64,000 nucleotides of DNA from Psychrobacter sp. PG1. Lineage in GTDB: Bacteria; Pseudomonadota; Gammaproteobacteria; Pseudomonadales; Moraxellaceae. The first letter of the stretch is position 1. Each line of letters starts with the position of its first letter. This document shows, one piece after another, positions 1 through 64,000 of the stretch. The stretch covers positions 53,006-117,005 of the forward strand of contig NZ_JABUZG010000057.1 of NCBI RefSeq assembly GCF_014897815.1, read 5' to 3'. The translations under genes were made by a program, and so were the position numbers. The notes under the pieces were generated by a model, which saw only the letters and a program-made list of their open reading frames with translations, ran no database searches and was not told where the DNA came from.

Positions 1-115
1 TATTATGAAATATCATTTAACTTACTGATTTAGAAGGTTTTTTAAATTGTATAAAAAATGAACGATTTTACCTCATCCTTTGAGCTATCTAGGGAAATTG
101 TTGTCAAGTGCGTAC

Positions 116-136
116 TTATGCACAGGGTTATCCACA
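116..136 (+). promoter_or_regulatory. Two adjacent DnaA boxes
   Basis: TTATGCACA (116-124) and TTATCCACA (128-136) both match the DnaA-box consensus TTATNCACA exactly. They have the same orientation and are 3 bp apart. Such pairs occur in oriC and in front of DnaA-regulated genes. I found no further consensus boxes in the rest of the 450-bp region, so a complete oriC array is not visible here. Confidence 0.55.
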
Positions 137-273
137 GCTTATGGGGAGAACTCATGAATCCCTTATACTATCAATGTTTGAGTAGATAGGTAACCTGTGA
201 GTGTGGTGCTGGAATATATTTTTTACCCCTATATGTAGCATTATTAATTTAAAAATTCTATGAAAATAGACGA

Positions 274-289
274 TGTTTCACGTATTAAA
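274..289 (+). other. Degenerate parS-like sequence
   Basis: The first ten bases, TGTTTCACGT, equal the left ten bases of the ParB site parS. The right half diverges, giving 12 of 16 positions in total. A working parS is normally close to a perfect palindrome, so this may be chance or a decayed site. It is listed because parS sites cluster near oriC and DnaA boxes lie 140 bp away. Confidence 0.2.
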
Positions 290-388
290 AAAATTTTATT
301 ATTTTTAATAAAAATACTTATAGCTTGTCTATTAAGGGTTGTAGCTGAAAAAAATCAAATAATATTGTCATTAGATAATTTGCAAGCA

Positions 389-418
389 CAAAAAAGCGGC
401 TAAATAATTTAGCCGCTA
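389..418 (-). terminator. Rho-independent terminator of trmB
   Basis: A perfect 10-bp stem (395-404 with 408-417, 3-nt loop) is followed on the minus strand by a run of T residues. It lies about 33 bp beyond the trmB stop codon. Confidence 0.85.
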
Positions 419-450
419 TGCAGAAGTCATCGAAGATAAGTGACCCAAAT

Positions 451-1302
451 CTAGTCTTTAATATAGATTAAATCCCAAACGCCATGTCCACTATTTATAC
501 CGCGGCGCTCAAATTTGGTCATTGGACGAAAGTCAGGGCGGTCGGTGAAGTTACCTGTGCCTGCTTGATTGGTTAAACCAGTAAAACCGTCTAATACTTC
601 AACCATCCAGAAGGCATAATGCTCCCAGTCGGTTGCGGTATGGAACCAGCCGCCTTGCTTTAGACTACGAGTCACAATCGCCATGCGTTCAGCACTGACG
701 AAGCGGCGTTTGTGATGGCGCTTTTTTTGCCATGGGTCAGGGAAGTAAAGCTGGATGCGATCAATATGGTTTTCTGGTAGTTGCTTGAGCAATTGGATGG
801 CGTCACCGTTGATGATTTTGACATTAGTCAAATTTTGAGTACCTGCCATATAGGCGCATTTACCGATACCTGGCTCGTGCACTTCGATACCAACGAAATT
901 GCGGCTAGGTTCTGCTGCTGCCATCTCAATGAACGAATCACCCAGTCCAAAACCGATCTCTAAGGTAAGCGGTGCTTCACTACCGTTAGGGCTATCAGCG
1001 AATAGCGTTCGTAGATTGTCAATACCATCAAGATTGCCATCACCGAAACTGTTATTGACCAAATACTCAGCAAATTCTGGCGCGGTCAGTGCCAGTTCGG
1101 CATTTTTATTCATGTGCGTACGTCGTTTCATAAAAGTATTGACGATACGTAGATGTTTGCTTTCTTCAGGCTCACTCTCATTACTAATACGGGATTCAAT
1201 GTCAATATCAGTATTGCTTTCGGTATTAGTGCTGAGGACTTTTTGCTCATCAGTAGTATTCGTACTATCGATGTTATCATTAATATCAGGATGTTGACTC
1301 AT
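451..1302 (-). CDS. trmB: tRNA (guanine-N7-)-methyltransferase
   Basis: Makes m7G46 in the variable loop of tRNAs, using S-adenosylmethionine, in the cytoplasm. The SAM-binding motif [15 protein letters not shown] lies at about residues 115-129, followed by [15 protein letters not shown] and the family signature [17 protein letters not shown] near 185-201. At 283 residues it is longer than E. coli TrmB (about 239). The excess is a low-complexity N-terminal tail rich in Asn, Asp, Ser, Thr and Glu (residues 1-50). The ATG at 1302 is the first start in frame; a start further in, near residue 58, would remove the tail and cannot be excluded. Single-gene unit with its own terminator. Confidence 0.95.
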
Positions 1303-1600
1303 AGGATTGACAAGGCTTCATAAAATGGGTGATGTATGCTTATTATAAGTTAAATCTATACAGCTGTGAACGCACAATCCTTTTTTAATATTGTTATCGC
1401 TGATCCAGCATAAAAGAGTGAAAGCGTTGACCTTGTTTGACGTATCACATATAGATTGCCATTCGGCTGCCTTGACGCTCTTTTACATTGAATTAGCGGT
1501 ATTTATCTGTCGTTTTACTGTTCTGCACATCGGTTTTGGCGTTATCATATAAAGTGAGTAATGGATTTAAATTTTTCTTCATCGTTAATAGGGGTCATCT

Positions 1601-2530
1601 ATGCTATTTATCGAGACGGATTCGCCGCCCCCTTTTTATCAAGAACAGCTGACTCCTGCTAAGCGTACACAACTTGATAAATGGTTTATCGGTCACCGTA
1701 GCCAGCATTATTATCTGAAACGTTTTGAGCAGTTCGATACGCAAGGTTATCTGTCGCCAAAATGGCATTGGGCAGCATTTTTTGTGACGTTTCCTTGGCT
1801 CCTCTATCGCAAACGCTATATGGATGCGATTGTCTATAGCGTAGCAGGCTGGTCGTTTATTCAGCTTAATGTGGCACTGGTATTGGTTGCGTTTGAATTT
1901 TTGGCAATGCCCTTTATCCCTGATGCTTACCAGATGGCGACACGCATAGGTATTGCCGCGATCATTTGGTTATTTTGGTCATTTATGGTGGCGCGTTGGA
2001 CGGATGCGTATTATTACCGCATGGCGCGACGTGAGATTGCGGATGCTATCGATGATTATCCGCGTGATGAAGCAGCGCAAAAGGCGCATCTGCGCCGAGA
2101 AGGCGGGGTCAGTCTATTTGGGCTAGGATTGGGGTTTGGTATTTTTGCCTTTGCTTTAATGGTCATTAAGATACAGTTTCTGCCAATTATTGCCAAGCCA
2201 AAAGCCAATGAAGTACTGTTCGATGCGTATGATACAGCCAAAACGGCACAAAATCGTGTGGCACTGATTTATCAACAGACAGGGCAATGTCCAATGAATT
2301 TACCTATTGATACAGGCACTCAGCAGATACGAATTGATATCGATAAAGAGGCCGCTGGCGTAGTCGAAACGGATTGTGCAGTCATTGCGACCATACAAAA
2401 TGTTCAGTTCCCTATCCGCTATCTAAATCAGCAGACACTGGTTTTTTACCATGTGCCAGACAGCGATAGTTGGAACTGTACAAGTTCACTAAATAAGAAA
2501 CTGGCACCAGCAAGCTGTATGCCCGATTAG
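1601..2530 (+). CDS. DUF2628-type membrane protein with pilin-like C-terminal domain
   Basis: A 309-residue inner-membrane protein of unknown function. Residues about 35-75 carry the DUF2628 pattern (YYLKRFEQF, then WHWAAFFVTFPWLLYRK), followed by two hydrophobic segments near 85-135. A third membrane helix sits near 170-200. After it, the C-terminal domain (about 205-309) begins with a helix resembling the start of a type IV pilin globular domain (AYDTAKTAQNRVALIYQQTG) and has three Cys residues (QCPMN, TDCAV, WNCTS). The pilin resemblance is my inference from pattern only. ATG at 1601 has AGGGG just upstream. Not clearly part of an operon. Confidence 0.7.
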   Translation: MLFIETDSPPPFYQEQLTPAKRTQLDKWFIGHRSQHYYLKRFEQFDTQGYLSPKWHWAAFFVTFPWLLYRKRYMDAIVYSVAGWSFIQLNVALVLVAFEFLAMPFIPDAYQMATRIGIAAIIWLFWSFMVARWTDAYYYRMARREIADAIDDYPRDEAAQKAHLRREGGVSLFGLGLGFGIFAFALMVIKIQFLPIIAKPKANEVLFDAYDTAKTAQNRVALIYQQTGQCPMNLPIDTGTQQIRIDIDKEAAGVVETDCAVIATIQNVQFPIRYLNQQTLVFYHVPDSDSWNCTSSLNKKLAPASCMPD

Positions 2531-2534
2531 GGCA

Positions 2535-2582
2535 TGTTTGATGATTTAACCATGACACTGACTATTTGTGAATCATCAAACA
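2535..2582. terminator. 12-bp perfect hairpin between convergent genes
   Basis: TGTTTGATGATT (2535-2546) pairs exactly with AATCATCAAACA (2571-2582) across a 24-nt loop. It lies 5 bp after the DUF2628 stop and 22 bp from the stop of the convergent antiporter gene. The T-tract on either side is weak, so it may be a bidirectional terminator or an RNA-stabilising structure. Confidence 0.45.
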
Positions 2583-2603
2583 CGCTTTAAAATATATAAA
2601 TAT

Positions 2604-4490
2604 TTAGGTGTTAGAGTCAGTTGCAACGTCGTCCTTTTTATCAACAGGTGTTGCTTTACTTTTTAGCGCGTCATAAAAATCCGTTAAGTCCATTTTTCGG
2701 GCTTTATCAATGTCTTCATCAAACAAGCTTTCTAGCTCTGCCATCGCTGATTGTGCGGATTCAATCATGCTGGCTTCATCATCATAGATCGCTTGCTGAC
2801 GTTCAATTAAGTCATCGTCGTAATCGCGGAAAGTTTGCACCGTCTCGCGCGCTTTTTCTGGTGAGATGCCAAGCAGTTGTAGCGACTCACGCGACATATC
2901 CAAGGATGATAAGTAGGTCTCACGCCAAATATGACGCACACCGACCTCACGCAATCGATAATAATGCTGACGGTCACGTGCCCGTGCCAAGACAATCAAG
3001 TCTGGATAGTTTTTACGTAAGTATTGAGCCGTGGTGATAGAGCGCTCTAAATCATCGATGGCTAAAATAAACACACGGGCTTTTTTAATACCAGCCGCGC
3101 GCAATATCTCAGGGTTTTTTGGGTCGCCGTAATAGACTTGGTTACCAAATTTACGCACGAAATCGACGCGATTCGCTGAGCGTTCAATGGCGGTAAATTC
3201 GATGTTATGCATGCGTAGTACACGACCGATAATCTGACCGACGCGCCCAAAGCCAGCAATAATAACCTGATGTTCATGATCGGGGATGGCATCGTATTCG
3301 CGGCTGGGTTTGCTTTTGGCAAATAAAGGCTCACCGATTTTCTCAAGTAACAAAAATGCCAGTGGTGTGAGCGCCATGGAGATAGTGACGATAAGGTTCA
3401 GGGTGTTGGCAAGCTCAGGTCGCAACACATTTTGAGCAGTAGCGACACTGAATAAAACAAAAGCAAATTCACCACCTTGAGCGAGCGTCACACCCAGTCT
3501 GATACTGGTTGGCCAGCGATTGCCTGATATCTTTGCAATGGCGGTAATGACACCAAATTTGATAGCCATCAATGCCATTGCACAGCCAATGATAAACATA
3601 GGTTTTGCCAAGATAAGTTTGACATCAGTCAGCATACCGACCGACATAAAAAATAAGCCAAGTAGCAACCCTTTAAACGGCTCAATACTGGCTTCCAGCT
3701 CATGGCGATACTCAGAATCTGCGAGCAGTACCCCTGTCAAAAAAGCACCCAATGCCATCGATAAACCAATTTGACCCATCAAAATAGACACACCCATCAC
3801 GATAAATAGCGCAACGGCGGTCAGCAGTTCTGATGCACCACTAGAGGCTACAAACTTAAAGAAGGGACGAACGACATAACGACTAGCAAAAATCAGTCCA
3901 GCAAAAACCGCAAAAACTTTGCCAAAATAAATCAAATCATAACTTTGTTCGCGCACCCCTGATAGGAAAGGAATGACGGCTAGCAAAGGGATAACCGCAA
4001 TATCTTGGAATAATAAAATCGTGAACGCTTCACGACCGTGGGTGCTAGAAAGCTGCTGTTTTTCAGTCAGTATTTGTAGTACAAAAGCTGTGGACGACAA
4101 GGCAAGGCCAAAACCGACGATAAAAGCAGTATCGAGCTGTAAGCCAAAAATTTGATGTAACAGCCCCATTAATAATGTGCCAGTCAGACCAACTTGCAAA
4201 CCACCGAGGACAAATATCGAACGCCGCAGTGCCCATAATCGTGAGGGTTGCAGCTCAAGTCCGATAATGAATAGCAGCATGACCACGCCAAACTCAGAGA
4301 AGTGCAACAAGCTCTCAGCATCGCCTGCGACGTCCAGACCACTGGGCCCCAATATCAATCCTGTAATGAGATAACCTAAGACCGTCGCAATGCCAAAACG
4401 TTTACCAAGGGGTACAAAGAGCAGGGCTGCTCCTAAGAAGATTGTAGCTTGTAACATTAAATTTGGTGAGCCGGTGGCGGCAGCGAACAT
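2604..4490 (-). CDS. CPA2-family monovalent cation:proton antiporter (KefB/KefC-like)
   Basis: A 628-residue inner-membrane antiporter for K+ or Na+ against H+. The N-terminal two thirds (about 12-385) are a Na_H_Exchanger domain of many helices, with family patterns LIIGLELQPSRLW, GFGLALSSTAFVLQIL and QGGEFAFVLFS. A TrkA-N (RCK) domain begins near residue 405 with IIAGFGRVGQIIGRVL, a Rossmann NAD(H) fingerprint, and runs to about 530. The acidic tail is poorly conserved. Length matches KefB/KefC (about 600-620). Kef systems are gated by glutathione conjugates; whether that applies here cannot be told. No KefF/KefG-like partner gene is adjacent. Confidence 0.88.
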   Translation of the reverse strand: MFAAATGSPNLMLQATIFLGAALLFVPLGKRFGIATVLGYLITGLILGPSGLDVAGDAESLLHFSEFGVVMLLFIIGLELQPSRLWALRRSIFVLGGLQVGLTGTLLMGLLHQIFGLQLDTAFIVGFGLALSSTAFVLQILTEKQQLSSTHGREAFTILLFQDIAVIPLLAVIPFLSGVREQSYDLIYFGKVFAVFAGLIFASRYVVRPFFKFVASSGASELLTAVALFIVMGVSILMGQIGLSMALGAFLTGVLLADSEYRHELEASIEPFKGLLLGLFFMSVGMLTDVKLILAKPMFIIGCAMALMAIKFGVITAIAKISGNRWPTSIRLGVTLAQGGEFAFVLFSVATAQNVLRPELANTLNLIVTISMALTPLAFLLLEKIGEPLFAKSKPSREYDAIPDHEHQVIIAGFGRVGQIIGRVLRMHNIEFTAIERSANRVDFVRKFGNQVYYGDPKNPEILRAAGIKKARVFILAIDDLERSITTAQYLRKNYPDLIVLARARDRQHYYRLREVGVRHIWRETYLSSLDMSRESLQLLGISPEKARETVQTFRDYDDDLIERQQAIYDDEASMIESAQSAMAELESLFDEDIDKARKMDLTDFYDALKSKATPVDKKDDVATDSNT

Positions 4491-4565
4491 CTGGAATCCT
4501 TAGCAATCATGATAAAATAAGCGTTACAATATGGGTATAGCAAAAATAAAAAATCTTAGCATACG

Positions 4566-5270
4566 TTATTTTTTACGATAAATCTTCCACACACCATTAT
4601 CGGCAAGTGGATTGTTATAAGCATCGTTACGGCGCTTACGCGGGGTCTGGCGACTGTCTACGATTTTGAAATCGGGCAGCGCATGGACGATAAGCCCCGT
4701 TCGATAAAAACGCACGCGTTCAGGCTCCAGCATCTCGCCCTTACTATCTCGGCAAAATACATAAGCGCGCAAATCAATAAATTCACGATGCGCCACCAAA
4801 CGCGCCTCATCATCATTATCAAATACTGCACTCATACGCGCAATTTCATCAGCACTATAGTCACCACACTTATCAGTAAGCGCACCGACCGAACCGAAGC
4901 TTTTGGATTCTTTTGCACGAGTCTTGGTCAAATGTAGCCTTTGAACATGATAGATAAATTGCGGTATCTCAAGGCTGGCTGGTAGCGGCAGATGATCGGG
5001 CGGTAAATTGGCAGCAGGATAAAACGCCATGGCGCGCTCAAGCAGATTATGCCAACGCTGCTGATATGCTTGGACTTCGGCAATATTGCCTTCATAAATT
5101 GGCATATCACGAACTTGACGCAAAATATCAGGCGGAAACTGCTCATCTCGAAAGCTAGCAATGTCTTCTTGCAATGTTGATAACAATGCTTTGGCATGCT
5201 TTTTACCCTCTGCTGAGATAGGGTCATCAATGTAGCTTGGAGCAACAAAAGGAGCTGAGCGTCTCGACAT
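4566..5270 (-). CDS. Conserved-looking hypothetical protein
   Basis: A 234-residue soluble protein that I do not recognise. It is charged throughout, with no signal peptide or membrane segment. The N-terminal half is probably helical (KKHAKALLSTLQEDI, RQVRDMPIYEGN, QAYQQRWHNLLERAM). The C-terminal half has likely beta strands and ends in a basic tail (RQTPRKRRNDAYNN). It follows the antiporter gene on the same strand direction but lies upstream of it by 75 bp, so the two could be cotranscribed. Codon use resembles its neighbours, which supports it being a real gene. Confidence 0.65.
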   Translation of the reverse strand: MSRRSAPFVAPSYIDDPISAEGKKHAKALLSTLQEDIASFRDEQFPPDILRQVRDMPIYEGNIAEVQAYQQRWHNLLERAMAFYPAANLPPDHLPLPASLEIPQFIYHVQRLHLTKTRAKESKSFGSVGALTDKCGDYSADEIARMSAVFDNDDEARLVAHREFIDLRAYVFCRDSKGEMLEPERVRFYRTGLIVHALPDFKIVDSRQTPRKRRNDAYNNPLADNGVWKIYRKK

Positions 5271-5454
5271 GGCAGAAAATAATCCATTAGTGGTAAATTG
5301 GGTGTTTCAGCTTTAAGTATACAGAATTTATATGAAAAATATGGCGGCGAGGCTAAATTTCCCATCATTTTTAACATGCCATTACAATGCTAAAAATCGG
5401 CGTGATATAAGCTTATGTAAAATAAAGCCTGTTTATGTCGGCGCATAAGAAGTT

Positions 5455-5730
5455 ATGTTCATGTACGATGATTCGTCCGTTGATAGTAAGTTGCGCGGAT
5501 TATTGAAGACTTTTAGCAAAATAATTTTAAGGGTTTTCGCGGCAGGACTGGCGCTGTTATTTGGATTTTGGTTGCTAGTTGCGTCATATATGGCAGCTGG
5601 TTATTTGACATCTGATTATGTAACGCACATCAGGACTGACGCATGAGATTTTTGGATTCGAATCATATTCTTATCATTGGGGTTAGGTATTTGGTTAATA
5701 ACAACGCTTTGGCTAATGTGGTGCATATAA
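5455..5730 (+). pseudogene. Small two-helix membrane protein gene interrupted by in-frame TGA
   Basis: An ATG at 5455 opens a 63-codon frame with one hydrophobic helix (VFAAGLALLFGFWLLVASYM) that stops at TGA 5644-5646. The same frame then continues open for 27 codons to TAA at 5728-5730. That extension reads as a second membrane helix rich in Ile, Leu and Trp (IIFLSLGLGIWLITTLWLMW). A single TGG-to-TGA change would explain it, giving an ancestral protein of about 91 residues. Either a recent nonsense mutation, a sequencing error, or a functional 63-residue peptide. No match to a known family comes to mind. Confidence 0.5.
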
Positions 5731-5827
5731 CGTTATGATTGCCACCACTTGATAAAACGTCGCCAATCAATCATAGGCAACGTTTAAATTGATATTTGAA
5801 TGAAGAATGGTCCTTCCAATGTTTAAT

Positions 5828-5883
5828 GTCTGACTTTCAAAGTCTGACTTTCAAAGTCTGACTTTCAAAGTCTGATTTTCAAT
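5828..5883. repeat. Tandem repeat, four 14-bp units
   Basis: GTCTGACTTTCAAA is repeated at 5828, 5842 and 5856, with a diverged fourth copy at 5870. Units join so that the inverted repeat GACTTTCAAAGTC recurs across each junction. The array begins 10 bp beyond the stop of the minus-strand CDF gene, so it lies in that gene's 3' untranslated region. Confidence 0.95.
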
Positions 5884-5892
5884 GTCTCATGC

Positions 5893-7083
5893 TTAATGAT
5901 TGTGACCAATATGATTATTACCCTCTGTTTGTTGTTCTGAGATATCGCAGACCAGTGCATCGCTATGTGCCTCAGTCTGCGGATGTGATGCGCTTTCTAC
6001 CTGAATGGTCGCATGATGGATGCCGAGTTCAAGCAAACTTTGTTCTAAATTGGCAATCAATATGCTTGATTCATGAATACTCATTTCACCATCGACAACG
6101 GCGTGACAAGACAAGGCATTTAGACCACTGGTAATACTCCAAACATGCAAATCATGGACTTCTTGTACTTGCGGATGGGTAAGCAGTTTTTTTTCTACAT
6201 CCACTAAGGATATGCCTTCTGGCGTGCCTTCCATCAAAATATGTACGGAATCACGCACGACGCGATAACCACTAAATAATATCAGTATCGCGACAATCAC
6301 CGAGGCCGCTGCATCCGCCCAAACCCAGCCGAAGCTCATCATCAAAAGCGCGGCAACAATAGCGGCAACCGAACCCATTAAGTCACTCAATACATGCAGG
6401 TAAGCACTTTGCATATTAAGGTTGACTGGTTTTTTACCCGCATTTTTTCCTTGAGTGTCTTCAAGACTGTCTTTATGACTACCAGCATGACTGTGACCAT
6501 GTGCATCTTCGCCGCGACTGCCTCGATGCATCAGCCACGCAACCAAAATATTGACCAACATACCGATAGTAGCAACGATAAGCATGCCTTGGGTAGCAAT
6601 TTCAGGCGGTGAATTAAAGCGCTTAATCGCCTCATAAAAAATCATTAGCGCAATAATGACCAGCGTCGCACCATTGACTGTTGCGACTAAAATCTCAAAG
6701 CGTTTATAACCAAACGTCTTTTGATGAGTGGCTGCTTTTTCTCCAATTTTAAATGCCATTAACGTCGCGCCAAGTGCGATTGCATCACTGAGCATGTGAC
6801 CTGCATCAGATAATAGCGCCAAACTGCCAGTCAGCCAGCCACCGATGGCTTCAATAAACATATAGCCTGTGATAATGATAAAGCTGAACAGCAAAGTACG
6901 CTGATAGCCCTTGGTATCTCGCGGGGCTGTTGTTTGCTCTAAGTGTTCATCGTGATCGTGAATGGCTTGATTGTCATGAGTGTAGTTGCTCTCATCCTCT
7001 TTATGCAGATGGTTAGCCACATTAACAGTATCATTTTGATGAGAATGGTTGCCTTGTTCAGCGTTTGATTTATTTTGACTCAT
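5893..7083 (-). CDS. CDF-family divalent metal cation efflux protein (ZitB/CzcD-like)
   Basis: Exports Zn2+ and related divalent ions from the cytoplasm in exchange for protons. Six membrane helices lie between about 65 and 315 of the shorter product. Metal-site HxxxD motifs are visible in helix 2 (HMLSDAIALG) and helix 5 (HVLSDLMGSVA). His-rich stretches lie at the N-terminus (HSHQN, HDHDEH), in the helix 4-5 loop (DAHGHSHAGSH) and at the very C-terminus (NNHIGHNH), typical of zinc transporters. The C-terminal cytoplasmic domain starts after helix 6. I prefer the ATG at 7083 (396 residues); a GTG at 7146 would add 21 unlike-family residues. Confidence 0.9.
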   Translation of the reverse strand: MSQNKSNAEQGNHSHQNDTVNVANHLHKEDESNYTHDNQAIHDHDEHLEQTTAPRDTKGYQRTLLFSFIIITGYMFIEAIGGWLTGSLALLSDAGHMLSDAIALGATLMAFKIGEKAATHQKTFGYKRFEILVATVNGATLVIIALMIFYEAIKRFNSPPEIATQGMLIVATIGMLVNILVAWLMHRGSRGEDAHGHSHAGSHKDSLEDTQGKNAGKKPVNLNMQSAYLHVLSDLMGSVAAIVAALLMMSFGWVWADAAASVIVAILILFSGYRVVRDSVHILMEGTPEGISLVDVEKKLLTHPQVQEVHDLHVWSITSGLNALSCHAVVDGEMSIHESSILIANLEQSLLELGIHHATIQVESASHPQTEAHSDALVCDISEQQTEGNNHIGHNH

Positions 7084-7350
7084 AACAACACTCAGAATGA
7101 CAGAAGAGGAAATTTGATTGCTTATAAGGCTGGACTTGCTGTGCACAAACTAGCCAGATATAAAGAATTTAGCATATTTAATAAATGCTTGCTGTATCTA
7201 GGCAGTAAACCATTGGTTACTATTTAGAATAACGTTCTTGAGGGCGTATCCTCAGTTCAATCGATTATCCTCTAAATGGGGATAAGCTCTAGTAGCGGAC
7301 AGCGATAAAGTAATAATCTGAGTTAAAAAGTGATGGTTAGTAATTGGCGG

Positions 7351-9636
7351 TTACCAACCAACAGGGTCGATATCCAAAGTGAGTTTAAGGTACTTGGTAC
7401 TTGGCAAGGTCAGTACGGGCTGCCACCAGTGCTGTAATACATGATGTAGTTGCTGTCGATTTTTGCCTAAAAGTAGCAGTTGTACGTGGTAACGGCTATT
7501 CTTTTTGCTCATTGGTGCATCGATAGGTCCTAGTACGGCGAGATTATGACCATTTGGCAAAATGGTAATCGCATCTTTAAGGGCTTGGGTCGTGGCGGCA
7601 AGGGTTTTGCCCTCACAGCGTATCAGGGCAGCATGACTGTGTGGCGGTAAACCCATCATTTTACGCTCTTGCAATAGCTCGCGAGCAAAAGACAAATAAC
7701 CGTCTTTGACCAGTTTTAATAGTAATTCATTATCTGGTTGCAGCGTTTGAATGAGTACACGACCAGATTTATCACCGCGACCGGCACGTCCTGCGACCTG
7801 AATCATCAATTGCGCAGTATGTTCCGGCGAGCGAAAGTCGGCGGACAAGAAACCACGATCGGCGTTTGGCAAGCAGACAAGCGTAACATTGGGGAAATGA
7901 TGACCTTTGGCGACCATCTGCGTGCCAACCAAGATGGCAGGATTACCTTGATTGATACGTTGGTAGATATTCTCCCAGCTGTCTTTACGTCTGGTGGTAT
8001 CGCGATCGATTTGGATAATGGGATATAGCTCTTTGCTGGTTTGCGGATTGGCAAAAATCGCATGCAGGTTTTCGCTGAGCCTTGTCGTGCCCATCCCTTT
8101 GGCATCCAAATTTTGACTGCCACAATCCGGGCAAACTTTTGGAATATAAGCTTGCCAGTCGCAGTGGTGGCATTTTAAATAGGAGCTACTATAAGCGTTG
8201 TGTTGGGACTGGCTATTGTAATGAACGGTTAAATGCGCGTCGCAGCGCGGACAATCTGCTTGCCAACCGCAAGCTTCGCATAGCAAAACTGGCGCATAGC
8301 CGCGACGGTTTAAAAATATTAATACTTGATCGCCCGCTTCTAGCGTTTGCCGTATTGCCCCAATCAGCGCATCGGTCAGCCCAGTATCATAGCGCGCGCC
8401 GTCGTCCGTCGCTTGTTGATGAGTACTTTGCAGGCGCGCATCAATCAGCTGCATGGTCGCAAGCTTCGCATTACCGGGACGAGTTTGCAGTTGGCACTCC
8501 AGCAGCTTACCGTCATCGACCAGTTTTAGATGCTCAAGAGATGGCGTCGCCGTACCCAATACGACAGGGATATTGGCTTGTAGTCCACGATACAGCGCGA
8601 CGTCAGCGGTATGATAGCGCAAGGTATCTTGCTGCTTATAAGAACCATCATGCGCTTCATCAACGACAATTAAGCCCAAATCTGCAAAAGGATATAGCAC
8701 CGCTGAGCGTGTCCCAATAATGATTTGGGCATGACCAGTACGGCAGTCTTGCCAGCCTTGTAAGCGATGAGTATTGTTCATGCCGGAATGCAATAAGACA
8801 ATATGAGCGGCAAAGCGACTGGCGAAACGCGCGCGTGTTTGCGGTGTCAATCCAATCTCTGGTACCAAAATCAATACCTGTTTACCAGCTTCCAATACGG
8901 CTTGCATTGCTTGCAGATAGACTTCTGTCTTGCCACTACCAGTGATGCCATTTAATAAAAATCCCGTGTAGCGATTGGCTTCATGAGCCGCAATAATGGC
9001 GGTAACGGCGAGTTGTTGCTCGTCATTGAGATCAAGGGGCATTTTTGCTAATTTAACAGGCGCAGGTGCTTGTTTGGTCTGAATATAGCGTTCGATTAAA
9101 CCTTTGTCTTCGAGCGCCTTTAAAAAACTCCTTTCCATGCCCTCTAGCAATAAAATATCTTCACTCGCGCCGCGCTCGCCATGCAACTTAAGCATATCAA
9201 ATTGTTGTTTTTGTTTTTTGGCGTTGGCACGAAAGTCAGCGTCGCTTACATGTGGCAAAATTCGCCAATGGGTAATCAATAAATCCAACGGCTTACCTTG
9301 ACGAACGAGAGTTGGCAGCATGACTGCTAAAACGTCACCAAGCGGGTAGTGATAATAACGCGCCAGCCAATGTGCCAGCTTTAGCATACTGGCGTCCAAA
9401 ATAGGCTCAGCATCTAAGCATTTATTGATAGGTTTTAGCTTATTAAGTGGCACGCTGCTATTTGCTTCTGGAATATGAGCGACGACGATACCGATTAAAG
9501 TTTGACGACCAAAGGATACTTCGACACGGCAGCCAATATGAGGTAAAGAAGGGCTTGATAAGGCGTTGATATCTACTGGTACGCTATAGTCAAATACCCG
9601 ATAAAGGGGCACGGGTAGAGCAACTTGTACCAACAT
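7351..9636 (-). CDS. priA: Primosomal protein N' (replication restart helicase)
   Basis: A 3'-5' DNA helicase that recognises stalled forks and reloads the replisome. The N-terminal 3'-DNA-binding domain is at about 1-105. The helicase core starts near 205 with Walker A GITGSGKTEVY, then the DEAH box VVDEAHDGSYKQ. A zinc-binding insertion carries eight Cys in pairs (CEACGW, CPRCD, CHHCDW, CPDCG). Motifs V-VI are GTQMVAKGHHFPNV and QVAGRAGRG. At 761 residues it is slightly longer than E. coli PriA (732). Its leader contains a tandem repeat (9652-9726) immediately before the ATG. It is last in a minus-strand run after spoT and ridA. Confidence 0.97.
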   Translation of the reverse strand: MLVQVALPVPLYRVFDYSVPVDINALSSPSLPHIGCRVEVSFGRQTLIGIVVAHIPEANSSVPLNKLKPINKCLDAEPILDASMLKLAHWLARYYHYPLGDVLAVMLPTLVRQGKPLDLLITHWRILPHVSDADFRANAKKQKQQFDMLKLHGERGASEDILLLEGMERSFLKALEDKGLIERYIQTKQAPAPVKLAKMPLDLNDEQQLAVTAIIAAHEANRYTGFLLNGITGSGKTEVYLQAMQAVLEAGKQVLILVPEIGLTPQTRARFASRFAAHIVLLHSGMNNTHRLQGWQDCRTGHAQIIIGTRSAVLYPFADLGLIVVDEAHDGSYKQQDTLRYHTADVALYRGLQANIPVVLGTATPSLEHLKLVDDGKLLECQLQTRPGNAKLATMQLIDARLQSTHQQATDDGARYDTGLTDALIGAIRQTLEAGDQVLIFLNRRGYAPVLLCEACGWQADCPRCDAHLTVHYNSQSQHNAYSSSYLKCHHCDWQAYIPKVCPDCGSQNLDAKGMGTTRLSENLHAIFANPQTSKELYPIIQIDRDTTRRKDSWENIYQRINQGNPAILVGTQMVAKGHHFPNVTLVCLPNADRGFLSADFRSPEHTAQLMIQVAGRAGRGDKSGRVLIQTLQPDNELLLKLVKDGYLSFARELLQERKMMGLPPHSHAALIRCEGKTLAATTQALKDAITILPNGHNLAVLGPIDAPMSKKNSRYHVQLLLLGKNRQQLHHVLQHWWQPVLTLPSTKYLKLTLDIDPVGW

Positions 9637-9651
9637 AGAATGCGTTCCTAA

Positions 9652-9726
9652 TTTTCAGGTAAATGGTTTTTGGATAAACAGTTTTTAGGTAAATGGACTT
9701 TAGATAACCAGCTTTTAGATAACTAG
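9652..9726. repeat. Degenerate tandem repeat, five 15-bp units, in the priA leader
   Basis: Five consecutive 15-bp units start at 9652, 9667, 9682, 9697 and 9712. Units 1 and 3 end AGGTAAATGG; units 2, 4 and 5 share GATAAMYAG-type ends. On the minus strand each unit reads roughly YTRGTTATCTAAAAN. The array begins 15 bp upstream of the priA start codon, inside its probable 5' leader or promoter. Confidence 0.9.
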
Positions 9727-9752
9727 ATCGTAATATTGATGAGAATAATAGC

Positions 9753-9784
9753 AGTAAGCCCAAATAGTGATATTTGGGCTTACT
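9753..9784. terminator. 14-bp perfect hairpin between ridA and priA
   Basis: AGTAAGCCCAAATA (9753-9766) pairs exactly with TATTTGGGCTTACT (9771-9784) around a GTGA loop. There is no clear T-run on the minus strand, so it could be a weak terminator of ridA or an mRNA processing/stability structure rather than a classical terminator. Confidence 0.5.
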
Positions 9785-9885
9785 CTGGCCTTACCTTTTA
9801 GCAGTGGCTTTTTTGACGTAACGACTTGAGAATTAAGTACGTCTATGTATTAAGCCTTACCATTTACATGATGATATGGCTTAAG

Positions 9886-10266
9886 TTACTCAATATATAA
9901 AATTGACTCAATCTCGACCACACCGCCTTTAGGTAACGCTGCTACTTGGACGGCTGCACGAGCAGGATATGGCTCGCTTAGATTGGCAACGAACACGTCG
10001 TTTAGTGCCGCAAAATCATTCAAATCTGTTAATGACACGTTAAATTTAACCACGTCATTTAAGCTGCCACCAGCCGCTTCACAGATGGCTTTGATGTTTT
10101 CGAACACTTGCTCAGCCTGTGCTTTAAAACCTTCTTTTAATTCCATGGTATCAGGGTCAAAACCCAGTTGTCCTGAAATATAGACGGTGTTACCGACTTT
10201 GACGGCTTGCGAATAAGTACCAACGGCAGCAGGGGCTTTATCAGTTTGAATGGTTTGACGAGTCAT
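9886..10266 (-). CDS. ridA: RidA family reactive-intermediate deaminase
   Basis: Hydrolyses 2-aminoacrylate and related enamine/imine intermediates released by PLP enzymes, protecting metabolism in the cytoplasm. The 126-residue length is standard. Family patterns are visible: APAAVGTYSQAVKVGNTVYI near 11-30, ISGQLGFDP, the active-site Arg in PARAAVQVAALPKGG (about 100-114), and the C-terminal VEIESILYI. It lies between spoT and priA on the same strand, 236 bp from spoT. Functional class within the YjgF/YER057c/UK114 family is clear; exact substrate is not. Confidence 0.93.
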   Translation of the reverse strand: MTRQTIQTDKAPAAVGTYSQAVKVGNTVYISGQLGFDPDTMELKEGFKAQAEQVFENIKAICEAAGGSLNDVVKFNVSLTDLNDFAALNDVFVANLSEPYPARAAVQVAALPKGGVVEIESILYIE

Positions 10267-10502
10267 ATTATATCCTTTTTATCTTTTTCTGGTTTGGTAG
10301 GTAAGGGCGCATTATTCATCATTTACATCTCGTTTTTCACCATACAAATGATGACACGCTCTACGTTTATTTGTTAAAAATCAAAAAACACAGTTTATCA
10401 TTGTTTCAGGTCTTTCTAAAATTTTCTAAATCCATTATTCAATGTTCTATTGAGTGAGTGTTGGTGGCGATGTATCACGCGCACTACACCTTGTTACCAG
10501 CA

Positions 10503-12701
10503 CTACAGCTGATACAGCCTGATGATGTTTGGAAAACCTAGCAAGGAGCGTAGCTCGCGAATGCCTTGTGCTAGATGATTGCGACTGCGAACGATGATAT
10601 GGATGATGGTGTCACTACTGCGCACGTCTACTTTTTCTACCCCGATATTTAATTGGCGTAAATGATAGATGACTTCAGTAATCTGTTCGTCGCTGAGGGC
10701 AATAGATAGCTTTAAATAAGCTGGAAAGCGAATCTTTCCGGTATTTTTTATGTCATGCTCGCCAGCGTCACCTTGTTTTATGGCCTTGTCATTACGCCAG
10801 CGCAGTTGTATAACCTGATAAGGATTGTCTTTACGAATATCGTCAAGTGAAAAGCACTTGTGTCGATGAACAACCAGACCGTGACGGGACAAGTGACCGA
10901 CGATAGGATCACCATAAATAGGGTGACAACAATTGGCAAAATCAAGCTCAACCCCAGACGCATTGACTATCAGCTGCTGTGGTTGGGTCATATCATCGCT
11001 GTGTTCTTGTGCTTGTAAATCATTGACTTCATCGCTAAACAAGCGAGTTACCACCAGCTGTGGTAGTAACGTACCAGAGCTTATTTGCTCAAATAGTTCG
11101 GATTTTTCGGTCAAGCCACGCCATTCAGTGAGGTTTTTCCAATCACTATCGGTTAAGTCATCGAGACTTTTTTGATAGGTTTTTAGCGCCCGATCTAAGG
11201 CTTGTTGACCATGGTGTTGCTTATCAGCAGGAGACAAGTCTTTAAACCAACGCAAAATCTCTTCACGCGCTTTATTGGTCACGACAAATCCTAGCCATTC
11301 TGCTTTTGGTTCTGAGTGGCTATTGACTTCTATTTCAACCAGCTGCCCATTCTTAACGACCGTGCCAAGTTTGGCTTTTTTACCATCGATATTGGCACCA
11401 ACGGCTACATTGCCGACCATCGGTCCGACAGCGTAAGCAAAGTCTAGTGCGGTTGCGCCTTGTGGTAGCTCATAAGCGCGACCCTTTGGACTATAGCAGA
11501 TGATTTTACTGGAGTGTAGGTAATCCATCAGCTCATTAATGGTAGAGACCGCCGCTGAAAAGTCTGGGCTATTTTCATCTAAGCTGTCTTCATCGACCAA
11601 GTCTTTCATATTGCGTAATGAGGCTTGGATAACCGATTGGCTAACGTCTGAGGCATGCTCTGCACCGATGACACCAAGCCGCGCTGCGCTTTGCATTTGC
11701 TTGGTCAAAATCGTCACTTTGACGACATCGTTATCGCGCTCATAGATAAGCGTGAGTGATTGATTGCCACCTGGTAGCGGACGACGAATATTATCAGCGA
11801 TATGAGAGTCATCAATCTGGTATTTTTTAATTAAGTAATAGGCCAATTTGTCACAGGCTTCGACATTATCGAGGACAATCTCAAAGGCATAATGACGGAG
11901 CAGAGCGTTGATTTCACCGCGATTGCGGAAAAACTGACGGTAGATGACCACGCGATTGTCTAAAACTTTGACCAGACCATTCAACCCCAAATTATTGAGG
12001 ACAATACTCAAATAGCGATGGATGGCCTCTCTTTGAAAGTTACGCCCAAGCCCGTGCTGTAGTAGCTTGTCAGACAGTTTGTTGTACATGTCAGAATCAA
12101 GGTTACGATAACAGAGCACCTCGATATAATCGGCAATATCATTAAGACCCATCAGCCGCGCAAACGGCACATAAAAGTCCAATGTTTCTTGTGCTGTAGT
12201 GCGTTGTTTTTCTGGGCGTACTGCATCTAGTGTCGACATATTATGTAAGCGGTCTGCAAGCTTAATAATCAATACACGTGGGTCGGCAAGGGTGGCTGTC
12301 AAAATTTTATGAAAGGTGGCTGCTTTGTTTTGCTGTTTATTGTGGGAGGACGACTTTAGCTTAGTCACACCGTCGACCAGTCTCGCCACTATTTTGCCAT
12401 AGCGCTGCTCAATCTGCTCATCGCTCACCTCGGTGTCTTCGACCGTATCATGCAAAATCGCTGCAATAATCGTATCTCGATCCAAACGAAAACCTGCCAG
12501 TATCTCGGCCACCGCAATCGGGTGGGTGATATAAGGCTCTCCTGATTTACGCTTATCTTTGATGTGCGCAATATCACCGAACTCACAGGCATCAATAATA
12601 TCACGGCGTTCAGCAGCAGTGAGGTAACCTACTGAGCGCAGTAAATTATATTGAGCCTCATCGACTAAATGATGGCTGAGTTTGGGTAAGGTTTGACTCA
12701 T
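10503..12701 (-). CDS. spoT: SpoT-type (p)ppGpp hydrolase with a degenerate synthetase domain
   Basis: A long RelA/SpoT homologue (732 residues) that should break down the alarmone (p)ppGpp. The HD hydrolase domain is intact: H60 in YITHP, H84-D85 with VEDT, and D150 in LADRLHNMS. The synthetase domain (about 240-345) has lost key motifs: the usual DxxAxR reads RHYAFE (Asp to R269, Arg to E274), GYQS reads GNQS, and VExQIRT reads VKVTILT, losing the catalytic Glu (K328). A TGS domain (about 400-460) and C-terminal ACT domain (about 655-732) are present. Monofunctional hydrolase is the likely role, as known for Moraxellaceae SpoT. Lies downstream of gmk and rpoZ. Confidence 0.93.
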   Translation of the reverse strand: MSQTLPKLSHHLVDEAQYNLLRSVGYLTAAERRDIIDACEFGDIAHIKDKRKSGEPYITHPIAVAEILAGFRLDRDTIIAAILHDTVEDTEVSDEQIEQRYGKIVARLVDGVTKLKSSSHNKQQNKAATFHKILTATLADPRVLIIKLADRLHNMSTLDAVRPEKQRTTAQETLDFYVPFARLMGLNDIADYIEVLCYRNLDSDMYNKLSDKLLQHGLGRNFQREAIHRYLSIVLNNLGLNGLVKVLDNRVVIYRQFFRNRGEINALLRHYAFEIVLDNVEACDKLAYYLIKKYQIDDSHIADNIRRPLPGGNQSLTLIYERDNDVVKVTILTKQMQSAARLGVIGAEHASDVSQSVIQASLRNMKDLVDEDSLDENSPDFSAAVSTINELMDYLHSSKIICYSPKGRAYELPQGATALDFAYAVGPMVGNVAVGANIDGKKAKLGTVVKNGQLVEIEVNSHSEPKAEWLGFVVTNKAREEILRWFKDLSPADKQHHGQQALDRALKTYQKSLDDLTDSDWKNLTEWRGLTEKSELFEQISSGTLLPQLVVTRLFSDEVNDLQAQEHSDDMTQPQQLIVNASGVELDFANCCHPIYGDPIVGHLSRHGLVVHRHKCFSLDDIRKDNPYQVIQLRWRNDKAIKQGDAGEHDIKNTGKIRFPAYLKLSIALSDEQITEVIYHLRQLNIGVEKVDVRSSDTIIHIIVRSRNHLAQGIRELRSLLGFPNIIRLYQL

Positions 12702-13113
12702 AAAGTAACGATCCTATTTTCCATTACCTGTTTGCCTGACTGTCTATCGGGTAAATGGTGACTGAATGAATGCTGGAATACTATAAATATAAAAAATTTC
12801 GAGAAAAAAGATAAAAATAGGTAGACCATCCTCTAATTAATCGTAAATCGCATTCAATGTCAACTGCTAAGCGAACAGGTGCTATAAAAATTTAGAAATT
12901 CTAACTCAATGGTAGGTTTTCAGGTATAAATGGTGACTAAAACAGTCAAAGCAATATCACAGCAATCAGCCATTACAACCAAAAAACCACAGCCTATGCT
13001 GTGGTCTCTCGTCAATATGTCATCACTGTGTGGATTTATCTTATAAGGCAGTGGTTAGCTTTATAGGCTTCATACGACAAATCTTCAATGCTGTATCTTA
13101 ATAATACAGTGTC
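12702..13113. other. Intergenic region between spoT and rpoZ
   Basis: 412 bp with no credible ORF. It contains the rpoZ terminator at 12981-13005. The rest is AT-rich and probably carries the separate spoT promoter, since the terminator separates rpoZ from spoT. No clear -35/-10 pair stood out. Confidence 0.6.
12981..13005 (-). terminator. Rho-independent terminator downstream of rpoZ
   Basis: On the minus strand ACCACAGC-ATAG-GCTGTGGT forms an 8-bp stem with 4-nt loop, followed by TTTTTT. It is about 110 bp beyond the rpoZ stop and would partly or wholly insulate spoT from gmk-rpoZ transcription. Confidence 0.88.
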
Positions 13114-13374
13114 TTAAAAACCATGATCGCCTGACAGTGCCAAATCTAATGAACTGGTGGCAAAGTTGTGCTCTGGCTGATTTAGGATATCGCGAGTGAT
13201 TTTACCAGCAGCGATTTCACGCAATGCCAATACCGTAGGCTTGTCATTATCCACATCAACCAATGGTTCTGCGATACCTTTAGCCAATTGACGTGCACGT
13301 TTGCTTGCCACTAAAATCAGTTCAAAGCGATTATCAACATTATCCAAACAATCTTCAATCGTCACTCGTGCCAT
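13114..13374 (-). CDS. rpoZ: DNA-directed RNA polymerase omega subunit
   Basis: The small subunit that helps assemble RNA polymerase by chaperoning beta-prime, and with it forms one of the ppGpp-binding sites in gammaproteobacteria. The 86-residue product has the family sequence from the start: [20 protein letters not shown], then [11 protein letters not shown] and [17 protein letters not shown]. Length is close to E. coli omega (91). Sits 198 bp after gmk and before spoT, the usual gammaproteobacterial order. Confidence 0.97.
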
Positions 13375-13572
13375 ATGTAGCTACCTCGGTTGTTTTTATT
13401 AGTCACGGAGCTTGCCCGCCACTCAATAAAAATAATATCAAAATATAAAGGGGGGATAGCGAGACATTATAGCATTTTTTGCCCAGCCGCGTAGTTGCTT
13501 TTTGCGTGTCTATTAACGTATCTATTAATAAGCGCTCATCGACTGAGTTGACAGTAGTATTTCGCTCTTGCT

Positions 13573-14199
13573 TTACTCTTCTACTTTATTGCTAAGTAAA
13601 TTGCTGATGGTGCGATGATACCGCTGCTGTTGACGCTTAAGCGTCTGCCTGTCTGCCACGATAATGGCTTTTAGCTCAGTCAAAGCGACCTCAAAATTGT
13701 CATTAATAATCACAAAATCAAAATGGACATATTGCGCCATCTCAGTCACTGCGCCAGCCAGACGTTGCTCTATTACCTCCATAGTATCTTGCCCACGCGT
13801 CGATAGACGCTGACGTAAAGTGGCAATACTTGGCGGTAAAATAAAAATCATAATGGCGTCAGTAAAGATTTTTTTGACTTGTAGTGCGCCCTGCCAATCA
13901 ATCTCTAAAATAACATCGACGCCTGCTTCTAACTGCGTCCGCACGCTTTGCTCCGAGGTGCCATAGTAATTACCAAAGACCTCAGCATGTTCTAAAAACT
14001 TGTTTTCACCGATGGCAGTCACAAATTTTTCGACGTCGGTAAAATGATAATGGTGACCATCAATCTCGCCGGGACGTGGCGTGCGCGTGGTGTGTGATAC
14101 GCTGACGGTTAAGTCATTAGTCGTGGCAAGTAGCTGCTTTACCAGTGAGGTTTTACCCGTACCTGAGGCGGCGGTAATAATAAATAATGAACCTGTCAT
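13573..14199 (-). CDS. gmk: Guanylate kinase
   Basis: Phosphorylates GMP to GDP with ATP in guanine nucleotide synthesis and recycling. The P-loop [16 protein letters not shown] lies at about residues 8-23. GMP-binding elements follow: [32 protein letters not shown] and [15 protein letters not shown] chose the ATG at 14199 (208 residues, typical for Gmk), which has AGGA 8 bp upstream and begins [11 protein letters not shown]. The frame also contains a TTG 33 bp further upstream at 14232 that would add 11 non-conserved residues. First gene of gmk-rpoZ-spoT. Confidence 0.96.
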
Positions 14200-14679
14200 A
14201 CAATGTGTCCTAATGGAGTGTGTGCTAGTCAAATCTGTGCGAATAAAAAAGCCAAAGCTGTTTTAGTAAACAATTCAAAACTGGTAAAAAGAAAAATCGC
14301 CATCATGTATGGCGATAGACATTGTCATCGATGCACTATTATAAACTGCTTTTGTGGCTTTTATTTTAATTAAAGCCGCCTTTGACCAGTCGTTATCATC
14401 GAAGCGGCGTAAAGATGGCATAGGGCGATTTAGTATAAATCACATTTTTGGTGCATTGAGTGCAGTTAACGCTATCACTATGGATAAATACTTTGAACGT
14501 ATGAATGTGTTTGCTTCTAGTTAAAACAGCCTCTAGTACCGTGCTATTTTCAAAGGCAATAAAAGTAAATTATGCTAAAGTAGCGTAATGAATTCATCCC
14601 AATTTTTGAATTAAAGCTTTTGACATTAATGTCGTGTATTTAAGCTTTAATAATAAATTATCTAATGATAGGCCCTCTT
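14200..14679. other. Divergent promoter region between gmk and ispH
   Basis: 480 bp separating two divergent genes, so it must hold promoters for both. A TTGACA-like hexamer with overlapping inverted repeat (TTGACATTAATGTC, about 14618-14631) lies 50 bp before ispH and is the best -35 candidate; its -10 is unclear. No ORF or tRNA is seen. Confidence 0.5.
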
Positions 14680-15636
14680 ATGCAAATTTATCTTGCCAAT
14701 CCACGTGGATTTTGTGCTGGTGTGGATCGCGCGATTGCGATTGTGAACGAAGCATTGACACGTTTTGAACCGCCCATTTATGTCCGTCACGAGGTGGTAC
14801 ATAATAAATTTGTCGTCTCTGATTTGGCCAATCGCGGTGCGGTCTTTGTGGAAGAACTTCATGAAGTGCCAGACGGCTCTATCGTTATTTTTTCTGCTCA
14901 TGGCGTATCAAAAGCTGTCGAAGATGAGGCTGAGCGCCGCGATTTGACCGTATTTGATGCCACTTGTCCACTGGTCACTAAGGTACATATCGAAGTCGCT
15001 AAATTTGCGCAAGAGGGTATGGATGCGGTATTGATTGGGCATGCTGGACATCCTGAAGTGGAAGGCACGATGGGGCGCTTTAACCGTCGCTACGGCGGTC
15101 ACATTCATTTGGTTGAAAACGAAGCCGATGTGGCAGCATTGAGCGTAAAAAATGCCGAACGTTTGGCATTTGTTACCCAAACCACCTTATCTATGGATGA
15201 CACGGCGCGCGTCATCGATGCACTGCGTGAAAAATTCCCTAGTATTCAAGGTCCGCGCAAAGACGATATCTGTTATGCCACGCAAAACCGCCAAGATGCG
15301 GTAAAAGACTTAGCCAGTCGCTGTGAGGTGGTCTTGGTGGTCGGCTCGCCCAATTCATCAAACTCTAATCGTCTGCGTGAGCTGGCTGAGCGGATGAATT
15401 GCCGTGCGTATTTAATCGACAATGCCAGTGAGATGGATAAAAGCTGGTTAGATGGTGTGCAGAGTATCGGCGTCACCGCTGGCGCATCAGCACCCGAAGT
15501 ACTGATTCAAGAAGTGCTACAGCAGCTGCAAGATTGGGGTGGTGATTTACCGAGTGAGCTATCAGGCATCGAAGAAAATGTCACTTTCAGTCTGCCTAAA
15601 GCCTTGCGTATCCCAGTCACCCAAGTGGGTAAGTAG
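14680..15636 (+). CDS. ispH: 4-hydroxy-3-methylbut-2-enyl diphosphate reductase
   Basis: Last step of the MEP isoprenoid pathway: reduces HMBPP to IPP and DMAPP using a [4Fe-4S] cluster, in the cytoplasm. The three cluster Cys are in [13 protein letters not shown] (near 12), [12 protein letters not shown] (near 96) and [11 protein letters not shown] (near 197). The substrate-binding SSNSNRL and [10 protein letters not shown] motifs are also present. I take the ATG at 14680 (318 residues), which matches the usual MQIxLANPRG start; an ATG at 14665 adds five residues without a better ribosome site. Isoprenoid supply links to uppP and ubiA later in the window. Confidence 0.97.
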
Positions 15637-15688
15637 ATAAGGCTTTGTACAAGACATCTAATAGGTAACGTATAGTAGGTAACGCAAA

Positions 15689-15934
15689 ATGAAAAAGCAA
15701 AAAAAAGGATTTGTATTGGCAGAAGCCACTCTCGCTGAGGTTAACAAACAATTGAAAGTGAATTTGTTTGTCATCGTGGTGGTGGGATTCGTGTTAGGCA
15801 GTAATATTCTGCATTTTATGCGAGAAAAGAGTGTTTTTTATGGCGTATTAATTGCCGCGATGGTCGTTGCATTATTTTTTGTCATTAAGAGTCGACAGGT
15901 TCTTAAATTAAAACAACAAGAGCTTATCAAATAA
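15689..15934 (+). CDS. Small two-helix membrane protein
   Basis: An 81-residue hypothetical inner-membrane protein. A basic N-terminus (KKQKKGF) and short amphipathic part precede two hydrophobic helices (about 24-42 and 48-66) joined by a short charged loop (REKS), and the tail is Lys/Gln-rich. It lies 52 bp after ispH and 14 bp before the thioesterase gene, so all three may be cotranscribed. A 14-bp near-repeat (TAGGTAACG twice, about 15662-15684) lies directly upstream. Function unknown. Confidence 0.65.
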   Translation: MKKQKKGFVLAEATLAEVNKQLKVNLFVIVVVGFVLGSNILHFMREKSVFYGVLIAAMVVALFFVIKSRQVLKLKQQELIK

Positions 15935-15948
15935 ATCATAGGACAGTC

Positions 15949-16767
15949 ATGTCAGCTTATTATAACTTTATCAAACGCGAACAGCGAGAAGACGGCGTCA
16001 ACGTCGCACATTATCAGCCAACCAAACATGCCCAAGGCGCTTGGAATGAGCATGAACAGCATATGGCGCCAGCGACAGGATTGCTCACGGCTGAGCTAAA
16101 CAGTTATGCGCCGCAAGAAAACATGCGTATCGCTCGTATCAGCCTAGATATCTTAGGATTGATTCCACTGGATGACTTTACCATTACCACGCGTTGTATT
16201 CGTCCGGGCAAGACCATTGAGCTGATTGAAGCAGTCATGAGCAGTCGCGGTCGTGATGCGATTATTGCGCGGGCATGGCGTCTAATGACCCAAGATACCA
16301 GCGAGATTGCAGGTACTGAAGACCAAAAAGCGGTACATAAGCCCGAAGAATTGCCCATCTGGGAAGACATGAAAGGCTGGCCGGGCGGGTTTATTGAAAG
16401 TGTGCGCTTGGTCGCTGATGATACGCAGCGTCGCCCAGGACGCGGTATGGTCTGGATTACTAATGATATGGAGATGATCGAGGGCAAGCCGACTGATGAT
16501 TTGGTGCATCTATTGGGCATGGTTGATACGGCCAATGGCGTTGTGCCGCGACTTGGGCTTGGCTTGTCAGAATTAGAATGGATGTTTCCCAATACGGATT
16601 TGCAAATTCATATGCACCGCGCGCCGCAAGGTCGCTGGCTTGGCATCGAAGCGGTGCAGCAGTATGGCAATGATGGCATTGGTTTAACGAGCGCTGTGTT
16701 ACATGACATCAATGGCCCTTTTGGTCGTAGTGAGCAAATTTTGACCATTCGTCCGATGCCGCGTTAA
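15949..16767 (+). CDS. Acyl-CoA thioesterase-like (hotdog fold) protein
   Basis: A 272-residue cytoplasmic protein of the two-hotdog TesB-like thioesterase group (4HBT_3 type). The N-terminal hotdog includes HMAPATGLLTAELNSY and the strand pattern MRIARISLDILGLIPLDDF, followed by TTRCIRPGKTIELIEAVMSS, the usual central-helix/strand run. The C-terminal hotdog includes LGLSELEWMFPNTDLQIHMHR and GRWLGIEAVQQYG. Likely hydrolyses an acyl-CoA; substrate unknown. AGGA lies 5 bp before the ATG. Probably cotranscribed with the small membrane gene 14 bp upstream. Confidence 0.78.
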   Translation: MSAYYNFIKREQREDGVNVAHYQPTKHAQGAWNEHEQHMAPATGLLTAELNSYAPQENMRIARISLDILGLIPLDDFTITTRCIRPGKTIELIEAVMSSRGRDAIIARAWRLMTQDTSEIAGTEDQKAVHKPEELPIWEDMKGWPGGFIESVRLVADDTQRRPGRGMVWITNDMEMIEGKPTDDLVHLLGMVDTANGVVPRLGLGLSELEWMFPNTDLQIHMHRAPQGRWLGIEAVQQYGNDGIGLTSAVLHDINGPFGRSEQILTIRPMPR

Positions 16768-17155
16768 TTGCTCGGTGGTATTTAATTAAGCTATATTTGA
16801 TATGGTCAATTCGCTTTAAAAAAGTGATAGCAAGGCTAATAGAGAGTGCTTGCACTGTTAATATTTATCGTTATTAATAACAACCATCCTAAGGAGTAAA
16901 GTATTTGGATGAGTAAAAAACAAGTTAAGTGGTTCTGAAAAACAAAACGAAAGCATGTAATTAATTAATTATACAAATCAATGGTAATGGGTTGTAATAG
17001 TATCTAACCACAGAACATGACTGTCATTAGACATTACTATGAAAAAAACAAACCGTTTTTCGAACAAGCTGACAACTATTCTGGAGCTATTAATAGAAGC
17101 GTATTCAGAATAGGTTTTGTACTTTAATCCATTTGCTATTCACAGGAGTATGACT
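16768..17155. other. Leader region of katA with two very short ORFs
   Basis: 388 bp without a standard gene. A 9-codon ORF (MSKKQVKWF, 16909-16938) follows AAGGAG by 12 bp. A 24-codon ORF (17039-17113, MKKTNRFSN start, SEAYSE-like end EAYSE) ends 42 bp before katA. Either could be a leader peptide, a remnant, or chance. Long TTAATTAATTAAT-type AT runs lie near 16960. A peroxide-responsive promoter is expected here but no OxyR site was clear. Confidence 0.4.
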
Positions 17156-18700
17156 ATGAGCAACGATATGAACAATGATATGAGCGATAAAAAATGTCCT
17201 TATGCACCGACCCAATTGACCATGGGCAATGGCGCACCAGTGGCAGATAATCAAAACAGCATGACCGCAGGCAAACGCGGCCCATTATTGGCGCAAGATG
17301 TTTGGCTCAATGAAAAGTTAGGAAATTTCGTCCGTGAAGTGATTCCAGAGCGCCGTATGCACGCCAAAGGCTCTGGCGCATTTGGTACTTTTACCGTGAC
17401 CAATGACATCACTAAATATACCCGTGCGGATATTTTTAGCGAAGTGGGTAAACAGACTGAGATGTTTGCGCGCTTTAGTACCGTCGCAGGTGAGCGCGGC
17501 GCGGCTGATGCTGAGCGCGACATTCGCGGTTTTGCTTTGAAATTCTACACCGAAGAAGGTAACTGGGATATGGTGGGAAATAATACACCTGTGTTCTTCT
17601 TACGTGATCCGCGCAAATTCCCAGACCTAAACAAAGCCGTCAAACGTGATCCACGTACCAATATGCGTTCGGCGACCAACAACTGGGACTTTTGGACTTT
17701 ATTACCAGAAGCTTTGCATCAAGTTACTATCGTTATGAGTGATCGCGGTCTGCCAGCCTCGTACAGAAATATGCATGGCTTTGGCTCGCATACTTATAGT
17801 TTTTGGAATGAGGCTAAAGAACGTTTTTGGGTAAAATTCCATTTCCGTACGCAACAAGGCATCAAGAACTTGACCGATGCAGAAGCGGCAGAGGTGGTTG
17901 GTTCTGATCGTGAAAGTCATCAAAAAGATTTGTACGATGCCATCGAAAATGGCGATTTTCCAAAGTGGAAAATGTACGTGCAAATCATGCCAGAAGCTGA
18001 GGCAGATACCGTCCCATATCATCCGTTTGACTTGACCAAAGTGTGGCCAAAAGGCGATTATCCGCTAATCGAAGTGGGTGAGTTTGAATTAAATAAAAAC
18101 TCGGACAATTACTTTGTCGATGTAGAACAGGCAGCATTTGCTCCAAGTAACTTAGTGCCGGGCATCAGCGTTTCACCGGATAAAATGCTACAAAACCGCT
18201 TGGTTAACTATGCCGATGCTCAGCGTTATCGTGTTGGTGTCAATCATCAACAGATTCCGGTAAATAAGCCACGTTGCCCTGTGATGAGCAATCATCGTGA
18301 TGGTCAAGGCCGCGTCGATGACAACTATGGCAGTCGCCCGCATTATGAACCAAACAGCTTTAGCCAGTGGCAAGAGCAGCCTGATTATGCTGAGCCACCA
18401 TTAAAAATTGACGGCTACGCGGCGCATTATGACTTCCGTGAAGATGATAGCGATTATTTTAGCCAACCTCGCGCATTGTTTAATTTGATGAGTGCTGAGC
18501 AACAACAAGTGCTATTTGAAAACACAGCGAATAATATGGCTGGTGTGCCGGACTTTATTCAGTATCGCCACATTCGCAACTGTAACTGGTGTGATGCTGC
18601 TTATGGCGCAGGCGTTGCTAAAGCACTAGGCTTAACGGTTGAAGATGCGATGAATGCTCGTGAGTCAGATCCAGCGCTGCATTTGCCTAGCTGCTTATAG
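17156..18700 (+). CDS. katA: Heme catalase (small-subunit, clade 3-like)
   Basis: Breaks down hydrogen peroxide to water and oxygen in the cytoplasm. The distal His is in [14 protein letters not shown] (about 58), the distal Asn in [11 protein letters not shown] (about 131), and the proximal heme-ligand Tyr in [14 protein letters not shown] (about 342). The 514-residue length fits small-subunit monofunctional catalases. I place the start at ATG 17156, seven bases after AGGAG; the frame itself stays open upstream to a TTG at 17117. A monocistronic unit closed by a strong terminator at 18763. Peroxide induction through OxyR is usual in the family but not shown here. Confidence 0.95.
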
Positions 18701-18762
18701 TTGATAGGTTTATCTAAAAACGTATTACTAAATCTATTTGCTAAATCTATTATCGATATAAC

Positions 18763-18796
18763 GACACCGCCTTAGGAAACTAGGGCGGTGTTTTTG
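18763..18796 (+). terminator. Rho-independent terminator of katA
   Basis: CACCGCC pairs with GGCGGTG (18765-18771 with 18784-18790), followed by TTTTTG, 65 bp after the katA stop. Confidence 0.85.
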
Positions 18797-18957
18797 TTGA
18801 ATTGTGCTTTTTAGCTTGAAATTTTCTGCTGCGCCCCTATTAGTATAAACAGCTTAGCGATATTCGAAATTGAACTGCTTAATTTGTAGCTGAGTAGAGA
18901 CAGTCAAATGATTGCTATTTCATGATACGTTTTTGACATAAATTAAAGGAGTTTTTT

Positions 18958-20991
18958 ATGAGTGAACAGACCCCAGCAGACAATAAAAATGTTGATGATA
19001 TTAATGTTAATAAAGACACTGCTAATGACAGTGCCGCTAATGAAAGCACCCCTGAATTAAAAAAACATACCTTTGAGGCGGAAGTGGCGCAACTGCTACA
19101 TCTAGTGACTCATTCGCTTTATTCTAATTCTGATATCTTTGTGCGTGAGCTGGTTTCAAACGCCTCTGATGCTTGTGATAAATTGCGCTTTGAAGCGACC
19201 AATGATGACAGCCTTTATGAAGACGATGGCGAGCTGAAAATTCGCATTACGGTCGATGAAGATGCCAAAACCATCACCTTTACCGATAATGGTATTGGCA
19301 TGAATGAAGCAGATGCCATCGAAAACCTAGGTACGATTGCCAAGTCCGGTACTAAAGCATTTTTAGACAAGCTGTCTGAATCACAAAAGCAAGATGGTCA
19401 ATTAATCGGACAGTTTGGGGTTGGCTTCTATTCAGGTTTTATCGTTGCCGATACGATTAGCGTCGAATCACGCAAAGCGGGCGAGCCTGCGGATAAGGGC
19501 GTGCGCTGGGTATCAGATGGTACGGGTAGCTTTACGGTTGAACCTATCGCGAAAGAAACTCGTGGCACCGCCATTACTTTGCATTTAAAAGAGCAATATA
19601 GTGAGGGTGAAGACAGCTATTTAGACCGTGGCAAAATTAAGCAGTTGGTTAATAAATACTCAGACCATATCAGCTTACCGATTCAGATGCGTAAAGAAGT
19701 TTGGCAAGAAGATGTCAAAGAAGATGAGAACGACGATGCACCTGCTGGTGGCGAGATGGTATTGACCGATGAATGGGAAACTATCAACAAAGCCAGCGCG
19801 CTATGGACACGTACGGCATCTGAGATTGAAGATGAAGAGTATATCGATTTTTATAAAAATATCACCTATGACATGGACGCGCCACTAGCATGGACGCATA
19901 ACCGTGTCGAAGGTCGCGTTCAGTATACTCAGCTATTGTATATTCCTAAAAAAGCCCCTGTCGATTTATATACTCGTGAGCAGCAGCATGGTCTAAAGCT
20001 ATACGTGAAGCGCGTCTTTATTATGGATGAAGCTGAGCAATTATTGCCAATGTACCTGCGTTTCGTCAAAGGGGTCATTGATTCAGCAGACTTGCCATTG
20101 AACGTCAGCCGCGAGCTATTACAAGAGTCGCGTGATGTGAAGTCTATTCGTGATGGTAACGCCCGTCGCATTTTGACTTTGCTAGCCAGTCTTGCCAACA
20201 GTGAAGACAGTGATAAGCAAGAAAAATTCGCGCAGTTCTACGCTGAATTTGGTGATGTTATCAAAGAAGGCGTTGGCGAAGACATGGGCAATCAAGAACG
20301 TATTGCCAAATTGCTGCGTTATGCAACCAGTACTCAGGATAGTGTGACGACCAGCTTTGAAGACTATAAAGCGCGTATGAAAGACGGTCAAAAAGCCATC
20401 TATTATCTCACGGCTGACAATCTAGCAGCTGCTAAAAATAGCCCACAACTTGAGCTGTTTAAAAAGAAAGGTATCGAAGTTATTTTGATGACCAGCCGTG
20501 TTGATGAATGGGCGATGAACTTCTTGACCTCATTTGATGAGACACCGCTACAAAATATCGCGAAAGGTGCCGTTGATTTGGGCGACTTGCAAGACGAAGC
20601 CGAAAAAGCGGAAGCTGAAAAAGCGCAAGAAACCATGAAGCCAGTCGTTGATAAACTTAAAGCAGCGTTAGGCGAACGTGCCAAAGACGTTAAAGTATCA
20701 ACGCGTTTGGTTGATAGTCCTGCCTGCTTGGTCGTTGGGGAAGGTGAGCTATCACCACAAATGATTCAGATGCTTAAGCAAATGGGTCAAGATGTGCCAG
20801 AAAGCAAGCCAACGCTTGAGGTAAATCCTGATCATCCATTGATTAAAAAGTTAGAGACTAGCGAGCAATCTGACGTCGACTTTGATAAATTGGCCCAAGT
20901 AATTTTTGACCAAGCCTTACTAGCAGATGGCGGTCAGTTAGATGATCCAGCCGCTTATCTAAAACGTGTGAATGAGCTTTTGATGAGATAG
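18958..20991 (+). CDS. htpG: Molecular chaperone HtpG (Hsp90)
   Basis: ATP-dependent cytosolic chaperone. N-terminal GHKL ATPase motifs: [13 protein letters not shown] (about 66-78), [26 protein letters not shown] and [15 protein letters not shown]. The middle domain has the conserved [18 protein letters not shown] and [11 protein letters not shown]; the C-terminal dimerisation domain follows from about 560. At 677 residues it exceeds E. coli HtpG (624), with an acidic Asn/Asp/Thr-rich N-terminal extension of about 38 residues before the conserved [14 protein letters not shown], and acidic insertions in the middle domain. GGAG sits upstream of the ATG. Has its own terminator. Confidence 0.97.
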
Positions 20992-21337
20992 TAGTGAGTC
21001 TTTGATACAGTCATTTTTGAGAAAAAAGGAGGTCTTGGATTCAAGACCTCCTTTTTTATATGTTCTTAGCCAAATTTAAGCGAATTTTACAAATCAGCCT
21101 TATCCTCTTGACCGACAATCCGTTACAATCGCGTTATATTAGCGAGCTAAACTGTCTAGTCATATTTTTAGTCTTTGCTATTCGTCTCTTAAAATTATCT
21201 CATTGTGAATTGCATGTAATCTTGATGTCCATATGCTATATAAAAAATGTGAATTAATGACATTTCGTAGGTAGCTGCCACACCAAAAATCATCATCAAC
21301 TCACTTTCTTTTCTCGACTGGCTAGAGGTTTAAGTCT
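20992..21337. other. Intergenic region after htpG
   Basis: 346 bp. The first part holds the htpG terminator (21022-21058). The remainder is AT-rich and shows nothing I can name. A 65-codon frame at 21060-21257 starts in the terminator tail and has no ribosome site, so I do not call it. Confidence 0.5.
21022..21058 (+). terminator. Rho-independent terminator of htpG
   Basis: AGGAGGTCTTG (21027-21037) pairs with CAAGACCTCCT (21042-21052), an 11-bp perfect stem with a 4-nt loop, A-run before and T-run after. Confidence 0.95.
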
Positions 21338-22819
21338 TTGTCACTTGCGTCGTTAAAAACCGTATCGCTTCAGCGTTTTTCGCTCAATTTCGCTGCCAAT
21401 ATTATTGCAACCTTGTGGATGCTAGTAGGGTCGACGCGCGCGTTTTCTTGGGTAAAACCTACATTTATCCAGTTTGCCGTATTTGCACTATTGGCACTCG
21501 GTAGTAATGTACTTTTTTCGTGGTTGGCCGCGGAAAATGGCAGTATCTTTAATGAGCAAGGGTTGGTCAGCTACTTAATTTGGCCGATGATAATTTTATT
21601 GGGCGGCATCATTTTGGCACGGCGTTCTGGCAATCAAACGTTGGTGTTTGTGCCCGTGGTATTGTGGCTAGTGGCTGATACCTTATCTGCACTATTACAA
21701 AGTTTGGTGCAGTTTTTGGGCAGTTATGGTTGGTTACCAGATTGGAGCTATTCACTTTTACCCATACTGTTTTTGGTGCTGTTTTTATGGCAGACGTTGG
21801 CGTTATTATGGATTTTTTCTCGTCGTCTACGCATACCGTGGTGGGAGCGGGTCATTGTATTGGTAGGTGCAGTCGCACTGTTGACGATTTGGCAGCGTAA
21901 TGTCGCGGATCAGCCTATATTTAAGCAGATTCCTGTAGAGCCTGTTTTAGCAGAAGCAGCATTATATGAGCAGCCTCGTTTGTTACAGCAAGCATTAAAT
22001 AGTATCGATCCCAGCACTTCGGGCAAGACCGACTGGTATTTTATGGGTGTGGCAGGATTCTCTGGTCAAGATGTTTTTCGCTCTGAGATTAATAAAGTGC
22101 GTGAGCTGTTCGATGTGCGTTTTGGCACTAGTGGACATTCACTCTCGTTGATCAACAATACTTATAGTTGGCTTGATGAGCCAATCGCTACCAAAACCAG
22201 CATTCTACGTGGATTAAAGAAAATTGGTCAGCAGATGAATGCCGATGAGGATGTGTTATTCCTAACCTTGTCTTCACACGGCAACGAAAATATCATTCAA
22301 TTAGCAAATCCACCATTAGCAATGGAGAATCTAGACGCCGCATGGTTACGGGAGGCGCTAGACGCTTCAGGTATTCGCTGGCGGGTGATTGTGGTATCTG
22401 CTTGCTATTCAGGCTCATTTATCGATGAATTGGCATCACCGACTACGGTAGTGATTACTGCATCAGCCGCTGACAAAGCATCGTTTGGCTGCACCAACAC
22501 AGCTGAGATGACCTATTTTGGGCAAGCGTTTTTTGCTGAAAGCCTGCGTGGCAATACCAGTTTTGAATCTGCCTTTAAAGATGCCCGTTTGCGTGTGAAT
22601 GAGCGTGAAAGTGCGATGGGTTTTGAACCATCAGAGCCGCAGATGGTGATTGGTAGTCTGATGGAGACTGCTTTGCCAGCGTTCGAACAAGTATTGTTTG
22701 ATAAAATCCGACCACCAGTCGCCAGCATTATTAATGACAGTGATTCTATCGCCATTAATATCGCAGAGGATAGTGCTTCTGGTCAGCCAGTGGCTAATAC
22801 TGCGATCACTGCCAATTAA
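21338..22819 (+). CDS. Membrane-anchored C13 (legumain/caspase-like) peptidase
   Basis: A 493-residue protein with about five membrane helices in the first 190 residues and a C-terminal peptidase C13 (clan CD) domain at about 225-460. The catalytic His is in FLTLSSHGNENI (about 312) and the nucleophile Cys in VIVVSACYSGSFID (about 354). The peptidase domain sits right after the last helix (IVLVGAVALLTIW), probably on the periplasmic or cytoplasmic face; topology not determined. The tail after about 460 is Ala/Asp/Ser-rich and disordered. The start is TTG with AGAGG 9 bp upstream. Targets unknown; homologues in yeast (Gpi8) and plants cleave at Asn. Confidence 0.8.
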   Translation: MSLASLKTVSLQRFSLNFAANIIATLWMLVGSTRAFSWVKPTFIQFAVFALLALGSNVLFSWLAAENGSIFNEQGLVSYLIWPMIILLGGIILARRSGNQTLVFVPVVLWLVADTLSALLQSLVQFLGSYGWLPDWSYSLLPILFLVLFLWQTLALLWIFSRRLRIPWWERVIVLVGAVALLTIWQRNVADQPIFKQIPVEPVLAEAALYEQPRLLQQALNSIDPSTSGKTDWYFMGVAGFSGQDVFRSEINKVRELFDVRFGTSGHSLSLINNTYSWLDEPIATKTSILRGLKKIGQQMNADEDVLFLTLSSHGNENIIQLANPPLAMENLDAAWLREALDASGIRWRVIVVSACYSGSFIDELASPTTVVITASAADKASFGCTNTAEMTYFGQAFFAESLRGNTSFESAFKDARLRVNERESAMGFEPSEPQMVIGSLMETALPAFEQVLFDKIRPPVASIINDSDSIAINIAEDSASGQPVANTAITAN

Positions 22820-22894
22820 CAACTAACAGTAAACCCAAAACCCGCAACCCAAAAATCACGATGAGCCGTATTAAGCTCGTTCAGTCTAGAATCT

Positions 22895-22948
22895 GTAATA
22901 CTGACACTCGCTTTCCTTACTACTTTAATTCTTGTGAATGGTATAATG
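22895..22948 (+). promoter_or_regulatory. 54-bp element with extended -10, copy A, upstream of fghA
   Basis: This sequence aligns without gaps to 49781-49834 at 43 of 54 positions. It begins GTAATACTGACACTCGC and ends with TGGTATAAT, an extended -10. It lies 100 bp before the fghA start. A downstream inverted end (AGTATTAC at 22980-22987) matches its first eight bases reversed, so a 93-bp unit with short terminal inverted repeats is possible for this copy only. Read as a shared promoter module or a decayed mobile-element end. Confidence 0.6.
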
Positions 22949-23047
22949 ATTGAGTACTAAGTGAGTTTGGAGAAGTACTAGTATTACTTTACCAATGCTT
23001 TTTATAAGTCATCGTGTACTTTACTTTGGATAAAAAGGATGTCGCTT

Positions 23048-23938
23048 ATGAACAACTCTTATAAACACAGTTTATCTACCAACTCAAAAATCACGCAGAT
23101 CAGCGTCAACCGCTGTTTCGATGGTGAGCAGCATTACTATAGCCATCAATCATCATCGACCAAAACGCCGATGACCTTTAGCATTTATCTGCCAGATGAA
23201 GCGCTTGCTGGTCGCCGTTGTCCTGCGATTCTATATTTATCAGGTCTCACTTGCAATGCTGATAATGTCACCCACAAAGCGCATTTTCAGCAAAAATGTA
23301 GCGAGCTTGGCATGATATTTATCGCCCCTGATACATCACCTCGAAGTAGTGATGACAGCGATGTGCCAAACGACGACCGCTATTTTGTTGGTCAGGGTGC
23401 CAGCTATTATGTCGATGCGACGCAAGCACCTTGGTCAGAGCATTTTAATATGCAAAGCTATATCGTTGATGAGTTATATGACTTGTTACGCTCAGAGTTT
23501 CCTATTGACAGTATCGGCGTGACAGGGCATTCGATGGGCGGTCACGGAGCATTACTATTGGGCTTTAAGTTTCCAGGCAAGTTTGTGAGTGTCTCAGCTT
23601 TATCGCCTGTGTGCGCGGCCAGTGAGTCGGCATGGGGGCAAGCTGCTTATACAGAATACTTCGGCGATGATAAATCACGATGGGCGCAGGCAGATGCTGC
23701 GCAGATGATTGAAAAATCGGGGCAGCAGTATGCAAGTATTTTGGTGGATCAAGGCGCGGCTGATAATTTTTTAGCAGAGGGTCAACTGCAAACCACCCAA
23801 TTACAACGCGCTTGTGACAAAGCCAGTCAGCCCTTAACCTTGCGTTATCAGGCGGGTCACGATCATAGCTACTATTTTATACAAACGGTGATTAACGATC
23901 ATATTGAACATCACTGGCGTATGGCGCAAATGAGCTAA
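23048..23938 (+). CDS. fghA: S-formylglutathione hydrolase
   Basis: An esterase-D-type serine hydrolase that splits S-formylglutathione to formate and glutathione, the last step of glutathione-dependent formaldehyde detoxification. Catalytic Ser is in the nucleophile elbow GHSMGGHGALL (about 160), Asp in DQGAADNFL (about 237) and His in AGHDHSYYFI (about 271). The oxyanion and N-terminal motif PAILYLSGLTCNADNVTHKA is typical. I prefer ATG 23048, eight bases after AAGGA, over ATG 23039, which overlaps that site. The partner frmA-type dehydrogenase is not in the window. A 54-bp promoter-like element lies upstream. Confidence 0.93.
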   Translation: MNNSYKHSLSTNSKITQISVNRCFDGEQHYYSHQSSSTKTPMTFSIYLPDEALAGRRCPAILYLSGLTCNADNVTHKAHFQQKCSELGMIFIAPDTSPRSSDDSDVPNDDRYFVGQGASYYVDATQAPWSEHFNMQSYIVDELYDLLRSEFPIDSIGVTGHSMGGHGALLLGFKFPGKFVSVSALSPVCAASESAWGQAAYTEYFGDDKSRWAQADAAQMIEKSGQQYASILVDQGAADNFLAEGQLQTTQLQRACDKASQPLTLRYQAGHDHSYYFIQTVINDHIEHHWRMAQMS

Positions 23939-24085
23939 GTCCAGTATTAGAATGATGATCTGATCGATAAATTGACAGACAGTTACGCTGGTTATTTAGT
24001 CAAGCGTACTTATTGATATAAAATAGATTAATGTAAAATAAAAATTGGCTAAGTATCTGTTAAGCATCTTTAAAGGTAAGGTTTT

Positions 24086-24538
24086 ATGGTAAGTAATCTG
24101 ACAGCATTAGTAGTCGATGGTTTGGCTTGTAAGCAGCAAACCGCTCAGTCATCGCTTGCGACCATGCAAGCCGATATGACCGCGGCTCTAAAAAATAATC
24201 AGCATGATGATATTAGTACTGAATCAAATGACAGACAGACACGTTCAGATGAGCTTATCGCAACCGTAGTCAATGAGTCGGGTGATAAAGTGCTAGATGA
24301 CGCGCAAGTCTCACGAGTGATAGAAATGGCATGGGAGGACAGAACACCGTTTGCGGCGATAGAGCATAGCTATGGTCTCAATGAAGCAGGCGTGATTAAG
24401 CTGATGCGCCAAACGCTAAAGCCGTCATCTTTTCGCTTATGGCGTCAGCGCGTGAGCAACCGAGCCACCAAACATCAAGCTAAGCGAGGCTTCGATGTCG
24501 GTCGTGCTTATTGCAAAACCCAGTATAAGCAGCGCTAG
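24086..24538 (+). CDS. DUF2805/TIGR03643 family protein
   Basis: A 150-residue cytoplasmic protein of unknown function. The C-terminal half (about 72-150) carries the family signature: VIEMAWEDRTPFAAIEHSYG, LNEAGVIKLMRQTLKP and SSFRLWRQRVSNRATKH. This part looks like a helix-turn-helix-like small basic domain. The N-terminal 70 residues are a variable Gln/Thr/Asp-rich extension not usual for the family (about 85 residues). Lies 147 bp downstream of fghA on the same strand. DNA binding is a guess from charge and helix pattern. Confidence 0.75.
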   Translation: MVSNLTALVVDGLACKQQTAQSSLATMQADMTAALKNNQHDDISTESNDRQTRSDELIATVVNESGDKVLDDAQVSRVIEMAWEDRTPFAAIEHSYGLNEAGVIKLMRQTLKPSSFRLWRQRVSNRATKHQAKRGFDVGRAYCKTQYKQR

Positions 24539-24649
24539 TGGTTTGAGTTCTTAATATTATTGCTTTAAAGGCTCAGTTTTTTTAAGTCAGTCCTTAATTT
24601 CTTTTTATTTTATTCGTATTTTATTTCAACAGAATCAGGTAGCTCAACT

Positions 24650-25342
24650 ATGATTATTCCTTCTAAACCTTACCTTATCGCCCCATCAATACTCTCAGCT
24701 GATTTTGCACGTCTAGGTGAAGAAGTTGAAAGGGTGTTGGAATCAGGTGCTGATGTGATTCATTTTGATGTAATGGATAACCATTATGTACCCAATCTCA
24801 CCTTTGGCAGTATGATTTGTAAGGCGCTGCGTGATTATGGGATTGATGCACCAATCGATGTGCATTTGATGGTATCACCAGTTGACGGCATCATTGAGCA
24901 GTTTTTGGAGGCAGGTGCGAGTGTTATCACTTTTCATCCAGAAGCCAGTGGGCATATTGATCGCTCTTTACAGCTGATCAAAGATGGCGGTGCTGAATGT
25001 GGTTTAGTATTGAATCCCGCAACGCCATTACATTATTTAGACTATGTGATGGACAAGGTAGATCAAATTTTATTGATGAGCGTCAACCCAGGTTTTGGCG
25101 GTCAGTCATTTATTGAAGGGACTTTAGACAAAGTTCGCCAAGTCCGTCAGCGTATCATCACCAGTGGTCGTGACATCAGATTAGAAGTAGATGGCGGTAT
25201 CAAAGCTAGTAATATCCGAGCCATTGCCGAAGCGGGTGCGGATATGTTTGTGGCAGGGTCGGCGATCTTTAACCAAGATGACTATAAAGCGGCTATTGAT
25301 GCTATGCGTGCTGAGCTGGCTTTGGCTAATGGTAACGAATAA
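24650..25342 (+). CDS. rpe: Ribulose-phosphate 3-epimerase
   Basis: Interconverts D-ribulose 5-phosphate and D-xylulose 5-phosphate in the pentose phosphate pathway. A 230-residue TIM barrel with family motifs: [34 protein letters not shown] (metal-binding His and Asp), [37 protein letters not shown] (catalytic Asp) and FVAGSAIF (phosphate loop). Standard length and start. Confidence 0.97.
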
Positions 25343-25462
25343 CCACGGTCTTATGTGACTGGTAAATACGTTCGTCAGTCATTTTCGTCATAAAAGAATA
25401 GTAGCAAAAAGTGCTGTATAACGGATAACGATGCATAACGGCAAGTTACGTAAAGGTGAAAT

Positions 25463-25840
25463 ATGGACACAAAAAACTCAATCAATTCGTTAGAATTACC
25501 TGAGTCAGAGCAAAGCACTGAGCAGCCAATTCAGAATGAGACACAGCAACGCAGTCTGGTGCCAAAGGGTATTACTATTGGCTTGGCTGTATTTGCTTTG
25601 GTTCTAAGTCTGGCGGGTTACGGCTTTCGGCTAATGGTGGGTGATGATACTGGTGAAGTATTACGTCATGCTGCGGTCATTGTGCCTGCATTTATGCTGG
25701 GCATTCCCCTGTTTTTTTGGCTAGGTTCGAAGATACTTAACAAAGTTAAAGGCATGCATATAGAGAGCTGGAATGCCATTAGCTTGGGTTATTTAACCTC
25801 TTGTATATCGATGCTTTGGTTAATGGGTACTTACAGTTAG
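25463..25840 (+). CDS. Hypothetical membrane protein
   Basis: A 125-residue protein not recognised. A Glu/Gln/Ser-rich cytoplasmic-type head (1-35) precedes three predicted helices at about 37-57 (ITIGLAVFALVLSLAGYGF), 70-92 (AVIVPAFMLGIPLFFWLG) and 105-123. AAAGGTGA lies just before the ATG, supporting translation. Unlinked by function to rpe, 120 bp upstream. Confidence 0.6.
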   Translation: MDTKNSINSLELPESEQSTEQPIQNETQQRSLVPKGITIGLAVFALVLSLAGYGFRLMVGDDTGEVLRHAAVIVPAFMLGIPLFFWLGSKILNKVKGMHIESWNAISLGYLTSCISMLWLMGTYS

Positions 25841-25960
25841 AGTCTTATGAGCAGAGATAAAGCTGTTTGGTAAATAGTGCACTGCAATATTTATGATAGG
25901 CTGTTTTTATACAATTTTTAATTATTAAGTCACGCGCTGCAAGCGTGACTGGAATTTTAC

Positions 25961-26272
25961 ATGAGAATCATACCGACCAAGATTGCCAATATCATCTATC
26001 CAAAAGATCTACCCAATGGCTTATTTACCAGCTTAATTATCGCCTGTTTGCTGCTAGGGCTGGCATCATTTCGTAACGGTACTGATTTACAAGGCTGGCT
26101 CAATGTTATCGAAAACTGGCTGCTTATGCTGTTGATATTTCCGACCGCCACCGCCACTGTAGCCTTACCGTTTAAATATCGAGATCCGACATTAGAGTTA
26201 AAGCTTATGTACTATCTCGGTATGTTTGTTGCCTTCTTATTTACTGTGGCAAAATTACGCTACTGGCGCTAA
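25961..26272 (+). CDS. Hypothetical membrane protein
   Basis: A 103-residue unrecognised protein with about three hydrophobic segments (23-40, 50-70 and 80-97) and short charged ends. GGA stands 9 bp before the ATG. A short hairpin-like CACGCTGCAAGCGTG (25931-25945) lies just upstream. No functional clue from neighbours. Confidence 0.55.
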   Translation: MRIIPTKIANIIYPKDLPNGLFTSLIIACLLLGLASFRNGTDLQGWLNVIENWLLMLLIFPTATATVALPFKYRDPTLELKLMYYLGMFVAFLFTVAKLRYWR

Positions 26273-26457
26273 TACTATCAGTGATAGCACACCCAAAAAG
26301 CCTTTATGTAGAAGACTTATGTGACAAGCCTTGAATTTCAAGACCAAAGCGTCCATTGTATGACTAAGATAGTTTTACCCGTATTACTGTAAAACAATAA
26401 TGTTGCGACGCGCGATTTTTCTTGCAAGTATTAGACGGGACAATGAGGAACCAATTC

Positions 26458-26769
26458 ATGCCATACGATATCGATAATGATATAGAAGTAGATAACGAAA
26501 GTACGGATCAATTTGCAGGATTTGCCAAAGAGACTACCCTTGAGTTGGTAGAGGCAGAAGATGGTCGCTTATTGTTACGTGACGCGGAACAAGACGAAGC
26601 GCCGCTGATGACCATTGATTTTTCTGAAAAGCTTAAAGAGCTGCTCGGTAGTGATACCCAAGCGATAGGTCAGCATATGATTCATGCGGCGATTCAGGTC
26701 ATTATGCAAAAGCAGATGAGCCAATGGCATGCGCATGTTTATGACAAAGAGCCGACGCACTATAGTTAG
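26458..26769 (+). CDS. Hypothetical acidic protein
   Basis: A 103-residue soluble protein, acidic in the first half (DIDNDIEVDNESTDQ), with probable beta strands (TTLELVEAEDGRLLLRD) then helices rich in Gln and Met (IHAAIQVIMQKQMSQW). I place the start at ATG 26458, eight bases after GAGGA; the frame extends upstream to a TTG at 26422 without support. Terminator follows. Family not recognised. Confidence 0.6.
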   Translation: MPYDIDNDIEVDNESTDQFAGFAKETTLELVEAEDGRLLLRDAEQDEAPLMTIDFSEKLKELLGSDTQAIGQHMIHAAIQVIMQKQMSQWHAHVYDKEPTHYS

Positions 26770-26842
26770 TGATGAGCTGGGTTGCTGTTAAGCTGGCTAG
26801 TAGTAGTCAATTAAAATAGTTATCATAAAAAGTAGCAAGCAT

Positions 26843-26878
26843 AAAAAAGGGTATATCAATTGATATACCCTTTTTTTT
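26843..26878. terminator. Bidirectional terminator
   Basis: A 22-bp perfect palindrome (26849-26870, GGGTATATCAA and its complement) is flanked by an A-run and a T-run. It serves the plus-strand hypothetical gene and the minus-strand rpmB-rpmG unit. Confidence 0.93.
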
Positions 26879-26934
26879 CAAATAACTTATTTATAGGAAG
26901 TATTTATGAAAATATATTCTATAAATTATAGCAG

Positions 26935-27090
26935 TTATTTGATTTTAGCTTCTTTAAACATCACGTGCTGACGAATTTTTGGATCGAATTTCTTCATTTC
27001 CATTTTGCCAGGCATAGTGCGTTTGTTTTTAGTAGTGGTGTAGTAATACCCAGTACCAGCTGTTGATACTAATTTAATTTTATCTCTCAT
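26935..27090 (-). CDS. rpmG: 50S ribosomal protein L33
   Basis: A 51-residue ribosomal protein found by translating the minus strand: it starts [20 protein letters not shown] and ends KEAKIK, with the family core [17 protein letters not shown]. This is the Cys-less (zinc-independent) form. It follows rpmB by 138 bp, the usual rpmB-rpmG pair, and ends 57 bp from a strong terminator. Confidence 0.97.
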
Positions 27091-27228
27091 GATAGCTTTC
27101 CTGTAAATGAGGGGTCTTCAAACGATAGGTACGGATCTAAAATATTAAGTAACTACAAATATAATGATGTAGTAGAAAAGCAGCTTAAATGACGAAAATT
27201 ATCGAGACATTAAGCTGCCAGTCGTTAC

Positions 27229-27465
27229 TTATACTTTTTGACCTTGTGCGCGCATATCTGCTAACACTTTATCGATACCAAGTTTGTCAATAGTGCGCAT
27301 ACCTTTGGTAGACACACGTAGACGTACAAAACGATTTTCAGACTCTACCCAAAAACGATGGTTATGAAGGTTTGGTAGAAAGCGACGACGGGTTTTGTTG
27401 TTTGCGTGCGAAACATTATTACCCACCATAGGGCGCTTTCCAGTCACTTGGCAAACTCGAGACAT
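27229..27465 (-). CDS. rpmB: 50S ribosomal protein L28
   Basis: A 78-residue protein, standard length. Sequence [20 protein letters not shown], then [17 protein letters not shown] and the C-terminal [19 protein letters not shown] are typical of the gammaproteobacterial form. Only one Cys (C5) is present, so this is the zinc-independent type. First gene of rpmB-rpmG. Confidence 0.97.
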
Positions 27466-27950
27466 GGCGAACTCCTAATCTATGAGGTATGAGTTTTTCT
27501 CATACCAGTCTGGGCAAGTTGCACGTTTTTGCGGCATGGACACAGCAAGCGGCAGCTTTGCACCAAACAAAACTATATGAATGTTGAGTTGATATTGCTG
27601 TTATCTAAAGGCAAATAACAAGCGTACCAATTCAGAAAATTTTAAAGCCGACATTTATACCATAAAAGCGATGAATACTCAAATATTTTTATGATTATTG
27701 TCGATCTAAAGGATGGCTATTATACCCTGAAATTCGCTGTCTATGTTGTTGATTATTTAATAGTAAAGATTAATTTTTAGTTGTAAGTTATAACAAAAGT
27801 CAGTAAAGTTGCTGTTATATATTTAATACAATCTGTTAATACAACGGGTATTAATGTAAATCTATGTATCATTACCAATCTATTATGATTCTGTGTAATG
27901 ATTTTCGCTTATTTGTTCGAATAAATTACTGCTGACGCGGAGTCCAAAAA
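27466..27950. other. Divergent intergenic region between rpmB and the Ig-like lipoprotein gene
   Basis: 485 bp, increasingly AT-rich toward the lipoprotein gene. It must contain the rpmB promoter (minus) and the lipoprotein promoter (plus). I see no ORF, repeat array or RNA gene. A palindrome-poor stretch, nothing named. Confidence 0.5.
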
Positions 27951-30900
27951 ATGTCATATAGCTCATTGCCTTTTACCTCTAAACTGTTTCAGCTCACTTC
28001 TTTGACTTGTGCTTTAGCATTGGCAGGCTGCGGTGGCGGCGGTGACGGTGATACCGTAGATTCTGTTGCACCGGCGCCTGATTTGGGTATCACGCAACCT
28101 GGTACTGGTGGTAATGGTAATACTGGTGGTGGCGAACAAGTGCCAGACGTCGAGCCAGACTTCTTTATCCAAAAACTGAGCACAGCGCCTACTATTATTG
28201 AGTTGTCTGATGAGCAAGCAGCCTTTAGCGTTACGGTTAAAGCTGTTGAAAAAGTATCTGGTGGAGCGATGGTTGGTAAAGCCGTGACTCTAAAAGTAGT
28301 GGATTCTGAAAATAACGGTATCACTATCGAAGGTCAAAGCACCCAAACCACGGACAATGATGGCAATGCAGTATATGCATTAAAGCTCAATCCGCAAGCA
28401 GTTGCTGATAAAGATGACCTGATAAAAAATGGTTTTACGTTAGTAGCGACTGCTAAGAAAGCAGATGGCACTGCGGTTGCACCGCAAGAGCTAAAAGTTT
28501 CAGTCAGCAAAAAAGGTAGTGGTGACGGTACCCAAGTTATCGAAAGTGAGCTTGATATCAGTACTTCGTTAACTACGAGCTCGGTCTCCAATAACGTTTT
28601 AAACGTATATGGTGATACGGCAACCCTTAGTGTTATTGCCAAAAATAGTAAAGGTGCTCGCGTCAAAGATGTAGCGGTTGGCTTAGGTATTGCCAACGTC
28701 AAAGGAATTGCTATCGTTGGCGGTAGTACCAAAGTTACTGATGATAACGGTCTAGCGACATTTACAATTCAAGTTGATGATAAATTATCAGTCGCTGACC
28801 GTACAGCGCTAGTAGGTAAAGCGATCGCTTATGCTATCAATATTGCAGAAGAAAGTGGCGCTACTAAAGAAACTAAAGGTGAATTCAAAGCAGCGCTTCC
28901 TGTCTCTGATTATGCTTTAACAGTGACTGGTAGCTCTAGTCGTCTTAGTGCTTATGGCGACAGTCAAACTATTGCTATTACTGCTACTGCTAAAAATTCT
29001 AAAGTACCGACAGCTATCAGTGGGTCGACAGCTACCATTAAACTTAATGATGAATTGACTGGCGTGAGCCTAAGCTCTAACAAAGTGACTTTTAATGCTC
29101 AAGGGCAAGCCAATGTGACCTTGAACGTTGATGCGACTGTGAGTGAGGCTGACCGCAAAACTCTTATCAAAGACGGTATTAGCTATACGGTTGTCTTAAC
29201 TGAGCCTAATCGTTCATCAACCTCAAAAACAGCTTCTAGCATAGTTTATCTACCTACTGCAGAATATAAAATTAACTTTAATGAAAGCAACAAGAAAGAA
29301 CTATCAAGCTCAGGTGGTAGTGCTGTTATTAGTTTCCGTGTTAATAATAGTCGCGGCGGTATCATTGCAGGTCAGAAAGTTACAGCAAGCTTGCCCAAGG
29401 ACTTAGCTAATGCTGGTCTATTAACGCTACAGAATAACTCTGAGCAAATAACAGATAGTAAAGGTGAAGTTAGCTACACAGTAAGAGTGCCTAACAACTT
29501 GACAGAAGATCAGAAACTACAGTTAGAAAAAGCGACAGCATTTGCTTTAACAGCAAGCATCATAGAATCTTCAGGAGTACCGAGCTCTGTCAGTAGCGAG
29601 CAGATTCGTATTGGCTCAGACATAGGTCAGAGCGATATCCAATTATCAGCACAAAGCTTACCTACGACGGTTAGCGCGCTAGCAGAACAGTTCAAACTGC
29701 AAGTTTCTGGTAAACGTAAGAACGGTAGTGCAGCAGTGGGTCGTACAGTCAAAGTAGTGTTAGATCAAAGTACAAGTACTGGAATTACTATTATCGGTAA
29801 TGAGCTTATTACTGATAGTAGTGGAATAGCAGAATTTAGTATTGGCATCAGCAAAAGCTTAACGCCAACGCAACGTGAAAATTTGATAAAGTCGGGAATT
29901 GGTTATACAGCGGTAATAACGGACGAGGATGGCACTCAGTCTAGGTTGCCAGGAAATATCAAAGTTGCGCAGCCAGCAACCAGTATTCAGTTTGCATCTA
30001 TTGCGACACCATCTATCAGTGAGCTAGGTGGTAACGGTAATATCAGTGTTAAGCTGACGACTAAAGGTAGCAACGTTAAGCCGGTTTCAGATAAAGAAAT
30101 TACTATTCAATTGGGGGCCAAGGCACTTAGTTATGGAGTCACTGTCACACAGTCGGCGATGACTGACTTCAATGGTGATGCCTTATTTGCGGTTAATATA
30201 CCAAGTGATCTAACAGCCGCTGAACGTACCGACCTTAAAAATACTGGTATTAATTATCAATTGTCTTATGTTGAAAACGGTATTGTCTATAACTCTGCAG
30301 CCACAAAAGTCACCATTATCACTCCAGTGGTCACTCTAAATATTCTGAATGCTACTAATAATATTAACAGCCAAGCAGGCTATATCCTCAATAACGTTGG
30401 TAGTAATTCTAGCATACAAGCCCAGTTGAATGACCAGTCTTCTGGTGAGCAAATTGCAAGTCAGCCTGTTAAATTGACCTTTTCTAATAAACAACTGGCC
30501 AGTTTGTTGACCGTGAATGGTCAAATTGGATCATCAACTATTACTGCAAGTACAACTGCTACTGGCCTTGTTAGTTTTAATGTGGTGGTACCAGCCAACT
30601 TGACAGATGCGCAAAAAGAGACGCTTGGAAAGCAAGTATTAACAGCTACTTTGACAGAAACACTGACTGGAAAACAACAGCAAGTTAAAATCAAAGTCCA
30701 GTCGATGACATCGGCCATTTCTCTATTAGCTAACCCAGTAGATGCTTTAAACCTAAATGGTGGTCAAACACAGATTGAAGTAGTAGCAAAAGACAGTAAA
30801 GGTAATATTATCACTGGACAAAACATCTTCCTTTCATTACCAGCTTCTATCGCTAGCAAAGGAGTTACCTTAATATCTGGTAGTCAAACCACTGATAACT

Positions 30901-33611
30901 CAGGTAAAGCAGTATTCACTATCGCTGTGGCAAACAACTTAACTGAATCACAAAAATCTGCTATCGGCAGTAGCATTAGTATTGCTTTATCTGCTGCTGA
31001 CGTTAACGGTAATATTGTTACTCAAGCAGCCAATGTCACAACTGTGACACCAGATGTAAACGGTACTAAAGAGAATTTAACAATAGGTGCGAATAAAGTC
31101 GTTAATACCAAAGGTGATACTTTCAAAGTATTTGTTCGTTTAGAGAATGAAGATGGCGCTGTTGCCAATCGTGAAGTAAGTTTAAATGTTGATGATCCTT
31201 TAAGAACAGGCGTTAGTGTCTCTAATGGGACTGCGAATACTAACAGTGATGGCGTGGCAACTTTTAACTTGACACTTGAAAATGGTGCTAACGTTAATCA
31301 AGCAATTCTAGAAGCTGGTATTCGATTAACAGCGACCACGACGACTGCTGAAAATGTCAAGTTGGAGCAAAATTACATCGTTGCAGTCGATACGGCTACG
31401 ATTGATAGTTATCAGCTAATAGCATCTTCGGATAAACCTACCTTAAACACTGGTGGCGATCAAACTAATGCCACTTTCCGTGTGACTGACAGTAAAGGTG
31501 GTATCTTAGCAGGGGTGCCTGTACAGCTGAATATCGAAGCTCTAGAAGCAAGTGGAGCGGCTTTAACTACACCAAGCATGGTAACTACTGATGCTAATGG
31601 TCAGATCGATATTGGCGTCATCTTAGCAGCCAATTCTATCAATTCACGTCTAAATCATAGCGTAGTAATCAATGCCAAAATCGTCACGCCACAATATGAT
31701 GCAGATGGCAAAGTCAGCATGCAAGTGCGTGAAGAGAAATCATTAAGCCTATCAGCTATCGGTACAGAAATTACTATTACAGCTACAGACGCTAATCTAA
31801 AAGATGGCGCATCTACTACTATCACGACCACATTAGTAGATGGTGCGGGACGTGCTATTGCCAATGCTGATATGGAGTTAGTCGACGCGAACGGTGATAT
31901 TATCCATTCTAGTGCGACTGCTACTAGTAATGTAGATGGTAAAGCAGTATTTAATATTAACGAAGCTGATTTGAATTTTGATAATAACGGTAACTTACGT
32001 ATTTTTGCCAGAGCCACTGGTGAGCGTGCACTAGTTGCACAGCGTAGTACTAGCAGTCTTGATTTGGTTAAAGTATCACAAGCAGGTATTAGTTTTATTA
32101 ATATTGAAAATGTCTATGATGTCAATGCGGCACAAAATATTAATGTACAAATCCGTACTGACTCTCCAGCCCAAGCGACTGCGCTTATTGGTAAGGTTGT
32201 AGAGGTACAAACAACGATTGGTACATTTGCTAACAATAATGTGATTGTTACTCAAGCAATCACTGCAGGCAATATTCAAGGCAATATTATTACTGTCCCT
32301 GTGGTGCTAACGTCTACGCTTGCTGGTACAACTGTATTACAGGCAACTGTGCTGGGTGAAATGACTAACGGCGCGCTTAAATATCAAACCACAGTTGATA
32401 CCCGTTTTAGAGCCACTACACCTGCGAAGATGCTGTTTCAAGCAGTGAAATCAGTCATCACACCCGGCAGTAGCACAGAAGTTGTTGCCACGGTTAAAGA
32501 CAAAAATGATGTGCCAGTAGAAGGGCAAACGGTTGTATTCAGTCGTGCTGCAGATTCATCAGCTGGCCGCTTATCTGCTGCTACCGCAGTTACAAACAGC
32601 AAAGGCGAGGCGCGTGTGGTATATCAAGCCAATGCCAGCTCACCTATCGGTGGCGTGATTATTAATGCTCGCTTATTAAACGACAATGCCAGCATTGGTA
32701 CCAAAACAACTAATATTACGGTATCGAAAGAAGCGGTTTATACAACCTTAGCGTTTAGTAATGTCTTATCTACTGATAATATTTATTACACGGTTCGCGG
32801 TTCAATATCTGTTATGGATGGCTCAGGGCGCGCGGTACCAAATAAAGAAGTATCGATCAAGTCTTATGCTATTGAATATGCTCAAGGTAAAGTTTGTTTG
32901 CTTGATAGCAATGTGACTTATCAAGCGGCCAATACTACAGACGCCGATGGCAATGTGAATACACCTGAACCTATAACTTTTGCAGAATTAGTTCCTGTAC
33001 TGCAGAAGACGGATTGGATTATTAGTGAAGACAGTCCTGAATATAACTATACTTTAGATAGTGATGAAGATGTGAATAGCAACAATAGTCTTGATGCTAT
33101 CAATCCCGTAGCAATTATTGGTGGCACACTATCTGATGACGGTTATTCATTCGTGACTGATGAAGAAGGTCGTGCAGACTTTGAGATTCGCTATCCAATT
33201 CGTTATTCAAGCTGGGTAAAAGTGCGTTTTGAGGCTTCTACTTTCTTGAATGGCAGTGAAAATACTCAAAGTATTAACTATTCTCTACCATATTTGGCAA
33301 GTGACTTGAGAGTAGAGGATCCAAACTTATTCTCTCCTTGGATTGGTGATACCAGTCCGTTTGGTGATGCTGGTGTGGTGTGTGTAAACAGTTTGAGTGT
33401 GAATATTAATGCCGAGAAAAATACATCTAAAATAGTATTATCTCCTTATCAAACAAGTTACTCTGTGTCTATTAATGGCGTAATTCCAACGACAACAGCA
33501 CAAGGCTATAACAGCTTTATTGTAGACTTCAATCAAGCATTTGATTTGGGTTCTACAATAGGTGTTAACAGTAACGGTTCAGGATTTTCTAGAAATATTA
33601 CAATCGAATAA
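27951..33611 (+). CDS. Giant lipoprotein of repeated bacterial Ig-like (Big_1/invasin-type) domains
   Basis: An 1886-residue surface-type lipoprotein. The signal peptide ends in lipobox LAGC (Cys about 27), followed by a Gly-rich linker. From about 50 to 1590 come about 13 Ig-like units of 100-125 residues. At least eight share a pattern: DxxGxAxF, a short strand, then a motif like NLTxxQRxxL and GIxYT (for example KSLTPTQRENLIKSGIGYTA and DLTAAERTDLKNTGINYQL). The 13th unit is closest to invasin Big_1 (VPVEGQTVVFSRAADSSAGR). The last 290 residues are a non-repetitive domain with acidic linker and Cys. No anchor motif or beta-barrel is seen. Adhesin or host/surface interaction is an inference. 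Confidence 0.85.
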   Translation: MSYSSLPFTSKLFQLTSLTCALALAGCGGGGDGDTVDSVAPAPDLGITQPGTGGNGNTGGGEQVPDVEPDFFIQKLSTAPTIIELSDEQAAFSVTVKAVEKVSGGAMVGKAVTLKVVDSENNGITIEGQSTQTTDNDGNAVYALKLNPQAVADKDDLIKNGFTLVATAKKADGTAVAPQELKVSVSKKGSGDGTQVIESELDISTSLTTSSVSNNVLNVYGDTATLSVIAKNSKGARVKDVAVGLGIANVKGIAIVGGSTKVTDDNGLATFTIQVDDKLSVADRTALVGKAIAYAINIAEESGATKETKGEFKAALPVSDYALTVTGSSSRLSAYGDSQTIAITATAKNSKVPTAISGSTATIKLNDELTGVSLSSNKVTFNAQGQANVTLNVDATVSEADRKTLIKDGISYTVVLTEPNRSSTSKTASSIVYLPTAEYKINFNESNKKELSSSGGSAVISFRVNNSRGGIIAGQKVTASLPKDLANAGLLTLQNNSEQITDSKGEVSYTVRVPNNLTEDQKLQLEKATAFALTASIIESSGVPSSVSSEQIRIGSDIGQSDIQLSAQSLPTTVSALAEQFKLQVSGKRKNGSAAVGRTVKVVLDQSTSTGITIIGNELITDSSGIAEFSIGISKSLTPTQRENLIKSGIGYTAVITDEDGTQSRLPGNIKVAQPATSIQFASIATPSISELGGNGNISVKLTTKGSNVKPVSDKEITIQLGAKALSYGVTVTQSAMTDFNGDALFAVNIPSDLTAAERTDLKNTGINYQLSYVENGIVYNSAATKVTIITPVVTLNILNATNNINSQAGYILNNVGSNSSIQAQLNDQSSGEQIASQPVKLTFSNKQLASLLTVNGQIGSSTITASTTATGLVSFNVVVPANLTDAQKETLGKQVLTATLTETLTGKQQQVKIKVQSMTSAISLLANPVDALNLNGGQTQIEVVAKDSKGNIITGQNIFLSLPASIASKGVTLISGSQTTDNSGKAVFTIAVANNLTESQKSAIGSSISIALSAADVNGNIVTQAANVTTVTPDVNGTKENLTIGANKVVNTKGDTFKVFVRLENEDGAVANREVSLNVDDPLRTGVSVSNGTANTNSDGVATFNLTLENGANVNQAILEAGIRLTATTTTAENVKLEQNYIVAVDTATIDSYQLIASSDKPTLNTGGDQTNATFRVTDSKGGILAGVPVQLNIEALEASGAALTTPSMVTTDANGQIDIGVILAANSINSRLNHSVVINAKIVTPQYDADGKVSMQVREEKSLSLSAIGTEITITATDANLKDGASTTITTTLVDGAGRAIANADMELVDANGDIIHSSATATSNVDGKAVFNINEADLNFDNNGNLRIFARATGERALVAQRSTSSLDLVKVSQAGISFINIENVYDVNAAQNINVQIRTDSPAQATALIGKVVEVQTTIGTFANNNVIVTQAITAGNIQGNIITVPVVLTSTLAGTTVLQATVLGEMTNGALKYQTTVDTRFRATTPAKMLFQAVKSVITPGSSTEVVATVKDKNDVPVEGQTVVFSRAADSSAGRLSAATAVTNSKGEARVVYQANASSPIGGVIINARLLNDNASIGTKTTNITVSKEAVYTTLAFSNVLSTDNIYYTVRGSISVMDGSGRAVPNKEVSIKSYAIEYAQGKVCLLDSNVTYQAANTTDADGNVNTPEPITFAELVPVLQKTDWIISEDSPEYNYTLDSDEDVNSNNSLDAINPVAIIGGTLSDDGYSFVTDEEGRADFEIRYPIRYSSWVKVRFEASTFLNGSENTQSINYSLPYLASDLRVEDPNLFSPWIGDTSPFGDAGVVCVNSLSVNINAEKNTSKIVLSPYQTSYSVSINGVIPTTTAQGYNSFIVDFNQAFDLGSTIGVNSNGSGFSRNITIE

Positions 33612-33660
33612 ACGACACTTTAGTAGGTAATCTGGTCAATCACATACTACTATCAAGCAA

Positions 33661-33691
33661 AAACCCCTAACCCTGCGTTGGGGGTTTTCAT
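33661..33691 (+). terminator. Rho-independent terminator of the Ig-like lipoprotein gene
   Basis: AACCCCTAAC pairs with GTTGGGGGTT (one G-U pair) around a 5-nt loop, followed by TTTT, about 50 bp after the stop. Confidence 0.8.
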
Positions 33692-33826
33692 ATTTATAAC
33701 CTCAATAACGAAATACAACCAACTCAATCAGCAAAGTTAGGTAAAAGCGATTAGAATAGTCGGTTTCCTATGCTAATGACCGTATTGAAAGTCAGTAGCA
33801 AGTTTAATTTTTTGATTGGGCGCACT

Positions 33827-34756
33827 ATGTCAGACACTGCAACGATTACTTCAGCAAAAAACTCATCTCATAAACTATCTAATAACCTGTCTAACAAGAC
33901 GACAATCGATACTGCCACGCTATTGATTAAATGCCGTGATCAAGCCGGTATCGTGCAAGCGGTATCTGAGTTTATCCATCGTTATGGCGCTAATATCATC
34001 ACTCTCGATCAGTATTCAACTGCTCATGAGGGTGGTCAATATTTTATGCGTTTAGAGTTTGCTTTAGCAGGATTGAGCGAGATTATTGAGAATTTTGAAG
34101 CCAGTTTTGCGCATACGGTAGCCAAGCGCCATAATATGGCTTGGCGTTTACATGATAATGCGATTAAGACGAAAGTTGGTATTTTAGTATCAAAGTTTGA
34201 TCATGCATTGTTGGATTTGTTATGGCGGCATCAGCGAGGTTTACTTGACTGCGAGATTACCTCTGTTGTTAGTAATCACGAAGACTTACGCCAATCGGTA
34301 GAGAACTTCGGTATTACTTTCCATCATGTGCCAGTGACCAAAGACAATAAATCAGAGGCAGAAGAGCAGATTCATACGCTAATGGCAGGCAATGATTTGC
34401 TAGTGTTGGCGCGTTATATGCAGATATTATCGTCTGATTTTGTCAAGCGATGGCCGATGCAAGTCATTAATATTCACCATTCATTTTTGCCTGCATTTGT
34501 GGGAGCTGACCCTTATCGTCAGGCTTATGATAAAGGTGTGAAACTCATTGGCGCGACCGCGCATTACGTCACCGCTGAGCTTGATCAAGGCCCTATCATT
34601 GAGCAAGATGTACACCGAGTCACTCACCGTCAAGGTGTGACCGAGCTGCGCGCTATTGGTCGTGATATCGAGCGCAATGTCTTAGCACGCGCCGTGAACT
34701 GGCATGTACAAAACCGCGTGATTGTAGCGGGTAATAAAACCGTGGTTTTTAATTAG
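33827..34756 (+). CDS. purU: Formyltetrahydrofolate deformylase
   Basis: Hydrolyses 10-formyl-THF to formate and THF, balancing one-carbon pools. An N-terminal ACT domain (about 25-105, CRDQAGIVQAVSEFI) precedes the formyltransferase fold. Active-site motifs are NIHHSFLPAFVGADPY (catalytic His) and TAELDQGPIIEQD (catalytic Asp). From ATG 33827 the product is 309 residues, about 30 longer than typical because of a Ser/Asn/Lys-rich head. In-frame ATGs at 33770 and 33776 are possible; none of the three has a good ribosome site. Single gene. Confidence 0.92.
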   Translation: MSDTATITSAKNSSHKLSNNLSNKTTIDTATLLIKCRDQAGIVQAVSEFIHRYGANIITLDQYSTAHEGGQYFMRLEFALAGLSEIIENFEASFAHTVAKRHNMAWRLHDNAIKTKVGILVSKFDHALLDLLWRHQRGLLDCEITSVVSNHEDLRQSVENFGITFHHVPVTKDNKSEAEEQIHTLMAGNDLLVLARYMQILSSDFVKRWPMQVINIHHSFLPAFVGADPYRQAYDKGVKLIGATAHYVTAELDQGPIIEQDVHRVTHRQGVTELRAIGRDIERNVLARAVNWHVQNRVIVAGNKTVVFN

Positions 34757-34808
34757 CCTCTAATTAGAGCTATTTCAAATTGAAAAGTGCTGGTTAACAT
34801 AAGGTTAA

Positions 34809-34850
34809 AAAAAGCCGTGAGTATTATTCATTAATACTCACGGCTTTTTT
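34809..34850. terminator. Bidirectional terminator between purU and the CcsA-like gene
   Basis: GCCGTGAGTATTA pairs perfectly with TAATACTCACGGC around a short loop, with A-run before and T-run after, so it can end transcription from both convergent genes. Confidence 0.93.
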
Positions 34851-34879
34851 CTGGACCTATTGCTATTGCAGCGCTGATT

Positions 34880-35671
34880 TTATATCAGCATCTCTAACAC
34901 AAACTTGCTGCCCACAAAGCCAATGGCTAATAGGAGAAAAGCATAGATAGTCATATTGGCGGCACGTTTGCCCCGCCATCCAGCACGCCAGTTACCGACC
35001 AGTAGCGCCCCAAACAATAACCAAGACAGCAGGCTAAACACAGTCTTATGCACAATATGCTGTGCCATCAAATCCTCTACATAGATAAAGCCAATGCCCA
35101 ATGCGATACTCAGCAGGACAAAACCGACCAATAACATATCGAATAATAGACTCTCCATACTTTGTAGTGACGGTAGTTTATTGACCCAAAACCGATGAAT
35201 AGAGTGGTGCTTGAGTTCGCGTATTTGTAGGCGCAAAAATAGCGCTTGCACCGCTGCCATCAGCAGCACACAATAGGCGGCAAGTGATAGTAATATATGA
35301 GCTTCAAGCCCAATACTGATATTTGTAATGGGTTGATAAGGCGCACGGCCAATATAGCCAATTGTCAACCCTACCAATGCTGTTGGCGCTGCCAGTATGC
35401 CCAGACTGATAATAGGGCGATACAAGCAAAATAAAAAATAGAAGAACAAAAAGAATAAGCTGATTAGGCTGATGATATTAAAAAGATTGAAATTTAGCCC
35501 GTAAAGCGTCACAACATAAGGATAAAGTAGCGCCGCATGCGCGAGCATGCCGACCATCAATAATCCCAAACTGATGCCTTTATGGATAGGCTTATCCCGA
35601 GTCAGTGCCCAACTAAGGTAAGCGCTGACTAAGATATAGGCTAGGCTAGCAAGTAAGAATGCAAAGTGCAC
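34880..35671 (-). CDS. CcsA/YpjD-like cytochrome c assembly family membrane protein
   Basis: A 263-residue inner-membrane protein with about eight helices. It belongs to the CcmC/CcsA heme-handling superfamily in the YpjD branch: the C-terminal AQHIVHKTVFSLLSWLLFG and GWRGKRAANMTIYAFLL, ending GSKFVLEML, match that branch. Conserved His residues in the helices (EAHILLSLAAY, HIVHKTVFS) fit heme ligation, but the role is unproven. Lies divergent to ffh, the neighbour it also has in E. coli (ypjD-ffh), which supports the assignment. Confidence 0.85.
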   Translation of the reverse strand: MHFAFLLASLAYILVSAYLSWALTRDKPIHKGISLGLLMVGMLAHAALLYPYVVTLYGLNFNLFNIISLISLFFLFFYFLFCLYRPIISLGILAAPTALVGLTIGYIGRAPYQPITNISIGLEAHILLSLAAYCVLLMAAVQALFLRLQIRELKHHSIHRFWVNKLPSLQSMESLLFDMLLVGFVLLSIALGIGFIYVEDLMAQHIVHKTVFSLLSWLLFGALLVGNWRAGWRGKRAANMTIYAFLLLAIGFVGSKFVLEMLI

Positions 35672-36143
35672 AGATATAATGCCTCATCTCATACTGAGCG
35701 TAAAATAGCCGCTCAATTTAATGCTAAAGTGGTATTATCGGAATGATTAGAATAATCGTCCAATTTATCATAAAATGGGTGCCAATTGAGCACCAACTTG
35801 CTTATTCCTTATAAATGCTTGGCCAAGTTTGCTTGAATAAGCGCTCATATGCCTAGCTTATAAAGCGATTGTCTATAAGTCATAAAGCGCTGCGCTAAGC
35901 TTTGGTAATGCTGTATTTGCAAAATCATTATAATTTTGGCGTCGTCTTGGTGCTATAGTGTTGATAATAGACTATTTTTTATCATTGTTTTTATGAAGAT
36001 ACGATTAAATACTTTACAGTATTCCCTAATAATATTTATCCGCCATTTGAGCTGAAGCCAGTTTCACTAAGTATTGTTTTAAGTAAGCATTATTTTAAGT
36101 AAATATTGTTTTCACCAAGAATTATTTTAAATGAGAGTTATTT
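35672..36143. other. Divergent region upstream of ffh
   Basis: 472 bp between two divergent genes. It contains a hairpin GGTGC/GCACC (35779-35795), several copies of short AAGCG- or TAAAGCGC-type words near 35840-35900, and a 16-bp tandem array at 36066-36129. No ORF or tRNA was found, and 4.5S RNA is not here. Confidence 0.5.
36066..36129. repeat. Degenerate tandem repeat, four 16-bp units, before ffh
   Basis: Units of the form AGTAAGNATTNTTTTA begin at 36066, 36082, 36098 and 36114; the next 16 bp are a partial fifth match that runs into the start codon. The array ends 14 bp before the ffh ATG, so it forms most of the leader. Confidence 0.85.
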
Positions 36144-37685
36144 ATGTTTGATACCTTAACAGAACGCTTGTCGTCGAGCCTGCGCAATATCGTCGGTACT
36201 GGGCAGTTGACCGAAGACAACATCAAAGATACCCTGCGTGAAGTGCGTATGGCGCTACTAGAAGCCGACGTCGCGCTACCCGTCACCCGTGACTTTGTGA
36301 AGCGCGTCAAAGAGCAAGCGCTTGGTGCAGAAGTGCTGAAAGAATTGGCACCGGGGCAAGCCTTTGTCAAAATCGTCCATGACGAGCTGACCGAAATGAT
36401 GGGCAGCGCCAATCAGCAGCTTGAGATGACGGGTAAGCCACCAGTTGTTTATTTACTGGCGGGTTTGCAAGGGGCAGGTAAAACCACGACTGCCGGTAAA
36501 TTGGCAAAGTTTTTACAAGAGCGTCATAAGAAAAAGGTGATGCTAGTATCCGCTGACGTCTATCGTCCAGCGGCGATTGCTCAGCTTGAGCAAGTGGCAG
36601 GTCAAGTGAATGCCAAGTTTGTTAATTCAAGTAGCGACGAAAACCCGATTGATATTGCCTTACGTGCTATCGAAGAAGCAAAGATTCAGTACCAAGATAT
36701 TCTGATTATTGATACCGCTGGTCGTCTGGCTATCGATGAGAATATGATGGCTGAGATTAAGGCGTTAACTGCAGCGGTCAATCCGTCTGAAACGTTATTT
36801 GTCGTCGATGCGATGACGGGTCAGGATGCGGCAAATACTGCCAAAGCCTTTAATGATGCGCTGCCATTAACGGGTGTCATCTTAACCAAAACTGATGGTG
36901 ATGCGCGCGGCGGTGCGGCACTTTCTGTACGCGCGATTACTGGCAAACCAATTAAGTTTTTAGGTCGCGGTGAAAAATTAGACGCGTTAGAGCTGTTCCA
37001 TCCTGAACGTATCGCTCAGCGTATTCTTGGTATGGGTGACGTCTTAAGCCTAGTCGAAGAAGTTGAACAAAAAATCGACCGTGATAAAGCCGAAAAAATG
37101 GCGAAAAAGATGCAAAAGGGCGGCGATTTCGACCTTGAGGATCTATTGACCCAATTCCAACAAATGAAAAGCATGGGCGGCATGGCAGGCTTCTTAGATA
37201 AGATGCCAGGTATGGGCGGCTCGGATATGCAAAAAGCAGTCGAAGATGCTAAGCCAGAAGAAAAAGTACGTGAGATGGAAGCGTTGATTAATTCGATGAC
37301 GCCATTTGAGCGCAAAAATCCCGATAAAATTAACCCAAGTCGTAAGCGCCGTATTGCCGCAGGTTCGGGACGTGAGATTCAAGACGTCAATCGTTTGCTC
37401 AAACAACACAAGCAAATGGCAAAAATGATGAAAATGATCTCCAAGCCTGAAGGCATCAGTAAAATGATGAAGTCAATGCAAGGGTTGATGGGTGCTGGTG
37501 GCGGCGGTGGCGGTCCTTTATTTGGTGGCGGCGGTCAGCAAGGCGGCGTCAAGGATGTGAATCCACAACAAATGACTAAGCAGATGGGTCTGGATCCAAA
37601 CAACATGCCAAGCACCGAAGAGATGCAAAAACAAATGCAGGAAATGCAGAATCAAGCGCCAAAAAAGTTTAAAACCCGTTTTTAA
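36144..37685 (+). CDS. ffh: Signal recognition particle protein Ffh
   Basis: The protein part of SRP, which binds signal sequences and 4.5S RNA and targets ribosomes to the membrane with FtsY. N domain 1-90, then the GTPase with G1 LAGLQGAGKTTTAGKLAKF (about 105-123), G3 IDTAGRL, G4 TKTDGDARGGAAL. The M domain from about 325 is Met-rich (MAKMMKMISKPEGISKMMK) with the RNA-binding SRKRRIAAGSG. A Gly-rich stretch (GGGGGG...) and Met/Gln tail extend the C-terminus, giving 513 residues against 453 in E. coli. Confidence 0.97.
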   Translation: MFDTLTERLSSSLRNIVGTGQLTEDNIKDTLREVRMALLEADVALPVTRDFVKRVKEQALGAEVLKELAPGQAFVKIVHDELTEMMGSANQQLEMTGKPPVVYLLAGLQGAGKTTTAGKLAKFLQERHKKKVMLVSADVYRPAAIAQLEQVAGQVNAKFVNSSSDENPIDIALRAIEEAKIQYQDILIIDTAGRLAIDENMMAEIKALTAAVNPSETLFVVDAMTGQDAANTAKAFNDALPLTGVILTKTDGDARGGAALSVRAITGKPIKFLGRGEKLDALELFHPERIAQRILGMGDVLSLVEEVEQKIDRDKAEKMAKKMQKGGDFDLEDLLTQFQQMKSMGGMAGFLDKMPGMGGSDMQKAVEDAKPEEKVREMEALINSMTPFERKNPDKINPSRKRRIAAGSGREIQDVNRLLKQHKQMAKMMKMISKPEGISKMMKSMQGLMGAGGGGGGPLFGGGGQQGGVKDVNPQQMTKQMGLDPNNMPSTEEMQKQMQEMQNQAPKKFKTRF

Positions 37686-37726
37686 TTGATAGATGCTTAG
37701 ATTGCTATAGTATTGAATTCTTAATG

Positions 37727-37761
37727 AAAACCCCAAGGTGCAAGTCACTTTGGGGTTTTTT
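37727..37761 (+). terminator. Rho-independent terminator of ffh
   Basis: CCCCAAGGTG pairs with CACTTTGGGG (one wobble) across a short loop, followed by TTTTTT, about 45 bp after the stop. Confidence 0.9.
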
Positions 37762-37889
37762 ATGTCTGTCATGTTCCCATAAATATTGATGGATTAAGTA
37801 TGAAAATTTATAAATTAATAAAATTTGCCTATCCTAAATGCTATGATAGGCGCTGTTTTATAATGCTAAGTCAATAGGTCGAGGTTATG

Positions 37890-38573
37890 ATGTTTTTAGC
37901 AATGGATACCGTGTTTGATCAGTGTTCGATCGCGATTTTAGATGCCAGTGGTCAAGTGCTATCGAGTCATACGGAGACGGGTAAACGCCAACAAACCCAG
38001 CAAATTCTGCCGATGATTGACGTCGCTTTGTCCGAGGCTAAGCTCAATCTTGCTGATTTACAAGCCTTGATATTTAACCGTGGTCCTGGTGCTTTTAGTG
38101 GCATACGGATTAATACGGCAGTAGTACAAGCATTGTCTGTCGCCCATGATATTCCTTGTGTAGGAGTCTCAAGCCTACAAGCGATTGCGCAAGCGGCGTA
38201 TCAAAAATATGGTGTGACTGAAGTGTATAGCGCCCTTGATGCGCGTATGCAGCAAGTTTATTTTGGGCAATATGTGCTAATAGACAACCTTATGCAGGCG
38301 GTTAATCAAGAAAATGGCGAAGATACCGAGCAGTTGCTCGATTATGACAGCCGGACCCTGCTTAATATTCCCATTGCTGGCAATGGTGCGCCGTTATTAA
38401 CATTACATGACGGTCAGATCATTCAGGCAGATATTCACCCTGATGCTACTGTGATAGGGCAGCTTGGTATTGCTCAATTTATGGCGACAGGCGGTACAGA
38501 AGCCTCGCAAGCTTTACCAAAGTATCTGCGTAATCAAGCGTGGAAAACGCTCAAAGAGCAAGGTAAGGCGTAA
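37890..38573 (+). CDS. tsaB: tRNA threonylcarbamoyladenosine biosynthesis protein TsaB
   Basis: Non-catalytic partner of TsaD and TsaE in making t6A37 on ANN-decoding tRNAs. Family motifs at the start FLAMDTVFDQCSIAILD, then LIFNRGPGAFSGIRINTAV (about 60-78), VGVSSLQAIAQAA and VYSALDARMQQVYFG. 227 residues from ATG 37890, which is five bases after GAGG; an ATG three bases earlier is also possible. uppP follows by 96 bp. Confidence 0.93.
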   Translation: MFLAMDTVFDQCSIAILDASGQVLSSHTETGKRQQTQQILPMIDVALSEAKLNLADLQALIFNRGPGAFSGIRINTAVVQALSVAHDIPCVGVSSLQAIAQAAYQKYGVTEVYSALDARMQQVYFGQYVLIDNLMQAVNQENGEDTEQLLDYDSRTLLNIPIAGNGAPLLTLHDGQIIQADIHPDATVIGQLGIAQFMATGGTEASQALPKYLRNQAWKTLKEQGKA

Positions 38574-38669
38574 CCATCATATTAATGCCAGCCATTATCA
38601 GTGCTATATAAAATATAAAAATACTCTAAAACACTATTAGCCAATAGATCCATATTTAGGAAAGCCATC

Positions 38670-39512
38670 GTGGATATCATTTTATTAATTCAAGCTGTTA
38701 TCATGGGTATCGTTGAAGGTATCACTGAATTTTTACCCATCTCTAGCACTGGCTACTTGATTTTATCAGCGGATTTGATGGGCTTTTGGACCAAAGAAAA
38801 AGTCGATTTATTTGTGGTAGTGGTGCAGCTTGGTGCTATCTTAGCGGTCATTTATGATTACTGGGACAGACTATGGCAAGCGCTGATGGGTCTGCTGACA
38901 GGCAAAGCTGAAGGCATGAGTAATCCACGCCAGCTTGGACTTAGCTTGATTGTGGCGACTATTCCGGTGATGATCGTTGGTTTTACCTTCGCCGATGAGA
39001 TTAAATCATATTTATTTAATCCTATCGTCGTGGCAATTATGCTGATTATCGGTGGTTTATTGATATTCTATGTAGAAAATCGCCCTAAAACGATTATTGC
39101 GCAAGAAGCAGAAGACGTCAGTCTAAAAACCGCGTTGATGATTGGTCTGCTGCAATGTCTGGCATTGATACCGGGAACATCACGCTCAGGCGCGACAATT
39201 ATCGGCGCGCTATGGCTCGGCGTCTCACGTAAAGCTTCCGCTGAATTTTCTTTCTTTTTGGGTATTCCAGTCATCGTGGGCGCGGCATTATTAGATTTGC
39301 TGAAGCATCATGACGTATTGACCAATAGCGAGGATTGGCTGGTATTAGGTATAGGTACGGTGGTGTCATTTATCGTCGCCTTACTCTGTATCCGTTTGCT
39401 AGTAGAATGGGTCAGTCGTCGTGATTTTAAAATCTTTGCGTGGTTACGCATTATTACTGGCATCATTGTATTAATAGCGGCTTGGGGTTTTGGTTATCAA
39501 ATGGCAGGCTAG
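38670..39512 (+). CDS. uppP: Undecaprenyl-diphosphatase
   Basis: Converts undecaprenyl diphosphate to the monophosphate lipid carrier for cell-wall synthesis; the activity also gives bacitracin resistance (BacA). An integral membrane protein of 280 residues with the two conserved active-site regions: GIVEGITEFLPISSTGYLIL (about 12-31) and GTSRSGATIIGA (about 170-181), the latter with catalytic Arg. The start is GTG after AGGAAAG. Uses a carrier made from isoprenoids supplied by the MEP pathway (ispH earlier in the window). Confidence 0.96.
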   Translation: MDIILLIQAVIMGIVEGITEFLPISSTGYLILSADLMGFWTKEKVDLFVVVVQLGAILAVIYDYWDRLWQALMGLLTGKAEGMSNPRQLGLSLIVATIPVMIVGFTFADEIKSYLFNPIVVAIMLIIGGLLIFYVENRPKTIIAQEAEDVSLKTALMIGLLQCLALIPGTSRSGATIIGALWLGVSRKASAEFSFFLGIPVIVGAALLDLLKHHDVLTNSEDWLVLGIGTVVSFIVALLCIRLLVEWVSRRDFKIFAWLRIITGIIVLIAAWGFGYQMAG

Positions 39513-39558
39513 AGCCGATTGTAGGATGAGTCTATAAGCCGCGAATAGGAAAGTAGAG

Positions 39559-40479
39559 ATGACCGCTTCACGCCAAGGGTTCAAAGAGAGTAGTAACATT
39601 ATGCGCTGCCAACTATACTATGTCAGTGAGTCGCAGCATAGTCAGGTTGCAGATATACAAGCGTTAATAATTGCACATGAGCTGCCCATTGTTTTACACC
39701 TTGAGCTGTTTACCGATAAGCTTAGTCAAAAACGTCGCCAGCAGTTAAGCCAGACAGCTACCCAACCTATTTTGTTGTTGGATGAAAAAAATAAGCTATC
39801 ATGGCTGAGCGATGGGTTAAGCGTTGCACCAGAATGGGATAAGCTGCAACACCGTGTAGTGAGTGCGGGGCGTAAGTCTGAGTTATTATTACAAGCAGTC
39901 AAAATCACATCGGACAGTCATGTTATCGATGCCACAGCAGGCTTTGGTCATGACAGTTTGATATTAGCCAGTACGGGCGCACAGGTCATTATGATCGAGC
40001 AACAGCCCTTGATGGCATTGTTATTGTTAGTAGAGCAGCAGCGTATGAGTGGGCTAGCAAATTGGCAAAAGCTGATGAGCCGTCTGCATATTATCAATAC
40101 CGATGCGCTTGGCTATTTTGCAACTCTAGCAGCTGATATGATAGATGACACTAAAGAAGTAGATATGAAAACAATTGATGTGGTGTATCTGGATCCTATG
40201 TTTCCAGAAGACAGTTACCAAGATAGCAAAACAGGGAAAGGCGCTAAAGTGGGCAAGCATATGCAAGCCTTACACCAATTGGCTAGCCCACCAACGCTAG
40301 AACAAGAAGAACAGTTGCTACAAAGTGCGCAAGCAGTCATCCGTCAAAAGGGACAGAACACAAACATACAGGGGCGCGTGGTTGTTAAGCGTCCGCAATT
40401 TGCGCCGTTACTTGCGCATCAACAACCAAGTGAGAGCTGGCATAACGAAGCCGTACGCTTTGATGGTTATTTTGTTTAA
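39559..40479 (+). CDS. rsmJ: 16S rRNA (guanine(1516)-N2)-methyltransferase
   Basis: Methylates N2 of G1516 of 16S rRNA with SAM. The SAM fold starts at about residue 118 with VIDATAGFGHDSLILASTG and MIEQQPLMALLL; the catalytic motif is VYLDPMFPEDS (about 213-223). C-terminal VKRPQFAPLLA is also a family mark. At 306 residues it is longer than E. coli RsmJ (250) because of an N-terminal domain and an insertion. Start ATG 39559 follows GGAAAG; ATG 39601 is an alternative that would begin at MRCQLYYVS. Confidence 0.88.
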   Translation: MTASRQGFKESSNIMRCQLYYVSESQHSQVADIQALIIAHELPIVLHLELFTDKLSQKRRQQLSQTATQPILLLDEKNKLSWLSDGLSVAPEWDKLQHRVVSAGRKSELLLQAVKITSDSHVIDATAGFGHDSLILASTGAQVIMIEQQPLMALLLLVEQQRMSGLANWQKLMSRLHIINTDALGYFATLAADMIDDTKEVDMKTIDVVYLDPMFPEDSYQDSKTGKGAKVGKHMQALHQLASPPTLEQEEQLLQSAQAVIRQKGQNTNIQGRVVVKRPQFAPLLAHQQPSESWHNEAVRFDGYFV

Positions 40480-40598
40480 TAGCCGTTTCTCATCATAATA
40501 AATGCGCCTAGCGATCGAACTCAGTTATTGAGCTTAGAGTGCGCAGTTAACAACTCTATATTTGTAAAATTTAGAGTGATTGGATTTAGGAGCAGGGA

Positions 40599-40841
40599 AT
40601 GTCGACGCTAATTATTTGGATCATGGGTGCAGGATTATTATTAATAAATATCATTTTGCGCACCCGAATATTAAGGCTAGAAGCCCGTTTAAAAGAGTTC
40701 AGTCGTCCTGAAGATTATGTGGCATTTTTGCGTCAACAAGCCGCACAAAAAGACAAAATTCCTGCCATTAAAGCCTTACGCAAACAATATCCTGAGCTGT
40801 CGCTCATCGAGGCCAACAAATTGTGGCAGCAAATTCAGTAG
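40599..40841 (+). CDS. Small membrane-anchored protein with L7/L12-like tail
   Basis: An 80-residue protein with one N-terminal helix (LIIWIMGAGLLLINIILR) and a charged region. Its C-terminal 28 residues (KIPAIKALRKQYPELSLIEA, then NKLWQQIQ) resemble the C-terminal domain of ribosomal protein L7/L12 (KIxVIKxVRxxTGLGLKEAKxLV). That pattern occurs in several small bacterial membrane proteins; its function is unknown. AGGAG precedes the ATG. Upstream of ubiA by 107 bp. Confidence 0.65.
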   Translation: MSTLIIWIMGAGLLLINIILRTRILRLEARLKEFSRPEDYVAFLRQQAAQKDKIPAIKALRKQYPELSLIEANKLWQQIQ

Positions 40842-40948
40842 CTCGCCAATGTATTAATAATTCAATGTAATAGCACTTCATATAAGAGCTGCCGAAAAAG
40901 TAGGCAAACACGCACAAAAAAACCTTCTATTAATGATAATAAAAAGCC

Positions 40949-41866
40949 ATGACATTTAACGACAAACTACAAGCTTACCTGCAGCTGACGCGCTTTGATA
41001 AACCAGTAGGTATTGAGCTATTATTATGGCCAACGCTATGGGGCGTAATGCTGGCGGCGATGGGTCAAGCGCAACAGCAAGGTGCAAGTGCAGGTCTATC
41101 AAGTCTTAAGATGTTAGTAATTTTTGCGCTGGGCGCGATTTTTATGCGGGCGGCAGGTTGCGCGATCAATGATTTTGCCGATCGTAAGGTCGATGGTCAT
41201 GTGACCCGCACCAAAGGACGTCCATTAGCTGATGGGCGTCTGTCTGCTAAAGAAGCAATCGCTGCTTTTTTAGTATTGGTATTACTCAGCGCCAGTTTGC
41301 TGTGCTTTTTGCCGATAGCCGTATTTTACTGGTCGCTTGGCGCAGTGTTATTGGCATTCATTTATCCATTTATGAAGCGTTTTACCCATTTGCCGCAGGT
41401 GTTTTTAGCAGCGGCTTTTGGTTGGGCGATACCGATGGCGTATGTGGCGATACAAGGCGCGCCTGATATATGGTGTTGGCTGTTATTTGTCGCTTATATG
41501 TGTTGGACCGTGGCTTATGATACCCAGTATGCTATGGCTGACCGTGAAGATGATTTAAAAATTGGGGTCAAATCAACGGCGATATTATTTGGTCGCTATG
41601 ATGTGATTATTGTCTCGCTGCTACAAACATTGTTTTTGCTTATTATGGGCGCGGTCATTTGGCATTACTTTGCACCGACAAGCTTAGGCCTGACACCAGT
41701 ATTTGGCTTGGCGTTAGTGGCGATGATGTTTGCTAAGCAAAATAGCGCTTGTGCTACTCGTAATGCAAAAGCCTGTTTTCAGGCGTTTTTAGCCAATATA
41801 TGGGTAGGGCGTTACGTCTTTGCTCTCATTGCAATCGCTTGTTTATGGACGACTTTTAATGGATAA
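40949..41866 (+). CDS. ubiA: 4-hydroxybenzoate octaprenyltransferase
   Basis: Membrane prenyltransferase that joins the polyprenyl chain to 4-hydroxybenzoate, second step in ubiquinone synthesis. 305 residues, about eight or nine helices. The two Asp-rich motifs are [12 protein letters not shown] (about 74-85) and [15 protein letters not shown] (about 192-206). The N-terminal [17 protein letters not shown] is typical. The stop overlaps the next gene's ATG by 8 bp (ATGGATAA), so the two are translationally coupled. Confidence 0.96.
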
Positions 41867-42533
41867 CTTCAAAAAGCTCTCAAAGTCAAAAGCGAAAAAA
41901 TCTTCTGATGCCAATGCACCTGTTATCGATTATCAAGCAAAGTTAGCTGAGCATGGGCTAACACGCGAACAAGTGATCGCCACCGAGCGTAAATTGGCTA
42001 AGTTTGCTAATACGATGGATTCGCTGGTACGTGTGCCTTTTACCAAACAAGGCATGGGTGCAGATGCGGCGCTTTCAACGATTCCGCTGGCAGGAGATTT
42101 AGCGGGACTGGCTTTAACCAGCTATGCTTTTGTATTAGGGCGTCAGCTGGGTGTGCCAGCGCATAAAATGACGCCTGCGGTCAGACTGGCACTCATTGAT
42201 ATGGTCGTTGGTATCGTACCAGGTATTGGCACGCTGCTCGATATTTTTATTCGCCCCAGTCGTAAGACTTTGGGCATCGTGCATGAGCATCTGCACAATG
42301 AATATGGCATTACTGAAACGATGCACATGGATCGGCCGTTTTTGCATCAATCGCTAGAAGATAAGCAGCGTAGCCGTTTTGGCGCTTTTTGGCACAATCC
42401 TATCATTGCATGGCTGTATTTGCACATTCCTGATCTATTGGGATTGATCGTTATTGTAGTGGTTGGTTGGGGACTGTGGGCAGTAATCAGTTGGTTGGTC
42501 AGTCTGTTTGGCAACGTAACTGGATTTGGTTAG
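41859..42533 (+). CDS. DUF4112 domain membrane protein
   Basis: A 224-residue protein of unknown function. The DUF4112 core at about 45-140 shows [39 protein letters not shown] and [22 protein letters not shown] last membrane helix lies near 195-220. The start at ATG 41859 overlaps ubiA by 8 bp; upstream frame to TTG 41820 is only the ubiA shadow. Coupling to ubiA suggests coexpression, not necessarily a shared role. Ends in a very strong terminator. Confidence 0.83.
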
Positions 42534-42545
42534 AGAAAAGTTAAT

Positions 42546-42596
42546 AGCATTAAAAAGGCGGCAAATATTTATGATATTTGCCGCCTTTTTAATGCT
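42546..42596. terminator. Bidirectional terminator with a 23-bp perfect stem
   Basis: The arms 42546-42568 and 42574-42596 are exact complements around a TTATG loop. It sits between the convergent DUF4112 gene and the lipoprotein gene, with A-rich and T-rich shoulders inside the stem. Confidence 0.93.
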
Positions 42597-42651
42597 CAAG
42601 AGATTTTTTTATGTAAATTTTTAAAGGTGCTAAGCTGTATTTTTTAATCAA

Positions 42652-43281
42652 TTACTCAGTGATGACTTCTGCTTCGGCACTGACTGCATCAAAGCTAGTG
42701 ACTTTATTATTTTTAATAAAATCAATACTGCCGCCACCCGCATGACTAACCAGTTGGATACTGCCATCGCTTGATCGATAAGTTGGGTTATTGCCTTGAC
42801 CTTCTGGCGCATTTAGTGTCATTTTTGGTTTGTTCGGTAGGCTAACGATAGCGTTGAGTACGCCTGCTGCTGAGGTTTCAAAAACGACCGAGAGTGATTC
42901 ACCAGCCGCATTTTTATAACGGACATCAGTAATTTGCGCGCCTTTAATAGCTTGTTCTGGATTTGGTGCTGGGCCAGTATTGTCTGCTGCCGAGTCTGTT
43001 GCACCAAGGTCATTTTCTAGCTCAGTTAAGCTTACATCTTGTTCTGAGCTTACTTCAGAATTTGCGATATCATCACCATTATCAGCGGTCGTATCAACAT
43101 TAATATTGCTAGTCACGGGTGTGGTTTGTACCGCTGCTTCAGAGATTGTTTCGTTATCTGTCTCAGGCTCTGGTGGTTTTTGGCAAGCACTCAATAGTGA
43201 GAGACTTAAAAAAATAGCAGAAATCGCCTGAAAATAGGGCTTTGATTTTGCAATTGTAAGAGCATCGGTTTTAATAATCAT
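42652..43281 (-). CDS. Hypothetical lipoprotein
   Basis: A 209-residue probable lipoprotein. A signal peptide with hydrophobic core (AISAIFLSLSLLSAC) ends in lipobox LSAC, followed by Pro/Glu/Asp- and Thr-rich disordered residues up to about 100. The C-terminal 100 residues are a beta-rich domain (ITDVRYKNAAGESLSVVFET, SIQLVSHAGGGSIDFIKNN). I prefer ATG 43281; an ATG four codons upstream (43293) lacks an upstream ribosome site. Family not recognised. Confidence 0.65.
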   Translation of the reverse strand: MIIKTDALTIAKSKPYFQAISAIFLSLSLLSACQKPPEPETDNETISEAAVQTTPVTSNINVDTTADNGDDIANSEVSSEQDVSLTELENDLGATDSAADNTGPAPNPEQAIKGAQITDVRYKNAAGESLSVVFETSAAGVLNAIVSLPNKPKMTLNAPEGQGNNPTYRSSDGSIQLVSHAGGGSIDFIKNNKVTSFDAVSAEAEVITE

Positions 43282-43413
43282 ACGGCTATCCATTGGTTGT
43301 TTTTTTATTCAAATATAGTGAACGACGTAGAATTATTTATCCCTCACAGTTAAATATGACCGTCATTTGCTATTATTATTATCAATTTCTTGCTTACTAT
43401 CTACAGGCATTAC

Positions 43414-44046
43414 TTATTTCAGTTTTAGATTGTCGGCCGCCATACCGCTTTCTTTATACACGTCATCTAAGTATCGACGGCTGGCAAGTAGCTTGTCTAC
43501 AACGCCACTTTGGCTTTGGATATTGAGCTTTTGAGAAAAGTCTAAAATCGAGTTTAATTGATCTAATACCATGTCATAGCTGGTATTTTGTTTGTCGGTA
43601 TCAATAATGACTGTTTTGGCATAATGTTGATCGAGGCTAAGGTAGTCGCCAATCAATTCTGGAACACGTGTGGTGATGAGTTTATTGAGGGTAAATAGCT
43701 GTGATTCAGTGATTTCTTCATGATGGGTAGACTCATATTGTTGTCCAATATCATCCATCACAGATCGAAACGCCTTAGGTACTTGCTCGTCATAAAGTAG
43801 CTTGATAAAAGGATGTCGAGCTGAAAAGTTAATCATGCTGAGCCCGTTAGCTCGCTCATGATTTACCTCGTTGTTTACAGTCATATCTGCTTTAGACTGG
43901 GTAGCGACAAGATTCGCAGAAGCTAAGTATTCTTGATGCCGCTGTATAGAAGCAATCTGTGTGTGCTTAGACTTTTCTTTCATCACAAAAAATATGGGCA
44001 CAATAACAATTAGGCTAAGCAAAATGAGTAAGGTAAAAAAAGACAT
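43414..44046 (-). CDS. Hypothetical membrane-anchored protein
   Basis: A 210-residue protein with one N-terminal helix (TLLILLSLIVIVPIFFVM) then a charged helical domain (residues about 25-210). The domain has no Cys and looks all-alpha (YDEQVPKAFRSVMDD, LDQLNSILDFSQKL, DKLLASRRYLDDVYKES). Probably bitopic with the domain in the cytoplasm. Not recognised and not clearly linked to neighbours. Confidence 0.6.
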   Translation of the reverse strand: MSFFTLLILLSLIVIVPIFFVMKEKSKHTQIASIQRHQEYLASANLVATQSKADMTVNNEVNHERANGLSMINFSARHPFIKLLYDEQVPKAFRSVMDDIGQQYESTHHEEITESQLFTLNKLITTRVPELIGDYLSLDQHYAKTVIIDTDKQNTSYDMVLDQLNSILDFSQKLNIQSQSGVVDKLLASRRYLDDVYKESGMAADNLKLK

Positions 44047-44151
44047 GTCGGGACTCTGTCATAAAAAATGCTATTTATTAAAAAAAATTTTTAGATTACA
44101 ATATAACATGCTTGTGTTATGTTAAGGCAAAATAGCGGTCGATAAAAGTTG

Positions 44152-44211
44152 TATCTCGCTACTGTTTATCTCGCTATTATGTATCTTACCACTATATATT
44201 TTACGACTAAG
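44152..44211. repeat. Degenerate tandem repeat, four 15-bp units, before the yiaA-like gene
   Basis: Units begin at 44152, 44167, 44182 and 44197. Units 1 and 2 share TATCTCGCTA; units 3 and 4 drift (TATCTTACCAC, TATTTTACGAC). The array ends 29 bp before the start codon. Confidence 0.85.
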
Positions 44212-44240
44212 TGCTTGCCTATTTCTAATTAAGGAAGATG

Positions 44241-44798
44241 ATGAATAATGACACGATTACGAAGAGTCAGCTAGCCGCTTATAAACCAACTACTGCTTAC
44301 GTCGGGACTTCTTGGGCGGTGATGTTGGTGGGTGTCCTAGCGTATTTACTTGGCTTATGGAATGCACAGAGTATGTTATTAAATGAAAAAGGCTATTATA
44401 TAGCGGTGCTGGCGCTAGGTCTTTATTCAGCAATTAGCTTGCAAAAAACCCTGCGTGATCGTAGTGAAGGTATTCCAACAACCAATATGTATTATCTAAT
44501 CAGCTGGGCGGCTCTTGGATTATCCATTGCGCTAATCGCTATTGGTTTGATGAATGCGGGAAGTTTAAGCTTAAGTGAAAAGGGCTTTTATATGATGGCA
44601 TTTACCATGAGTTTATTTGCTGCAGTGACCATTCAAAAAAACACCCGTGACGAAGCACAGATTCGCACTTTAACTGCACCAATGATTACGACTGATACTC
44701 AAAGTAGTACTAAAATTGGTCATCAAGAGTCCCGAGACTCTGACACTGGAAAATCACTTTTTGGCGCGGTTAAATCTAGAATGGAAGGCAGTGATTAA
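44241..44798 (+). CDS. YiaA/YiaB two-helix domain membrane protein
   Basis: A 185-residue inner-membrane protein with two tandem copies of the YiaA/YiaB domain. Copy 1 (about 18-77) contains SWAVMLVGVLAYLLGLWNA and KGYYIAVLALGLYSAISLQK; copy 2 (about 85-140) contains SWAALGLSIALIAIGLMNA and KGFYMMAFTMSLFAAVTIQK. Four helices in total, then a polar tail. ATG 44241 lies five bases after AAGGA; ATG 44238 is too close. Function of the family is unknown. Confidence 0.83.
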   Translation: MNNDTITKSQLAAYKPTTAYVGTSWAVMLVGVLAYLLGLWNAQSMLLNEKGYYIAVLALGLYSAISLQKTLRDRSEGIPTTNMYYLISWAALGLSIALIAIGLMNAGSLSLSEKGFYMMAFTMSLFAAVTIQKNTRDEAQIRTLTAPMITTDTQSSTKIGHQESRDSDTGKSLFGAVKSRMEGSD

Positions 44799-44815
44799 AC
44801 CTTTGACTAAAAATC

Positions 44816-46981
44816 TCAAGTAAGCGGTGTTTGTAAACGCGTACGATTTGGCGACAGGCGCGCAAGCATCGCTATTGATAAGGGGGCAAATGCTCCTAAC
44901 ATCATATCTGTTAGCGCTTCAGCACATATTGGTGCAATGGCATACCCCTTAGCTCCCATGGCACTCATGACCCAAGTTCGTTTACTATCTGCTAGCGCTC
45001 CAACGATAGGATGGTAATCAGGCGTTTGCGTGCGAATCCCCACCCGTCCTTGCCACAAACTAATATCTGTTGGAATAATCGAGTCCATCTCAGGAATGGC
45101 AGTCACTAGTTTGTCGCGGCTAATCTGATGCTCTTCTGTGCGGATATCTATGTCAGTATCATTACGTATAAAGCTTGCGCCTAATAAAAACTGAGAGTGC
45201 TGTTCTATAACATCGTTCAATTGTGCATCGCCTGTTTGCGCGGTAAATAATGCACAGTAGCCACTATATTTAAGCGGTATTTTGGGCAATATGGTGAGCT
45301 GTTCGGTTGTGGGTGTAAACCAAGAAAGCTGACCACGAATTTTACGACAATCAAAAATACGCTTGTCCAGTTGATGACTCTCAAAAGCTGCGCAAATGAC
45401 CACGTTATCAGCGCTAATGGATATCGTCTGCTTATCCTGATTATTGCCTTCGATACAAACACTTTCTTTTGTTTCGCTAATACTCTTAACGTCTACTTGC
45501 TGAAAGTGGATGAGCGGATGCATTAGGATAGTATCTTTTAATGCTTGTGGATTGACCAAGCCAGACTGAGGTAAATATAGATTCTCTGATAAATCTTGTG
45601 TTTTTAACCCGCTGATAGTTTGCGCCTGCTCATGGGATAGTGTGGTGGCCATCTCATCGGGATAATCAGCAATTTGCTCTGTGCCAATATTGGCTTTCAT
45701 AAGTAGATCAAGAGCGCCCGTTGGTTCAAGTATTGGCACTAATCCTGATTTTTTAGCGTCTACATTTAAACATCGATATAGTCTGCTGCTATAGAGATAG
45801 CCTATGGTATGCAAATGTTCATCGACATGATGAATGGGCGTCATCTTGGGGGCAAGTAGGGCGCGAGGGTTGCCTGATGCGCCTGCCAAAGGTGCTGATT
45901 TATCTAGCAAAGTCACTCGAATACCACGATTGGCCAATGACCAAGCCGTTAATAGCCCTGAAACGCCAGCGCCAATGACAATGCTATGGGCGGGCAGGTT
46001 GTCAGTGGGTTTGGCAGATTGGCTATCGTTTTCGGGCGCGGCGATGCTAGCATTATTGTAAAAGGTGATGTCTTTACTATTTATGTCTTTACTATTGTTG
46101 CCATTATTATTGTCAGTTAAATTTATGGCATCCAGCATGATCGCCGTTAGCATTTCGTTCTTACGACCAAAGCCTTTCACTTTTTTAATCTGAAAGCCAC
46201 AATCTTGCAGCGCACGTTTGACGATACCGGCACAGCTATAGGTGGCGGCAGTTGTATTGGGTCGTGATAAACGCTGTATTTGTGCAAAAATACTATCCGC
46301 CCACAAGGTACTATTGCAAGAGGGCGCAAAACCATCTAAAAACCAAGCGTCAAGATAAGGTGCATGCGAGCTAGAAGAGTTATTTGCCAGTTTGGCTAAG
46401 CTCTCAGCAGCGTCACCCAACCATATATCAAAAGTCAAATTATCATCAAAGAAACTCAAACGATGACAGCCCGCGATAAGAGGCGGATAGGCCGCTAATA
46501 ATAGCTCAATCAGTGTTGTCAATTCAGGCGCGCGCTGTCCCCATAAGGCAAGTATTTGGGTAAGGTCGGTAAGGGGTATCGGGAACTTTTCAGTACTAAT
46601 AAAATGCAGTTTTGCAGTTGCTAATTGAGGGTGTATGTCTCGCAGCTGTCGCCATAGTTGCCACGTAGCGAGAAAATTCAGTCCAGTCCCAAAGCCCAAT
46701 TCAGCAATCGTAAAGCATTGATTTGGTGCAAGATTGGTCAGTCGTTCAGGCAATTGATTGTGTGTCAAAAACACATGACGCGATTCCGCTAAACCATCAG
46801 CATTTGAGAAGTAAACATCACCAAACTCACCCGATACAGGCACTTCATTACCCGTATCATCCATCTGCCAATCAATCTTGGCAGGGGTGATATTTGATGA
46901 GTGAATGCTTAGTAACTGAGTGTTTTTAGAGGGTGTCGACGATGTATCAGTATCTTTTGATTCGAACATGGATTTAGACAT
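44816..46981 (-). CDS. mnmC: Bifunctional tRNA (mnm5s2U34)-methyltransferase/FAD-dependent cmnm5s2U34 oxidoreductase
   Basis: Finishes the mnm5s2U wobble modification: the C-terminal oxidase removes carboxymethyl from cmnm5s2U, and the N-terminal methyltransferase adds a methyl group with SAM. N-terminal domain: [17 protein letters not shown] (about 74-90) and the catalytic [17 protein letters not shown] (about 218-234). FAD domain from about 335: [20 protein letters not shown] with [15 protein letters not shown]-terminal [14 protein letters not shown] ends the oxidase. 721 residues against 668 in E. coli. Convergent with the yiaA-like gene, 17 bp apart, no clear terminator. Confidence 0.95.
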
Positions 46982-47031
46982 AGACAGTCACATAAGATAA
47001 ATCAATAAAAAGCGCGTGGTACTACTAGTAG

Positions 47032-47454
47032 TTACCAGCGTTCACGGCGGACAAACACCAGCCAAGAAACAAAAATACCGACTAGCAAGCTAATTAACAC
47101 AGTAAATGCACCGTATAAAAAAAGCTGGCCTTTGCTCTCGTAGACCAAAACATTTACTTGAGTTTGCAAGTCATTCAACTCGCGCTGCAACTGTGCATTA
47201 CGGCTTAATAGCTGCTGATTGGCATCGGATAACGCCTTATCAGATGGTTGTAATTGCGCCGCCAATGTATCGCTGATATTCATCACTGAGTTTTTTGTTG
47301 GTTGAGCTGGCACGGGTGTCGTGAGTGTTGGATCAGCCACATCGATAGCTGTCACCGTCGGCGCAGCCTGTACTGAAACAGTAGCCATAAAAATCATACT
47401 AACAATGCTACGCTGATAAGAGCGACTTTTTAACAAAGATAGGCACTGAATCAC
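47032..47454 (-). CDS. Hypothetical protein with signal sequence, coiled coil and C-terminal anchor
   Basis: A 140-residue protein. Hydrophobic N-terminus with AQA-type cleavage pattern (SVQAAPTVT), Pro/Thr-rich segment, a short coiled coil (about 75-105, DANQQLLSRNAQLQRELNDL) and a C-terminal helix ending RRERW. The coiled coil plus helix plus RRxRW end resembles the C-terminus of the TIGR04211 SH3-domain proteins, but the SH3 part is missing. The start is GTG overlapping the yciI stop by 4 bp (GTGA), so translation is coupled to yciI. Confidence 0.65.
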   Translation of the reverse strand: MIQCLSLLKSRSYQRSIVSMIFMATVSVQAAPTVTAIDVADPTLTTPVPAQPTKNSVMNISDTLAAQLQPSDKALSDANQQLLSRNAQLQRELNDLQTQVNVLVYESKGQLFLYGAFTVLISLLVGIFVSWLVFVRRERW

Positions 47455-47780
47455 GATTTTGCTACTTTAGCTGATGCGCTGTCATCCGCTTTTGGCAATG
47501 TATGGATAAAGGGTTTGATATCTACGTGACTGTACACGCCATCACGTAAGTAAGGCTCATCGTTTGCCCATGATTGCGCTGCTGCTGCAGAGTCAAAGTC
47601 AGCAATAATTAAGCTGCCTGACATCTCACCTTTGCCATGCTCGATGGGTGTTGGACCAGCGATAATCAGTCGATTGTCATGATCTAAAGCTTGCAAGCGT
47701 TCGACATGTTCAGCGCGGGTAATCTGACGTTGTGCACTGCTATTGGCCACGTCATGACCAATAATGGCAAATAAGGACAT
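47451..47780 (-). CDS. yciI: YciI family protein
   Basis: A 109-residue small cytoplasmic protein with a ferredoxin-like fold. Family features: FAIIGHDV at the start, His in RAEHVERLQAL, IIAGPTPIEHG, GSLIIADFDSAAAAQSWANDEPYL (written in two parts here) and GVYSHVDIKPF. The His-Asp pair is thought to be an active site but the reaction is unknown. GAGGAAG precedes the ATG. yciB is upstream by 139 bp and the PHP nuclease gene nearby, an arrangement kept in many gammaproteobacteria. Confidence 0.88.
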   Translation of the reverse strand: MSLFAIIGHDVANSSAQRQITRAEHVERLQALDHDNRLIIAGPTPIEHGKGEMSGSLIIADFDSAAAAQSWANDEPYLRDGVYSHVDIKPFIHTLPKADDSASAKVAKS

Positions 47781-47918
47781 GAGACTTCCTCGATTAATAA
47801 AACTTATGATTGATTTAAAGTGTTTTGCTTAATGCGTCCGAGCTAATTGCGATTAATGATTATCGCTATTGGCATTTAGAAATAGCATTGGCTTTATTAT
47901 AAAATGATAAATTGAGTA

Positions 47919-48470
47919 TTATTTGACGGTTTTATCCGTTAGCGCAGGGTTGAGGTGCTTTTTTAATACGGCAAACTGGGCGATGACGAACACCAACATA
48001 ATCGGAATCCAGCCATAAGTTTTAAAGTTAATCCATGCCTCATCTGACATCGTAAACGCTGTGATATAATGCAGTATGCCCATAAAGGCGAAGAATAGTG
48101 CCCAAGCGAGAGTGAGTTTTTTCCAGCCACTCATCGTCAGCAAAAAAACATCTTTCATCGCCAGTTGCATCAGTGGCTTATTAATCGCAGCACTGACCAA
48201 AAGTGTTAGTGCAAAGATACCGTTGATAATAGGTGATTTCCAACGCAGATAGATATCATCACGCAATAATAAAGTACCACCACAAAATAAAATGGTTAAT
48301 AGTAAGACAACCCATTGCTGTTTATCAAACGTGCCTTTTTGGCGAATAAAATGAATGGCATAAACGATGATGGTGGCGATGAGCAACGCACCTGCCCCCG
48401 CTAGGATACCACTGTAGCGAGCAGCAATAAAAAAGGCAATTAAGGGAATAAAGTCTAATAAAGCTTTCAT
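47919..48470 (-). CDS. yciB: Inner membrane-spanning protein YciB (septation protein A)
   Basis: Membrane protein linked to cell-envelope synthesis and septation in related bacteria. 183 residues from ATG 48470, which matches the family start MKALLDFIPLIAFF; a TTG 21 bp upstream is less likely. Five to six helices. Conserved stretches are GWKKLTLAWALFFAFMG and NEAWVNFKTYG-type sequence (here DEAWINFKTYGWIPIML). Divergent from the PHP nuclease gene. Confidence 0.93.
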   Translation of the reverse strand: MKALLDFIPLIAFFIAARYSGILAGAGALLIATIIVYAIHFIRQKGTFDKQQWVVLLLTILFCGGTLLLRDDIYLRWKSPIINGIFALTLLVSAAINKPLMQLAMKDVFLLTMSGWKKLTLAWALFFAFMGILHYITAFTMSDEAWINFKTYGWIPIMLVFVIAQFAVLKKHLNPALTDKTVK

Positions 48471-48692
48471 AGCAAAGGGGATATCCGACAAAAACGTATG
48501 GGGTAGTTTACACGTCTACTGCGCCAAAAAAAAGCAATCAACACGATAATCATGCTATATCACGGGCCTGCGTAGCAATACCTGATGATTATGACTCATA
48601 ATCATGACAACTGCCAAATATAACGGCTTATTGCCAATGTGCTCATTTTTTTATTTTCTACACTTTTAATTTTTAATGCTAAGGCTTCTCTT

Positions 48693-49574
48693 ATGAAATT
48701 CGATTTACATTGTCACAGCACTTGCTCTGATGGTACTTATGCACCAACGGAAGTAGTGCAGCGCGCCCATGCGGCCGGCGTCAATGTATTGGCATTGACC
48801 GATCACGATACGCTGGCAGGAATTGATGAGGCGCGTGCGGCTGCCATTGCCTGCGATATGCAGCTGATTAATGGGGTCGAGATAAGCTGTGAGCATACAC
48901 TTATTGGTGGTTATGGCAAAAATAAATCAACCAATAAAATCATCCATGTGCTGGGGCTAGATTTTACCGATCGCGAAAAAATGCATGCAACGCTGCAACA
49001 ATTACAGGATAGCCGTGCCACGCGTGGTCAACGAATCACTGAAAAGCTCAGTGTGCTATTAGATATTAACTATGACGAGCTGTGGCAAGCCGTACTTGAT
49101 AAAGCAGGCGGCAATCCACAAGCGGTCGGGCGCGCGCATATTGGTCAAGTATTGTTTGAGCGCGGTGAAGTCAAGACGGTACAAAAAGCCTTTGATAAGT
49201 ATTTAGCAGACAATAAGCCTGCTTATGTGGCGATTGATGCACTGAGCATGGCTGACGGTATTGAGCTGATTCAGGCTTGTGGTGGCAAGGCGGTGTTGGC
49301 GCATCCCACACGTTATCAGCTTTCAGCAACACGAGTCCGTAAACTGATTGAAGAGTTTGCTGGTCTTGGTGGCGATGCTTGTGAGCTGCCGTCGAATAGC
49401 GAACCGGTTAGTACTCGCAGAATGGTCGATCGCAGTATCGCTGCTCACAATCTTGTCGCCTCGATCGGTAGTGACTTTCATGGTAGCAATATGCCGTGGC
49501 GTCGTTTGGGTGATGTACCGACAATGAACCCTGATCAGCAGGGAGTTTGGCAGTCTTTTGCAATGTTTTCTTAG
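48693..49574 (+). CDS. rnm: PHP-domain 5'-3' exoribonuclease RNase AM (YciV/TrpH)
   Basis: Metal-dependent PHP phosphoesterase that trims 5' ends of 5S, 16S and 23S rRNA and degrades short RNA in E. coli. Metal-ligand motifs: FDLHCHSTCSDG (3-14), ALTDHDTLAG, GVEISCEH, ARAHIGQVLF-type helix, LAHPTRYQL and IGSDFHGSN. I chose ATG 48693 (293 residues, the family length). The frame extends to a GTG at 48639 with hydrophobic residues that look like non-coding. AAGG stands 10 bp upstream. Confidence 0.9.
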   Translation: MKFDLHCHSTCSDGTYAPTEVVQRAHAAGVNVLALTDHDTLAGIDEARAAAIACDMQLINGVEISCEHTLIGGYGKNKSTNKIIHVLGLDFTDREKMHATLQQLQDSRATRGQRITEKLSVLLDINYDELWQAVLDKAGGNPQAVGRAHIGQVLFERGEVKTVQKAFDKYLADNKPAYVAIDALSMADGIELIQACGGKAVLAHPTRYQLSATRVRKLIEEFAGLGGDACELPSNSEPVSTRRMVDRSIAAHNLVASIGSDFHGSNMPWRRLGDVPTMNPDQQGVWQSFAMFS

Positions 49575-49648
49575 CCGAAAATTTATTGCTGAATACAGTT
49601 TTGAATGTTAACTCAGCTGAAATATCAATTGACAGGTTATCCAAAAAC

Positions 49649-49671
49649 CATGCGTCATATATTGACGCATG
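49649..49671. promoter_or_regulatory. Perfect 9-bp inverted repeat
   Basis: CATGCGTCA (49649-49657) and TGACGCATG (49663-49671) are exact complements around TATAT. No T-run follows, so a dimeric repressor/activator site is at least as likely as a terminator of rnm. Confidence 0.45.
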
Positions 49672-49780
49672 AAGGCACTAAATAGATTGATAACTGCGAC
49701 AGAAATTGCCACACTAGATAAGTGGGATTTATTTTTAAAAATGAAATTGTCGGGGTTAACTCCCATTTAGTTTACAAAAT

Positions 49781-49834
49781 GTAGTACCGACACTCGCATT
49801 CTTATCTACTTAAGTTTTTGGGAATGGTATAAGG
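49781..49834 (+). promoter_or_regulatory. 54-bp element with extended -10, copy B, upstream of the GGDEF gene
   Basis: Ungapped match to 22895-22948 (43 of 54). Begins GTAGTACCGACACTCGC and ends TGGTATAAG. The distance to the GGDEF start codon is 102 bp, almost equal to the 99 bp between copy A and fghA, which favours a promoter reading. Confidence 0.6.
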
Positions 49835-49936
49835 TAAAAAGTCATATCATTTATTATTATTGATTCAGGCTTTTGATTTTTATTTAATGGTTTTAATGTC
49901 GACTTAATAACTTTCAATATTTGCGGTAGCCCTACT

Positions 49937-51394
49937 ATGGCTGTATCGATATCTCATCTAGGCTACACCAAGCTATCTCAAGCAATTTTTGAGTGGCAAG
50001 CTGCTGATAAAACGTCATTACTGGCTTTATTTATGGTGATGGAGGTATCTTTACACTGGCTATGGTGTTTGTTTGTTTGGTGGCGCCGCGATGTTTATGA
50101 CACCTATGTCGATATAGCCCTGTTGTATCCACTATGGTTCGGCGTGACACTGGTAGCTTTGTTTTTATTATGGATGACCAGTCGTTTTTCACCTGTCAAA
50201 AAAGCCAATAGCAATTTGTATAAATGGCAAGGCATACTAATTACGGTTTATAGTGCCTATATTGCAATGGTTATTTTAGTTTTAGGACATAGTAGCTTGG
50301 TCGCGGGCGTCTCTTTAGTCGGCGGTGCGATACTGGGGATGATGCTTATACGTCGGCGCTATGTATGGAGAGCGTTTTTAGGGCACGCAGCCGTCATTCT
50401 GGCAGTCACATTTATTCCTTATCTTGGCGTTACTTTACCCAATCTGCGTCAAATGACGCTCACGGTCATTCCTCTTGATACCTATTATAGTTATATCAAT
50501 TATAGTGAAATTACGACAATCGAAAACGCCATCTCTGCCTCTATTTTTCAAAATGGCACGCTAAATTGGGACAGTGTTGATCAATTGCGCCGATCTTCCG
50601 CTTTTTTTTGGCGTTCTACACATATTTATATGGCGCTACCAAAAGCTATTTTTATTATCTATATGTTTCGTACTTTGTTACTAATATTAGATGACAGTAA
50701 AAAGGAAATTCTGCAGCATGCCAATCAAGATGAGCTAACCCAACTCAAAAGTCGCCGTTACGGGATGATGCAAATGAAGCAGGTGCTGAAGTCAGTAGAA
50801 GACCATCAAGATATCAGCGTTATTTTATTGGATTTGGATTGGTTTAAAGAGGTCAATGACAGTTACGGTCATGAGATCGGGGATCGAGTATTGGTGGAGG
50901 TCGCGCAGACGCTCTTGCAGTCTTTAACTGATGAAACAATCGTGAGTCGCTATGGCGGTGAGGAGTTTTTGATTGTATTGCCAGATACGAAGCACGACAC
51001 AGCTATGATAATAGCTGAACAATTACGGCGCGTTATCGCCAAACACGTCATCATTCTCGATGACGATACAGCCTTTAGTGTGACTGCCAGCTTGGGGCTA
51101 TATACACTGACCCATGGTGAGCGTAATTGTATAAAACAAGCCTGCGAAACTCTGAATAAAAAGGATGCCTCGCAGTCGCTTGCTAAACCGCAGAGAATCC
51201 CCTCGTATAGTAGCAAACGCGTGAATCGTAAAATTCCCGCAGTGCAGCTACCTCATGATATTTGCCAGCGTTTAATTTGTATGGCAGATAAGGCTTTGTA
51301 TGAAGCCAAAGGCCGTGGCCGTGATCAAGTGGTGAGTGCCAACGAGATGTTGGCAGCAAAAAATAATAATATTGAAGCGCTTTATGGCACATAG
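49937..51394 (+). CDS. Membrane-bound diguanylate cyclase (GGDEF)
   Basis: A 485-residue enzyme predicted to make cyclic di-GMP. The N-terminal 250 residues hold about six helices forming an unclassified membrane sensor. The GGDEF domain begins near 270 with DELTQLKSRRYGMMQM, then DLDWFKEVNDSYGHEIGD and the active signature RYGGEEFLIVLP (GGEEF about 340). No RxxD inhibitory site precedes it (the residues there are Thr). An insertion of about 35 Ser/Lys/Arg-rich residues lies between TASLGLYTLTHGE and MADKALYEAKGRGRD. Single gene with its own promoter-like element. Confidence 0.92.
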   Translation: MAVSISHLGYTKLSQAIFEWQAADKTSLLALFMVMEVSLHWLWCLFVWWRRDVYDTYVDIALLYPLWFGVTLVALFLLWMTSRFSPVKKANSNLYKWQGILITVYSAYIAMVILVLGHSSLVAGVSLVGGAILGMMLIRRRYVWRAFLGHAAVILAVTFIPYLGVTLPNLRQMTLTVIPLDTYYSYINYSEITTIENAISASIFQNGTLNWDSVDQLRRSSAFFWRSTHIYMALPKAIFIIYMFRTLLLILDDSKKEILQHANQDELTQLKSRRYGMMQMKQVLKSVEDHQDISVILLDLDWFKEVNDSYGHEIGDRVLVEVAQTLLQSLTDETIVSRYGGEEFLIVLPDTKHDTAMIIAEQLRRVIAKHVIILDDDTAFSVTASLGLYTLTHGERNCIKQACETLNKKDASQSLAKPQRIPSYSSKRVNRKIPAVQLPHDICQRLICMADKALYEAKGRGRDQVVSANEMLAAKNNNIEALYGT

Positions 51395-51426
51395 CTGGCT
51401 GCCATAGTCGAAGGGTCAACTACGTT

Positions 51427-52713
51427 TTAGTGTATTAATTGTTTTACTAAGCTTGCCAAGACACTGGTGGCAAAGCTACCTGTCGTTAACGTAAAGCTCA
51501 GCACCAATGTCTGTTCATTATCTTTATCCTGCCATTCCCAAGACAGCGCTTCAATAGGTAGGCGCAGCGCGCGTCGCTGTGCTTTTACATCGCGCTGCTC
51601 TAAGCCATTGGCTAAGCGAGCCAGTAGCGGATTTTGCTGAATCACATTTTTCTCAGTACTTGCCGCCATGCCGCTGACTTTATCATTATCCTTGCCCCAT
51701 AATGCAGCAGTGGGATGGATATCACCCGTCTCAAGGCGTTCACGCAACGTGTCGTCTATGGCTTCGCTAGTAAATATTGACCCTGAACCCTCTAAGTTAA
51801 ACACTTCGCCTGCCAGCCCAGTATTCCAGCTGCCATCACGTACACGTAACGCCAATATCTCATTGAAAATTAAGCTACGTGCGGCAGACAGCTCCATTGT
51901 ATTCTGCTCACGTGGCGCGTGCTTGCGTTTGCTCTTTTTGGGTTGTGGTCGACTTTGCTGTAGTGGGCGGGCAAACAGCGATAATGCTTCTCTAATATTA
52001 TTGCCATTACGTCCAAAACGCTGAGGGCCGAAATAATTGGGCACGCCATTTATAGCGATGCTTGCTAAATGCTGCTCGACATCTTGCTTCGCCGACAATA
52101 ATTGCTCAGGTGCTGGCAATGCTGTATCAAAATCAGCAAATTGGATATCACGCAAGGTGATGATAAATTGATTGGCGCGATGCGTGCCGCGATTGAGCTT
52201 TTTGTTGTGCCATTTCTGGTCGATGATCGTGACCGATTCATCGGCTCCGATATCGACTGGTGCAAACTCAGCAGCAGGCAGTTGTTTTTTTGGGATTCGC
52301 AAGCTAAACCACTGGGTTGTCAATGCATGGCGATCCTTAAGACCTGAATAACCAACATCGCGCAGAGGAATCTCTGCCCACTCTGATAGAAGTTTGGCAA
52401 GATAAGCGGTATTCATCCCTGATTTTTGGATATGCAGCCATAAATGCTCACCTTCACCGATGAATTCGAGCGGCAATAGCTCATTAACGATAAAGTCTGT
52501 TGCGTAGGCTTTATAGGTTGCTTGCTGTACAGGTGGTTGAAGAGGCTGCGGTAACTGCGCAGTATCCGTCGCTACGGTAATATCGATACTTGCCATATCA
52601 AACTGCTCATTATTAAACGACCCATTAGCAGGTAACTCGTTATCAGGTTGAGTACTTTCAAGAGCGGATTGAGGGCTAGCATTAATATCGGTCATGTCAT
52701 CACGAGAAGTCAT
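51427..52713 (-). CDS. truD: tRNA pseudouridine(13) synthase
   Basis: Makes pseudouridine at tRNA position 13. The catalytic Asp lies in VGYSGLKDRHALTTQWFS (about 120-137). The TRUD insertion follows, and family motifs FGPQRFGRNGNN (about 232) and FNLEGSGSIFT are present. The 428-residue length exceeds E. coli TruD (349): about 60 N-terminal residues form a Gln/Pro/Asn-rich extension and there is a basic loop PQPKKSKRKHAPRE. Convergent to the GGDEF gene with 32 bp between stops. Confidence 0.95.
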   Translation of the reverse strand: MTSRDDMTDINASPQSALESTQPDNELPANGSFNNEQFDMASIDITVATDTAQLPQPLQPPVQQATYKAYATDFIVNELLPLEFIGEGEHLWLHIQKSGMNTAYLAKLLSEWAEIPLRDVGYSGLKDRHALTTQWFSLRIPKKQLPAAEFAPVDIGADESVTIIDQKWHNKKLNRGTHRANQFIITLRDIQFADFDTALPAPEQLLSAKQDVEQHLASIAINGVPNYFGPQRFGRNGNNIREALSLFARPLQQSRPQPKKSKRKHAPREQNTMELSAARSLIFNEILALRVRDGSWNTGLAGEVFNLEGSGSIFTSEAIDDTLRERLETGDIHPTAALWGKDNDKVSGMAASTEKNVIQQNPLLARLANGLEQRDVKAQRRALRLPIEALSWEWQDKDNEQTLVLSFTLTTGSFATSVLASLVKQLIH

Positions 52714-52980
52714 AAAGTCGTCTTTTATGTTGAGGATAAGATTTAAAAAGAATAGGTAAGCATAGGGATTAACAGTTAACGATTACGTTTTGCAACGCAG
52801 GAAACATACAAAAAAACAGCGTGTGCGAAAGTGTCTTGCTACTATCAATGGATAGCGTTTTAAAAAAGCATTTAAATAAACGTATCGAGAATGGTGTTTT
52901 TCGTTGAAACTGGCTGATGTGATAGGGTTACTTTCAACACGTTTGATTCAGGGCACCATTATAACTGTTAAGGAAGACTT

Positions 52981-54618
52981 ATGACCAATGCAGCGATTCA
53001 CACAGTGACTATTAATAAGGCTGATATCGCCAGTGGCGACATGAAATCTTACAAGCAAGATGATGATAGTATCATTTTAATCACCCGTGATGACAATACC
53101 TTTCATGCCTTTGATGGTAAATGTCCTCATGCAGGTGCAGATTTGGGTACAGGACTACGTTGTGGCAACCGCATCGTCTGTCCTTGGCATCACGCCACTT
53201 TTGATAGTACAGATGGATCGCTTTTGGAGCCAATAGCGACCCACGGACTGACTCAGTATGAGCTGATAGATGCTGGTGATAGCCTGACGGTCAATACCGC
53301 AGTGACGCTTAATAAAGTCGTTGAAAATAATAAACTCAGTGATACGCATACCCTTATCGTCGGTGGTGGCGGTGCAGGATTTATGACGGCACATCAGTTG
53401 CGTAACAGTGGCTACGGTGGACAGATTACCTTGATTACTAAAGAGCACAGTGCGCCTTATAATAGACCGCTGTTATCTAAAGCATTTTTAGCGGGCAATA
53501 TGCCTGAAGAAAAGCTCTTACTAGGCGGTACAGATTGGGCGAGCAAACACGATATTAATTTGCGCCTAAATCAAACCGTCAGCGAAATATTACCCAATGA
53601 ACGTACGATTATTATCAAAGATGAAAATGGTCATAGCGACACACAAACCGCTGATTTCTTAGTGGTCGCAACAGGTGCTGAGCCAAAGATACCGCCTTTT
53701 AAAGGGGCTGAGCTTGATGGCGTTTATACGCTGCGTAGTATGGATGATGCCAAATTGATAAAAGCGGCCAGTCATGACCAGCGTGTGGTTATTATCGGTA
53801 CTGGCTTTATCGGTATGGAGGTCGCTTCCGCATTGGCACAAGCAGGCACGACGGCTTCTATTACCGTCATCGGACAAGATCATCGGGTAATGGGAAATAT
53901 CGTCTCTGAAACCGTTAGTAATGCGCTGATCAAGCTGCATAAAGAAAAAGGCATTCAGTTTGTTATTGATGCCAGCGTGACCGAAATCGTTGAGGTCGAA
54001 AAAGTGGATGAGAATAGCGGCAGTAATTTTTCTCAAGTTGGTGCTATTAAATTAGCAAATGGTGAGCAGGTCGATGCAGACATCGTCATTTTAGGGACTG
54101 GCGTAGCACCACGTATAGAGCTGTTCGAAGAAGTAAACGCGCCAGATGGCGTGCAAGTGGATGAGCATTTGCAGCTGCGTGAGGGTGTTTATGCCTTGGG
54201 TGATATTGCAAAAGCTTCTGGGCAAATGGGGCGCATGCGCATCGAACATTGGCGCGTGGCCTTGCAACATGGCTTAGTGACCGCGGCTGCTATATTAAAT
54301 GATGATAATGTTGACTCGCTAGAGGCGCGCATTCCATTCTTTTGGACCATGCAGTATGGCAAAAGCCTACGCTATAGTGGTCATGCCGAAACACCTGATC
54401 ATAATATCTTGTTTGGTTCGCCAGATACATTAGATTATATCGAATACTACTTTGATGATGATGGGGAAGACACACGTGCTAGTGCGGCTAGCACTTTAGG
54501 GCGTGATAAAGAATTGGTTGCCTTTTCTGAACTGCTCCGCCGTGGTCATGCGCCAACGCGTGCACAGCTTAAGGCAGGATTTAATATTATCGACCAAGCA
54601 CAGGCGTTATCGCCCTAG
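52981..54618 (+). CDS. Rieske [2Fe-2S] and FAD-dependent NAD(P)H oxidoreductase fusion
   Basis: A 545-residue cytoplasmic flavoprotein like mammalian AIFM3 and aromatic-dioxygenase ferredoxin reductases. The N-terminal Rieske domain (about 5-105) has both ligand pairs: CPHAGADLG and CPWHHATFD. The reductase part has FAD motif LIVGGGGAGFMTAHQLR (about 122-138), NAD motif VVIIGTGFIGMEVASALAQ (about 263-281) and FAD-binding EGVYALGDIA (about 400). C-terminal Reductase_C-like domain from about 430. Physiological electron acceptor unknown. It ends in a terminator at 54650. Confidence 0.9.
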   Translation: MTNAAIHTVTINKADIASGDMKSYKQDDDSIILITRDDNTFHAFDGKCPHAGADLGTGLRCGNRIVCPWHHATFDSTDGSLLEPIATHGLTQYELIDAGDSLTVNTAVTLNKVVENNKLSDTHTLIVGGGGAGFMTAHQLRNSGYGGQITLITKEHSAPYNRPLLSKAFLAGNMPEEKLLLGGTDWASKHDINLRLNQTVSEILPNERTIIIKDENGHSDTQTADFLVVATGAEPKIPPFKGAELDGVYTLRSMDDAKLIKAASHDQRVVIIGTGFIGMEVASALAQAGTTASITVIGQDHRVMGNIVSETVSNALIKLHKEKGIQFVIDASVTEIVEVEKVDENSGSNFSQVGAIKLANGEQVDADIVILGTGVAPRIELFEEVNAPDGVQVDEHLQLREGVYALGDIAKASGQMGRMRIEHWRVALQHGLVTAAAILNDDNVDSLEARIPFFWTMQYGKSLRYSGHAETPDHNILFGSPDTLDYIEYYFDDDGEDTRASAASTLGRDKELVAFSELLRRGHAPTRAQLKAGFNIIDQAQALSP

Positions 54619-54649
54619 TACTCAAGATGGATACATATTACTATTAAGG

Positions 54650-54678
54650 CTGACCTATCGATTTGGGTCAGTTTTTTT
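54650..54678 (+). terminator. Rho-independent terminator of the Rieske reductase gene
   Basis: CTGACC (54650-54655) pairs with GGTCAG (54666-54671), followed by seven T. Confidence 0.8.
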
Positions 54679-54708
54679 AATACAAACAAGGAAAGGAAAA
54701 ATTATAAT

Positions 54709-55332
54709 ATGAATAAAAAACATTTAGATAAAAATTACTTGGATAGAGAGTCTGTATTTTTGCGACAAGCGCAAGCCGATGATATTAGTGCACTTGAGCA
54801 ATTATTAAATCGCTGTTATCGCGAGACCGCAGGTTGGACCAATGAGGCGGATTTAATTGGTGGTATTCGAACCACGTCAGCCGAGCTCGCTGCCGTGATT
54901 AATGACCCTAATCACTATTACTTTGTCTATCCAAAAACGACAACGGGCGACCGTGATGGAGAGGAAACGGGTGAGATACTCGGTTGTATCGCTGTCGATA
55001 TCAAAACCGATGCTGACTCAAATAACAAAGCCTACATCGGTATGTTTGCGGTAGATCCAGAGTTGCAGGGGTATGGCGTTGGTAATGTGGTTTTGCAAGC
55101 GGCAGAAACCTTTGCTACTCGTCATCTACAGTCAGATGGGCAAGCAGCAGATAGAAAAACTGTACGTTTGACCATGTCTATTTTAAGCCATCGTCCTGAG
55201 CTGCTGGCTTACTATCAGCGCCGAGGTTATGAGCTAAATGGTAATAAAATGCCATTTCCAAATGACGGCAATAATGGCGAGCCAAAGCGTGAAGATTTAG
55301 AGTTATTAGAATTAGAAAAAGTTGTTAGCTAA
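54709..55332 (+). CDS. GNAT family N-acetyltransferase
   Basis: A 207-residue acetyl-CoA-dependent acyltransferase of unknown substrate. The GNAT core shows FLRQAQADDISALEQLLNRC at the start, GCIAVDIKTD, the acetyl-CoA loop FAVDPELQGYGVGNVVLQAA (about 121-140) and the C-terminal YYQRRGYELNG. N-terminal Lys/Asp-rich stretch is short. AAGGAAA stands upstream. Independent of the reductase by the terminator. Confidence 0.88.
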   Translation: MNKKHLDKNYLDRESVFLRQAQADDISALEQLLNRCYRETAGWTNEADLIGGIRTTSAELAAVINDPNHYYFVYPKTTTGDRDGEETGEILGCIAVDIKTDADSNNKAYIGMFAVDPELQGYGVGNVVLQAAETFATRHLQSDGQAADRKTVRLTMSILSHRPELLAYYQRRGYELNGNKMPFPNDGNNGEPKREDLELLELEKVVS

Positions 55333-55376
55333 TCAATTGGTTTAGTAAAAAGACACTGAAGTCTATTAAATCTCAC

Positions 55377-55583
55377 TTAACCCCAAAAATGATCAAAGGT
55401 CATAAACAGCCCAACACTTAGCAAGATAAATGCCACGATAATTAAGCGCTTGAACCAGTTAAAAGCGGGCAAGCGCGTGGCATTGTCATCAGACATCAGA
55501 TAAGCAAACAAAAACAACAAACTTGCTGCCAAGGTCATAATTCCCAGACCAATCGGTAATATAAAAAAGTACACCTGCCACAC
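55377..55583 (-). CDS. Small two-helix membrane protein
   Basis: A 68-residue hypothetical protein with helices at about 5-27 and 46-63 joined by a polar loop (MSDDNATRLPAFNWFKR). Start is GTG. No family recognised, but its composition and position make it a plausible gene. Confidence 0.5.
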   Translation of the reverse strand: MWQVYFFILPIGLGIMTLAASLLFLFAYLMSDDNATRLPAFNWFKRLIIVAFILLSVGLFMTFDHFWG

Positions 55584-55785
55584 AGTTATCTCGCAACGGT
55601 TTTGAATACCACATCATAGCAGTATCGTGAATGCACTGTCAGTATACACCGCACGTTAATTCCTTCATCTCATTAGATTATTAAAGCTATTCATCATAAA
55701 TCCAAACTTGTACTCTAAAATTAAGTTGGGTATTTAGAAGTAATTCTGTATAGTGAAGTAACATTATATATACATTGAGATTGAG

Positions 55786-56154
55786 ATGACTAATCTGAAA
55801 AAACTGGCAGTCATAGCATTACTAACACCGCTATTTGTCGCATGCTCTAATGCACCTTCTGAAAGCACAGTTGAAGCGTTAATCGAGGCACAATACGAGC
55901 AAGCCAATAGTATGATGGACGATGCGATGGCGAATGCAGGTAATGATGAGATGGCAAAGGCGATGAGCGGCATGATGGAGGGTATGATGCCAAAGCTTGA
56001 ACGCGTCGAAAATATCAACTGTGATACTGTCGAGGGTGACAATACTTATATGTGTACTGCTGATATCACTCAGACAATCGCGGGAGAGAGCCGCACTAAC
56101 AAGACCAATTTCAAGGTTTATCAAGTGAACGATGAATGGGTATTAGGCAATTAA
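55786..56154 (+). CDS. Hypothetical lipoprotein
   Basis: A 122-residue probable lipoprotein: signal peptide LAVIALLTPLFVAC with Cys about 20 as acylation site, a Met/Asp/Ala-rich helix (MMDDAMANAGNDEMAKAMSG), then a small beta domain with two Cys (NCDTVEGDNTYMCTAD), possibly disulfide-bonded in the periplasm. The layout resembles DUF4878-like small lipoproteins, a weak guess. Confidence 0.65.
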   Translation: MTNLKKLAVIALLTPLFVACSNAPSESTVEALIEAQYEQANSMMDDAMANAGNDEMAKAMSGMMEGMMPKLERVENINCDTVEGDNTYMCTADITQTIAGESRTNKTNFKVYQVNDEWVLGN

Positions 56155-56239
56155 AGCAGAGCTATGTTTTTTTAAAGTTACTCATAATAAAATCATCAGA
56201 AATTTCAAGTCACATTTACTTTATTCTTAGAGAAATAAA

Positions 56240-56701
56240 ATGCTAAAAAAAATCGCTTTTCTAACGATTACATCAATACTATTTGCCGGTTGTGCTTCTG
56301 TACCCACTGAAAATATCGAAGTATCTAGCGTACTCAAGCAAGTGAAAGCACCTAGTGCCAACAATGCTGGTCTATATATTTATCGTAGCAATAGTGTGGT
56401 GGGTGGAGCTCTAAAGAAAGATGTGTGGGTAGATGATGAATGTATTGGTGAAACTGCACGAGGCACTTTTTTCTATCATGAAGTGCTGGGCAATATGCAG
56501 CACAAAGTTTCTACCGAATCTGAATTTTCTCCTAACGATTTAATGATTGATACTACAGCGGGTAATAACTACTTTGTAAAACAATATATTAAGCCAGGTT
56601 TAATTGTTGGTGGTGCGGGTGTTAAACTGGTACCTGAAAGTGAAGGCAGGGAAGCAATCGCTGACCTCAAACTCGGCATAAAAGGGACTTGTAGCAAGTA
56701 G
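56240..56701 (+). CDS. DUF2846 domain lipoprotein
   Basis: A 153-residue lipoprotein. Signal peptide ends with lipobox FAGC (Cys about 18). The DUF2846 domain follows: AGLYIYRSNSVVGGALKKDV, DDECIGETARGTFFYHEV and NYFVKQYIKPGLIVGGAGVK. Role unknown. A terminator separates it from convergent gor. Lies 85 bp after the preceding lipoprotein gene on the same strand. Confidence 0.82.
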   Translation: MLKKIAFLTITSILFAGCASVPTENIEVSSVLKQVKAPSANNAGLYIYRSNSVVGGALKKDVWVDDECIGETARGTFFYHEVLGNMQHKVSTESEFSPNDLMIDTTAGNNYFVKQYIKPGLIVGGAGVKLVPESEGREAIADLKLGIKGTCSK

Positions 56702-56720
56702 TGCAAGTCATTATCTATAA

Positions 56721-56752
56721 GGAAAGGCTACCTCATTAGGGGTAGCCTTTCT
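56721..56752. terminator. Terminator between DUF2846 gene and gor
   Basis: AAAGGCTACC (56723-56732) and GGTAGCCTTT (56741-56750) form a perfect 10-bp stem with an 8-nt loop. The T-runs are short on both sides. Confidence 0.75.
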
Positions 56753-56780
56753 ACTAATTTAGCCCAGTCTTTCTATCAAA

Positions 56781-58136
56781 CTAGCGCATTGTCACAAACT
56801 CTTCTGAGCCAGTTGGATGAATGGCAACCGTATTGTCAAAGTCCGCTTTAGTCGCGCCCATTTTGATGGCGACGGCAAAGCCCTGAGTCATCTCATCAAC
56901 ACCAAAGCCAAGACCGTGTAGACCAATGACTTTTTCCTCATCACCCAAGCACACCAGTTTCATCATACACTTCTGACGATGCTGGGTCACCGCGCTATAC
57001 ATCGAGGTAAATGTTGAGTTATAGCATTTGATATTTTCTTTGCCATAGCGCTCAACCGCGTCGATTTCAGACAAGCCAATCGTACCAATAGCAGGATGGG
57101 TAAAGATCACCGTCGGTATCAACGTATAGTCCAAATGCTCATTAGGTTTGTTGTTAAACAAGCGCTCTGAAAGACGACGACCTGCTGCAATCGCCACGGG
57201 TGTTAAATCCACACTGTTTTCGATAATATCGCCGACCGCATAGATGTTCTTAACATTGGTGTTCTGGAATTTATCGACTTTGATTTTGCCAATTTCGTTC
57301 GTTTCCACACCCGTCACTTGCAGGTTGATATTGTCTGTCGATGGCGCACGACCAATCGCCCAAATCAAGCAATCTGTCGTGTCTAGACTGCCATTTTCGG
57401 TACACAAAGTCAGGCTGCCATCTTCGTTTTTATTGACTTCCGTGAGCGTAGTATTGGTATGCAATTGAATACCGTCTTGCTCCATCTCTATGAGCAATGC
57501 CTCTACCACACTGTGATCAAATGAGCGCAGCGGCGAGTGCTGGCGTACATACAAATGCACCTCTGCGCCCAAACTGTTTAACACACCTGCGATTTCAACA
57601 GCGATATATCCTGCTCCCACAATTGCCACGCGTTTTGGCAAATGATTCAACGCAAAAAAGCCGTCAGAGTCGATGCCGTATTCTGCGCCCTTGATATCTG
57701 GCTGAATCGGGTGACCGCCTGTGGCAATCAAAATATGGTCAGCGGTAATCAGTTCGCCATTCACTTCTACAGTATTGATATCGACAAATTTGGCAAAGCC
57801 TTTGATCACTTCAACGCCATTTTTGGCCAAATTATTATCATAAGAGCGATGAATGTTTTCGATATATTGTTGACGGCTCTGCACCAGTTTTTGAAAGTCA
57901 AAACCTTTAACATCCACATCAAAGCCATAGTCTGGCGCATATTTATGAATAGCCTCGGCAATTTGTGCGCCATACCACATTACTTTCTTAGGTACACAGC
58001 CCAAATTCACACAAGTGCCGCCCAACTGGTTAGCTTCGATAATGGCGCATTTTTTGCCATAGCTCGCCGCACGGTTGATTGAAGCAATGCCACCGCTACC
58101 GCCGCCAATGGCGATATAGTCATAATGTTTTGTCAT
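56781..58136 (-). CDS. gor: Glutathione-disulfide reductase
   Basis: Reduces oxidised glutathione with NADPH; cytoplasmic FAD homodimer. FAD motif [19 protein letters not shown] (about 9-27), redox-active disulfide [16 protein letters not shown] (about 40-55), NADPH motif [20 protein letters not shown] (about 170-189) with downstream Arg for phosphate recognition (YVRQHSPLR), and active-site [10 protein letters not shown] at the C-terminus. 451 residues, as in E. coli (450). Supplies reduced glutathione used by the fghA pathway and possibly by Kef-type gating. Confidence 0.95.
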
Positions 58137-58377
58137 GGTTAAGTCTCTTTATTCAGGACGTATTGATGCGTATTGGTGCAATTTTGCCGTCTATTATTTT
58201 TTAATTCTGTTGTTTTGAACTCTATTGTAATGGGTATCATTATTAATCTTACAAGGTTTTGCTTATGAGGATGTATCAGCTAGCATCAGAATATAAAAGC
58301 ATTTAGGCAAAAATAGCCTGACATCTAATAATGCTATCTAAACCCATTTAAACCTAACTGGACTCATCTAAACTTAC

Positions 58378-58830
58378 TTAAACAATGGCACGTCGTCTAT
58401 AAAATAACAGTCCCGGAATGGATAAGCCAAGCACCAATCCTGAGGTGACAAACAACGCTTCAAACAAATACACCATCATTTGGCTAAATAACTCGTCTGA
58501 AAAACCAAAATAACCAATCTGTACCATACTGACCATCGCCTTATACGCGGCGATACCGGGCATCATACAAATGACACTAGGCGAGATAAGTGCTTTGGGT
58601 GGTAAGGTATATTTCTTAGAAAAATACACGCCCAAAAAGCTGGCAAGCATTGCCCCAAAAAAGCTGGCAACCACGAGATGTACATGCTGATAAACGAGAG
58701 CAGTCTTTAATCCGAAGCCAAAAGCAGTCATCAGCAAACAAGGCAAAATATAGCGTTTGGGTACGCTAAACATCAGCGTCCAACCAAGGGTAATAATACA
58801 TGAAAGCACCACAGTCTCAATGAACCACAT
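58378..58830 (-). CDS. ThrE/YjjB-type threonine/serine exporter, small subunit
   Basis: A 150-residue membrane protein with about four helices, corresponding to the YjjB (DUF3815) half of the ThrE family. Family-type features: FGFGLKTALVYQHVHLVVASF, FLGVYFSKKY and SVICMMPGIAAYKAMVSM (PGIxxYxx motif). It starts 1 bp after the stop of the larger subunit gene, so the two form a coupled operon. Substrate (amino acids, or succinate as in YjjPB) not settled. Confidence 0.85.
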   Translation of the reverse strand: MWFIETVVLSCIITLGWTLMFSVPKRYILPCLLMTAFGFGLKTALVYQHVHLVVASFFGAMLASFLGVYFSKKYTLPPKALISPSVICMMPGIAAYKAMVSMVQIGYFGFSDELFSQMMVYLFEALFVTSGLVLGLSIPGLLFYRRRAIV

Positions 58831-58831
58831 C

Positions 58832-59620
58832 TCAAAACCCCCAATGCTGTATGCGTAGTAAAACCAGCGCCATCACGATACCAACGCAAGCGGACAAGGT
58901 CAGCATATAGGTAAACACCGCACGCCCAACACCAATATTGACATAGCCTTTTAAGATATCTGAGAACGAATTAATCAAAGGAAAGCTAGGCACCAGTAGC
59001 AAGACGCTAGAGGCAACCGCAATATCGGCATTATTACCAATATCAAAATAATAGGTCGTCGCTCCAATTAAAGAAGCAATAAAAGCGGTCACAATGACGG
59101 TGATAAAGGGATTAAAGTGATGCTTGGACAGATAAATACGAGTCAGCATCGCCACCATACCTGCGATAAATGTCACGGCGGTAATAGACCAGCTGCCGCC
59201 ATTCAGATACGCAAACGCTGCGCAAGACGCACCAACAAATATGCCCACCAGCCATGTTGGGTATACGGTCTTATCCAACTCATCAAAGGCAAGGGTAGTG
59301 CGGTCAATCAAATCGGTACTGTCTACGGTGGCTTCGGTTTTATTGATAATTTGCTGGATTTGTACCAATAAATTGACATTGATGCTTTGATTGATCGTGT
59401 CTCTGGTGGTGGTGATACAGCGCTCGTCACAGATGGTCGTCAGGGTGATGGCATTAAAGTTCAGCGAACATTCGACGCTGTTCATCCCCAAAGCAAGCCC
59501 CAAGCGTTTGGATAAGTCCACGACTACGGCAGACTCAGCGCCATACTGCATAAGGAGTAAGCCGCAGCGTACGCATAGTCGAGTGATGCGTTGCTGCTTG
59601 ACGTAGCTGATAGAGGTCAT
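58832..59620 (-). CDS. ThrE/YjjP-type threonine/serine exporter, large subunit
   Basis: The YjjP half of the same exporter. From ATG 59620 it has 262 residues: an N-terminal cytoplasmic domain (about 1-110, GLLLMQYGAESAVVVDLSKR and NSVECSLNFNAITLT) followed by about five membrane helices (YPTWLVGIFVGASCAAFAYL and onward). The frame continues upstream to 59752, but those residues overlap the divergent DUF503 promoter and look non-coding. No clear ribosome site; the downstream partner begins 1 bp after the stop. Confidence 0.85.
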   Translation of the reverse strand: MTSISYVKQQRITRLCVRCGLLLMQYGAESAVVVDLSKRLGLALGMNSVECSLNFNAITLTTICDERCITTTRDTINQSINVNLLVQIQQIINKTEATVDSTDLIDRTTLAFDELDKTVYPTWLVGIFVGASCAAFAYLNGGSWSITAVTFIAGMVAMLTRIYLSKHHFNPFITVIVTAFIASLIGATTYYFDIGNNADIAVASSVLLLVPSFPLINSFSDILKGYVNIGVGRAVFTYMLTLSACVGIVMALVLLRIQHWGF

Positions 59621-59744
59621 GGGTGAGATACGCAAATTGGTTGGCGGTTGATACGCTATTATAAAGGGTATGCATGCTGACGCGCAGCCATTATTGAATA
59701 TTATATTGGATGCTATTATAAACTTTTTTGGTAAGGAGCATAAA

Positions 59745-60026
59745 ATGCACATCGCTATTTTGACACTGACGTTTTCATTGCCCGGATGCGGCTCATTAAA
59801 AGAAAAGCGCCAACGTATGGGCGGCTTGCACGCACGCTTTGGTGATACACCAAGCGTCGCGGTCTGTGAGAGTGGCGAGCGAGATCGGCATGACGCTAGC
59901 GAGTGGACGTTTGTGATGGTTGGGCTGTCTAAACGTGAAGTCGAGTCGCAGTGTAGCCAAATTGAGGAGAAGATAGAGAGTACGGTAGATGCACGGGTAA
60001 TGAATGTTGAGAGGGAGTTTGTTTAA
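59745..60026 (+). CDS. DUF503 (YlxP-like) family protein
   Basis: A 93-residue small cytoplasmic protein with a ferredoxin-like fold. Family start MHIAILTLTFSLPGCGSLKE then KRQRMGGLHARFG, and FVMVGLSKREVESQ. The ATG is six bases after a perfect AAGGAG. Function unknown; Firmicute homologues lie beside rbfA/infB. Divergent from the exporter genes. Confidence 0.82.
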   Translation: MHIAILTLTFSLPGCGSLKEKRQRMGGLHARFGDTPSVAVCESGERDRHDASEWTFVMVGLSKREVESQCSQIEEKIESTVDARVMNVEREFV

Positions 60027-60158
60027 TTAGAGCGCTTTTATTACTGGGAGCCAATCCCGCTTTTCGCTCATATCTGGTCGGCCACTAGAGCGGTGACTAA
60101 TAGCCAGTAGCGTTCCTGTTGTCTCGATATTGCTCCTAGCTAAGTTACCGCAATCTAG
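60027..60158 (-). pseudogene. Possible C-terminal gene remnant
   Basis: On the minus strand a 43-codon frame without a usable start ends at TAA 60027-60029, abutting the DUF503 stop on the other strand. Its last residues (SGRPDMSEKRDWLPVIKAL) look protein-like. Only an internal ATG (14 codons) is available. GC is visibly higher here than in the following AT-rich gene. It could be a fragment of a lost gene or a mobile-element scar, or chance. Confidence 0.25.
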
Positions 60159-60260
60159 TGGTTAACCAAGGATAACCGCTACAATTTGGGGGTAAAATAC
60201 GTCTCAAGGTGACTAGGGTATAGACATGATGCAGGGAGCTGATGATCAAGGCTGAATCAA

Positions 60261-62423
60261 TTACAAACAACACTTCTTATATTTTTTTCCACTACCGCAA
60301 GAGCACTTTTCGTTTCTCCCTGTTTTTTTAGGCATAATTTTCGTTTTAGGATTGAAAGTTGATAGAGGTTTTGCCATGTGGGAAGTGGCTCGCTCCATTT
60401 CTTGCGAATACTCCCAAGGGAAGTCGAGCTTCATACCAAATCTAATATTTTTAGTATCAGGGTCAATACAGATAGCATGCCATTTTTTAGACTTTGTATA
60501 ATATTTTCTTCTTCTAGCGTGATCTTCTAATTTTTCTTTAGCAATATTATAGTCATTGTAGTTGCAGTGAATTGTTAATCCTTCACCATTGCCATGTTCA
60601 AATCCAATTGTAAAATCATGATTTTTACCATCTACTAAGCTTTTACTGCAAATTAATTCAATAACTTCATTGATCTGTTGAATTGATTGTTCATTGATTG
60701 TTAGTAGTAAGAATCCAAAGTCTACTGTACTTGGATTATTCATTCTTTCAACATCAGAAAGATATTTTCCAACTATAGTGCCCTGATGTTTTGTAAGTAT
60801 TCCTTTTGGATTCTGTATAGAGTTCAGACCATCTCTTCTAGTTAGCATTGACATATCTAATTCAGCATTAAAATCGTCTCCTATATGCATGTAATCTATA
60901 CCGTCAACCCATAAATTATGTATCAGATGGTATGCAAGAATGGTCATTTCATGCGTAGCCATAACGCTGTCTGTATAGTTTGTTCTTCTGTTCAGATAAC
61001 TCAGAAAATATAAGGGCGTATGGAGCATTTCAGCAAAAACATCTAGAAAGAAAACATCCATAATAAAAGGAGCTTTAATGATGTCAGTTTTTCTAGATTT
61101 TAAGAATTGCTTAGCTTGAAAAAATAAAGCAGGGTAGTGGTCTGATACAATACATACTGGATATACTTCTTGAAATTCGATATTTGAAATATCTATGCTC
61201 TGACCATCTTTATCTTCAAGCTTATAGTTTTTACTTACTAAAAGTTCAGAGCATAAATAGGCTTGGTCATACGCATCTTGAACAGCTTTCTTAAAGTCGT
61301 TTTTTATAGCTGAGTCATTACCTTTTCTAGATTCTAGAGTAAGTTTCTTAGATTTAGCTTGCAGTACAATAGCTCTGTTTGCAAATAACACTAAAACATC
61401 TATTTCTCCAGCAATTACGCCTTTTTTTTCAAGAATATTGACACCTTGAAAAACTCTATTATTCCCAAAAACACTTTTTAACCTACTTACGGAAAAATCT
61501 TCCGTAAAGTTGCCTCGGTTCGTCATTGCAGTACTACGGTAAGACTTATCATCCCAGAACCAAAAGAAGGGAGACTCATATAATGCTTCTAATAAACTAT
61601 AATTTTGAAAAAGAAGATATCCACTCTCATCTAGCTTTATTATTGGGAAAGCATTTTTTGGGTTGAAATCATCAAGCCTTTTGAATTCATAATTATCAAT
61701 CGATACAAAAGACTCAATTACCTTTTTTATTAAAGGTTTAGATAAGGGTGTGGATAGCTCGGTTTCTATCTCATCTATTGTGAAAGTATATGCTTCTAAA
61801 ACTGTCCATTCGTCAGGATTTTTTTGCAAAACCTTAGATAATATACTGTTAACCTTTTTAAGTTGTAAAGAGCTAATAGATTTAATAACAATGAATAATT
61901 CATCTAGTGAATAGCCTTTATTTCTTATTATCCAATCTTCATCATTTTTGTATTTTAACTTCGATAAATCTCTGTATTGGAAGTGATAGGCTGACTCGCC
62001 TCCATAAAATATAGGTTCTCTTAAGAAAGTACCTTTATTAAGGGGGTTATAGCTTTTATCTGGTTGTTTATCAGCGTCTAATTTAAACATATCTGAAACA
62101 TCAGGCATCATTGAATGATGGAGTTCTAAAAGCAAAGCTTCTGTTTTCTCTATGTACTCCTGCATTTTAGCAGGAGTTGGTAATTCTACGTTTGACTTAA
62201 TTGTACATGCAAGACCAATTAGTGTAGATATTTCAATGCGTAATAGTCTATCCATACCATACTGTTCTAAAAAGTCCTCCTTCTGTATTTCCTCGCCAGA
62301 TCGTACAGTATTATCTCTAAAACAAAAGTATGCAATAGTATGTAAATATCCATCAGACTGGCACAATGATTCCAGATCGTTAAAAACCTCTGCTTCTATT
62401 CTCTTTCCTTCTTTACTAAACAT
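60261..62423 (-). CDS. SEC-C motif protein with PD-(D/E)XK-like nuclease domain
   Basis: A 720-residue soluble protein of unknown function. Residues about 300-410 resemble a NERD/Mrr-type PD-(D/E)XK nuclease: E309 in GNFTEDF, D342 in GEIDVLVLF and Q355-x-K357 in IVLQAKSKK. The last 19 residues are a SEC-C zinc motif with C707, C709, C718, C719. The N-terminal 300 and the 410-690 region have no recognised domain. The gene is strikingly AT-rich with many AAA/ATA/TTA codons, unlike uvrA and DUF503 on either side, suggesting horizontal gain. Defence or DNA/RNA surveillance is an inference. Confidence 0.72.
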   Translation of the reverse strand: MFSKEGKRIEAEVFNDLESLCQSDGYLHTIAYFCFRDNTVRSGEEIQKEDFLEQYGMDRLLRIEISTLIGLACTIKSNVELPTPAKMQEYIEKTEALLLELHHSMMPDVSDMFKLDADKQPDKSYNPLNKGTFLREPIFYGGESAYHFQYRDLSKLKYKNDEDWIIRNKGYSLDELFIVIKSISSLQLKKVNSILSKVLQKNPDEWTVLEAYTFTIDEIETELSTPLSKPLIKKVIESFVSIDNYEFKRLDDFNPKNAFPIIKLDESGYLLFQNYSLLEALYESPFFWFWDDKSYRSTAMTNRGNFTEDFSVSRLKSVFGNNRVFQGVNILEKKGVIAGEIDVLVLFANRAIVLQAKSKKLTLESRKGNDSAIKNDFKKAVQDAYDQAYLCSELLVSKNYKLEDKDGQSIDISNIEFQEVYPVCIVSDHYPALFFQAKQFLKSRKTDIIKAPFIMDVFFLDVFAEMLHTPLYFLSYLNRRTNYTDSVMATHEMTILAYHLIHNLWVDGIDYMHIGDDFNAELDMSMLTRRDGLNSIQNPKGILTKHQGTIVGKYLSDVERMNNPSTVDFGFLLLTINEQSIQQINEVIELICSKSLVDGKNHDFTIGFEHGNGEGLTIHCNYNDYNIAKEKLEDHARRRKYYTKSKKWHAICIDPDTKNIRFGMKLDFPWEYSQEMERATSHMAKPLSTFNPKTKIMPKKTGRNEKCSCGSGKKYKKCCL

Positions 62424-62520
62424 TGCTATTCCTTACATTTATCGATTATTGCAAAGCTAACATAGTAGATTACTTCACCGCTACTACTTTTTGTCTAGAA
62501 TTCTAAGTACTTTCTTCTAA

Positions 62521-62553
62521 CCAAAAAAAAGCCACCCTATAAAGAGTGGCCTT
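62521..62553 (-). terminator. Rho-independent terminator of uvrA
   Basis: On the minus strand GCCAC and GTGGC (62546-62550 and 62531-62535) bracket a loop with partial extra pairing, followed by eight T. It lies 23 bp after the uvrA stop. Confidence 0.85.
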
Positions 62554-62573
62554 TTATCAATCATTCACTTGTA

Positions 62574-64000
62574 TTAGCTGACTTCTTTCATGCCTTGCTC
62601 TAGCATCGGCTTTAAGAATATACCCGTGTATGACTCTTTGACTTCGGCCACTTGTTCAGGCGTACCTTCTGCGATGATCATACCGCCACCTTTACCGCCT
62701 TCAGGGCCCAAATCAATTACCCAATCTGCGGTTTTGATGACATCTAAGTTATGTTCGATGACGACGATGGTATTACCTTTATCACGTAGGGTATGTAGGA
62801 TATTGAGCAGCTTATCGATATCATGGAAATGCAAACCAGTGGTTGGCTCATCCAAGATATAGAGCGTCTGTCCGGTATCACGTTTGGCAAGCTCACGAGC
62901 CAGTTTAACACGCTGCGCCTCACCGCCTGATAACGTTGGCGCAGATTGACCCAAACGAATATAACTTAGGCCAACATCCATCAATGCTTGCAGACGACGA
63001 TAAATCGCTGGAATGGCTGAGAAGAATTCAGTGGCATCTTCTACAGTCATATCTAGGACATCGGCAATATTTTTACCTTTATAGTGAATCTCTAAGGTCT
63101 CGCGGTTATAGCGCTTACCTTCACAGGTATCACACGGCACATACATATCAGGTAAGAAATGCATCTCAACTTTGATAAGGCCATCACCTTGGCACATCTC
63201 ACAGCGTCCGCCTTTTACGTTGAAGCTAAAGCGACCCGGCTTATAACCACGAGCACGCGCTTCTTGTGTCTGGGCAAACATCTCACGCACAGGGGTAAAC
63301 ACACCGGTATAAGTCGCTGGGTTTGAGCGCGGAGTACGACCAATCGGGCTTTGATCGATATCGACCATTTTGTCCAAATGCTCAAGACCACTGATGCTGT
63401 CATGCTTATCCGCGATGAGCGTCGAGGCATTATTCAACTGAGTCGCTGCCAATGGCATTAAGGTACGGTTAATCAGGGTAGATTTACCAGAGCCAGAAAC
63501 GCCCGTAATACAAGTCATAATACCGATTGGTATCGTCAAATCAACATCGTGTAAGTTATTGCCGGATGCACCTTTGAGCTCAATCGTCATCGGAACTTTT
63601 TGAGCTTTGGCCTTACCTGTGATTTCAACATCCATCGTCTTGGCTTTATGACGAATGCTTGGAATCTCGATTCTCTTCTTACCAGACATATATTGTCCAG
63701 TCAGCGATTCTTTGTTTGCCATGATGTCATCGACCGTACCTTGAGCGATAATATGACCGCCATGTACACCTGCACCGATACCGATATCGATGACGTGATC
63801 TGCTTGGCGAATGGCATCTTCATCATGTTCAACGACCAGCACAGTATTCCCTAAATCACGCAAGCGCGTTAGGGTTTTTAGCAGACGATCATTATCGCGC
63901 TGATGTAGACCAATCGATGGCTCATCAAGCACATACATCACGCCCATTAGTCCTGCGCCAATTTGGCTGGCAAGGCGAATACGCTGCGCTTCACCGCCTG
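62574..64000 (-). CDS. uvrA: Excinuclease ABC subunit A, C-terminal part (cut by window end)
   Basis: Damage-recognition ATPase of nucleotide excision repair. The window holds the last 475 or so codons; the frame runs open through 64000, so the start lies outside. Visible: the first-ABC Walker B/signature end ([14 protein letters not shown]), second Walker [17 protein letters not shown], zinc-finger Cys pairs [10 protein letters not shown] and [13 protein letters not shown] signature [17 protein letters not shown] and Walker [17 protein letters not shown]. The upstream residues from 64000 ([13 protein letters not shown]-type) match the first ABC signature. Confidence 0.97.

Follow-up and report, generated by a model that had tools for sequence, protein, structure and literature searches.

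What does an unusually AT-rich reading frame between uvrA and the DUF503 gene of Psychrobacter sp. PG1 encode, and how did it come to lie there? We analysed a stretch of 64,000 nucleotides, hereafter the window, which forms part of one contig of the 3.49 Mb host genome. On the minus strand, between the 3' end of uvrA and DUF503, an open reading frame of 720 codons extends from position 62423 to 60261. The GC content, followed in 500-base windows, was 0.32-0.33 inside the gene and approx. 0.45-0.49 alongside it. A preliminary description of this DNA had pointed to codons far richer in AT than those of uvrA and DUF503, and the GC content at third codon positions (GC3) bore this out, being 0.26 in the gene and 0.37-0.53 in seven neighbouring genes. 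The features of the locus were assigned as follows, with the evidence for each in brackets.

60261-62423, minus strand: the gene, 720 amino acids with the stop codon included (open reading frame list; homologues that match it over most or the whole of its extent)
61554-62423, minus strand: residues 1-290, mainly helical N-terminal region (AlphaFold2 secondary structure; within the stretch aligned with Upx, model residues 9-570)
61146-61547, minus strand: residues 293-426, predicted PD-(D/E)XK (NERD-like) nuclease core (Pfam NERD below its cut-off, AlphaFold2 model, fold matches)
61353-61502, minus strand: predicted catalytic residues E308 (61500-61502), D342 (61398-61400), Q355 (61359-61361) and K357 (61353-61355) (invariant in 30 of 30 alignment rows)
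60354-61136, minus strand: residues 430-690, central and C-terminal region (AlphaFold2; without a convincing fold match)
60267-60317, minus strand: residues 703-719, SEC-C zinc motif (Pfam, E 3.7e-6; in 24 of 30 aligned homologues)
60216-62520, no strand: variable cassette, approximate extent (where flank matches to genomes of the genus end and resume)
62526-62555, minus strand: terminator-like hairpin after uvrA, at the upstream cassette edge (terminator scan; within the flank common to other genomes)
62574-63998, minus strand: 3' part of uvrA, conserved flank (matched at the DNA level in all 105 genomes of the genus, in G080 weakly)
59670-60026, plus strand: DUF503 gene, far flank (domain match, interval survey)

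Two parts of the protein resembled Pfam families. SEC-C (PF02810) was found at residues 703-719 with 27.1 bits against a cut-off of 20.4, and NERD (PF08378) at residues 304-402 with 21.4 bits (E 3.8e-4). The latter is just under the Pfam cut-off of 22.1, so the putative nuclease core fits the description NERD-like only. Among the relatives the NERD score was above the cut-off in two (L045 and L022) and at the cut-off in one (L057). NCBIfam matches at E up to 1 were almost all to SEC-C-tailed models and far under their cut-offs. PADLOC gave five matches to the window protein, four to SEC-C tails and one to a weak PD-(D/E)XK fragment, and no PADLOC model matched it along its length. In an alignment of 30 homologues that are 25-87% identical to the window protein, all 30 have E308, D342, Q355 and K357, and 29 have E340. 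A regular expression accepted the SEC-C tail in 21 of the 30, and three of the nine rejected tails were variant motifs when judged by eye, giving 24, which is also the number of homologues that matched SEC-C-tailed PADLOC models (E up to 10). Judged from this alignment the tail appears to be a frequent, dispensable part among family members.

The AlphaFold2 model, made with 11 sequences, had a mean pLDDT of 79.2 and a pTM of 0.82. At residues 293-426 it predicted the order helix-strand-strand-strand-helix-strand (helices 293-319 and 370-397; strands 324-331, 337-347, 350-357 and 419-426), with block pLDDT values of 77-95 across residues 291-430. The predicted core thus combines the PD-(D/E)XK order of elements with conserved acidic residues and a (D/E/Q)xK motif. 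Residues from approx. 545 to 690 were predicted well on their own, as helices followed by strand-strand-helix-strand-strand; residues 430-544 stayed under pLDDT 50 in the model of the C-terminal fragment, and fold searches with that fragment gave nothing useful (best Z 5.3). The QxK-type nuclease core of the preliminary description agrees with this fold, with D342, Q355 and K357 in 30 of 30 homologues and with the NERD score just below its cut-off. The structure prediction that it had proposed for residues 290-420 places a nuclease fold at 293-426, and its C-terminal SEC-C motif was recovered by Pfam. In its list of residues the first acidic one must be corrected from E309 to E308, and the N-terminal 300 residues or so, which it called unknown, are so only in part, as this stretch aligns structurally with Upx.

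In Foldseek searches of the PDB, Upx (9wuf) was the only match below 0.001 (E 6e-5, TMq 0.31). It was also the top match of VIA-align, with Z 12.0, an rmsd of 4.5 and 11% identity over 393 of the 720 residues (model 9-570), a range that takes in the N-terminus, the nuclease and part of the downstream region. After Upx, VIA-align matched BspD6I (Z 10.8, 165-169 residues) and Can2 (Z 9.3), and further Card1 and McrC, all centred on the nuclease core. A search of a viral fold library with the model gave no match below 0.001. Upx is said to have been presented by Gao et al. in 2020 as a single-gene PD-(D/E)XK system. The parts of the Upx literature accessible to us list it among antiphage systems and hold no account of its structure or mechanism.

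The protein could accordingly be a divergent Upx, a short SEC-C-tailed branch of that family that works as Upx does. This reading would refine our preferred explanation more than oppose it, and we regard it as a serious possibility, though not as the probable case. In its favour are the single significant Foldseek match and the top VIA-align match, with both N-terminus and nuclease inside the aligned range. On the other hand, Upx has 1212 residues against 720, and a profile of the 30 homologues, run against PDB sequences at E up to 10, did not pick up a Upx chain; its PDB matches below 0.01 were to the SEC-C tails of SecA, YchJ and similar proteins. The 30 homologues matched 18 PADLOC families, none of them named Upx, though PADLOC may contain no Upx model. 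Furthermore, the Z of 12.0 is only slightly above the 10.8 reached by nuclease-core matches and may in a helix-rich protein partly mirror a common helix arrangement, as helical proteins can reach such values. In our best reading the predicted fold is Upx-like, and family membership beyond structural likeness stays a candidate assignment. Most likely the gene encodes a one-protein PD-(D/E)XK nuclease that, as modelled, is nearest in fold to Upx.

Other known proteins are similar over shorter stretches. Shedu (SduA, DUF4263) is likewise a single-gene PD-(D/E)XK defence protein, but none of the models that matched the window protein at E up to 1 was for SduA or DUF4263; a Shedu model matched one of 64 neighbours of homologues. 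Can2 and Card1, CRISPR ancillary nucleases whose cyclic-oligoadenylate sensor domain is called CARF, share the nuclease-core fold (Z 7.5-9.3 over 116-135 residues), and weak PADLOC CARF-PDDEXK matches fell at the core, but CARF was not found in the window protein by Pfam. SecA, YchJ and YecA have the C-terminal SEC-C motif in common with it, but the sequence matches to SecA and YchJ were limited to the C-terminal stretch that holds the motif. The core also resembles the model of the NERD proteins (PF08378), with a score just under the cut-off. However, the NERD nucleases of Mokosh type I, Nhi-like, PglW and DndF are, in the available portions of the sources, parts of multi-domain or multi-gene systems, whereas the window protein is encoded by a lone gene and has a SEC-C tail. 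The accessible text of PMC12458937, PMC10952713, PMC12839542, PMC10853773 and PMC10865869 presents NERD nucleases as parts of larger systems, as fusions or as neighbours, and SEC-C was not found in that of PMC12839542, PMC10853773, PMC10865869 and PMC8628076. A literature search for the NERD/SEC-C combination with defence terms retrieved no description, although an earlier listing, for example in supplementary tables, is possible.

The site was followed through the genus with a uvrA DNA query. Stretches downstream of uvrA covered 103 genomes, with G062 and G080 left out; the far flank (DUF503 or ThrE) was reached in 79 of them, and in the other 24 the contig ended or neither gene lay within the stretch. 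The length of the 79 intervals ranged from approx. 0.6 to 8.7 kb, and their cargo amounted to 239 open reading frames of at least 90 amino acids in 87 clusters, two intervals being empty. The gene occupied three of them and was absent from 76. Flank matches to other genomes stopped at approx. 62510-62530 and, in the best-matching genomes, resumed at approx. 60215; the cassette of the window therefore measures approx. 2.3 kb and contains the gene with approx. 100 bases upstream and 45 downstream, and nothing else. The gene was accompanied by a transposase, a dehydrogenase and others in the interval of G030 and by a LysE-type gene in that of G001, while the copy of G025 lies elsewhere, adjoining a valyl-tRNA synthetase gene. 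No clear insertion signature was detected in a repeat search around the cassette. Terminator-like sites in the region numbered three against a mean of 1.5 in shuffled sequences, and promoter-like sites were about as frequent as expected by chance (11, with 9.6 in shuffled sequences).

Genus-wide, the site (window 60027-62573; loci L174-L273) is variable, with restriction, Abi and HEPN cargo. The other intervals held GmrSD restriction, AbiTii, AbiH and AIPR abortive-infection and HEPN genes together with transposases and metabolic genes, and PADLOC names among the cargo included AbiU, HEC-06, PD-T4-9 and SspE. It is possible that the interval between uvrA and DUF503/ThrE is a defence hotspot throughout the genus. 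The PADLOC tallies do not set it apart from random genome, which weighs against a defence reading: 51 families were matched by 86 cargo representatives (the 87 clusters minus the gene's own) and 98 by 80 control open reading frames. We rejected this count as a test of enrichment, since PADLOC models also pick up generic helicases and other common enzymes and the counts fail to discriminate. The tally of defence genes near homologues that the preliminary description had called for could be made, with 116 PADLOC families from 64 hand-picked neighbours at 12 loci (SduA, AbiEi and GajB among the 25 listed), and the same scan served no better as a test. In Pfam, GmrSD_N, HEPN_RiboL-PSP, AIPR, AbiTii, AbiH, PDDEXK_4 and PRTase-CE were among the top 25 of 75 cargo families and none of them was among the top 25 of 110 in the control; since it rests on these top 25, the Pfam tally is a description and not a test.

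How far does the family itself extend? Ten of the 105 Psychrobacter genomes were matched. The family proper was present in five: the window genome, G030 (87%), G001 (86%), G025 (60%) and G059 (60%, in two contig-end pieces). A sixth, G085, carries a distant relative with a different N-terminus, and four were matched by the SEC-C end alone, of which G058 (L010) proved in a profile search to have a more distant relative over 256-718. Presence in only 5 of 105 genomes together with aberrant codon use supports the accessory status claimed earlier. The G085 relative (L045:9177-11546) has 789 amino acids, of which the nuclease and SEC-C are common to both proteins and the first 300 residues are without a match, suggesting an exchangeable N-terminal region.

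At a threshold of 1e-20 the gene was matched in 3 of 369 genomes of the class sample and in 5 of 398 of the phylum sample, the window genome being counted in both. Among plasmids there were 35 matching records, in 29 of which the match covered at least 80% of the protein; Agrobacterium accounted for 19 of the 35, and 24 were typed conjugative or mobilisable. The plasmid copies span Pseudomonadota, Bacteroidota and Cyanobacteriota, the cyanobacterial copy being interrupted (a shortened frame, then a transposase gene), and four haloarchaeal plasmids encode partial relatives over 33-39% of the protein. On one of these (L058:7386-8906) a shorter protein matches near the nuclease part, with DEAD/DEAH helicase and MBL-fold hydrolase genes downstream. 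A protein search of phage records found no homologue, and a scan of genome contigs gave one relative only (P. aestuarii). One alignment scan of viral contigs was discarded, as the 80 best of its 177 loci were matched by the SEC-C end and none was used. Decayed copies (L019, L023, L024, L029/L050, L038 and L059) have split frames, are shortened ahead of a transposase gene or are partial; their carriers are plasmids, a genome and a viral contig. The member at L017:11968-14145 and those of some plasmid records are annotated 'prepilin peptidase', which looks like a naming error.

In a tree of the family 14 of 28 inner branches were well supported. The Psychrobacter copies belonged to one supported group of seven, together with those of Pontibacter, a viral contig and one further gammaproteobacterium. 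The two E. coli forms were placed in separate clades, and the tree conflicts with taxonomy. We compared the synonymous divergence (dS) of the gene with that of its flanks. Between the window copy and the other uvrA-site copies the dS of the gene was 0.47 (G030) and 0.41 (G001), whereas that of the flanking uvrA, DUF503, ThrE1 and ThrE2 was 0.88-1.22 against G030 and from 1.28 to saturation against G001. The GC3 of the gene was constant at 0.22-0.26, even where the flanks in P. aestuarii had 0.63-0.68. The simplest reading of these sequences is that the gene moved between species after their divergence, although a differing mutation bias in the AT-rich gene could account for a share of the dS gap. 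A dN/dS of 0.13-0.17 among the three closest copies shows that the gene is under purifying selection.

The most informative loci were found outside the genus. Two E. coli strains, GD33 and A20, have no annotated gene other than the homologue between psu and an integrase located at ssrA, and the adjoining 7 kb of GD33 is 97.1% identical over 99% to phage P4. This P4 form is rare: of 5426 E. coli genomes, 2 contain at least 80% of the query. The stretch from psu through the gene to the integrase was matched in some part in 2285 of the 5426, of which only GD33 and A20 matched at least 80%; in the next four strains among the matches listed, 49% of the stretch was matched in two pieces (psu, integrase, ssrA and a hypothetical protein), which we read, from the matches, as probably the same flanks with other cargo. 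On the viral contig L037 the homologue is the sole non-overlapping open reading frame of at least 100 amino acids between the replication gene gpA (Pfam 1e-128) and the packaging/capsid block. Of the 302 phage records that matched this block, 85 did so over at least 80%; terminase, scaffold, capsid and portal genes were annotated there, and 19 of the 302 bore the name Peduovirus, the genus of P2. From P2 gene order we infer that the neighbour on this side would be the portal gene gpQ.

The psu-int interval of P4 and the gpA-gpQ interval of P2 are described in the available text of PMC9122126 as reservoirs of anti-phage systems, and its main text, as far as accessible, mentions neither SEC-C nor NERD. 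Another homologue (L033) lies near a P22-type portal gene on a contig that resembles Pseudomonas phages; for L039 and L036 the surroundings gave only short matches to phage records, covering 8% and 2% of the query. Copies on plasmids and integrative elements were often, not always, near integrases or defence genes. Individual loci were rich in the latter, with type I restriction and an integrase, with BREX brxL/pglZ (beside a partial copy) or with AbiEii, and an abortive-infection gene lay approx. 7 kb from one broken copy. Elsewhere the setting was of another kind: one copy lies among transport/efflux genes, one beside valS in a relative, and one on a Bacteroidota plasmid between glycoside hydrolases and a DUF4209/PDDEXK gene pair. 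In E. coli EcPF16 (L057:12914-17774) an element whose integrase lies beside guaA carries a family member and, after it, a second, distantly related SEC-C protein, which is annotated as YecA family and has a nuclease-like core; PIN-domain and HigA-like genes are situated immediately upstream. A short (3%) match of this kind was obtained for seven E. coli records.

Taken together, the likely explanation is a mobile cassette whose one gene provides anti-phage defence through a single protein. The location in the P4 and P2 hotspots is the strongest evidence for a defence role; the gene stands alone there in known antiviral sites of phages and satellites, and therefore is probably a one-protein immune system. 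The defence-related reading of the preliminary description is thus strengthened, because homologues stand alone in these hotspots, and its defence-like context stands; that the system is undescribed holds less well, as the protein is not wholly unlike known systems, namely Upx. Against a defence role one can hold that the P4 form is so rare in E. coli, that several copies are broken and that some lie outside defence surroundings (transport/efflux, valS, glycoside hydrolases).

The same gene could serve mobile elements as a competition or maintenance nuclease, directed at rival plasmids or phages of the same type and not at lytic phages, the chromosomal copies being by-products. The 24 conjugative or mobilisable records among 35 would fit this, though 19 of the 35 are from Agrobacterium, as would the carriage by satellites and viral contigs; but at uvrA the window cassette holds the gene alone, without a mobility gene, and the uvrA-site copies are under purifying selection, so we regard it as unlikely. 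A role as the toxin of a toxin-antitoxin or other growth-control module would suit a nuclease of this size, and toxin-antitoxin genes do lie near some copies; we nevertheless find it very improbable, since no constant partner gene was seen across the loci examined and the gene is sole cargo in the P4 and P2 hotspots. A functional tie to uvrA, as an accessory of DNA repair, is suggested by the neighbourhood in three Psychrobacter genomes and is largely contradicted: the gene is lacking from 76 of 79 intervals, the plasmid, E. coli, P2-like and G025 loci are not beside uvrA, and where both were compared in one set of genomes uvrA has diverged more than the gene. We hold this last reading to be barely credible.

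How would a one-protein defence nuclease work? A defence function as such we hold to be highly probable, and we are surest of the predicted nuclease activity being the effector. The helical N-terminal and central regions, with the SEC-C tail where present, would hold the nuclease inactive and sense a signal of infection. Once triggered, the core would cut nucleic acid, and either the phage genome would be destroyed or the infected cell stopped; we give preference to neither direct restriction nor abortive infection. DNA is the moderately probable target, since enzymes that act on DNA are numerous among the fold neighbours (restriction and nicking nucleases, McrC, Can2), and RNA is possible. 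The conserved catalytic residues reveal neither substrate nor trigger. No gene for a methyltransferase, antitoxin, helicase or ATPase accompanies it at the window, P4 and P2 sites, and for this reason self and non-self would be told apart by the protein itself; the lack of a methyltransferase and of any constant partner beside a lone reading frame whose nuclease centre is conserved suggests that the protein carries its own trigger. A variant, which we consider quite doubtful, separates the protein from Upx as an immune nuclease family of its own, in which the SEC-C zinc tail is the sensor that releases the nuclease. The tail, a motif known from the tails of SecA and YecA, would then respond, for example, to what a phage alters at ribosomes or in the machinery of protein export; members without it would sense via other parts.

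As a one-protein defence nuclease the gene is a compact candidate for an unlisted immune gene, with one open reading frame and four defined residues, and among its natural versions is one that forms the sole cargo of a P4 satellite backbone and lends itself to assays in standard E. coli. Should the protein be a true relative of Upx, it would show which parts of the 1212-residue Upx are dispensable. For Psychrobacter, the interval between uvrA and DUF503 looks like a chromosomal swap site of such genes and thus like a source of more candidates.
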